Numbered from the stretch's first letter, positions 1-36,775 are shown. The stretch is DNA of 36,775 nt from Phycisphaerae bacterium (GCA_002862305.1 PKCS01000054.1:71848-108622), one strand, 5' to 3'. Notes: generated by a model from the letters alone, not told the origin. A program made the numbers and translations.

Positions 1-1216
<1,216 letters not shown>

Positions 1217-1318
1217 GCGGTAGTCTCCATGCCTGTCCCGGGGGATGACACACCTTAACGAGTATTCCCGCTGCGAAGCGGCACCGAACGTCGGACGCGG
1301 CAGCGACAGGAGGACCGA

Positions 1319-2158
1319 ATGGTGCTTTCCAGGATGTTCAAGCGACATCTCAACCAGAAATCCAAGCAGAAGCTCCTGCCGTTCGAGATCCTCATGGGCG
1401 GGGTGTCGGTGTACAGCATCGTGGTGGTGATCGTCCAGCTCTCGCTCCCCGAAGACTCCCAGATGAGGGCGCTGTTCAGCTACTACGACACGATGGCCTG
1501 CGTGATCTTCATCATGGGGATCTTCTTCCACTTCTTCACCGAGCCGCACCGCTGGCGATACCTGATCAGCTGGGGGGTGCTGGACATGGCCTCCGCGATC
1601 CCCGGCATGCCCCTGCTCAGGTTCCTGCGGGTGATCCGGGTCCTTCGGCTGCTGAGGATCGCGCACAAGCCGAGCGATCTCAACGAGGCGATCCAGAGGG
1701 CACCAACCGCATCGCTGATCTACCTCATGATCCTCGTGCTCCTGACCATCTACAGTTCCTGCTGTGCGGGGGTGCTGTACTTCGAGGGCAAGCACGACCA
1801 CACCTCCATCAACTCCGGGGCGGACGCCCTGTGGTTCGGACTCGTCACGGTCTCCACGGTGGGCTACGGGGGATTCATACCCGAGACCCTCGGGGCCCGG
1901 ATCTGCGCCGCCCTGCTCATGGTCAGCGGCATCGGGGTGTTCGCCAGTCTTGCGGGCTTCCTGCTGGAGCCTCTGCGCCGGTTGGCGCAGGGTGGCATCC
2001 AGAAGACGTCCACGGAGGACCTTGCCTCCCAGATCACCGAGCTCCAGATCATGCTGCAGAAGCACCTCGAGAAGACCGTCGAGGACATGAACGACCAGCT
2101 GGGCGACGACGACGACGAGTCCGGGACCGCTTCCGAGGAGGACTCGGACGAGGGCTGA
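1319..2158 (+). CDS. Voltage-gated-like potassium channel (6 TM)
   Basis: Inner-membrane ion channel of the VIC superfamily, 279 residues. Hydrophobic segments fit S1 (about 26-46), S2 (55-75), S3 (80-95), an arginine-rich S4 (about 99-114, RFLRVIRVLRLLRI), S5 (130-153), a pore loop and S6 (187-210). The selectivity filter TVGYG lies at residues 180-184 and marks it as K+ selective; the residue after GYG is Gly rather than the usual Asp. The C-terminus is a predicted coiled coil (ITELQIMLQKHLEKTVEDM) followed by a strongly acidic tail, probably for tetramer assembly. No RCK/TrkA or cyclic-nucleotide domain is fused. The start is chosen for AGGAGG at 1308-1313, five bases before the ATG. Confidence 0.88.
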   Translation: MVLSRMFKRHLNQKSKQKLLPFEILMGGVSVYSIVVVIVQLSLPEDSQMRALFSYYDTMACVIFIMGIFFHFFTEPHRWRYLISWGVLDMASAIPGMPLLRFLRVIRVLRLLRIAHKPSDLNEAIQRAPTASLIYLMILVLLTIYSSCCAGVLYFEGKHDHTSINSGADALWFGLVTVSTVGYGGFIPETLGARICAALLMVSGIGVFASLAGFLLEPLRRLAQGGIQKTSTEDLASQITELQIMLQKHLEKTVEDMNDQLGDDDDESGTASEEDSDEG

Positions 2159-2223
2159 GCGACGCCGGAGGGCCCCCTGCACCCCCCGCCACGGGGCCCA
2201 GGCCCCACAATGGGCGCATCGTC

Positions 2224-2251
2224 TTGACACGCACCCGACGGTTCCTATACT
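2224..2251 (+). promoter_or_regulatory. Sigma-70-type promoter of the initiator tRNA
   Basis: A perfect -35 TTGACA (2224-2229) and a -10 TATACT (2246-2251) are separated by 16 bases. The -10 ends 14 bases before the mature 5' end of the tRNA at 2266, so transcription would start around 2258 with a very short leader. It is the best match to the housekeeping consensus in the window. Confidence 0.8.
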
Positions 2252-2265
2252 TCCTGACCACAGAT

Positions 2266-2339
<74 letters not shown>

Positions 2340-2346
2340 TTCACGA

Positions 2347-2382
2347 ACGAAGAAGCCCTCCCGTGCGGGAGGGCTTCTTCGT
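2347..2382. terminator. Hairpin terminator between tRNA-fMet and the TlpA-like gene
   Basis: A perfect 17-bp inverted repeat: ACGAAGAAGCCCTCCCG and its complement, separated by TG (a 4-base loop in practice). It starts 8 bases after the tRNA and ends 28 bases before the stop of the convergent gene at 2411, so it can serve both directions. The ends of the stem are A/T-richer (AAGAAG, CTTCTTC) but there is no long T run. Confidence 0.8.
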
Positions 2383-2410
2383 GGGTGGTCCGGGTCGGCG
2401 GCGCGCCGGT

Positions 2411-3577
2411 TCAGTTCGACGCGGATTCCTTCAGCAGCTTCGGGACCATGGCCTTGATGGATTCGAACCGCTGGTCGAAGGCGCGGACCTTGCCATCCCG
2501 GTCGATGAGGATGGTGGTGGGCGTGCGGTAGACGTCGAACAACCGGGCGATCTCCCCATTGAAGGCCATTCCGTCGTGGTACACGGGCCAGTCGGCGCCG
2601 ATGACCTCGATCGCGTCCTCCATCTTCCCTGAATCCGTATCCATGTTGACGGCGAACACCTCGAAGCCGTCGTTGCGGTAGGTGTCGTAGAGGTCGGCGA
2701 TCTGCGGGAGCTCGCTCATGCAGGGGTTGCAGGTCGACTTCCAGAAGTCGACCAGGAGAACCTTGCCCTTGAACTGGTCCATGGAGATCGGTTCGCCGTC
2801 GTAGGTGAAGGTCTCGAATTCGGGTGCGAGCGCGTTGATCCGCTCGATCTTCTCGAGCAGGCGTCGCCCCTCGTCCTGGGTGCGCGGGTCGAGGGCCTGG
2901 TTGTCGGGATCGGTGAGCCAGGAACGCATCAGGGAGGCAGCCTCGTCCTGCTTGCCCATGGCCGCGAGCGCCTCCGCCTTCACCAGCTCCCGCTGGTGGG
3001 CGACGGGGTACTTGGCGTAGGCATCGACGACCTGAACCGCGAGCTCCGGCTGGTCCGAGCGGAGGAGTGACTGGGCATGGCGGACCCTGGCCAGGTGGGA
3101 CCGGGCCTCACGGGGATACTCGGCGAGGTACGCCTGGTACCGGGGCGCAGCAGCCTTGAAGTCGTACCCGCTCCATTGCCCGAGAGCGGCGATGTAGAGC
3201 GCCCGTTCGCGGTGGACGGAGTCGGGGTATCGCTCGATGAAGGCATCGAGTCGCCGAAGCGCGTCGACCTTCTTGCTGTTGACGAAGATGAGGTGCTGTC
3301 GCTGGCTGGCTTCGAGGTCCTCCCACAGCGCGGCGAACTCCTTGTCGTCGGGGTTGGTGCCGGTGAGGAAGGTCGGATCCGAGTTGTTCTGCGGAGCGGG
3401 GGTGATCGCCTGGGGACGAGACTGGCCTGACTCGACCGCCCACGACGGAGTGGCGGGGGCCGTCTTCGACCCGGCACTCGATGCACCGGACTGGTCGGGA
3501 TTCGAGGAATCCGAACAACCGGAGAACGGAAGGACGGCCAGCAGGACGCAGGTCAGGGGCGTGATACGTGAGAACAT
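2411..3577 (-). CDS. TlpA-like thioredoxin-fold lipoprotein with TPR-like middle
   Basis: Extracytoplasmic thiol-disulfide protein, 388 residues. The N-terminus is a lipoprotein signal with a near-consensus lipobox (PFSGC, Cys21), then a Ser/Pro-rich linker. The middle (about 75-245) is helical and looks like TPR repeats (ALYIAALGQWSGYDFKAAA, VKAEALAAMGKQDEAA). The C-terminal 130 residues are an AhpC/TSA-TlpA-type thioredoxin domain with LLVDFWKSTCNPCMSELPQ: the CNPC active site is Cys283/Cys286, and a cis-Pro lies in YRTPTTILID. TlpA-type proteins reduce periplasmic disulfides, for example in cytochrome maturation, but the partner is not visible here. GGAG lies 7 bases before the ATG. The 223 bases upstream to cutC hold no gene and no clear promoter. 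Confidence 0.85.
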   Translation of the reverse strand: MFSRITPLTCVLLAVLPFSGCSDSSNPDQSGASSAGSKTAPATPSWAVESGQSRPQAITPAPQNNSDPTFLTGTNPDDKEFAALWEDLEASQRQHLIFVNSKKVDALRRLDAFIERYPDSVHRERALYIAALGQWSGYDFKAAAPRYQAYLAEYPREARSHLARVRHAQSLLRSDQPELAVQVVDAYAKYPVAHQRELVKAEALAAMGKQDEAASLMRSWLTDPDNQALDPRTQDEGRRLLEKIERINALAPEFETFTYDGEPISMDQFKGKVLLVDFWKSTCNPCMSELPQIADLYDTYRNDGFEVFAVNMDTDSGKMEDAIEVIGADWPVYHDGMAFNGEIARLFDVYRTPTTILIDRDGKVRAFDQRFESIKAMVPKLLKESASN

Positions 3578-3800
3578 TGGATCTCCAGGATGCAGGAAGG
3601 GCGTATGTGGTGCTTCATCGTCAATCCGCAGGCACCACCCACAATCAGGATCGGGAGCGATTACCTGAATGGTAGCGCGAGGGGATTGAGGATCACCTCG
3701 GCAAATGCCCCGAAATGGTCAATTCAGAGTGACTTAGGGACTCAGTACCGTCGTCTGAATCCCCCCGGCACGGTGGTACGCACCCCGGGTCGACGATCGC

Positions 3801-4559
3801 TCAGCCCAGCTTCATGGAGGTGACCAGGAGCGAAAGCCCCATGACCTCCTCGAGGCGGCCTTCGGGGGTCCGACCTCCTGAGGAGTGCAGGTGACCGGTG
3901 GCGCGCAGCAGCTGCGGCGGCGAACCGGACCTGATGCCACCGCAGGTGACCACGTCCAGCGCGACCCGGGGGTCGTGGCCGGCCAGGGAAGCCGCATGCT
4001 CGGCGAGGGCACGCAGCCGTCCGGCTCGTTCGTGGTGGCTGCCCGGAGCGGGCGCCCACCCCGCGCCCCCGGTGCTCAGGACTCGTCGGATCCCGATCGC
4101 CGCCAGGTCGGCGAGCGCGGCTGGGCGGTCGACCAGGAGATCGAACGCCCGATGGAAGCCGACTTCGAGGCCGTACCGTCGTGCTCGCTCGCAGAGGAGC
4201 GAACAGGCATCGAGGTCGGGCCGGCCGGCCGGGGTGGCCGCTCCGATGACGACTCCCTGGAGCCCCAGGTCACCGGCGAGGGACACGTGATCCAGCGAAC
4301 GCTGCAGCAGCGAGGCGTCCAGGACGAAGTCCTCGAGCCGGGGGGGACCCGACCGACCCGCCGGGAGGGGCCGGACCAGCGCGTGGATCGGGGTCCCATG
4401 GTCGGAGACCGCGTCGAGCGTCCTCGTCATGAGGCTGCGACTCGGGGAGAAACCTTCCTGCTCGAGGTCCGAGCACAGCTCCAGGCGGTCCGCGAAGGGA
4501 GCCGCTTCGGCCGCGAATCCGGGGGAATCGACGGCGATTTCGAGCGAAGCAGGATTCAC
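3801..4559 (-). CDS. cutC: CutC-family protein
   Basis: TIM-barrel protein of the CutC family, 252 residues, the family's usual length. Family segments in order: RLELCSDLEQEGFSPS, IHALVRP, GVVIGAATPAGRPDLDA, VGFHRAFD, IGIRRVLSTGG, TCGGIRSG and HLHSSGGRT. CutC was named for copper tolerance in E. coli, but its biochemical activity is unsettled, so a copper role here is only by family name. Translation probably starts at GTG 4559, with GGAGG seven bases upstream. It is divergent from the kinase/phospho-lyase gene across 90 bases. Confidence 0.88.
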   Translation of the reverse strand: MNPASLEIAVDSPGFAAEAAPFADRLELCSDLEQEGFSPSRSLMTRTLDAVSDHGTPIHALVRPLPAGRSGPPRLEDFVLDASLLQRSLDHVSLAGDLGLQGVVIGAATPAGRPDLDACSLLCERARRYGLEVGFHRAFDLLVDRPAALADLAAIGIRRVLSTGGAGWAPAPGSHHERAGRLRALAEHAASLAGHDPRVALDVVTCGGIRSGSPPQLLRATGHLHSSGGRTPEGRLEEVMGLSLLVTSMKLG

Positions 4560-4649
4560 GGTCGACCTCCGGGATGGCTGCGTGCCCCACGCGGCAGCCT
4601 AACCCACGGGACGACCGTGCGGGCCTGCCGGCTGTGGTAGGCTCGCGGC

Positions 4650-6941
4650 ATGTCGCCGCAGGACCACGCCATCCCGGCCTCCGCCGGGCTCCTCGAGGAG
4701 CACTGGGGACTGACGGGCGACCTCGAGCGACTTCCCGGGGAGAACATCAACCTGCTGGTCCGCACGGCGGACCGGAGACTCGTGGTCAAGATCACGACCG
4801 ACCCCCAGGCCGACGTGGGACTGGAGGAGCTGGCACTGGGAAGGCTGGAGGACGCCGGCATGCCCGTCCCCCGTTCCCTTCCGGCCCTCGATGGACGGTG
4901 CCACCTCGAGGTGGAGCGGGGGGAGCTTCGTGGCATCATGAGGGTGCAGCGGTTCCTGGATGGCACGCCGTGGCGCGACCTTGGGTCCACCCCGGAACGG
5001 CTCGCTTCGGTGGGGCGGATGCTCGGGCGGCTCCATGGGGCCCTTGGATCGAAGGGCGACGCCCTGCCGGGATCCGGTCGAACCCACCGCTGGGACCTCG
5101 CCGAAGCGGGTCAGCACCGACCGGTGATCGAACTGCATCCCGATCGGGTGGTCAGGGAACGACTGGAACGCTGCCTTCACCTCCATGCAGCCTGCGCGGC
5201 ACCGTGGCTCCCCCACTGCCCCCGGGGTTTGCTTCACGGGGACCCGAACGACGAGAACCTGCTGATCGACGGGCATTGCGTCTCGGGGGTGCTCGATCTC
5301 GGCGACTGCCTCGAGGGGGCCCTGGTCCAGGACCTCGCGATCTGCCTGAGCTACGCGTTCCAGCACGAGGGCGTCGACCTCGACCGAGCCAGCAGCCTGG
5401 TGGAGGGCTACGAGAGCGTGCGAAGGCTCGAGGAGACCGAGACCGAGGTGCTGTTCCCGCTCGTGCTCGGGAGGCTGGCGACCAGCAGCCTGATCGGCCT
5501 GGCACGCCGGAGGGAGGAACCGGGGCACCGCACCTGGTTCAGCCACGAGGACTCGACGCTGGCCGCGATCGAACGACTGGCCGGGCTCGCCCCGGAGCCT
5601 GCACGCCGTCGCCTGTGCAGGCGCCCCGGGATGATCGGGGAGTCCTCCGGGGTCGAGGCGCTGCTGGAGGCCCGCCGGGAGCACCTGGGGCCCTCGCTTT
5701 CGGTCAGCTACCACCGTCCCCTCCACCTGGTGCGTGGTTCCCGCCAGTACCTGTATTCCGCGGATGGCGAGCCCTACCTGGACCTCGTGAACAACGTGTG
5801 CCACGTGGGACACTGCCATCCACGGGTGGTCGAGGCGATCAGCGGGCAGGCGGCGATCCTGAACACCAACACCCGGTACCTGCACGAGAACATCCAGGCC
5901 TTCGCGGCGGAACTGGCCGACACCCTCCCGGAACCGCTGGACACGTGCTTCTTCGTCAACTCCGGGTCGGAGGCCAACGAGCTGGCGCTGAGGCTCGCCC
6001 GCGCCGCCACCGGTTCCTCGGACATGCTGGTGATCGACGGTGCGTACCACGGGTCGACCTCGGCCTGCGTCGCGATGAGTCCCTACAAGTTCGACGGTCC
6101 GGGGGGGACCGGAAGGCCGGACTGGGTCCACGTGGTTCCCAGCCCCGACGGGTATCGTGGCGAGATCCGGGGGGATGCCGACACGACGGGGGACGGCTAC
6201 GGACTCGAGGTGGCGAGGGTCGTCGGCGAGGCGTGCGCGAAGGGAAGGTCGATCGCGGGTTTCCTCGCGGAACCGATCCTCTCCTGCGGAGGGCAGATCC
6301 CGCTTCCCCGGGGGTTCCTCGCGGCGGCGTTCGAGCACGTGCGCAAGGCGGGCGGCCTCGCGATCGTGGACGAGGTCCAGGTCGGCTTCGGCAGGGTCGG
6401 CGAGGCGTTCTGGGGATTCCAGGTCCATGACGTCGTGCCGGACATCGTGGTGATGGGCAAGCCGATCGGGAACGGTCATCCACTGGGAGCCGTGGTCACC
6501 AGCCGGAGGATCGCCGAGGCCTTCGACAACGGCATGGAGTTCTTCTCGACCTTCGGGGGGAATCCCGTGTCGTGCGCATGCGGGCGCGCGGTGCTTGAGG
6601 TCGTGCGCGAGGAGGGGCTCCAGGAACGGGCCCGGTTCCTGGGTGGCCGGTTCCTCGAGGGGCTTCGTGCCCTGCAGGAACGACACGAGCTCGTCGGGGA
6701 CGTGCGGGGGCAGGGGCTGTTCCTGGGAGTCGAGCTGGTGCGGGACCGAGGCACGCTCGAGCCGGCCGACGCGGAGGCCGAGGAGCTGGTGAACCGGATG
6801 AAGGATCGCGGCGTGCTGCTGAGCACCGACGGTCCCCTCCACAACGTGATCAAGATCAAGCCCCCGATGGTGCTCGAGCCGGACGACGTCGACATGTGCC
6901 TGCGGCTGCTCGACGGGGTCCTCGAGGACCTCGGCTCCTGA
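4650..6941 (+). CDS. Fused APH-type kinase and class III PLP phospho-lyase
   Basis: A 763-residue two-domain cytoplasmic enzyme. Residues 1 to about 310 are an aminoglycoside-phosphotransferase/hydroxylysine-kinase-like domain with [12 protein letters not shown] (His196, Asp198, Asn203) and VLDLGD (Asp216). Residues about 335-763 are a class III aminotransferase domain of the ethanolamine-phosphate / phosphohydroxylysine phospho-lyase branch: [26 protein letters not shown] (Asp574), [17 protein letters not shown] (PLP lysine Lys604), [12 protein letters not shown] and [16 protein letters not shown]. In animals the two activities are separate proteins (hydroxylysine kinase and AGXT2L1/AGXT2L2). 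The likely logic is phosphorylation of an amino alcohol or hydroxy-amino acid, then PLP elimination of phosphate and ammonia. The substrate is not decidable from sequence. Longer relatives have an M23 peptidase domain in between; it is absent here. No strong ribosome site precedes the ATG. Confidence 0.88.
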
Positions 6942-6942
6942 G

Positions 6943-7665
6943 TCAGGGCAGCTCCCGGATGCGAAGACCGCGGAACTCCACGGGCGACCCCTCCGACTCG
7001 AGGGCGAGGTAGCCGGTCCGGGGGCTGCACTCGCTGCCTCCGGAGACCTCCCGCCCGTTGACCCAGAGGCGGACCTCGCCGTTGATCGCGCGAACGTAGT
7101 AGTGATTCCACTGCCCGACCCCCCTGCTGTGCCGCTCGGTCGGGAAGCTGCGGCGCCCGTTCGGGGAGACCGGTGGGAAGGGCTTCATGGTGGAGGCGCC
7201 CACCGGGAAGACGTCGCCGTGGCAGGTGAACCAGTCCGCGGTGCGCCCGTCGCGCTCGTAGGCCTCCTTGTAGCCGAGGTCCAGCACCTGGATCTCGATC
7301 CCCTCGGGGAGACCCGGCCCGTCGAGGCGGTCCAGCGACTCGAGGGGGGACCAGATGAAGATCCCCGAGTTGCCGGCGGACCGGAGGTGCCTCCATTCGC
7401 AGCTCAGCTCGAAGTTGGTGAGCGGCTTGCGCATCCGGGTGACCCCGATGGGATCACCAGTGCATCGGATGAGGTCACCCTCCCAGGTCCAGGTGTCGGG
7501 ATGGCAGTTGACGTTCTCGAAGTCGGACTCGGTCAGGGGCCGCCAGCCGGGGGCGTCCGCCGAGATTCGTGCCTCGGGAGGGGTGGTGCGGACCGAGGGC
7601 TCCTGGGTGGAGGCGGGCAGGGCGAGGGCGACCAGCAGGGCCAGGGTGGTGATCGTTCCGTTCAT
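6943..7665 (-). CDS. Secreted DUF1080 / 3-keto-disaccharide hydrolase-like protein
   Basis: 240 residues with a classic signal peptide ([20 protein letters not shown]). The rest is a concanavalin-like beta-sandwich of the DUF1080 family: [75 protein letters not shown] and the final [10 protein letters not shown]. The family is very expanded in Planctomycetota, and some members hydrolyse 3-keto-glycosides. The gene follows gap by 22 bases with AGAGGA upstream of the ATG and is probably co-transcribed with it. Its stop is one base from the stop of the opposing kinase/phospho-lyase gene. Confidence 0.85.
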
Positions 7666-7687
7666 CGTCGATCCTCTCGCCGATCCT

Positions 7688-8710
7688 TCAGGAGATGCCG
7701 TCGAAGGAGGCCATCATGCGCAGCATGTCGGCGCACCGGTGGGCGTAGCCCGACTCGTTGTCGTACCAGCTCACGATCTTGAAGAAGGTGTCGTTGAGCT
7801 GGATGCCCGCCTTGGCGTCGAAGATCGAGGAATGCGGATCCCCGATGAAGTCGCTCGAGACAACCTGCTCCTCGGTGTAGTCCAGCGCGCCCGCCATGGG
7901 CCCGCTCGCGGCCTCCGACATCGCACGGTTGATGGCCTCCAGGGAGGTGGGCCGGCTGGTCCGGAAGGTGAGGTCGACGCAGGAGACGTTCGCGGTGGGC
8001 ACCCGGAAGGCCATGCCGGTCAGCCTGCCCTGGACCTCGGGGATGCAGAGGGCCACCGCCTTGGCCGCGCCCGTCGAGGCGGGAATGATGTTCATGTAGG
8101 CGTTGCGGCCGCCGCGCCAGTCCTTCTTGCTGGCACCGTCCTGGGTGGGCTGGGTGGCGGTGGCCGCGTGCACGGTCGTCATCAGCCCTTCCTCGAGCCC
8201 GAAGTTGTCGAGGATCACCTTGGTCACGGGCGCAAGGCAGTTGGTGGTGCAGCTCGCGTTGGAGATGATCTGGTCGGTGGCGGGATCGTACTGCTCGTGG
8301 TTGACCTTGTAGACGAGGGTCTTCACCTCGTCCGGGGTCTTGGTGGGTGCGGAGATGAGCACCCGCTTCGCGCCGGCCGCAAGGTGCTTGCCCGCGTCGT
8401 AGCCGGTGGTGAAGAGGCCGGTGGACTCCAGGACGTAGTCCACGCCGAGCTCGGCCCACGGAAGGTTCGCGGGATCGCGTTCACTGGTGCAGCGGGTGCT
8501 GACGCCCTCGCAGGACAACGCCCCTTCGGAGGCGGTCACCGACTTCTCGAATCGTCCGTGGACGGTGTCACGCTGCACCAGATAGGCGAGGTTGTCGGCC
8601 GAGACCAGGTCGTTGATGCCCACGATTTCGATGCCGCCCTGACGCATGGCCGCCCTGTAGAAGAGACGTCCGATGCGACCGAACCCGTTGATGCCTACCT
8701 TGATGGCCAC
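7688..8710 (-). CDS. gap: Glyceraldehyde-3-phosphate dehydrogenase, type I
   Basis: Glycolytic NAD(P)-dependent GAPDH, 340 residues, full family length. The N-terminal Rossmann motif is [13 protein letters not shown], with Asn33-Asp34 at the position that favours NAD. The catalytic site [12 protein letters not shown] gives Cys154, and TVHAATATQ gives His181. [23 protein letters not shown] and [12 protein letters not shown] near the end are also typical. The start is GTG 8710, preceded by CAGGAG. It lies between the SDR gene upstream (78 bases) and the DUF1080 gene downstream (22 bases), all on the minus strand. Confidence 0.97.
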
Positions 8711-8788
8711 GATCTAAGCTCCTGAGATCCTGATGTCGTTTGTGGGGAAGGGTGAGATCACGCAGGGTAGGCCCCTGGTTGGAGTCGA

Positions 8789-9646
8789 TCAACCTCGGTC
8801 GTCCGCACGGTCGTGCCGGGGGTGGGCGGAAGCGGCCTGCCGGCCCATGACGAGGTCCTGCAACGCGGGAAAGAGGGTGAACAGGGCCGCTGAGAAACGG
8901 ACCGTCCAGCTGGTCCAGATCTCCGACCGGGGGGAACGCATGCCACCGATGACCGCCCTGGCCACGCGTTCCGGAGACTGGACGAAGAGACGAGGCGCGT
9001 GGTCGGGCACGCCGTTGCGACCCGCCTCCCCCTCGCTGAAGCCCGAACGCTCTGCGGATCGATCGAAGAACTCGGTCCGGGTGGTGATCGGGTGGACGGT
9101 GGAGACCCGGATCCCCCGGGGGGCGAGTTCATGTCGCAGGGACCTCGCAACCATCGCCTGCGCGGCCTTGGTGGCGGCGTAGATCCCCTGGTAGGGAAGT
9201 GGGAACTTCGAGACGCAGCTCGAGCAGAGGATCAGGTGGCCGCCTCGACCGCCCTCCAGCCACCTCCGAGCGGCGAGTCGGCAGAGCTCCACGGAGGCGA
9301 AGAAGTTCACCTCGAACATCGCCCGGAGGTCCTCCTCGCTGGTCTCGGTGAACGGGCGCTCGAAGCTGTAGCCCGCGTTGGAGAAGACGAAATCGGCTCC
9401 GCCATGGGCGTCCTCGGCGAGATCGAGGAGGCCCGCCGCGTTTCCGGGATCCGTCACGTCACCGACCAGCAGCTCGACCCCCCCGCCCCGGGCCCGGACC
9501 ATGGCCGCGACCTCCTCCAACCGGTCGCGACGACGGGCGCCGAGCACGAGCTTCATGCCCTGCTCGGCGCAGGCGACGGCGGTGGCCGCCCCGATGCCGG
9601 AGCTCGCGCCGGTGATGACGACCACCCTGCCGGTGAGGTCCCTCAT
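8789..9646 (-). CDS. Short-chain dehydrogenase/reductase
   Basis: NAD(P)-dependent classical SDR, 285 residues. Seen: the cofactor loop TGASSGIG near residue 14, a GDVTD segment, SNAG, the catalytic Ser in LILCSSC, and the YAATK pair (Tyr/Lys). The post-Rossmann ARRRD suggests NADP preference by analogy. The C-terminus (residues about 245-270, WTVRFSAALFTLFPALQDLV) is hydrophobic and might associate with the membrane. The ATG at 9646 overlaps the upstream epimerase stop as TGATG, so translation is probably coupled; a TTG one codon earlier is possible. The substrate cannot be read from sequence. Confidence 0.9.
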   Translation of the reverse strand: MRDLTGRVVVITGASSGIGAATAVACAEQGMKLVLGARRRDRLEEVAAMVRARGGGVELLVGDVTDPGNAAGLLDLAEDAHGGADFVFSNAGYSFERPFTETSEEDLRAMFEVNFFASVELCRLAARRWLEGGRGGHLILCSSCVSKFPLPYQGIYAATKAAQAMVARSLRHELAPRGIRVSTVHPITTRTEFFDRSAERSGFSEGEAGRNGVPDHAPRLFVQSPERVARAVIGGMRSPRSEIWTSWTVRFSAALFTLFPALQDLVMGRQAASAHPRHDRADDRG

Positions 9647-10527
9647 CAATCCACGCTCAATTCAAAGCTCGCGTCGAGGGTCTCCCCCGAGCGGACCACG
9701 GGCAGGTCCCGCCGGTCGCTGAGGGCGGCGGCGGGTGCCATCATCGGCTCGATCGCGACGAAGTCCGCACCGGGTGGATGGTAGACCTGGATGAAGTGCC
9801 AGGGGGCACCCGCCCGGAGGCGGACCACCCGGTCCCCGCCCTCGAGGCTGAAGACCGTTCCGTCGTCCGCTCTTCGAAACAGGTCGTCGAAGGTCCGTCC
9901 GGGCAGCGGTCCGTCGAGGTCGGACGGGCCCTCGACCACCAGCGCTCCGGAGTCGTCGCGCACGGGAAGGCACTGGTCGTCGAGTCGCACGTGCTCGAGG
10001 GGCGGGGTCTCGAGGGCGAGCCGGGAGGAGGCGACGTCGGGGAGGCAGAGGTACGGATGCCATCCGAAGGAGGCGGGCACGTCGCTGCCACCATCGGCCA
10101 CCACGCGGGTGTTGACGACGATGCGACGATCCTCGAGCAGGTACTCGATCTCGAGTCGGTGGGGATGGGGAAACAGCCTCATCAGCTCCTCGTGCGCCCC
10201 CCAGTCGAGATGCACCGCGGCGCGATCGTCCCCCACCTCGAGTCGATCCCACGCCTCGAATCGAAGCAGGCACCCGTGTATCGGGAGGTTGTTGTCATCC
10301 CGCTTCACCCACGGATGCCCGTCGTAGGGGTCGTCGCGGAGCCGGTTGGCGAAGGGGTAGAGCAGCGGGATGCCCCCGGTCTTCGCGTCCGACCTGAATT
10401 CTTCCTCCGGAACGGGGAGACGAAGGTGTTCCCGACCGTCCACGCACCAGGACAGGCAGCAGAAGCCCAGTTCCGGGGCGATCCGGGCGGTGGAACCGCC
10501 GGGGGAGTTCAGATGGATGTCGGGCAT
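9646..10527 (-). CDS. Aldose 1-epimerase family protein
   Basis: Mutarotase-like protein, 293 residues from the ATG at 10527 (a GTG at 10542 would add five residues; neither has a clear ribosome site). Family features: GGIPLLYPFANRL, LPIHGCL, the SFGWHPYL segment with the conserved His, and FVAIEPM near the C-terminus with the likely catalytic Glu. The beta-strand-rich pattern fits the galactose mutarotase fold. It interconverts sugar anomers; whether the natural substrate is a free or phosphorylated hexose is not clear. It is the first gene of the epimerase - SDR pair, divergent from btpA by 59 bases, so the two operons share a short regulatory gap. Confidence 0.85.
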   Translation of the reverse strand: MPDIHLNSPGGSTARIAPELGFCCLSWCVDGREHLRLPVPEEEFRSDAKTGGIPLLYPFANRLRDDPYDGHPWVKRDDNNLPIHGCLLRFEAWDRLEVGDDRAAVHLDWGAHEELMRLFPHPHRLEIEYLLEDRRIVVNTRVVADGGSDVPASFGWHPYLCLPDVASSRLALETPPLEHVRLDDQCLPVRDDSGALVVEGPSDLDGPLPGRTFDDLFRRADDGTVFSLEGGDRVVRLRAGAPWHFIQVYHPPGADFVAIEPMMAPAAALSDRRDLPVVRSGETLDASFELSVD

Positions 10528-10586
10528 TCTGGCACCGTACACTCTGGGAGTGGAATCTGCCCCGACCGGGGAGAATTGGAGCCTTG

Positions 10587-11429
10587 ATGACGGACCAGAA
10601 CGCTGTTCAGGACACGGAAGACCGGACCCGGGACCTGTTCGGGCGTCATCGAGCGCTGGTGGGGATGATCCACGTGGGGGCGCTCCCCGGGACCCCGAGG
10701 GGAATCCTCACCATCGACCAGCTGATCATCAACGCCGCACGCGACGGGGCGCTGCTCGCGGAGGCGGGATTCGACGCCCTGCTGGTGGAGAACATGCACG
10801 ACCTCCCCTACCTCAGGCGGGAGGTGGGACCGGAGATCGTCGCCGGCATGACGGTGATCGCACGGGCGCTGCGCGAGACCCTCGACCTGCCGACGGGGAT
10901 CCAGATCCTGGCGGGGGCGAACCGGGAGGCCCTGGCGGTGGCCCAGGCCGCGGACTGCGGATTCATACGGGCCGAGGGGTTCGCCTACGCGAGCGTGGCG
11001 GACGAGGGCCTGCTGGAGGAGGCGGATGCCGGACCGTTGCTCCGGTATCGACGGGCGATCGGGGCGGACGGGGTGCGAGTGATCGCGGACGTACGGAAGA
11101 AGCACAGTGCCCATGCGATCACCTCGGACGTGCCCCTCGACGAGCAGGTCCGGACCGCGGAGTTCATGGGTGCCGAGGCGGTGGTGGTGACCGGGTCGGC
11201 GACCGGCCGGTCGGTCGACCGGCAGGAGCTCGAGCAGGCCGCGGCGGCCTCCACGCTGCCGACCATCGTCGGCTCGGGGGCCTGCCGGGAAACGGTGGCG
11301 GAGCTCCTCGACACGGCGGATGCGGTGATCGTGGGCAGCGCCGCCAAGCTCGACGGTCGGTGGCAGCACGGCGTGGACGCCGGACGGGCCGCGGGGATCG
11401 TGGAGGCCGCACGCAGCAGGCACCCATGA
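10587..11429 (+). CDS. BtpA/SgcQ-family TIM-barrel protein
   Basis: 280 residues of the BtpA/SgcQ family: LVGMIHVGALPGTP at the start, FDALLVENMHDLPY, GIQILAGANREALAVAQAA, FIRAEGF, VIADVRKKHSAHA, AVVVTGSATG and a phosphate-binding-like IVGSGA...DAVIVGSAAKLDG. In cyanobacteria BtpA affects photosystem I stability and in E. coli the homologue is part of the sgc cluster; neither role fits here, so function is unassigned. The ATG at 10587 has GGAG five bases upstream (10578-10581). It heads a four-gene plus-strand operon and overlaps the in-frame ATG at 11426 before the next gene. Confidence 0.83.
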   Translation: MTDQNAVQDTEDRTRDLFGRHRALVGMIHVGALPGTPRGILTIDQLIINAARDGALLAEAGFDALLVENMHDLPYLRREVGPEIVAGMTVIARALRETLDLPTGIQILAGANREALAVAQAADCGFIRAEGFAYASVADEGLLEEADAGPLLRYRRAIGADGVRVIADVRKKHSAHAITSDVPLDEQVRTAEFMGAEAVVVTGSATGRSVDRQELEQAAAASTLPTIVGSGACRETVAELLDTADAVIVGSAAKLDGRWQHGVDAGRAAGIVEAARSRHP

Positions 11430-11446
11430 TGCCTACACTGGGTTCG

Positions 11447-12313
11447 ATGCTGGTCTGGATCAACGGGACAATATCACCACCTGAGGAGGCGAGGATCAGC
11501 GTCTTCGACCGCGGGTTCATGTACGGGGACGCGGTGTACGAACTCGTCCGGTTCTTCGGGGGTGAGGGATTCGGACTCGACCTCCACGTGGAACGCCTTC
11601 GCTCGAACCTCGCACGCACCGGGATCGGGGGATTCGACCCCGACCGATACCCGGCGATCGCCGGGGAGCTGCTCGACGGACTCGGGAGCGGGGACGCGAC
11701 GGTGTACCTCCAGGTCACCAGGGGGGTCCAGATGCCGCGGCGGCACCTTCCCGCGGACGACCTGACGCCCACGGTGGTCGCGGTCGCGAGCCTCGCGAAG
11801 TCGCTGGAGGACCTCGAGCGACCAGCCGGGGTCACCGTCGCCATCCATCCGGACCTGAGGCGGGTGCACTGCGACGTGAAGGCGACGAGCCTGCTGGAGA
11901 ACGTGCTGGCGACGATGTCCGCGAGCGAGTCCGGGGCGCAGGAGCCGATCCTGGAGGTCGGGGGGCAGCTCACCGAGGGCGCCTCCTCCAGCATCTTCCT
12001 GGTCGATCGGGGCTCCCTGCGGACGCCACGCCTGGACGAGCCGCGGCCGATCCTCCCCGGGATCAGCCGAAGGCTGGTCGTGGAGGTCGCGGGGGAACTC
12101 GGAATCGAGTGCCGGGAGGAGGCGGTCACCGCGCGAGAGCTCCGGGAGGCCGGGGAGGCGTTCCTGACCTCCAGCAGCCGGGTCCTCGCCCCGGTGACCC
12201 GGGTCGACGGGACGGAGATCGGATCGGGGACCGCGGGAGAGGTTACCCTGCGGATCCATCGTGCGCTCGTCGAGCGCATTCGAGGCATGTCCGCGCTCCA
12301 TTCGGGCGCCTGA
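11447..12313 (+). CDS. Class IV PLP aminotransferase, D-alanine transaminase-like
   Basis: 288 residues of the fold-type IV aminotransferases (branched-chain aminotransferase, D-amino-acid transaminase, ADC lyase). Seen: MLVWINGTISPPEEARISVF and DRGFMYGDAVYE, the DAAT-like RRVHCDVKATSLLENVLA with PLP lysine Lys145, and LTEGASSSIFLV with cofactor-binding Glu177. Both numbers equal those of the Bacillus D-amino-acid transaminase, which supports the start at 11447; an ATG at 11426 overlapping the btpA stop would add seven residues. A D-amino-acid transaminase would feed D-Ala or D-Glu to peptidoglycan. ADC lyase or BCAT activity cannot be excluded by eye. Confidence 0.85.
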   Translation: MLVWINGTISPPEEARISVFDRGFMYGDAVYELVRFFGGEGFGLDLHVERLRSNLARTGIGGFDPDRYPAIAGELLDGLGSGDATVYLQVTRGVQMPRRHLPADDLTPTVVAVASLAKSLEDLERPAGVTVAIHPDLRRVHCDVKATSLLENVLATMSASESGAQEPILEVGGQLTEGASSSIFLVDRGSLRTPRLDEPRPILPGISRRLVVEVAGELGIECREEAVTARELREAGEAFLTSSSRVLAPVTRVDGTEIGSGTAGEVTLRIHRALVERIRGMSALHSGA

Positions 12314-12328
12314 AGGCAGGAGACCACG

Positions 12329-13117
12329 ATGACCACGCTCGACCTGATCGCGATCTCGGTGGGGAACACCCGGATCCACATCGGATTCTTCAGGGGGGAT
12401 GAACTCGATCGGTCGTGGGACATCGATCTCGAGGACCGCATGCAGGCGGTCGAGGTGGTCACCCAGGCATGGAAGTCCTGCGAGGGATCGGAGCGGCGCG
12501 CGGTGGCCCTCGCCTCCGTCAACGAGCAGCTGGCGATGGAGCTGAGATCGGTGATCGAGGACCAGCTCGGCGAGGAGGTCTACGAGCTGGGCAGCGACCT
12601 GCCGGTCCCCATCGGGGTGGCGCTCGATCCCGAGGCGACACCCGGGGTCGACCGGCTGCTGTGCGCGGCGGCGAGCTGGGACCTGCTGAAGCAGGCGTGC
12701 GTGGTGGTGGATGCAGGGACCGCGGTGACCATCGACTTCGTGGATGGGGAGGGTGTCTTCCACGGCGGGGTGATCGCCCCCGGGCTGCAGATGCAGCTCG
12801 ATGCCCTGCAGGCCGGCACCGACGCACTGCCCGAGCTTCGCTTCGAGAAGCCGACCGGCGAGCCGTACGGCCGGAACACCGCTTCGGCCATGCAGAGGGG
12901 TGTCTTCCACGGCGTCCGGGGACTGGCATGGAGGATGGTCGAGGAGTTCGCGCGATCCTACGAGGCGTTCCCACTGGTGGTCGCGACCGGGGGCAACGCC
13001 GAGGACCTGTTCGCCGACGACGAACTGGTGAACCGCCTGGTACCCGATCTTGAACTCCGGGGGATCGCGGTGGCCGCGAGGCTGGCGCTGGCCGAGGCGG
13101 CCGAGAACGAGGAGTGA
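12329..13117 (+). CDS. coaX: Type III pantothenate kinase
   Basis: First enzyme of coenzyme A synthesis, ATP plus pantothenate to 4'-phosphopantothenate. 262 residues of the ASKHA-fold CoaX family: ISVGNTRIHIGFF, TPGVDRLLCAAA (Asp108), VVVDAGTAVTIDFV (Asp128), HGGVIAPGLQMQ and LVVATGGNA. The first motif normally reads D-x-GNT; here the Asp is Ser10, a notable change because that Asp helps position the phosphates/metal. AGGAG lies a few bases before the ATG. It is third in the btpA operon, 15 bases after the aminotransferase, and overlaps or abuts the GTPase gene. Confidence 0.9.
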   Translation: MTTLDLIAISVGNTRIHIGFFRGDELDRSWDIDLEDRMQAVEVVTQAWKSCEGSERRAVALASVNEQLAMELRSVIEDQLGEEVYELGSDLPVPIGVALDPEATPGVDRLLCAAASWDLLKQACVVVDAGTAVTIDFVDGEGVFHGGVIAPGLQMQLDALQAGTDALPELRFEKPTGEPYGRNTASAMQRGVFHGVRGLAWRMVEEFARSYEAFPLVVATGGNAEDLFADDELVNRLVPDLELRGIAVAARLALAEAAENEE

Positions 13118-13119
13118 GC

Positions 13120-14127
13120 GTGCCCCGCGGGGACGGTTCGGGTCGGACGATCGGCTGGTGGGCGAGCAGCGCGCTTCCGGGCGCGATCGGGATGATGCAC
13201 CTGCATGGCGACGTCGAATCCACCTTCGAGGGCCTGAGTGCGCGGATCCCGCCGGTCGGCGGGACCAGGCTGGTGGACCTGGAGGGCATCGATGACGCGG
13301 TCCTGGCCCGAACCGGGACGGAGTCCTGCCTGGTGATGCCCCACGGAGGTCCGAGGATTCGACGACTGGTGACGGGTCTGATGGAGGCGAACGGGGTGCA
13401 GCTCGTGGATGCATCCACGGTGGACGCGCAGACGACCTGGCCCGAGGCCCTGGATCGGGTCGAGGCCACCATGCTGCAGGCGCTTTCGATGACGGAGAGC
13501 CCCCGGGCGATCCCTCTGCTGCTCGCGCAGCCTCGCAGGCACCGGTCAGACGGGGCGCGGCCGGAACGAGGCTCACCGAGGCAGCGCACGCTGGATCGAC
13601 TGCTGGTCCCGCCGGTGGTCGCCCTGGCGGGGGTGCCCAACGTCGGGAAGAGCACCCTGATCAACCGGCTGGCGGGGCGGGACGTGGCGATCACCGCGGA
13701 CCTGGCGGGCACCACCCGGGATGCGGTGGTCGCGCGGGTGGTTTTGGATGGACTGGCGTGCGAGGTCGTCGATCTCCCGGGTCGACGGGAGGAGGGCGAC
13801 GAGATCGAGCGGGAGTCGATCCGCCTGTCGGAACGCTTCATCGAGGAGGCGGACCTGCTGGTCCTGGTGACCGACGAGCGCGACCTCAACCCGGAGGGGC
13901 TGGGCCGCAAGCCCGACCTCCGGGTGTCCAACAAGGCCGACCTCCGCCGGGGGGATCCCGGGGACCCGGGGCTCGGGATGAGTGCCATGCTCGGAGAGGG
14001 GATCGAGGAGTTCAGGATCGCCGTCCGACGGATGCTGGTGCCCGACGAGGAGCTCGACTCCGAGGAGCCGTGGCTGATGCAGCCGGCCAGCGGAGGGGTG
14101 CCGGTTCAGAGCCCCACGATGGAGTAG
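13120..14127 (+). CDS. Shortened MnmE/TrmE-like GTPase
   Basis: About 335 residues against roughly 450 for MnmE. The N-terminus (SSALPGAIGMMHLHGD, then DDAVLARTGTESCLVMPHGGP) resembles the tetrahydrofolate-binding N-domain of MnmE (its GRGA.G and HCHGGP segments). The helical middle domain is shortened. The G domain is complete: GVPNVGKST (P-loop, about residue 171), AGTTRD (G2), DLPGRREEGDEIE (G3, Leu-Pro in place of Thr-Ala), NKAD (G4) and SAM (G5). The C-terminal Cys-x-GK end that MnmE needs for tRNA U34 modification is missing. The GTG at 13120 has GGAG five bases upstream; GTG 13114, overlapping the coaX stop, is the alternative. The last 22 bases overlap the 3' end of fabI. Confidence 0.8.
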   Translation: MPRGDGSGRTIGWWASSALPGAIGMMHLHGDVESTFEGLSARIPPVGGTRLVDLEGIDDAVLARTGTESCLVMPHGGPRIRRLVTGLMEANGVQLVDASTVDAQTTWPEALDRVEATMLQALSMTESPRAIPLLLAQPRRHRSDGARPERGSPRQRTLDRLLVPPVVALAGVPNVGKSTLINRLAGRDVAITADLAGTTRDAVVARVVLDGLACEVVDLPGRREEGDEIERESIRLSERFIEEADLLVLVTDERDLNPEGLGRKPDLRVSNKADLRRGDPGDPGLGMSAMLGEGIEEFRIAVRRMLVPDEELDSEEPWLMQPASGGVPVQSPTME

Positions 14128-14885
14128 CCGCTGTCGACGTAGACCACCTGCCCGGTGATCCCGGCGGAGTAGTCGCTGAGGAGCCAGGCGGCGGTGTTGC
14201 CGACGTCGGAGCCGCTGATGTTTCGGTGAAGCGGCGCCTTCTGCTCGACCCAGTCGAGGATCTCGGCGAACCCCCCCACCGCCATCGAGCTCATGGTCCG
14301 GAGCGGGCCACCGGAGATGACGTTCATGCGGAGGTTCCTGGGTCCGAGTTCCAGGGCGAGGTACCGGTTGGTGGCCTCGAGGGCGGCCTTGGCGACGCCC
14401 ATCACGTTGTAGCCGGGCACCGCCTTCTCGGAACCGTAGTAGCTCATGGCCAGCATCGAGCCGCCATCGGGCATCACGTCCGCCGCCCGGTTCGCCATGG
14501 CCGCGTAGGTGTAGGCCGAGATGTCGATGGCCTGGTTGAACACCTCGCGCGGGGTGGCGGCGAACTTCCCGACCTGAAGCCAGTCCTTGTCGGCGAAGGC
14601 GATCGAATGCACCAGGAAGTCGATGGACCCGAAGTCCGTCTTGATCGATTCGAAGACCTCGTCGAGGTGCTCGTCACTCGAGGCATCGAGCGGGCGGAGC
14701 CAGGGATCCTCTATGCCGAGACCGCTGATCGCCTTCAGGCAGCGGCGCTGCATCTTCTCTCCCGGAAGGTGGGTGAAGAGACAGTCCGCGCCCTCCCGGA
14801 CCAGACTTTCGGTGATCGAATAGGCGAAGGAGCGATCGTTGGCGATCCCGACGACCAGTCCACGCTTGCCTTCCATGATGCCCAT
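14106..14885 (-). CDS. fabI: Enoyl-ACP reductase (NADH), FabI
   Basis: Last step of the fatty-acid elongation cycle. 259 residues, normal FabI length: GKRGLVVGIANDRSFAYSI (cofactor), LVHSIAFAD, then YYGSEKAVPGYNVMGVAK with Tyr149, Tyr159 and Lys166 aligning to E. coli Tyr146, Tyr156 and Lys163, and NVISGGPLRTMSS. The start ATG 14885 follows GAGAGGA; the frame stays open upstream through the tRNA gene but that is not coding. A -10-like TATACT on the minus strand (14923-14918) lies 33 bases before the ATG, without a good -35. The gene is monocistronic and convergent with the MnmE-like gene. Confidence 0.95.
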   Translation of the reverse strand: MGIMEGKRGLVVGIANDRSFAYSITESLVREGADCLFTHLPGEKMQRRCLKAISGLGIEDPWLRPLDASSDEHLDEVFESIKTDFGSIDFLVHSIAFADKDWLQVGKFAATPREVFNQAIDISAYTYAAMANRAADVMPDGGSMLAMSYYGSEKAVPGYNVMGVAKAALEATNRYLALELGPRNLRMNVISGGPLRTMSSMAVGGFAEILDWVEQKAPLHRNISGSDVGNTAAWLLSDYSAGITGQVVYVDSGYSIVGL

Positions 14886-14998
14886 GAGCGGAGTCCTCTC
14901 GAATGAATGGAGTGCAGAGTATAGGTGGTGAGGACCCGGGCAGCGATCCGACCGACGCCAGCAATCATCGGGGAACCCGGCTACAATCGCTTCCCGAC

Positions 14999-15072
14999 GC
15001 GCGCGTAGCTCAATTGGATAGAGCATCGGCCTTCGAAGCCGAGGGTTGGGGGTTCGAGTCCCTCCGCGCGTG
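14999..15072 (+). tRNA. tRNA-Arg (TCG)
   Basis: A 74-base cloverleaf. The anticodon loop CTTCGAA (anticodon TCG, reading CGA and perhaps other CGN codons) is closed by TCGGC:GCCGA; the T loop is TTCGAGT on a five-pair stem, and the acceptor GCGCGCG pairs with CGCGCGT (the first pair is G:T). Discriminator G, as in other tRNA-Arg. No CCA is encoded. A TACAAT at 14982-14987 could be its -10, but no -35 is evident. Confidence 0.93.
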
Positions 15073-15078
15073 CTTGAG

Positions 15079-15107
15079 GGGCCCCGCCACCCATGGGTGG
15101 CGGGCCC
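15079..15107. terminator. Hairpin terminator after tRNA-Arg
   Basis: An inverted repeat built on CCCGCCACCC-AT-GGGTGGCGGG (ten pairs plus three more beyond a single-base bulge), seven bases after the tRNA and 16 bases before the stop of the convergent HD-GYP gene. It can serve both transcripts. No T run follows. Confidence 0.65.
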
Positions 15108-15123
15108 GTGCCGGGGCACGGGA

Positions 15124-16854
15124 TCAGTGACTCCCGGGGGAGTGGGTGTCCCGGACCGCACGGATCCGGTCCAGCTCCTCCTCGAAGATGGCCACCAGTT
15201 CCGGATCGAAGTGGGTGCCGGACAGGTTCCGGATCTCGTCGTTGACCCGTTCCTCGGGCCAGGCGTCCTTGTAGGAGCGAACCGAGCTGAGGGCGTCGTA
15301 GACGTCGGCCAGGCCCACGATCCTCGCCTCGATGGGGATCTCCTCCCCCGCCAGGCCGTGCCGGATCGGCTTGACGGGGGAATTCGGGATCGGAAGGTCG
15401 GGGTCGAGCGCCCCGGGGTATCCGGTACCGTCCCAGCGCTCGTGGTGATGCAGCGCCACCACGCGCGCGAGCTCGTCGAAGTCCGCATGAGTGTGTTCGA
15501 AGAGGCGGGCGCCGATCAAGGTGTGCATCTGCATGCGGGCGTACTCGGCGTCATCGAGTCGACCCGGCTTCTTGAGGAGGGTGTCCGGAATCCCGATCTT
15601 TCCCACGTCGTGCAGCATCGCCGCGATCGAGAGTCGATCCCGATGGTGCTCCATGGTGACCCGGTCCATGCCGCGCCGGCGCGCCCAGCCCTCGAAGAGC
15701 ACCCGGGAGTACCCCGCCACCCTCCGCACGTGGGCCCCGGTCTCGCGTGGGTCGTGGATCTCCGCCATCGCGATCATCCGCTCGATCAGGGATCGGGTGA
15801 TCCTCGCACGCTCGAGGGCCACGCTGGCGATGGAGGCGAGGTTCCTGATCAGGCCCAGGTCCTCGGAGTCGAAGCGCCCCTTGGGCACGCCCTCGGCGGT
15901 GGTGGGATTCGCGAGCTGGAGCACCCCGAGCGGGTCGCCGCTGGGGGACTTGAGGGGGTAAGCGAGCACCGACCTCGTCCGGTAGCCGAGACGCTGGTCC
16001 TGGGCGTGGATGAATCGACATCCGGGGTCGGATGAGGTCCTGTAGACGTCCTCGACGTTGATGGGCTCGCCGGTGGTGCTGACCCTGCCCGGGATCGATT
16101 CAAGATCGATCGGGACCCGCAGGCCGCCCGCCAGGTCCGCGATGCTTCGCCCACTCTCCAGGTGGTGATCGTTCTGCATGAACCGGACCACGAGTGCCTG
16201 GTGCTCCCGGGTCAGGATGGAGCCCGACTCCGCTCGGACCAGGAGGCGCGCCCTGGTGAGGATGTGCTGCATCAGGATGTCCAGGTCGCGAATCTCGTTG
16301 AGTTCGATGCCGACCGTGCCGATCGACTCCAGGCGGACGTCCTGGGTGGCCACCTTGTCGCGCAGGGCGTCGATGGACTGCCGGAACATGTCGTTGAGGT
16401 CCTGCAGTTCGGAGTTGCTCGAACGAAGCGCGCGGGAGGCGAGGTCCGCGTCCCGGGAGTGCCGGCGCTGGTCGAGCTCCGAGGCGTAGGCCGCGGCGTG
16501 GCGACGGAGTCGTGCCTGGAACTCGATCGGGGTGGGGATCCCGTCCAGGTAGTCGGCGGCGCCGATCGAGAAGGCCCGGGCCTTGACCTCGGGGGACTGA
16601 CCGGCGCCGACCGCCACGAACGGCAACGGGAACACCGAGGAGGATGATTCGTCGGCGGGGATGTCCCGGGCGTCGACCAGGGTGATGCGGGCCGCGCTTC
16701 CGGAATCGATCGCGAGCAGGTCATCGGGAAGGCTGACCCGCCGGGGGGACCAGCGGATGCCGGCGTGGTCGGGTACCAGTGCCTCCATCGCGGCCTGGAC
16801 CGACTCCTCGTCGTGCAGTGCGATGAGCAGTGCTATCTCCGGGGGTTCGGGCAT
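15124..16854 (-). CDS. Pseudo-receiver, GAF and HD-GYP protein
   Basis: Predicted cyclic-di-GMP phosphodiesterase, cytoplasmic, 576 residues. Residues 1 to about 120 look like a response-regulator receiver (DEE near residue 15, LVDA at the phospho-acceptor place, GAADYLDGIP at the end) but the conserved Lys-Pro is lost (Gly-Ile-Pro). Then come a coiled linker (about 125-175), a GAF domain (about 180-365, with ILTRARLLVRAESGSI, GVLQLAN), and the HD-GYP domain: HDVGKIGIPDTLLKKPGRL (His415-Asp416) and HHERWDGTGYP (Gly478-Tyr479-Pro480). The metal ligands look intact. It lies 29 bases behind a prepilin gene and is probably translated from the same mRNA. Upstream candidate starts exist but lack homology. 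Confidence 0.87.
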   Translation of the reverse strand: MPEPPEIALLIALHDEESVQAAMEALVPDHAGIRWSPRRVSLPDDLLAIDSGSAARITLVDARDIPADESSSSVFPLPFVAVGAGQSPEVKARAFSIGAADYLDGIPTPIEFQARLRRHAAAYASELDQRRHSRDADLASRALRSSNSELQDLNDMFRQSIDALRDKVATQDVRLESIGTVGIELNEIRDLDILMQHILTRARLLVRAESGSILTREHQALVVRFMQNDHHLESGRSIADLAGGLRVPIDLESIPGRVSTTGEPINVEDVYRTSSDPGCRFIHAQDQRLGYRTRSVLAYPLKSPSGDPLGVLQLANPTTAEGVPKGRFDSEDLGLIRNLASIASVALERARITRSLIERMIAMAEIHDPRETGAHVRRVAGYSRVLFEGWARRRGMDRVTMEHHRDRLSIAAMLHDVGKIGIPDTLLKKPGRLDDAEYARMQMHTLIGARLFEHTHADFDELARVVALHHHERWDGTGYPGALDPDLPIPNSPVKPIRHGLAGEEIPIEARIVGLADVYDALSSVRSYKDAWPEERVNDEIRNLSGTHFDPELVAIFEEELDRIRAVRDTHSPGSH

Positions 16855-16883
16855 CGGGCCGATTCTAGCCCGTGGGATCGGTG

Positions 16884-17729
16884 TTATGGGCTGAGGACCC
16901 AGTCCTTCGAATCCGCACGATCCGCCCAGAGACGCATGTCGTCGAGGTCCTCGATGGGGAGTGCATCGACCGAACCGTCCACCCTGGAGATGACGGTCCG
17001 CCCGTTCCACCTCGCGGAGACGTTCCCGCTCGAGGTGGAGTCCTCGGGGTCGTACTCGGGCTTCCAGCGGCGGGACGCGAAGGTCGGGCTGGCCACCTTG
17101 AAGTAGCCCTCGATGCTGCGGCCGCCCCCGTTGGGCTGGGTGTCCCCGCGGGCGGAGGCGAAGACCGTCAGCCGTTCCGGATGGCGGACCTGGCTGAGGT
17201 TCGAGGCGTAGAAGTTCCCGAGCATGTCGGTCAGCGCCGGATTGAAGCAGCCATCGACCTCGTCTCCCCCGACCCAGGTCGAGTTGATCCCGAGCGACGG
17301 GAAGGTCGCCACCGCGTAGACGTAGCTCCCGTAGTCGTTCAGGCGGAGGTCCTTGAGGTAGTCCTGCTGGTCGTTGACGTAGAGGATGTCGAAGTTGAAC
17401 GACAGGTACGGTGCCAGTCGCCATGGGTACCGGTTGCCGGCCACGCCGATCGTCGCGTCGGAGATCGGAGCCCCATCGGGGGTCATCGCCTTGAGGCCCG
17501 ACCGGTACCCGGGGAGCAGGTCGCCGTCGTGATCGAGTGCGTAGTTGGTCCAGGCGATGAGGGACTGCCGGGCGGCGTTGCGCTCCGTGACTTCCCTCGC
17601 CTGGTTGCCCAGCTTGCCACCCACGAACAGCACGAGACCCAGCAGCACCAGGACGATGCTGACGACCACGAGCAGCTCGAGAAGAGTGAAGCCTCGTGGG
17701 TGCCTCTGGATGGACCGGGCGTGTGACAT
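16884..17729 (-). CDS. Planctomycete-type prepilin (N-methylation site, terminal DG motif)
   Basis: 281 residues. A type III (prepilin) signal RHPRG-FTLLELLVVVSIVLVLLG with Glu at +5 is followed by one hydrophobic helix. The remainder is a globular extracellular domain, with DYGSYVYAVATFPS, RLTVFASARGD and, near the end, ARWNGRTVISRVDGSVDAL, which resembles the H-x9-DG element of planctomycete prepilins with Trp in place of His. Such proteins are very numerous in Planctomycetota and their exact roles are mostly unknown. The ATG at 17729 has no clear ribosome site; a GTG about ten codons earlier is possible. It probably forms a two-gene unit with the HD-GYP gene. Confidence 0.8.
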   Translation of the reverse strand: MSHARSIQRHPRGFTLLELLVVVSIVLVLLGLVLFVGGKLGNQAREVTERNAARQSLIAWTNYALDHDGDLLPGYRSGLKAMTPDGAPISDATIGVAGNRYPWRLAPYLSFNFDILYVNDQQDYLKDLRLNDYGSYVYAVATFPSLGINSTWVGGDEVDGCFNPALTDMLGNFYASNLSQVRHPERLTVFASARGDTQPNGGGRSIEGYFKVASPTFASRRWKPEYDPEDSTSSGNVSARWNGRTVISRVDGSVDALPIEDLDDMRLWADRADSKDWVLSP

Positions 17730-17843
17730 GGAGGAGGTCGAACAGGATGGATTCACGGGCGTACCGAATCCTCGTGCAGCTGCTTGAACGGACGATCGGG
17801 CCGTAGAGTGTATACGGGTAAAAACACGAGGCGGAGCCTTGAA

Positions 17844-17874
17844 ATTGAGACTCAGTCTCAATATCGTGTAAAAT
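17844..17874 (+). promoter_or_regulatory. Candidate promoter with overlapping palindromic operator
   Basis: ATTGAGACT-C-AGTCTCAAT (17844-17862) is a perfect 9-1-9 palindrome. TTGAGA inside it (17845-17850) and TAAAAT (17869-17874) match -35 and -10 at five of six positions each, with an 18-base spacer. An operator covering -35 and spacer suggests repression. The 7-1-7 core TGAGACT-N-AGTCTCA resembles, but does not equal, Fur-family sites (TGAGAAT-N-ATTCTCA in several bacteria); the regulator is not identified. It would drive the gene at 18054 with a leader of about 170 bases. Confidence 0.55.
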
Positions 17875-17905
17875 TGCACGGATTGTGCCATCTCGGCAGG
17901 CATGT

Positions 17906-17937
17906 CCCTAAGCATCTTGCATCTTAGTAGCTTAGGG
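17906..17937. promoter_or_regulatory. Hairpin in the leader of the secreted-protein gene
   Basis: CCCTAAGC and GCTTAGGG form an eight-pair stem around a 16-base loop that carries part of a GCATCTT direct repeat. It lies about 25 bases after the predicted transcription start and more than 110 bases before the start codon. It matches no riboswitch class I can recognise and has no T run. Confidence 0.4.
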
Positions 17938-18053
17938 TCGAGTCCGAGCACGTTTGAAGGTATTCCATCCCCGACCATTCCCCCACCCGACCGGCTTGGG
18001 ACGAGGCCCGGTCATCGAGAATCGCAGACTGTCCCCCGAGGAGCGTATCCCCC

Positions 18054-19136
18054 ATGATTCCAGGAGTGCCCAAGACCACGACCGCCCTCCTTTCACTGGC
18101 GTGTGCGACGTCCATGGCCGCGTCGGCACCCCAGGGCTGTGAGATAGTGTTCACGGTCACCAAGTCGGAGCCGACCCTCGATCGATGGATGTACCCCTTC
18201 AACCAGACGCCCGGGTACCGCACGGCGGGTTCGACCTTCGGCTACTGGAGCTACAACTTCGCCGACGGCTTCGACGTGCGTGACGCCCAGATCGTGCTGG
18301 GGTTCGACGTCTCCGAGGACTACGACCCCACCCAGTGCGAGTGCTTGCAGGTGGTCTCCGCGAAGGTCACGATCCAGATAGCGAACAACGCGATCTTCTA
18401 CGACGACACCATCGACGACTGGCGCTGCTTCCTGCCTCCCGACGACCCCGACTACGTGCCCGATGAGGACATCGACCAGCCGATGGAGCTCACCGGGGTC
18501 GGCTATCGCGCGGGATTCACCAACGAGACGTGGACCGAGGGAACCGACCTCACTCCGGGAGCACCTTTCGCGGTCCCCGAGACCGGCCCCCCCTCCGCCC
18601 CCAGGAGTCGGACCGCCTACTCGATGGTCTTCCGTGACGGGGTCCCCACGGACTGCTCCAACAGCTTCAGGGAGAACTGGAACCCGGAACCGTTCGCGAT
18701 CGGCAAGGTGGATGGACTCCAGCCGGGGGATGCGGTCCCCGTGGATTCGGTCTTCGAGTTCGACGTCAACGTCGCGGACGAGAACATCCAGGAGTACCTG
18801 CGCCAGCAGGTGTCGGAGGGTGACGTGCGGTTCGTCCTGAACTCGATGAAGCAGGCGTTCCAGGACGGGGGGAGCTTCCCGTCGTTCTACCTCAGGGAGA
18901 ACCCCGCGGTCCTCTTCGGCGTCGCCTCCGCCGCCACCCTGGAGCTGGTGCTCGACACCACCTGCGAGGAGCCGACGTGCCCCGCGGACTTCAACGACGA
19001 TGGCGTGATCAACGGCTCCGACCTGGCGCAGCTGCTGGGGCGCTGGGGTACCCTGGACGTCGAGTTCGACCTGGACGGGGACGGGGCGATCGGGGGGGCT
19101 GATCTGGCCTTGTTGCTCGGGTGCTGGACCTCCTGA
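18054..19136 (+). CDS. Secreted protein with C-terminal dockerin-like repeat
   Basis: 360 residues. An N-terminal signal peptide ([18 protein letters not shown]) is followed by a beta-rich domain of unknown family (about 30-300) with acidic stretches ([14 protein letters not shown]). The C-terminus has [20 protein letters not shown] and [20 protein letters not shown]: two EF-hand-like calcium loops separated by 15-20 residues, the dockerin-like tail common on Phycisphaerae exoproteins. In these bacteria the tail may aid surface display or cell-envelope sorting; no cohesin partner is seen. It is transcribed away from the prepilin, with the palindromic operator and leader described above. Confidence 0.8.
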
Positions 19137-19193
19137 CCCTTCACCGACGACGCACCCGGGTGGCGGCGAGGATGGCAGGCCCGCAGTGACCGG

Positions 19194-19511
19194 TCAGCCC
19201 GACGCCACGGCCTCGGGAACCGCCTCCCGGTCGCGGGCAAGGCCTTCGAGGACCAGGTCCATCGAGGCGTGCAGCGAGGCCTCGACCTCGCTCACCGGAC
19301 AGTCCATGACCGCGGCGACCTCCTCCGGGCCGAGGCCCTGGAGATGGTGAAGCACGAGGAAGAGGCGATCCCGTCTGGACCGGGTTCGCCGGAGGACCAG
19401 GGCCAGCCGTTCGTGAACGTAGGAGCATCGTTCCTCGGGTTCCGGTGTACGCTGCATGGGTGGATCCAGGGCGAGGTTCGCCTGCACCAGGGACGCGCGC
19501 CCACCGTCCAT
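19194..19511 (-). CDS. Small orphan protein resembling sigma factor region 4
   Basis: 105 residues. Residues about 35-95 (RLALVLRRTRSRRDRLFLVL, then LQGLGPEEVAAVMDCPVSEVEAS) match region 4 of ECF sigma factors: a helix, LxGLxxEEVAxVM, and a recognition helix followed by a final helix. There is no region 2 in it or nearby, so it cannot be a full sigma factor. It could be a DNA-binding adaptor, a remnant or an antagonist. The ATG at 19511 has no ribosome site. A TTGACG (19575-19570) and TATACC (19554-19549) on the minus strand with a short 15-base spacer could be its promoter. Confidence 0.5.
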   Translation of the reverse strand: MDGGRASLVQANLALDPPMQRTPEPEERCSYVHERLALVLRRTRSRRDRLFLVLHHLQGLGPEEVAAVMDCPVSEVEASLHASMDLVLEGLARDREAVPEAVASG

Positions 19512-19644
19512 GGTCGGGCGAATCCGCGTTTCCTGCGATGGGACACACGGTATATCGGACGCTCCGGGGCGTCAACATCGTCGGGACTCCGACGGTGCTC
19601 GCAAGCGTGCGGCCGGCAGCGGACCCGACCGGGCACGAGGCCGG

Positions 19645-21261
19645 TCACGCGGCGTGCCGGCCCTCGGTGAAGAGTCCGCCATGCTCGGCCACGAGCCGGT
19701 CGTATTCGGTCAGGTCGATGCGGAGGAAGGGCTCGATGAGTTCCGGATCGAACTGGGACCCGGCGCATCGGCGCAGTTCGGCGACGACGACCTCTCGTGG
19801 TCGGGCCGAGCGATAGGTTCGGGTGGAGCTCATGGCGTCGAAGGCATCCGCGAGCGCCACCAGGCGAGCGAAGATCGGGATCTCCTCCCCACCCAGGCGG
19901 TGCGGGTACCCGGTTCCGTCCCATCGTTCATGGTGATGCAGGACGGCGGGAAGGATGTCGTCCATCTGCGGGATGTCGCGCAGGATCCTCGAGCCGATCT
20001 CCGGGTGACGCATGATCCAGCCGAACTCCTCGTCATCGAGCCTGCCCGACTTCTGGAGGACGTGTTCGGGAACCCCGATCTTGCCCACGTCGTGGACGAG
20101 CCCGGCAAGGTAGACGCGGCTGGCCATCGATTCCGGGAGGCCGCATTCCCGCGCCAGGGCACGCGCAAGCCAGGCCACGCGCTGGGAATGCCCGCGCGTG
20201 TACTGGTCCTTGGCGTCGATCGCGGAGACCATGCCCTGCACGGTCCCGAGGAACATGGAGTCCAGGTTCGCGTAGAGACGTGCATTCCTCAGGAACACGG
20301 AGACGTGCTCGGCGGCCGCTCCCAGAAGCTTGGTCTCGATGCTCGAGACCGTGCGGGAATCACCGGGGCGCGTACCGGCCAGGAGCACGCCGACGATGCC
20401 GGAGTCACCCACGATCGGACAGGCCACCACCGTGGAACGGGAGGGCCGGGAGGAGTCCGCCAGGCCGGCATCGAGGACCACGGGGGAGCGACCTTCGAGC
20501 GACTCGATCAGTCGGTCCCCGGCAGTGGCGATGCGGGACGGGGTCTCGGGTGCGGTTCCCGCGATCATGAACCCATCGAGGACTCCGGGGATCCGCTGCA
20601 GGTCTCGGCAGAGCCGCACCCCGACCCATGAGAAGGGCAGGACCCGCTGCAGCTCCTTGACGACGGCGTCCAGGAACTCGTCCGGGGTGGTGGAGACGGA
20701 GGTGTTGCCGATGAGCGTGTGGTAGAGGTGGATCTCCTCGTAGGAGTCCCCCAGCTGCTTGCCGAGACTGCTGAGCATCGCGCTTCGCCTCGAGATCTCG
20801 CACTCGCTCAGCCCGGCGAGGTGCATGAACGAACAGTACCTCGGGATCTCGGTGGAGCCCAGGAGGTCGAATTCGCCAAGCATCGACGCCACGAGGGTCC
20901 GGTCCAGGCGGGCGGACTGGCACAGCAGGTCGAGGAATTCGCTTCGTTCGAGGTCCTGCGTCGGGATCACGATGCAGCACATCCGGGCATCGGTGCCCGT
21001 CGCGGGAAGCCCGAAGGAGACCAGCCACAACCCGGGGCACACCTCATGGGACTCGAGGTCGCCTCCTCGCTCGACACGGGCGCAGGCCTCGCCGACGGCC
21101 TTGCGGACGATGGGACTCGAGAGCAGGAGGCTGCGGAGCCAGTCGTCGGTCTCGAGATCGTAGTCCGGCCGACGAACGTCCAGCAGGAGGCGCACCGCGC
21201 CCTGTCGGCGCAGCACCGTGTCGACCTGGTCGGTGAAGGAAATGGCCGAGGAGAGCGTCAT
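19645..21261 (-). CDS. GAF and HD-GYP protein
   Basis: Second predicted cyclic-di-GMP phosphodiesterase, 538 residues. Residues 1 to about 180 match no domain I recognise. A GAF-like sensor follows (about 185-335: FSWVGVRLC, STVVACPIV, GVLLAG), then the HD-GYP domain with HSQRVAWLARALA, HDVGKIGVPEHVLQKSGRL (His390-Asp391), HHERWDGTGYP (Gly451-Tyr452-Pro453) and the EEIPIFARLVALADAFDAM segment. All metal-ligand motifs look intact. Its ATG overlaps the stop of a 58-residue gene as ATGA. It is the last gene of the minus-strand pilus/secretion run, which suggests cyclic-di-GMP control of that machine. Confidence 0.88.
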   Translation of the reverse strand: MTLSSAISFTDQVDTVLRRQGAVRLLLDVRRPDYDLETDDWLRSLLLSSPIVRKAVGEACARVERGGDLESHEVCPGLWLVSFGLPATGTDARMCCIVIPTQDLERSEFLDLLCQSARLDRTLVASMLGEFDLLGSTEIPRYCSFMHLAGLSECEISRRSAMLSSLGKQLGDSYEEIHLYHTLIGNTSVSTTPDEFLDAVVKELQRVLPFSWVGVRLCRDLQRIPGVLDGFMIAGTAPETPSRIATAGDRLIESLEGRSPVVLDAGLADSSRPSRSTVVACPIVGDSGIVGVLLAGTRPGDSRTVSSIETKLLGAAAEHVSVFLRNARLYANLDSMFLGTVQGMVSAIDAKDQYTRGHSQRVAWLARALARECGLPESMASRVYLAGLVHDVGKIGVPEHVLQKSGRLDDEEFGWIMRHPEIGSRILRDIPQMDDILPAVLHHHERWDGTGYPHRLGGEEIPIFARLVALADAFDAMSSTRTYRSARPREVVVAELRRCAGSQFDPELIEPFLRIDLTEYDRLVAEHGGLFTEGRHAA

Positions 21262-21434
21262 GCCGCAGCGACTCCCCGGTGGGGGGACTCGGCGTACTGG
21301 CCGATGACGCGGGCTTGTTCGCCGACGAGTGGGATACGTCCCATCATCGCCTCCAATCGGTTCTGGGCAGCATCGTGCTGGCGCATGGAAGGGAGCACCG
21401 AAACGACCTCGATGGCTCCGCGCGTTCCCTGCAT
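21258..21434 (-). CDS. 58-residue unknown protein coupled to HD-GYP gene
   Basis: The frame from ATG 21434 encodes MQGTRGAIEVVSVLPSMRQH, continues through a helical-looking stretch (QNRLEAMMGRIPLVGEQARV) and ends PHRGVAAA. Its TGA overlaps the HD-GYP ATG as ATGA, the same coupling used between pilN, pilO and pilM here, which is the main reason to call it real. GGGGG lies about eight bases before the ATG; an upstream TTG or GTG could extend it. No signal peptide or membrane segment. I do not recognise the family. The 151 bases upstream to the TPR gene hold no other gene. Confidence 0.5.
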   Translation of the reverse strand: MQGTRGAIEVVSVLPSMRQHDAAQNRLEAMMGRIPLVGEQARVIGQYAESPHRGVAAA

Positions 21435-21585
21435 CGGCACAACCCCCGGGATGATCAACTGTTTCCGGGAGGTTTCTGCAGAAGGCCGGCCCGGGCGGCC
21501 CCGGACCCCCCCGCGAGGGGACGGAATCGGGCATTCGGGCCCCCCGGAGGTTCCCGGACCTTGCCGGCTCCCCCCCACCGGAGGC

Positions 21586-22818
21586 TCATTCGCCAGGGCC
21601 CTCGAGGGAACCCGAGGCGATGGCGTCGACGTACCGCCGGGTGGAGGTGGAGTCGTTGCGTTCCCGGATCGCCTTGATGCAGAGTCGGCGTGCCTCCTCG
21701 ACGTTCCCGTCCAGCATCTCGAGCTGGGCCAGGGCGAGCAGCGGAATCGCCTGGCCACTTGGCGCGAGTTGGTTGGAGCGGGTGAACCAGGCACGAGCCG
21801 ATGCGAGGTCCATCGATTCGAGGGCCGCGACGCCCTTGAACAGGAACCCCTCGATCCGTCCCGGGGCGAGGGAGATCAGGCGATCCCCGCAGGTATCGAG
21901 CCTCCCGAGGTCGCCGATCTCATGGGCGGTCGCGCCGTAGTCGATCCATGCCTGGATGTTGTCGGGATCGACCCGGAGGAGCTGGACGTACGTCGACCGC
22001 GCGTCCCGGGGGGATCCCATCTCGAGGTAGCACCGGGCCCGCAGTTCGTACAGCCATGACGGGATCGCACCGGTCATCGAGGACTGGAGTTCCTCGAGCG
22101 TCCGGAGGCACTCACGGAAGTGCGCCCCGTCGAGCTGGGCGCGGGCGAGGTCCGCCATGATGATCTGGTCGTCCCCCCCGATGAGGTGGGCCTGCCGCAG
22201 GTGACGGATCGCGGACCGGTCATCGTCCACGAGCACCGAGATCGTGCCGAGGAGGTGGTGCATGGCCGCATTGTTCTCGTGGAAGCCGATCCTCGGCAGG
22301 AGCAGGGACCGGGCCTCCTCGAAGCGCTGCATGTCCACCAGGGTCTCCCCGGCCGCGAGGAGGTAGTGCACGCTGTGCCGACTGTCTGGATCGAGCTCCA
22401 GGGCGGTGAGGTACGCCTCCAACGCCTGCGGGTCCCGGCTCCAGCGCTGGAAGACGATCCCCCGAAGGTAGTGGGCGTCGGGGATGGCCGGATCCAGACT
22501 GATCACCTCGCCGAGCAATCGGTCGCAGGACTCCAGGCGACCCTGTTCGAGGCAGATCCGGGCCAGCAGCATGTAGGAGCGGGGATCGGAAGGGATCCGG
22601 CGGCGTGCCTGTTCGGCCAGCTTCATCGCCTTGTCGAACATCCCGTTGGTGTAGGCCCGATGGGCCTGCTCCAGATCCAGGTGGGCCTTGTGGCCATCGA
22701 TGCGCTGCTGGGACTCGATCCGGTTCTGCATCCCCCGCCCGCGCGGGGTCGTGGAGCATGCGGAACAGGCGAGCAGCAGCAGGCTGGAACCGAGGGTCAG
22801 GATCTTGGAGGTAGGCAC
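21586..22818 (-). CDS. TPR lipoprotein
   Basis: 410 residues starting at GTG 22818 (GGAG about 10 bases upstream). The N-terminus SKILTLGSSLLLLACSACS is a lipoprotein signal with LLAC as lipobox. At least eight TPR-like helical pairs follow, for example AHRAYTNGMFDKAMKLAEQA, SYMLLARICLEQGRL, AHYLRGIVFQRWSRDPQALE and IQAWIDYGATAHEI. Lying 31 bases behind the secretin gene, it may be a pilotin-like or secretin-assembly lipoprotein as PilF/PilW is in type IV pili; this is inference from context. The C-terminus has no domain beyond the repeats. Confidence 0.82.
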   Translation of the reverse strand: MPTSKILTLGSSLLLLACSACSTTPRGRGMQNRIESQQRIDGHKAHLDLEQAHRAYTNGMFDKAMKLAEQARRRIPSDPRSYMLLARICLEQGRLESCDRLLGEVISLDPAIPDAHYLRGIVFQRWSRDPQALEAYLTALELDPDSRHSVHYLLAAGETLVDMQRFEEARSLLLPRIGFHENNAAMHHLLGTISVLVDDDRSAIRHLRQAHLIGGDDQIIMADLARAQLDGAHFRECLRTLEELQSSMTGAIPSWLYELRARCYLEMGSPRDARSTYVQLLRVDPDNIQAWIDYGATAHEIGDLGRLDTCGDRLISLAPGRIEGFLFKGVAALESMDLASARAWFTRSNQLAPSGQAIPLLALAQLEMLDGNVEEARRLCIKAIRERNDSTSTRRYVDAIASGSLEGPGE

Positions 22819-22849
22819 GTGGTGGCTCCGGGTTCGGGAGATGAGGAAG

Positions 22850-24940
22850 TCACGGGTCGTCCCCCCCGTCGGGGGAGGCCTCGACGACCACGGGCACAGG
22901 TCGCCCCGGGTCTCGGACCAGTCCAAGGAGACGCTCGCTTCCGAGGAGGTTCGAAGCCGATCCCTCCGCGGACGGTTGGACCGCCTGGTCCCCCTGATCC
23001 GCCGGAGCAGCCTCCCCGCGGGCGAAGGCGTCACGGAACGGATCGACGGCAGCAGGGAACCGCAGGGGATTGATGGAGGCGGGACCAGGCACGATCCGGG
23101 AGAGGGGATCGGAGGTGGGATGGTCCCCCGGAGGGGCGATTTCACCCAGCGAACGCCTGAACGTCCTCCGGAAGACCCTCTCGAGCACGTCGCCCTCGAG
23201 GTCGTAGATCGAACGTTCGCCGAGCACCTTGGCCCGAAGGCGGACGATCTCGGGCTGGTTGGGATCGTTCCGGAGGGATCGATTCATGAAGGAGATCGCG
23301 AGGTCCGTGTCGCCACGGTCCAGAGCCACGTGGGCGTCGTGGTTGTAGTTGGCGGCCATCTTCTCCCTGGACCAGGGGAGGAGACCCTCGCGCACCCCGA
23401 CGGATATGTCGCGCACGAGTTCGTTGGCCTCGCGGGAGGCGTCGTCCATGACCTCCTCCTTGACCACCGTCGGGGTGACCAGGAAGATGATCTCCTGACG
23501 CTCGACGCTGTCGTCCTGGCCCTGGAACGCCCCGCCCAGAAGCGGTACGTCGCCCAGTCCGGGAACGCTCTTGCGAAGGGTCACCGCCTTGTCCTTGAAG
23601 AGTCCGCCGAGGACGATCGTCTCGCCGTCCCGGACCCGCACGTTGGTCGTGATCTCGTTCGTGATCTCGTCCGGTACGGTCGTGAATCCGTTGTTGGCTC
23701 CATCCCCGATGGTCCGGAGCCGGTACTCACTCACGCTGGGGTAGAGCTCCATGCGGATCGAGTTGTCACGGCTGATGAATGGACGGAGGATCAGGTTGAT
23801 GCCGGTGTCCAGGAACTGGACGGCCTGGGTGGTGGCGGTCTCGGTCTGGGTGGTGGACAGGTAGGCGACCCGTTCACCCACCAGCACCTGGGCCCGCTGG
23901 CGGTTGAGGGCGAGTATCTTCGGGCGAGCGAGGATCATGGTGTCCGAGACGTCGTCGAGCAGCCTGAGGAACACCCCCACGTTGTCGTTGAGGACCCCGA
24001 ACTTCAGCCCACCGGGACCCGTGGTGTTCCCGACGGTGGACTGGATCCCCAGGGCGTTGTCCGTGGGAGTGAGCGCACCGGGCACCGGAGGAGCGGCTCC
24101 CTGCAGCCATCCCACGGGATTGAGCGGGCTCACGAGGCTGGTGAAGTCCGCCTTCAGCAGCACGCTGACGTCCATGCCCCATGCGTAGGCACCGTCCGAC
24201 TTGGTCACCAGGATGGTCGATTCGACCATGACCTGCTTGGGAGGGGTGTCGATGTCCTCCAGCAGCGTGTGGATGGCGGAGAGATTCTCGGGGTAGTCCC
24301 GCACCACGAGCACCGGCTGGTGCGCCCACTCGTCGTTGCCGGCGTCGGTCTTGCCGGGTGCGAACCCGCTCTGGACGTCTCCCAGGTTGGACATCGTTCC
24401 GTCGCCGGAAAGAAGGGGCAGGGCGAGCGCCTCGGCATCCAGGGGCGACACGTGATCGAGGTAGAACACCCGGTCCTCGAGCTCGCGGCCGGCCCGTTCA
24501 CGCTGGAGCTTCTCCTCGCAGGTCATGACGTAGATGAAGTTGCCCTGCTCGTCGTAGCAGAGGCTCGCGATGTGCAGGATGCTGTCGAGGGCCTCGTAGA
24601 AGGTCACGTCGAAGAGGTTGGCGGTGATCGCGACCGATCCGACCCGCTTGCTGGTGATGATGTTCCTGCGACTCTGGACGGCGAGCATGTTGAGGACCTG
24701 CGGAAGCGGGACGTCCTCGACCGCGATCTCGAAGGCCCCGAACTCGTCGATCAGCTCGACCGGTGGATCCGACCTGGTCACGGGGGGGGCGTCGGGCGGG
24801 GTCGGGGTGCCGGCGGTTCCCCCGGACGCCTCCTGTGGTCCCGCCCCCCGGGTGGAGGTGGCGAGGAGCGCGACGGAGACGACGAGAAGAGCCGCCGTCC
24901 GGCTGTTCACGGTCGGGTGCTTCGATTCGCTGGATTGCAT
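22850..24940 (-). CDS. Secretin of the type IV pilus / type II secretion family
   Basis: Outer-membrane channel, 696 residues. Signal peptide (about 1-33), then an STN/N0-like domain (about 60-130: IAVEDVPLPQVLNMLA), an N1-like domain with LVVRDYPENLSAIHTLLEDI and KQVMVESTILV, and the secretin core: LARPKILALNRQRAQVLVGE, VRVRDGETIVLGGLFKD, SVPGLGDVPLLGGAF and the closing RQEIIFLVTPTVV. The last 190 residues are extra: a TPR-like stretch (AHVALDRGDTDLAISFMNRS) and a Pro-rich tail, perhaps for docking. AGGAG lies five bases before the ATG. It is the only outer-membrane pore gene in the cluster. Confidence 0.92.
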   Translation of the reverse strand: MQSSESKHPTVNSRTAALLVVSVALLATSTRGAGPQEASGGTAGTPTPPDAPPVTRSDPPVELIDEFGAFEIAVEDVPLPQVLNMLAVQSRRNIITSKRVGSVAITANLFDVTFYEALDSILHIASLCYDEQGNFIYVMTCEEKLQRERAGRELEDRVFYLDHVSPLDAEALALPLLSGDGTMSNLGDVQSGFAPGKTDAGNDEWAHQPVLVVRDYPENLSAIHTLLEDIDTPPKQVMVESTILVTKSDGAYAWGMDVSVLLKADFTSLVSPLNPVGWLQGAAPPVPGALTPTDNALGIQSTVGNTTGPGGLKFGVLNDNVGVFLRLLDDVSDTMILARPKILALNRQRAQVLVGERVAYLSTTQTETATTQAVQFLDTGINLILRPFISRDNSIRMELYPSVSEYRLRTIGDGANNGFTTVPDEITNEITTNVRVRDGETIVLGGLFKDKAVTLRKSVPGLGDVPLLGGAFQGQDDSVERQEIIFLVTPTVVKEEVMDDASREANELVRDISVGVREGLLPWSREKMAANYNHDAHVALDRGDTDLAISFMNRSLRNDPNQPEIVRLRAKVLGERSIYDLEGDVLERVFRRTFRRSLGEIAPPGDHPTSDPLSRIVPGPASINPLRFPAAVDPFRDAFARGEAAPADQGDQAVQPSAEGSASNLLGSERLLGLVRDPGRPVPVVVEASPDGGDDP

Positions 24941-25047
24941 GCTGCTCCTAACATCTGGAACTCGCGGGCGCCTCGGGCCCTCCGCCCTTGGCACCATGTT
25001 CCACAGGATTCACGGCGGTCGACCCGGAGCGGGCCACCACACAGCAT

Positions 25048-25065
25048 GTCGGCCCGGGGGCCGAC
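25048..25065. other. Intercistronic hairpin upstream of the secretin gene
   Basis: GTCGGCCC-GG-GGGCCGAC, an eight-pair stem, sits in the 212-base gap between the PilP/GspC-like gene and the secretin gene. No T run follows on the minus strand, so it may stabilise or attenuate the mRNA rather than end it. The rest of the gap holds no gene. Confidence 0.45.
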
Positions 25066-25152
25066 CGACTTTCACCCAACCGCCGCCCCCCGGCCAAATG
25101 CAGGCCGCCGGAGAGGGTCGTGCTGGTTCTGAGGGCATCCCGATAAGCGGGG

Positions 25153-25521
25153 TCAGTGGTCGGGACGATCGCCGGCATGCTCCGGGAGGTTCGGCAGCGA
25201 CTCCGCGAAGGGGTCGCGGTCGAGTCGAGCGTCGAGCTCGAGGGATCCGGGTGCGCCGGGTCGTTGCGCACCGGGCGAAGTCGTCGCCGGCCGGGGTTCC
25301 GGGTTGGCCACGGCCATGCGGGGCATGCCGGTGATGATCCGGAGCCGGTGCCAGAGCAGCATGCCGGCGGGTCGAGCGATCATCAGTCCGGCCACCGCGA
25401 AGGTCAGCCCGAGGAGAGCGTAGCGGACCCGGGTGGACCTCATGAGCGTCCCAAGGCGTCCGGCCAGGCACGTCCCGTCTCCGGAACCTGGGCGAGGGTT
25501 GCCGGTCTCGTTCGCGTGCAT
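25153..25521 (-). CDS. Small membrane protein, PilP/GspC-like position and motif
   Basis: 122 residues from ATG 25521. One membrane segment (about 33-52, YALLGLTFAVAGLMIARPAG) after a short basic N-terminus, then a Pro-rich periplasmic tail ending in LDRDPFAESLPNLP. The DPF element resembles the [D]PF motif found in PilP/GspC/GspB-like secretin partners. It lies directly between the PilO-like gene and the secretin, as pilP does in type IV pilus operons, two bases after the pilO stop. There is no folded HR domain, so it is much shorter than PilP. The function is inferred from position. Confidence 0.55.
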   Translation of the reverse strand: MHANETGNPRPGSGDGTCLAGRLGTLMRSTRVRYALLGLTFAVAGLMIARPAGMLLWHRLRIITGMPRMAVANPEPRPATTSPGAQRPGAPGSLELDARLDRDPFAESLPNLPEHAGDRPDH

Positions 25522-25523
25522 GG

Positions 25524-26093
25524 TCAACCGTCCTCCGGAGCGGGTCGTGACGCCACCTTGAAGCAGGCGTCCACGAGTCCGGGTTCACCGGGCGCCCGAT
25601 GCACCCGGAGGCTGCGGACGCGGATGAGCCGGTCCGTCGATTCGATGCGCTCGAGCGCGGCGATCAGCGTCGAGAACCGACCGTTCATGCCCACCACGAG
25701 CTCCTCGCCTGCGCCAGCGGAGATGGCGGCCCGTGGGACGGGGACCGGGGAGGCAAGTGACAGCTCGGTCGGGCAGTCGTCCTCGAACCCGGAGGTCACG
25801 ACGTCCCTCAGGGAGACTGAGGTCCGCTCGGTGGAAAGCCGGATCTCGACCCGTTCCGAATGGGCACGATGGTCGAGTTCGAGGGCGAGGCATTCGATCC
25901 GACGACGCGCCTCGGAGACCGAGATCCCGGTCCGTTCAAGGCGGTCGACCTGGTCCATGACCCGGTCCGCATGACCGTATTCGGGCAGGACCAGGAAGAA
26001 GCCGATGGCGGCCGCGACGGCGAGCAGTCCGGAGAAGGCGAGCCGTCCCGGGGTGGTCAGCGGGTTGTTGGTGCTGGTTGTTCGGTCGTTCAT
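25524..26093 (-). CDS. PilO-like inner-membrane alignment protein
   Basis: 189 residues. A short cytoplasmic N-terminus, one membrane helix (about 17-36, RLAFSGLLAVAAAIGFFLVL), a coiled coil (DRVMDQVDRLERTGISVSEA) and a periplasmic ferredoxin-like domain with GRFSTLIAALERIESTDRLI and RVRSLRV, the usual PilO layout. PilO pairs with PilN to link the inner-membrane platform to the secretin. The ATG overlaps the pilN stop (ATGA), and the stop is two bases before the next ATG. Confidence 0.75.
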   Translation of the reverse strand: MNDRTTSTNNPLTTPGRLAFSGLLAVAAAIGFFLVLPEYGHADRVMDQVDRLERTGISVSEARRRIECLALELDHRAHSERVEIRLSTERTSVSLRDVVTSGFEDDCPTELSLASPVPVPRAAISAGAGEELVVGMNGRFSTLIAALERIESTDRLIRVRSLRVHRAPGEPGLVDACFKVASRPAPEDG

Positions 26094-26659
26094 CGTTGCA
26101 GGTCTCCCATGAGGGCGTTGGATTTGGTCGGGTCGATCTCGAATTCGACGGCGAAGTGCCTCGGGTCCGGTCCGTGGTCGGAGGTCGCTCCCGGGCACCG
26201 GTGACGGACCGTGCGGAAATACCGGTGCCGGGCGATGCCATCCACCAGGTCCAGGAGTTCGTTGCTTCCCGGGGCCAGTCCCTCGAGCCGGCAGAGCAGC
26301 CGGGCGCCGGGCTCGACCGCGCCATCGGATCCCACGGACTCGAGGTCGATGCCGAGGAGGGTGATTCCGGGAGGGACCAGGTTCGCGACGGTCGCCAGCA
26401 GCCGGCCCGTGGGAAGATCCATCGCGGGTCGAGGGAGGGCGGATTCCATCGCGAGGATCGATCGGACCTCGGCTTCCCTTGATTGGGATCGCTCCAGCAG
26501 ATCGATCGCCGCGGCACTTCGGATCCTTGAATGGAGCAGGAGCACGAGCAGGCATCCGAGCACCGCGAGCCCCGCGAGGACGAGTCGACGGTCGCGATGG
26601 CGAGCGCGCAACGGTGCGGCATAGGCCGGGGGAAGCAGGTCGAGGGTGCGGTACCTCAT
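26090..26659 (-). CDS. PilN-like inner-membrane protein
   Basis: 189 residues. It begins MRYRTLDLLPPAYAA, matching the NLLP-type N-terminal peptide that binds the PilM cleft, then a membrane helix (about 26-43, LVLAGLAVLGCLLVLLL), a coiled coil and a periplasmic domain (LLATVANLVPPGITLLGIDL, LLDLVDGIARHRYFRTV). It partners with PilO. The gene overlaps pilM (ATGA) and pilO (ATGA). Confidence 0.75.
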   Translation of the reverse strand: MRYRTLDLLPPAYAAPLRARHRDRRLVLAGLAVLGCLLVLLLHSRIRSAAAIDLLERSQSREAEVRSILAMESALPRPAMDLPTGRLLATVANLVPPGITLLGIDLESVGSDGAVEPGARLLCRLEGLAPGSNELLDLVDGIARHRYFRTVRHRCPGATSDHGPDPRHFAVEFEIDPTKSNALMGDLQR

Positions 26660-27624
26660 GCGGCCCTCCCGCGATACTGATACGCCTTGCGGGCCCTGGT
26701 GGGACGAAGGGCGAGACCCATCACGGCGGTCCAGGCGGAAGGATCGTCGTCGACGATGCCTCGCTGCTCCATGGCGGTCCCGAGCGCCTGGACGCTTCCC
26801 AGCTCGTCGTCGAGGGAGACGGGGGTACCCAGTACGTCACCGATCATCCGAGCGAGTTCGGATCTCGCGGCCCCGGAGCCGGAGCAGATGAACTGCCGGG
26901 GGTTCCGGCCGGGCAACGTCGTGCAGCAGGGTCCAAGGCAGCCTTCGATCCACTCGGGGACCGTCTCCGGTCCCCGGGGGGAGAAGATGCTGCAATTGAC
27001 GATCTGGTCACCTCGCAGGAAGAGCAGGGCATGTCCGTCGGATCCGGCATGGAGGAGGACACGCGAATGCTCCCGATCGCGAACCCGGCGATACCTTCTC
27101 GAGTGGGTTCGGGCCGCGGCACAGAATCCGGGCTCGAGGGCGATCGGGGTGCACCCCGCCAGCATCACCGAATCCAGCCAGTGGGTGCAGGCAGCATGCT
27201 CGAACGCGAAGAGCAGGACCGCGGTCTGCGGGGATCGCGGCCCGGCGGACATCATTCCGGTATGGAGCCAGTCGACTTCCATTCGGCACTCCGGGAGCCC
27301 GAATCGTTCGGAGGCCTTCCATGCCAGGGCCCGCTTCAGTTCCTCAGGGCATGACTTCGGCGCGACGACCGACTCGACGTGGAACGATCCAAGCGGCGCG
27401 GACAGCATGCAGCGACGACCGAGGAATCCACCTTCCCGGAACGCATGCTTGAGCAGGTCGGCGAAGGACCGGACTTCGTCGCGGGACGGGAGTGGAAGTG
27501 CGGCCATCGCCTTGATCGCGCCGGAGCGGATGTCGGTCTGCAGGATCCGGACCATGTCGTCACCCACGTCGATCCCGATGGGTGATCTCGTGAAGGAGAA
27601 TGGTGATGGCAGGCAGCGGGACAT
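26656..27624 (-). CDS. pilM: PilM-like actin-fold protein
   Basis: Cytoplasmic actin-like ATP-binding protein that anchors PilN, 322 residues, slightly short of the usual 350. The N-terminal PIGIDVGDDMVRILQ is the phosphate-1-like segment; LKRALAWKASERFGLP, WLDSVMLAGCTPIALEP and the late FICSGSGAARSELARMIGDV are PilM-like. Its order before pilN and pilO is the classic one. GGAG precedes the ATG at 27624. The 140 bases upstream, to the GspH-like gene, hold no gene. Confidence 0.8.
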   Translation of the reverse strand: MSRCLPSPFSFTRSPIGIDVGDDMVRILQTDIRSGAIKAMAALPLPSRDEVRSFADLLKHAFREGGFLGRRCMLSAPLGSFHVESVVAPKSCPEELKRALAWKASERFGLPECRMEVDWLHTGMMSAGPRSPQTAVLLFAFEHAACTHWLDSVMLAGCTPIALEPGFCAAARTHSRRYRRVRDREHSRVLLHAGSDGHALLFLRGDQIVNCSIFSPRGPETVPEWIEGCLGPCCTTLPGRNPRQFICSGSGAARSELARMIGDVLGTPVSLDDELGSVQALGTAMEQRGIVDDDPSAWTAVMGLALRPTRARKAYQYRGRAA

Positions 27625-27764
27625 GCGGGGTGCTCCACGGGACGATGGGCCTCGGGAGAGGATTCATCGGCAGCGCGAACACATCGGATGAGGGCGATCC
27701 GGAGGCTGGTGGGCCCGGTAGGAGCTGGAGGAACAGGTCTGATAAGGGCCCTCTCCGGGATCGC

Positions 27765-28358
27765 TCAGGGCGTTGCGAGCACCTCGACGGTGGTCTTGCC
27801 GGTGAAGGGGGCGACGGTGATCCGATAGCGATGACCCGAGCTGGCCAGCTCGATGATCCCCCCGGTCCCGGGGGCGCCCCCGGCCGAGGAGATGGAGCCC
27901 CCGTATTCATCGAAGGTCAGGAAGTCCCGGCCGGAATCGAGCTCGACGCTGGTGATCGAGACGCCCTGGAATCTGGAGTCCGATTCGAAGTCCACGATGA
28001 AGTCCCCCCCACTCCGCGCGGTCCCCACCGGGTGTTCGACGAAGTCGGCGGAGTCCCCGGGGTGGGGCTGGTTCATCGTGACCGTGTCGACCCGGGTGAT
28101 GCAGTAGCCGGAGTAGGCGGTCTCCCCCGTCGTGGATTCGAGGAACTGGAAGCGTCGGAACTCCTGGTTGGCGAGGGCATCGGATTGCGCGAAGACGATG
28201 TCGGAGACCACGGAGCGCGCGGCGGCCTGGATCGCGAAGGTGCCACGATCAACGAGGTTGGGCAGCAGCAGGGTGCCGGCGATCGCCAGGACACCGACCA
28301 CCACCAGCAACTCCACGAGGGTGTACCCCGGACGGGCTGCCGGCAGGCGGCATCGCAT
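27765..28358 (-). CDS. GspH/minor pseudopilin
   Basis: 197 residues. The prepilin signal is PAARPG-YTLVELLVVVGVLAIAG with Glu at +5, then a hydrophobic helix and a beta-rich domain (ARSVVSDIVFAQSDALANQE and FLTFDEYGGSISSAGG), as in GspH/FimT minor pseudopilins. These form the tip of a pseudopilus or type IV pilus. The ATG shares one base with the upstream stop (TGATG), so expression is coupled to the unknown membrane protein. A longer open frame upstream is not coding. Confidence 0.82.
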   Translation of the reverse strand: MRCRLPAARPGYTLVELLVVVGVLAIAGTLLLPNLVDRGTFAIQAAARSVVSDIVFAQSDALANQEFRRFQFLESTTGETAYSGYCITRVDTVTMNQPHPGDSADFVEHPVGTARSGGDFIVDFESDSRFQGVSITSVELDSGRDFLTFDEYGGSISSAGGAPGTGGIIELASSGHRYRITVAPFTGKTTVEVLATP

Positions 28359-28855
28359 CAGTCGACCTCCGCGCCGGGACCCGATGGGGTCTCGTCGAGG
28401 CGGCGTATGCCGCCGGTGCCGGCGGAGCGTGCCGGCGATGCGGGTTCCGGGTCGTCGATCCGGGACATCGCTGAGACGGCGCCCGCGGACCCCTCGGACC
28501 GATGGCAGGCCTCCGCGAGGAGTTCGGCAAGCCGGGGGTAGTCGATGCCGGGACTGGTGACGGTCACCGCGACGGTCCCCTGTTCCAGCAGCACCCTGGT
28601 GCGTCGCAGTTCCTCGACCAGGTCGGCCAGCAGGCGGATCTGCTGGTTGCGCTGTTCGATGCCGGCGGTGTTGAACGAGGGTCCGGAAGAGAGCGGGTTG
28701 CCACGGCCGGGCAGTTCGGAGGCACGCTGCGAGAACGGCGGGTCGGCACCCGTGGCGAGGGCCTGGGGCACGAACGACCTCAGCAGAAGCCCCCCCACCA
28801 CCACCACCGAACACAGGAACAACGTGGGGAACGGGGTGGGCGCTTGTTCCGACAT
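28358..28855 (-). CDS. Unknown membrane protein of the pilus cluster
   Basis: 165 residues. One membrane helix near the start (TLFLCSVVVVGGLLLRSFVP), then a low-complexity stretch and a helical segment with a leucine pattern (RNQQIRLLADLVEELRRTRV), followed by DYPRLAELLAEACH and a Ser/Pro-rich tail. There is no prepilin motif. GAGGAG lies six bases before the ATG and the gene shares a base with the pseudopilin gene that follows. I do not recognise the family. Its place, between pseudopilins and PilM, suggests a role in pilus assembly. Confidence 0.65.
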   Translation of the reverse strand: MSEQAPTPFPTLFLCSVVVVGGLLLRSFVPQALATGADPPFSQRASELPGRGNPLSSGPSFNTAGIEQRNQQIRLLADLVEELRRTRVLLEQGTVAVTVTSPGIDYPRLAELLAEACHRSEGSAGAVSAMSRIDDPEPASPARSAGTGGIRRLDETPSGPGAEVD

Positions 28856-28888
28856 GCAAACTCCTCGTGGCGGCTGGGCGACCGGGGA

Positions 28889-29455
28889 TCAGAAGTGGTG
28901 GGCGGTGAGTGGCAGCACTGACGGCTCCATCGCCAGGGCCTGGTCCTCGAGGAAACTCCCCATGACGTCCTCGAGGTCCCGGTGGCCGGAGGCGCAGACG
29001 AAGATGGAGCGGTAGTCGAGATCGCCACGGAGGCCGCCATTGCAGTGATGATCTCCGACCGGTACCGGCAGTTCCCGGAGGTTCGCGGACGAATCGCGCA
29101 CGTACATCGTGGCCACGATGCTCCTGGTGGACCAGCGCTGGTCGAGCACGAGTATCTCCTCGGGATCGGGATGGCCGGGCCGCATCGCGCTGTCACGCCA
29201 GAGGACCAGCGACCAGTCGGGGCTGCTCGGGGTGAACTCCCGGGACAGCACCAGCCAGCCAGAATCCCTGACCAGGACCCGGTCGACGATCGTGTAGCTC
29301 GTGACGGACACGTGGGGATCGTCACCGGCGATCGGATCGCCGGAGGAGGACCGGGGCGAGAACTCGATCAGCAGTCCCACCATCAGCAGTCCGAACAGCG
29401 CCACCGCGGATCGCGGCACCAGTCGCCTTCGGACCTCGGTGACCTGGTTCGTCAT
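28889..29455 (-). CDS. Unknown membrane-anchored protein of the pilus cluster
   Basis: 188 residues. A basic N-terminus, one membrane helix (about 16-31, AVALFGLLMVGLLIEF) and an extracytoplasmic beta-rich domain with SLVLWRDSAMRPG and a Cys/His-containing part (VGDHHCNGG, SIFVCASGHRD) whose two cysteines could pair. GAGGAGG precedes the ATG by eight bases. It follows the second pseudopilin by 13 bases. No family recognised; context suggests a pilus or secretion accessory. Confidence 0.65.
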   Translation of the reverse strand: MTNQVTEVRRRLVPRSAVALFGLLMVGLLIEFSPRSSSGDPIAGDDPHVSVTSYTIVDRVLVRDSGWLVLSREFTPSSPDWSLVLWRDSAMRPGHPDPEEILVLDQRWSTRSIVATMYVRDSSANLRELPVPVGDHHCNGGLRGDLDYRSIFVCASGHRDLEDVMGSFLEDQALAMEPSVLPLTAHHF

Positions 29456-29468
29456 CCGTCGTTCCTCC

Positions 29469-29867
29469 TCACCACCCCGTCGGGGTGCCCCCTTCGCTCA
29501 CCGAGACGACCCTGAGGTCCCGGTCCCAGGAGATGGCGAAGTCCCCGGGCAGCAGGATCTCGTTGTTGTTCTCCTGGTCGGGATCGGGCACCGGCGCGCT
29601 GAGCAGTCCGGATTCGTCGAGGGTCGAGACGACGTCCTCGATGCTTCGGCCCACATCGATCGACGCACCGTGCGTCACCCAGTACATCCCCAGCTGTCCT
29701 CGAAGGATGTTCAGCTGTGAACGGGCGGAGGTCCGCTCTGCATCGCCCGTCGCATTGGTGAACTGCGGGATCACGATGCTCGAGAGCAGGCCGAGGATGA
29801 CCACCACGATGAGGATCTCGATCAGGGTGAATCCGCGTCCAGGGGCGGTTGTTTCGAATGGTTCCAT
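29469..29867 (-). CDS. GspG-like major pseudopilin, copy 2
   Basis: 132 residues with GRG-FTLIEILIVVVILGLLSS at the N-terminus, Glu at +5, then IVIPQFTNATGDAERTSARS. It is a close paralogue of the next upstream pilin, sharing RGFTLIEILIVVVILG and the IVIPQFTNA segment. The C-terminal domain is short and ends ...GTPTGW. A GTG one codon earlier is an alternative start. It is separated from copy 1 by 267 bases that hold a strong hairpin (30071-30109) and a smaller repeat (29934-29961). Confidence 0.85.
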   Translation of the reverse strand: MEPFETTAPGRGFTLIEILIVVVILGLLSSIVIPQFTNATGDAERTSARSQLNILRGQLGMYWVTHGASIDVGRSIEDVVSTLDESGLLSAPVPDPDQENNNEILLPGDFAISWDRDLRVVSVSEGGTPTGW

Positions 29868-30070
29868 CACTCACTGTCTCCATGGGGCCCGGGGAGGGGG
29901 AGATGACCCTGGCGCACTCCCGTGTGGCGAGCGGATGTCCTGGCACATCCAGTCGGACATCGGGTTCGATGCCGTTTGCAAGGTGCGGTCCGGCCCCCGG
30001 CCGGGCAAGCCGGCGATGGTGTTTGTTCGAAAACCGGATGACCCGGGACGGGTGATACCGGTGGCGCAGG

Positions 30071-30109
30071 CGCGAAGTGGCCATGGAGTCCGTTCCATGG
30101 CGCTTCGCG
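30071..30109. other. Strong hairpin between the two GspG-like genes
   Basis: CGCGAAG...GCCATGGA pairs with TCCATGGC...CTTCGCG: seven plus eight base pairs with a small internal loop and a six-base terminal loop. On the minus strand it begins 26 bases after the stop of the first pseudopilin. It lacks a T run, so attenuation or mRNA protection is more likely than full termination. Confidence 0.55.
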
Positions 30110-30134
30110 ACGTGCTGGTTCTGGTGTCCGGCGT

Positions 30135-30536
30135 TCACCAAGGCATCACTCCCGAGCTGTCGGCCTCGTCGCAGGTGTCGCAGGTGATGACCAGGCGACC
30201 GTTCACCACGCCCCACTCGTAGGGATCCTGGAGCAGCGGGGCGAAGTTGCCGGAATCGTCCGTGGACTCGGGCACGTATTCCGGCATCAATGCGTCGAAC
30301 AGTTCGCTGTAGTCGGAAACGTCATCACCGCCCGGAAGGGTGCTGTTCTGGGCCCGATAGAGCTGGCACTGGCTGCGCATCGACTGCAACTGGGTGCGGG
30401 CCTGGCTCTCGGCCGCCTCGCTCGCGGCGTTGGTGAACTGGGGAATGACGATGGAGGCGAGGATGCCGAGGATGACGACGACGATCAGGATCTCGATGAG
30501 GGTGAATCCCCGGTTGTGCCTGGTGGATGTACGCAT
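30135..30536 (-). CDS. GspG-like major pseudopilin, copy 1
   Basis: 133 residues: RHNRG-FTLIEILIVVVILGILAS, then IVIPQFTNAASEAAESQART. The signal (Gly before Phe, Glu at +5) is recognised and methylated by a prepilin peptidase, not encoded here. The C-terminal domain has a Cys pair (VITCDTCDEAD) likely to form a disulfide and ends VMPW. AAGGAA lies eight bases before the ATG. It is the first pilin of the cluster and, with the hairpin behind it, perhaps the most abundant subunit. Confidence 0.87.
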   Translation of the reverse strand: MRTSTRHNRGFTLIEILIVVVILGILASIVIPQFTNAASEAAESQARTQLQSMRSQCQLYRAQNSTLPGGDDVSDYSELFDALMPEYVPESTDDSGNFAPLLQDPYEWGVVNGRLVITCDTCDEADSSGVMPW

Positions 30537-30863
30537 GTGGGTGGTTCCTTAACTGCAAGGGGGGCCCGTTCCCCCGGTCCCGGTGACCGTCCTCGCGAGG
30601 ACGGTGCCTTCTTGAAGTCCGGGGCCCGGACGGCCCAGGAATGAGGCGGGTCGATACCCGCATCCGAAGCACTCGCGATTTCGCTGGAACCCGCGAGCGT
30701 GAACGACTGCAGTGGGTGGTGCCCCCCTCCGCTCGGCACCACTCCACTGCAGCCTGTTCATCGGGTTCGTTCAGGTCGGTCTGAAGCCATGGGGGTGAAT
30801 TCAGGTCGATGGATCGGCGAGAGCCCGCACAATCCGTACATCCGAACCACCCGGGCGATCTGG
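30537..30863. other. 327-bp intergenic region rich in inverted repeats
   Basis: No gene seen. It contains a 20-bp perfect palindrome, ACCGTCCTCG and its complement (30586-30605), a CTCGCG/CGCGAG pair (30672-30697), and a long imperfect stem CTGCAGTGG...TGGTGCC against GGCACCA...CCACTGCAG with one bulged base and an 11-base loop (30707-30752). The long stem lies 110 bases after the stop of the small gene at 30864 and may end its transcript; the palindrome lies 50 bases before the pseudopilin start codon, where a regulator could bind. Confidence 0.5.
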
Positions 30864-31250
30864 TCAGGCGGCCATCGCCTGGTCGAGCTCGACGGTGGCA
30901 TGCCAGCAGTCCGAGCCACGGACGCACATCGTGACGACCCCGCGGCACGCGGTCATCGAGGGATCCTCCCAGCCGATGGTGACCAGGGCACCGATCTCGA
31001 TCGAGTGCAGGCTGGTGCCGTGCAGTCGACCGTCATGGAGCCTGAGTTCCCGGAGCTCGTGCATCTGACCGAAGCACTCCCCGGCAAGGCGGAACAGGGT
31101 GGCCTGGCCGACCGGAGCATGGCCGGACTGCCGCCGGGGGAAGATCCGCATCCCGTCCACCACCGTCACGGTGGGTGCCTCGAACAGTTCGGGACCGGTA
31201 ATCACGTGGTCCCCGGCCGGGGTCGTTTCGTTGATCGCGAGCGTGGTCAT
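30864..31250 (-). CDS. Small protein with weak PilZ-like features
   Basis: 128 residues from ATG 31250. The sequence is beta-strand-like: DHVITGPELFEAPTVTVVDG, then MRIFPRRQS, LRLHDGRLHGTSLHSIEIGA and CRGVVTMCVRGSDCWHATVE. The RR pair followed by DGRLHG... and a later strand pair is loosely like PilZ cyclic-di-GMP-binding barrels (RxxxR, then D/NxSxxG), but the second motif is degenerate, so this is only suggestive. No signal peptide. It lies upstream of the pilus cluster on the same strand and could act with the HD-GYP proteins. A GTCGGCC/GGCCGAC repeat (31271-31289) sits in its leader. Confidence 0.6.
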   Translation of the reverse strand: MTTLAINETTPAGDHVITGPELFEAPTVTVVDGMRIFPRRQSGHAPVGQATLFRLAGECFGQMHELRELRLHDGRLHGTSLHSIEIGALVTIGWEDPSMTACRGVVTMCVRGSDCWHATVELDQAMAA

Positions 31251-31453
31251 CTGGAGTACCTCGGGGTCGGGTCGGCCCCCATGGCCGACGGACCGTACTT
31301 GTCGGATGATCAAAAGGGCGGTTTGAGTGATTTGGCCCATTTGGTTCGATTTTTCAGGTCCCAGAGCCCGTGGCCGGCGGGATACCGCGGGAAATGCCAC
31401 CCTCCCCCCCACTTGGGTACCATGGGACGATCGAACCCAGAAGGTCGTACCCC

Positions 31454-32674
31454 ATGATCAACATCCACCCATTCGCCGCGGAACGGCCACGGAGCGAGGA
31501 CGCCGACCGAATCGCGTCGGTGCCCTACGACGTGGTCTCGACCGCGGAGGCTCGGGATCTCGCCGCGGGGGAGCCCGACTCGTTCCTTCGGGTGATACGG
31601 CCCGAGATCGAGCTCGGGGAGGATGTCGACCCGTATTCCGATGCGGTGTATCGACAAGGACGGATGAACCTCGATCGATTCCGTGAACGAGGCCTGCTGG
31701 TCGAGGACGAACAGCCCGGCGTCTACCTGTACAGGCTGGGCTGGCGTGGCACGACCCAGACCGGGATCGTGTGTTGCTGCGATGCCGCCCAGTACCGATC
31801 CGGACTCATCAAGAAGCACGAATTCACGCGACCGGAGAAGGAGGACGACCGGACCCGGCACCTGATGGCCTCCCGGGCGCACGCGGAACCCATCTTCCTC
31901 GCCTTCCACGACGACCCCGGGATCGCTTCATTGGTCGCGGGGGACACCGGGCGGGATCCGGACTGCGCCTTCACCGCGGTGGACGGGGTCCGGCATGAAT
32001 GCTGGAGGGTCGGGGATCCGGATCGATACGTGGAGGCCTTCGCCGGGCTGGACTCGATGTACATCGCGGATGGTCACCATCGGTCGGCGGCCGCGGCCAG
32101 GGCCGCTGAGGAATGCATGAGGGGGAATGCGGGTCACGACGGGAACGAGGAATACAACCGCATCCTCGCGGTCTGCTTCCCCGCCGGTGACCTGAACATC
32201 CTCCCCTACAACCGGGTCGTCCGGGACCGTGCGGGGCTCGAACCTGAAGGACTGATCGACCGGATTCGGGACATCGGGACCGTGTCCCCGGCGGAGGACG
32301 GCACCCCGGACTCACGGGGTGAATTCCGGATGTGGGTCGGGGACTCGTGGCATTCGGTGGTGATCGACGACTCGAGGATCGACCACGAGGACCCCGTGGA
32401 ATCACTCGACTGCGCCCTGCTGCAGTCCCTCGTCCTGGATCCCATCCTCGGGATCGAGGATCCGAGGACCGACCGGAGAATCGAGTTCGTCGGCGGGATA
32501 CGATCACTCGAGGAGCTCGTTGAACGGGCAGGCACGGATGGCGTTGCCTTCTCGATGCACCCGACCTCCATGGAGGAACTCCTCTCGGTGGCGGACAGCG
32601 GGCGGACCATGCCCCCCAAGTCGACATGGTTCGAGCCGAAACTCAGAAGCGGACTCTTCGTCCACAGATTTTGA
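31454..32674 (+). CDS. DUF1015 family protein in the serine operon
   Basis: 406 residues, the usual DUF1015 length. Begins MINIHPFAAERPRSEDADRI with VPYDVVSTAEARDLA, a typical family opening; later LIKKHEFTRPEKEDDRTRHL, the strongly conserved MYIADGHHRSAAAARAA (Asp206-Gly-His-His-Arg210), NRILAVCFPAGDLNILPYNRV, and a C-terminal LDPILGIEDPRTDRRIEFVGG. DGHHR is also a hallmark of some ParB-like proteins, and serine kinases SbnI and SerK use a ParB-like fold. The gene is followed after 8 bases by serA and then serC. No biochemical role is established to my knowledge; a part in serine or phosphoserine metabolism is inferred from context. AGAAGG lies ten bases upstream of the ATG. Confidence 0.87.
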   Translation: MINIHPFAAERPRSEDADRIASVPYDVVSTAEARDLAAGEPDSFLRVIRPEIELGEDVDPYSDAVYRQGRMNLDRFRERGLLVEDEQPGVYLYRLGWRGTTQTGIVCCCDAAQYRSGLIKKHEFTRPEKEDDRTRHLMASRAHAEPIFLAFHDDPGIASLVAGDTGRDPDCAFTAVDGVRHECWRVGDPDRYVEAFAGLDSMYIADGHHRSAAAARAAEECMRGNAGHDGNEEYNRILAVCFPAGDLNILPYNRVVRDRAGLEPEGLIDRIRDIGTVSPAEDGTPDSRGEFRMWVGDSWHSVVIDDSRIDHEDPVESLDCALLQSLVLDPILGIEDPRTDRRIEFVGGIRSLEELVERAGTDGVAFSMHPTSMEELLSVADSGRTMPPKSTWFEPKLRSGLFVHRF

Positions 32675-32682
32675 AGGACCCC

Positions 32683-33906
32683 ATGCGAATACTCATTGCA
32701 GACAAGTTCGAGTCACTTGGACTGGAAGCCCTCGAGAGCAGGAAGTTCGAGGTGATCCTGGAGCCCGAGCTGGACGCCGGAAGCCTGCCCGCACGGCAGG
32801 CGGAGCTCGGTGCGCAGGTCATCGTGGTCCGATCGACCAAGGTCAGCGCCGCCTGCATCGAGGCCTCGCAGGACCTCGCTCTGGTGGTCCGGGCGGGTGC
32901 CGGTTACGACAACATCGACCTGCCCGCGGCAAGCTCGCACGGGGTCTTCGTGGCCAACTGCCCGGGCAAGAACTCGCTGGCGGTGGCCGAACTCGCCTGG
33001 GGCCTGATCATCGCCTGCGACCGGCGCATACCGGACCAGGTCGTCGACCTCAGGAATGGCGACTGGAACAAGAAGGAGTTCTCGCAGGCATCGGGTCTGG
33101 CGGGACGCACCCTCGGCATCCTCGGCGCCGGCCGCATTGGTCGGGCGATGATCGACCGGGCCAAGGCGTTCGGCATGGAGGTCGCGGTCTGGGACAGGTT
33201 CCTCGATGAGGAGATGGCGTACGATCTCGGGGTCACCCAGTGCAAGAACCTGATCAACCTCGCCAAGATGAGCCACGTGATCTCGATCCACGTGGCCGCG
33301 GTCGAGGAGACCCGGTATCTCATCAACGACAAGTTCGTGGACGCGATGCGACCGGGATCGATCCTGGTGAACACCAGCCGCGGGTCGATCGTCGACGAGG
33401 ACGCACTCAGGAAGGGCATCCGGGAGAAGGGCATCCGGGCCGGACTCGACGTGTTCGCGGACGAACCCTCGGGCGGCAAGGGTGAATTCAGCTCCGGCAT
33501 CGTCGGGGAGCCCGGAGTCTACGGCACCCACCACGTGGGCGCCTCGACCAAGCAGGCCCAGGAATCGACCGCCATGGAAGCGGTCCGGATCATCAGCTCC
33601 TATCGCGACACGGGTGACGTCCCGAACTGCGTGAACAAGTCCAGCGCCAGTCGTGGGGCGGCCCTGCTGACGGTCCGCCACCTGAACCAGCCCGGGGTGC
33701 TGGCCAAGGTGTTCGACATCCTGAGCCGTTCCGCGGTGAACGTGGAGGAGATGGAGAACCTCATATACGAGGGCGGCAAATCCGCATGCGCGCGCATCCA
33801 GGTGGGCAAGTCACCCTCCATGAACGACATCGAGGCCATCGAGAGCGAGCACGCGGTGCTCGGGATCTCGGTGTCCAGCATGGACTCAGGCAAGGAGCAG
33901 CTGTGA
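32683..33906 (+). CDS. serA: D-3-phosphoglycerate dehydrogenase
   Basis: First enzyme of phosphorylated serine synthesis. 407 residues: substrate domain with VVRAGAGYDNID, NAD-binding LGILGAGRIGRAMIDRAKAF, catalytic Arg in NTSRGSIVDE and His in YGTHHVGAST, then a C-terminal ACT domain (LLTVRHLNQPGVLAKVFDIL) that usually confers serine feedback inhibition. The ACT domain follows directly, without the extra ASB domain of long forms. AAGGA precedes the ATG 32683 by a few bases. It overlaps serC by GTGA. Confidence 0.96.
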   Translation: MRILIADKFESLGLEALESRKFEVILEPELDAGSLPARQAELGAQVIVVRSTKVSAACIEASQDLALVVRAGAGYDNIDLPAASSHGVFVANCPGKNSLAVAELAWGLIIACDRRIPDQVVDLRNGDWNKKEFSQASGLAGRTLGILGAGRIGRAMIDRAKAFGMEVAVWDRFLDEEMAYDLGVTQCKNLINLAKMSHVISIHVAAVEETRYLINDKFVDAMRPGSILVNTSRGSIVDEDALRKGIREKGIRAGLDVFADEPSGGKGEFSSGIVGEPGVYGTHHVGASTKQAQESTAMEAVRIISSYRDTGDVPNCVNKSSASRGAALLTVRHLNQPGVLAKVFDILSRSAVNVEEMENLIYEGGKSACARIQVGKSPSMNDIEAIESEHAVLGISVSSMDSGKEQL

Positions 33907-35033
33907 GCCAGACCCAATCAGCCAACGACGCGGTCGACACCCTGTCGAACACCGAACGAACCTACAACTTCTCCGCCGGCCCCGCGGTCCTCCCGGAAGA
34001 GGTGCTTCGACAGGCCCAACGAGACCTCTGGGACATCGACGGGACCGGCATCGGGGTGCTCGAGCACAGCCACCGCGACGCGACCATCGACCGGGTCTTC
34101 GAGGAGGCGGAGAAGGGCTGTCGCGAGCTCGCGGGGATCGGGGACGACCACGCGGTCCTGTTCCTGAGCGGCGGTGCCTGCCAGCAGTTCGCGATGCTGG
34201 CCATGAACTTCCTGACTCCGGGACGGACGGGCGACTACCTGGTCACGGGGAACTGGGCCAGGACCGCTCGATCCTACGCCGACTCCTATGGAAGCACCCA
34301 TGCCGCCTACGACGGGACGGATTGCGTCTTCGACCACGTACCCGCCCCGGAGGAGATCAGCTACTCGGACGACCCGGTATACGTCCACTACTGCAGCAAC
34401 AACACCATCTACGGGACCAGCTACGCCGAACCCCCGCGGACGGAGGCGCCCCTCATCGCGGACATGAGTTCGGAGATGTTCTCCCGACCGTGGGACTACT
34501 CGGCGCATGCGATGACCTATGCCTGCGCCCAGAAGAACCTGGGACCAGCCGGGGGTTCGTGCGTGATCATCTCCCGGGAACTGCTTGAACGAACGAACCA
34601 GGGCCTGCCCAAGATCTTCCGGTACGAGGACCACGTCGCCAAGGGATCGCGGCTCAACACCCCCCCCGTGTTCACCGTCTACATGATGGGCCTCGCCTTC
34701 CGCTGGATCAGCGAACAGGGCGGGGTCGACCAGATGGCGAGCAGGAACCGCGAGAAGGCCGGCCTGATCTACGATGCGATCGACGGCTCCGGCGGGTTCT
34801 GGATCCCTCACGCCCGGGAGGATTCGAGGTCGATGATGAACATCAACTTCAGGACCACCGATCCGGAACTCGACAAGCGGTTCATACAGGAAGCCCACCA
34901 GCACGGGATGAGCGCCCTGAAGGGACACCGCAGCGTGGGTGGAATGCGCGCTTCGGTGTACAACGCGTTCCCGAGGCAGGGATGCGTGCAGCTGGCCGAG
35001 ATGATGCGGGAGTTCGCGCGGACCAACGGCTGA
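33903..35033 (+). CDS. serC: Phosphoserine aminotransferase
   Basis: Second step of serine synthesis, 3-phosphohydroxypyruvate to phosphoserine, PLP-dependent. 376 residues: TYNFSAGPAVLPEEVLRQAQ, GIGVLEHSHRD, LFLSGGACQQFAMLAMNFL, ADMSSEMFSRPWD, and the PLP lysine in YACAQKNLGPAGG (Lys211). GTG 33903 is chosen because AAGGAG (33892-33897) lies five bases before it and the GTGA overlap with the serA stop is intact. No serB phosphatase is in the window. Its TGA abuts, without a gap, the TGA of the opposing DUF1579 gene (shared TGATCA). Confidence 0.96.
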   Translation: MSQTQSANDAVDTLSNTERTYNFSAGPAVLPEEVLRQAQRDLWDIDGTGIGVLEHSHRDATIDRVFEEAEKGCRELAGIGDDHAVLFLSGGACQQFAMLAMNFLTPGRTGDYLVTGNWARTARSYADSYGSTHAAYDGTDCVFDHVPAPEEISYSDDPVYVHYCSNNTIYGTSYAEPPRTEAPLIADMSSEMFSRPWDYSAHAMTYACAQKNLGPAGGSCVIISRELLERTNQGLPKIFRYEDHVAKGSRLNTPPVFTVYMMGLAFRWISEQGGVDQMASRNREKAGLIYDAIDGSGGFWIPHAREDSRSMMNINFRTTDPELDKRFIQEAHQHGMSALKGHRSVGGMRASVYNAFPRQGCVQLAEMMREFARTNG

Positions 35034-36197
35034 TCAGTCCTGCTCGGCACCTTCCACCGATCCGTCGGTACGGGACTCCCGGATGTCCAGCATCTGCTGG
35101 TAGATCGCTCCGAAGAGTTCCTGCAGCTTGGCCTTCTGGTCGGCGCCGAGGTCGGGTCGTCGTCGGGCGGCGGCGATGCTCATGAGGGCCTCCCGGACGT
35201 CGCCGGAGTCCATCAGGTCGATCTCCTGGGGCGTGAAGGCCGGGATGGGAGGTGGTTCGGGCTGCCCCTGTCGATCCAGCTTCGCGGAGCCGTCCGCCGT
35301 GCTCGAGAGGGCACGCATCCGGCTCATGGCCGCCTCGTACTGGTCGTCAAGGGTGGACCTCGAGGCGGACTCGACCTCGGACATGGTCCGGGCGCGCATG
35401 ATCTCCAGCATGGCGGTCTGGAGCTGGAGGCGATTCATGGCCTCGATCTGGGCGGCCGAGTATCCGGGGACGGCCGGTGGCGTCCCGGTGCCGATCCGAT
35501 CGATCGCGCGTCCGATTCCCGACTGTTCGCGCATTCGTTCGGCGAAGGTCCGCTGGGCCCGGTCGGCGGTTGCGGGTGAAGCGGACTCGTCAGGTTGCCG
35601 GCGCTCGTAGACCACGCTGACCAGGAGCATCTCCTCGTTGTTGCCGGGAACCGTCACGTACACGTCGCAGATCATGGTGTCCTTGCCGGGGAACCTGAAG
35701 GCCTGCCGATAGCTCGAGTTCATGCCGGTGGCGGGATCGACCTCCTCGCCGAGGAAGGTCAGGGTCCCGGTGGCCGGGTTCCACCGGCCGGAGGCATCCG
35801 TGAAGTAGTGGCCCATGGAATCGAGCCACAGCATGAAGTACTGCTCGCGACCCTTCCGGCTGTCGTACCCGAGGAGTCCCACGCTCTCGGTCGGGGGATC
35901 CTGCTCGGTGCTGGTCGAGCGCATCTCGATGAACCGACCACCGATGATGGGCTTGATGGTGGTCGTCCCCGTCCCGCGAAGGAGCGGCATCTCGGGCATG
36001 GACATCTGCAGCACGTAGGACCATTCACCCACCAGGTCGGTCAACAGGGCGTGCTCCGGGGTCGGCTGGGTCGACCGCATGGCCTGGGCCATGACCTCAT
36101 GCAGCGAGGAAGGGTGGCTGCCCGAGGCATGCTGGGCCGGGGCGAGCTGGCCGCAGAACAGGACCGAGACGAGGGTGGCCATGAGTCGTAGGGGCAT
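35034..36197 (-). CDS. Secreted DUF1579 protein with long helical C-terminus
   Basis: 387 residues. Signal peptide (MPLRLMATLVSVLFCGQLAPA), then a DUF1579 domain (about 45-195): LLTDLVGEWSYVLQMSMPEM, IIGGRFIEMRSTS, LLGYDSRKGREQYFMLWLDS, NSSYRQAFRFPGKDTMICDV. The family has a lipocalin-like barrel and no known activity. The last 170 residues are extra and helical, with two similar segments (SAAQIEAMNRLQLQTAMLEI and TPQEIDLMDSGDVREALMSI, each ending in a run of Met/Arg-rich helices) that may be a repeat. GGAG precedes the ATG by six bases. The upstream kinase gene ends 31 bases before, so the two probably share a transcript. Confidence 0.8.
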   Translation of the reverse strand: MPLRLMATLVSVLFCGQLAPAQHASGSHPSSLHEVMAQAMRSTQPTPEHALLTDLVGEWSYVLQMSMPEMPLLRGTGTTTIKPIIGGRFIEMRSTSTEQDPPTESVGLLGYDSRKGREQYFMLWLDSMGHYFTDASGRWNPATGTLTFLGEEVDPATGMNSSYRQAFRFPGKDTMICDVYVTVPGNNEEMLLVSVVYERRQPDESASPATADRAQRTFAERMREQSGIGRAIDRIGTGTPPAVPGYSAAQIEAMNRLQLQTAMLEIMRARTMSEVESASRSTLDDQYEAAMSRMRALSSTADGSAKLDRQGQPEPPPIPAFTPQEIDLMDSGDVREALMSIAAARRRPDLGADQKAKLQELFGAIYQQMLDIRESRTDGSVEGAEQD

Positions 36198-36228
36198 GGG
36201 TACTCCAATCAGGGGTGAGGATACACCA

Positions 36229-36775
36229 TCAGCGTTCGCCAGCGACCACCATCCGGGCCTCGCTGCGGACCATGGGCAGGTAGCCGCCGCCGAAGAGGAC
36301 GAGGTGGTTGAGGGCATGATACAGCCTGTAGCAGGCAAGCCTCCGGGGATCGGGGTCGAAACCGGTGAGGTCCAGGTACCGCTCGAAGAAGGCTCCGGGG
36401 AACCCACCGAACAGCTGCATCATCGCGATGTCCGCGAGGGGATCGCCGTGGTACGGGGCGGGGTCGATGAGCGCCATCCGGCCATCATCGCCAGGCAGGA
36501 CGTTTCCCGACCAGAGGTCGCCGTGCAACAGGGCCGGTCGACATCCGACGAGCACCTCGTCGAAGCACGCGATCGCGTCGAGGACCACCGCTCGATCGGG
36601 TCCCTCGAGGCCCGAGGCCTCGAGGAGCGGGCCGTGGCGCTGTACGCGATTGAACCTGGACCAGTCGTCGTCCCATCGGTTCGACTGGGGCGTGGCGCCG
36701 AGGTGGTTGTCGATCTCGAACCCGCAGCGCGGCCCCGTGGCCTGCAGGTGGAGGTTCGCGAGGCTGGTGGCGAAG
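36229..36775 (-). CDS. Fructosamine/ketosamine-3-kinase family protein (5' part outside window)
   Basis: The visible 181 residues are the C-terminal part, reading in from the right edge: SLANLHLQATGPRCGFEIDN, GATPQSNRWDDDWSRF, LLHGDLWSGNVLPGDDGRMA, LIDPAPYHGDPLADIAMMQL, FGGFPGAFFERYLDLTGF and YRLYHALNHLVLFGGGYLP. HGDLWSGN carries the catalytic Asp and the metal Asn; DPAPYHGD is the second metal motif. The family phosphorylates protein- or sugar-bound fructosamines and so triggers deglycation. It probably precedes the DUF1579 gene in one operon. Confidence 0.9.
   Translation of the reverse strand, partial: FATSLANLHLQATGPRCGFEIDNHLGATPQSNRWDDDWSRFNRVQRHGPLLEASGLEGPDRAVVLDAIACFDEVLVGCRPALLHGDLWSGNVLPGDDGRMALIDPAPYHGDPLADIAMMQLFGGFPGAFFERYLDLTGFDPDPRRLACYRLYHALNHLVLFGGGYLPMVRSEARMVVAGER

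Follow-up and report, generated by a model that had tools for sequence, protein, structure and literature searches.

The window, a stretch of 36,775 nucleotides from a Phycisphaerae bacterium genome, contains a tight operon of three co-directional genes in which a gene for a DUF1015 protein precedes serA and serC. Because the genes flanking the operon lie on the minus strand, we take the unit to consist of these three genes. The DUF1015 and serA genes are separated by 8 bases (positions 32675-32682), the GTG start codon of serC overlaps the serA stop codon (GTGA), and each gene has its own Shine-Dalgarno-like sequence. An earlier note on this DNA had described the same packing, and all of its coordinates agreed with ours.

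31439..31444, + strand: ribosome-binding site of the DUF1015 gene, AGAAGG, Shine-Dalgarno-like (sequence)
31454..32674, + strand: DUF1015 (PF06245) gene, type-I subfamily, first in the operon, ATG start, 406 aa (type-I model, 522 bits)
32673..32678, + strand: ribosome-binding site of serA, GAAGGA, Shine-Dalgarno-like, overlapping the DUF1015 stop codon (sequence)
32683..33906, + strand: serA, 3-phosphoglycerate dehydrogenase, 407 aa (2-Hacid_dh domains; C-terminal ACT stretch, residues 329-376)
33892..33897, + strand: ribosome-binding site of serC, AAGGAG, Shine-Dalgarno-like (sequence)
33903..35033, + strand: serC, phosphoserine aminotransferase, 376 aa, GTG start overlapping the serA stop codon (NF003764, 432 bits, cut-off 253)

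In a Pfam scan the first protein matched PF06245 over model positions 1-324 of 325 with E = 2e-88 and a score of 296.8 bits, above the curated cut-off of 25.8 bits, and it thus belongs to the DUF1015 family; no NCBIfam model matched it. In a tree the protein grouped with Planctomycetota proteins, and a Phycisphaeraceae locus has the identical gene order. We take COG4198 to be the same family. In Firmicutes metagenome fragments, a glycine riboswitch has been described ahead of COG4198 (PMC2211319). We found no riboswitch in the window, and no glycine riboswitch in 12 type-I DUF1015 loci or in 14 Clostridia loci of a second subfamily, type II.

Predicted fold and conserved motifs of the DUF1015 protein

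Searches of PDB sequences with phmmer and with a DUF1015 profile revealed no detectable relative, so the relationship described here is visible from structure only. An AlphaFold2 model built from 64 sequences had a pLDDT of 95.7 and a pTM of 0.92. When this model was compared with the PDB by Foldseek, nine matches had E < 1e-3, all of them to SbnI or SerK (4e-8 to 6e-6), and the tenth match had an E value of 0.2. A second structure aligner gave Z scores of 11.8-13.0 over 211-222 residues for SerK and SbnI, followed by sulfiredoxin with a Z score of 4.8. The earlier note had proposed a fold comparison with SbnI and SerK as a check on kinship with ParB-fold serine kinases, and these two proteins were indeed the only significant PDB matches. 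As modelled, the DUF1015 protein folds like SerK and SbnI, both of which are free-serine kinases.

The match to SerK and SbnI extends from about residue 90 to residue 406 and includes the two-domain ParB-like fold, in the predicted structure, by which membership in that group is recognized. SerK and SbnI have a compact architecture of about 240 residues with no further domains, whereas the 406-residue DUF1015 protein carries an extra N-terminal domain; we therefore filed it as a sister branch rather than as SerK itself. When this domain was folded alone (pLDDT 94.5), no PDB match with E < 1e-3 was obtained.

31454..31723, + strand: extra N-terminal domain, residues 1 to ~90, absent from SerK and SbnI (structure comparison)
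31523-31534, + strand: conserved PYDV motif in the N-terminal domain, residues 24-27 (alignment of relatives)
31811..31822, + strand: KKHE, residues 120-123, Glu123 corresponding to the catalytic Glu30 of SerK (HE invariant in 64 sequences; profile alignment with SerK)
32069..32083, + strand: DGHHR, residues 206-210, corresponding to SerK DGHHR 69-73 and to the ParB box II phosphate motif (alignments)
32612..32626, + strand: PPKST, residues 387-391, corresponding to SerK SPKTT (profile alignments with SerK)

Among the closest known systems is SerK of Thermococcus kodakarensis, a kinase that phosphorylates free serine with ADP (PDB 5x0b, 5x0e and 5x0g; the Pyrococcus protein is 1vk1). The DUF1015 model superimposes on it over about 220 residues with a Z score of 13.0 and an rmsd of 5.1, although sequence identity is only about 16% and the DUF1015 protein has, besides its N-terminal domain of about 90 residues, some 45 residues inserted ahead of DGHHR. 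SbnI (PDB 5uje, 5ujd and 6nr6) phosphorylates free serine in the staphylococcal pathway to staphyloferrin B. Its fold is equally recognizable in the model (Z 12.7, rmsd 3.8); in contrast to DUF1015, SbnI is encoded in a siderophore cluster and lacks the extra domain, and identity is about 13%. The core fold and the box-II type phosphate motif are shared more widely with the ParB-CTPase fold proteins (ParB, Noc and sulfiredoxin), and a 2025 survey named DUF1015 among ParB-fold fusions (PMC12704722). However, the sulfiredoxin match is far weaker, and DUF1015 and SerK, in contrast to ParB-fold proteins at large, have the C-terminal PK[ST]T part in common. A ParB partitioning protein was rejected as an identification: a Pfam scan found neither a helix-turn-helix nor a C-terminal dimer domain, and the neighbours are ser genes, not parA. 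Membership in the SerB family of HAD phosphatases was likewise rejected, as Pfam and NCBIfam scans found no HAD domain and the fold is of the SerK type.

Glu30 is the catalytic residue of SerK according to work on that enzyme and to the titles of the E30A and E30Q structures. An unconstrained profile comparison of DUF1015 with SerK, for which a Pyrococcus sequence (identical to 1vk1_A) and a Thermococcus sequence served as references, returned three collinear segments that pair KKHE with KPHE30, IADGHHR with IVDGHHR and MPPKST with YSPKTT. The HE segment aligned weakly. The C-terminal PK[ST]T segment was found in two profile comparisons, one of which covered 52 columns at 25% identity, and removal of the insertion before DGHHR allowed the cores to align over 60 columns with 27% identity and a probability of 90%. 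Among the 64 relatives, H122, E123, D206 to R210, P388, K389 and T391 are invariant, the PK[ST]T segment varying only at its Ser/Thr position. The Asp206-Gly-His-His-Arg210 motif pointed out in the earlier note is where it was placed, and Glu30, DGHHR and PKTT of SerK all have counterparts in the DUF1015 protein. The catalytic Glu and the motifs held in common with SerK make serine or phosphoserine the likely substrate.

The earlier note had suggested a serine/phosphoserine enzyme or regulator. The fold and the catalytic motifs support the first half of that suggestion, and the finding that more than 40 positions, the catalytic Glu included, are invariant in the 64 relatives points to an enzyme and away from a regulator. 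SbnI may in part be a precedent for a protein that binds serine or phosphoserine and regulates or scaffolds SerA and SerC without catalysis of its own, since the molecule name of 6nr6 calls it a bifunctional regulator and kinase, and ParB folds often act as switches (PMC12704722). In addition to the invariant residues, the occurrence of DUF1015 beside two kinds of aminotransferase, SerC and the class-V enzyme of Clostridium, and the finding that neither a Pfam scan nor the AlphaFold2 model revealed a DNA-binding domain make such a role very improbable.

Association with serA and serC and partial complementarity with SerB

The linkage of DUF1015 to serine genes was examined in samples of Clostridia and Planctomycetota chosen regardless of gene neighbours. 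In genomes carrying both genes, serC lay no more than 5 kb from type-I DUF1015 in 18 of 22 Clostridia and 12 of 19 Planctomycetota, and every such pair shared a strand; by rough estimate, chance would give about 0.4% per genome. The earlier note had mentioned clostridial DUF1015-serA-serC neighbourhoods, a correct statement that proved too modest, and the excess of ser genes that it had asked for across phyla is strong. When named genomes were scanned with a profile from a mixed DUF1015 alignment, 80 loci were obtained, many on short contigs; 39 had SerA and 27 had SerC at a distance of at most 8 kb. Of 72 loci, 29 had a 2-Hacid_dh gene immediately upstream and 5 had one immediately downstream, and Aminotran_5 was present in 23 of the 38 next-but-one neighbours that were selected.

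The linkage is not confined to one lineage or arrangement: seven or more phyla show it, in three main gene orders and some others. DUF1015-serA-serC is found in Planctomycetota, Acidobacteriota, Chloroflexota and Gemmatimonadota; serC-serA-DUF1015 in Bacteroidota, Lachnospiraceae and Enterococcus, for instance at a Roseburia locus (L115); class-V aminotransferase-serA-DUF1015 in Clostridium; serC-DUF1015 in Chitinophagaceae; and serA-DUF1015 at one Elusimicrobiota locus. These data indicate that the link between DUF1015 and serA/serC is real and far from chance. Type-II DUF1015 proteins, which are about 25% identical to type I and have motifs in common with it, are tied to ser genes only loosely: they lie near them in 4 of 20 Clostridia loci, all on the opposite strand, and in 2 of 36 planctomycete genomes.

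As the earlier note had supposed from the window, serB appears to be missing. A search of the host genome (2.67 Mb, 96.6% complete) with SerB and HAD models found no SerB-family protein; the best match to the SerB model was a Cof-type phosphatase, and the other HAD proteins were Gph-, PhnX- or beta-PGM-like or had no NCBIfam match. The sharpest case of alternation between DUF1015 and SerB is the window's own family. Two of its genomes (G000 and G194) have DUF1015-serA-serC without SerB, the serA of G194 being deduced from the 1.4 kb that separate DUF1015 from serC, and two others (G150 and G171) have no type-I DUF1015 and carry a SerB-type HAD (DFDST) fused to a SerA with ACT. In related genomes, SerB holds the corresponding position, either next to SerA or joined to it. 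The fold of SerB is unrelated to that of DUF1015, which, if it carries out the same reaction, would be a non-orthologous replacement.

Among named genomes, canonical SerB was present in 1 of the 50 that carry type-I DUF1015 (Bacteroides oleiciplenus), as compared with 7 of 14 controls. Among 195 Planctomycetota genomes, a SerB-like HAD scoring at least 60 bits was found in 1 of the 22 with type I, as against 74 of the remaining 173 (p = 2e-4 by Fisher's test, uncorrected for relatedness). When only genomes with SerC were counted, the type-I contrast was weaker (p = 0.11, also uncorrected), and a clear difference emerged only with both DUF1015 types pooled, the HAD being present in 5 of 57 genomes as against 7 of 15 without DUF1015 (p = 0.002, relatedness again uncorrected).

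Other counts go against a strict relationship and against conversion of phosphoserine to serine by DUF1015. Canonical SerB was found in none of 196 Clostridia genomes, though 114 of them have SerC, and 61 of these 114 have neither DUF1015 type nor canonical SerB. Weak SerB-like HADs were commoner in Clostridia with type I (13 of 44 versus 14 of 152; p = 0.002, uncorrected for relatedness). In Bacteroidia, where DUF1015 occurs in 168 of 187 genomes, four genomes have a strong type-I DUF1015 together with canonical SerB, and many have a SerB-like HAD below threshold, at least some of these being fused to SerA. These co-occurrence counts led us to reject strict mutual exclusion in Bacteroidia and Clostridia; the complementarity between DUF1015 and SerB is partial.

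The 61 Clostridia genomes imply that other solutions exist, and these genomes, together with the presence of both proteins in B. oleiciplenus, are consistent with DUF1015 catalysing a neighbouring step. It could act on another amino-alcohol phosphate or pass the phosphate of phosphoserine to another alcohol such as homoserine, the true phosphoserine phosphatase being an unrecognized HAD or histidine phosphatase elsewhere. This explanation leaves the link to serA and serC over many phyla and gene orders unaccounted for, and we regard it as improbable.

Direction of the reaction

Neither the fold nor the gene neighbours give the direction of the reaction. Our preferred reading is that DUF1015 is a SerK/SbnI-fold enzyme acting on free serine or O-phosphoserine and that in this operon it most likely converts phosphoserine to serine in place of SerB; we assign this reading a probability of roughly 0.5. 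It is favoured because SerA and SerC already make phosphoserine, SerB was not found and SerA has an ACT stretch, which would fit feedback-controlled synthesis. In the proposed pathway, SerA and SerC would convert 3-phosphoglycerate to phosphoserine, whose phosphate would be gripped by the DGHHR loop of DUF1015. Glu123 would then act as an acid and protonate the leaving serine oxygen, its counterpart Glu30 being the general base of SerK in the kinase direction, and the phosphate would be handed to water or to another acceptor. Phosphoserine is a low-energy ester (about -10 to -13 kJ/mol, as compared with about -31 for ATP), which makes it energetically unlikely that an ATP kinase simply runs backwards. 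Since formation of ATP from phosphoserine is uphill, we infer that a DUF1015 enzyme producing serine would either hydrolyse phosphoserine or pass its phosphate to a different acceptor.

The characterized relatives run from serine to phosphoserine, opposite to the direction just proposed, which counts against it. DUF1015 could instead be a free-serine kinase that forms phosphoserine from serine and ADP or ATP. SerC and SerA running backwards would then assimilate serine to 3-phosphoglycerate, or the phosphoserine would feed cysteine synthesis, and SerB would be missing because it risks a futile cycle. By established energetics this direction is easy, and the fold and catalytic Glu are those of SerK. 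Like DUF1015, SerK is encoded in some archaea beside genes for 3-phosphoglycerate dehydrogenase and an aminotransferase, and in the Desulfurococcales this arrangement has been read as serine assimilation (PMC5120207). We retain a kinase as an alternative because of the known relatives and this archaeal context, but we consider it less likely than the preferred reading. A supplier of phosphoserine would be redundant with SerA and SerC, the SerA of the window resembles feedback-regulated synthetic enzymes in its ACT stretch, and in other genomes of the family a SerB-SerA fusion takes the place of DUF1015. Moreover, the abundance of DUF1015 in Bacteroidia and planctomycetes reaches beyond amino-acid fermenters.

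The preferred conversion of phosphoserine to serine would bear on a published gap. A set of 450 gut genomes was reported to have SerA and SerC without SerB (PMC9026213), Roseburia has also been named for a missing SerB (PMC7478625), and Clostridium perfringens and Enterococcus faecalis have been named as unexplained for the last step of serine synthesis (PMC7311316). More tentatively, DUF1015 may represent a new, non-HAD class of phosphoserine phosphatase, or a phosphoserine phosphotransferase, that uses the ParB/SerK kinase fold. Such an enzyme would supply the final reaction of serine synthesis for a sizeable fraction of the SerB-less Bacteroidota, Bacillota, Planctomycetota and other bacteria, part of the 450 gut genomes among them. 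A search of the freely accessible literature found nothing that ties DUF1015 to serine, and none of the papers naming DUF1015 that it returned deals with the function of the family according to title and abstract.

Hundreds of genomes have no assigned enzyme for the final reaction of serine synthesis (PMC9026213; PMC7311316), and an uncharacterized family present in most of the Bacteroidia and many of the Clostridia and planctomycetes sampled now has a testable activity and a likely catalytic residue. If DUF1015 converts phosphoserine to serine, a kinase fold would have been turned into a biosynthetic phosphatase; if it converts serine to phosphoserine, free-serine kinases would occur in bacteria much more widely than is known. 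With either direction, auxotrophy predictions for gut bacteria would be corrected.

SerB-SerA fusion proteins

We found that SerB-type HAD domains (SerB being the HAD-family phosphoserine phosphatase) are joined to SerA, or to its ACT end, in the following proteins.

L140 369-2306 (-): SerB-type HAD, SerA and ACT fusion, genome pair G150/G171
L141 1510-3414 (+): SerB-type HAD, SerA and ACT fusion, genome pair G150/G171
L146 1095-2411 (+): SerB-type HAD, then C-terminal ACT end of SerA, Bacteroidia genome without DUF1015
L147 380-1678 (-): SerB-type HAD, then C-terminal ACT end of SerA, Bacteroidia genome without DUF1015

The G150/G171 pair belongs to the window's own family, and its fusions (635-646 aa) carry a SerB-type HAD with DFDST, SerA and an ACT domain in one chain. 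A similar fusion is present at L148 in a Bacteroidia genome. The SerA NAD-binding domain was undetected in the L146 and L147 HAD-ACT proteins, each of which is possibly a regulated SerB that arose from a SerB-SerA fusion.

Type-II DUF1015 and other elements

Type-II DUF1015 (e.g. L125, L132, L134 and L136) shares the type-I motifs and forms a distant subfamily. In Clostridia, its gene and a serC-serA pair converge at 4 of the 20 loci. At L064, a THF riboswitch scoring 85.5 bits (1979-2075, +) lies downstream of a DUF1015 gene, at a distance of about 120 bases. At the start of two adjacent window ORFs (30135-30536 and 29469-29870, both -) stands GFTLIEILIVVVILG(I/L)L, a sequence characteristic of type IV pilin/pseudopilin signals.

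SerC without DUF1015 or a SerB-like HAD

Because six genomes of one planctomycete genus, g55 (G036, G052, G119, G139, G144 and G172), contain SerC, yet neither DUF1015 nor a SerB-like HAD was found in them at a cut-off of at least 60 bits for the HAD, an additional phosphoserine phosphatase may exist in these organisms.
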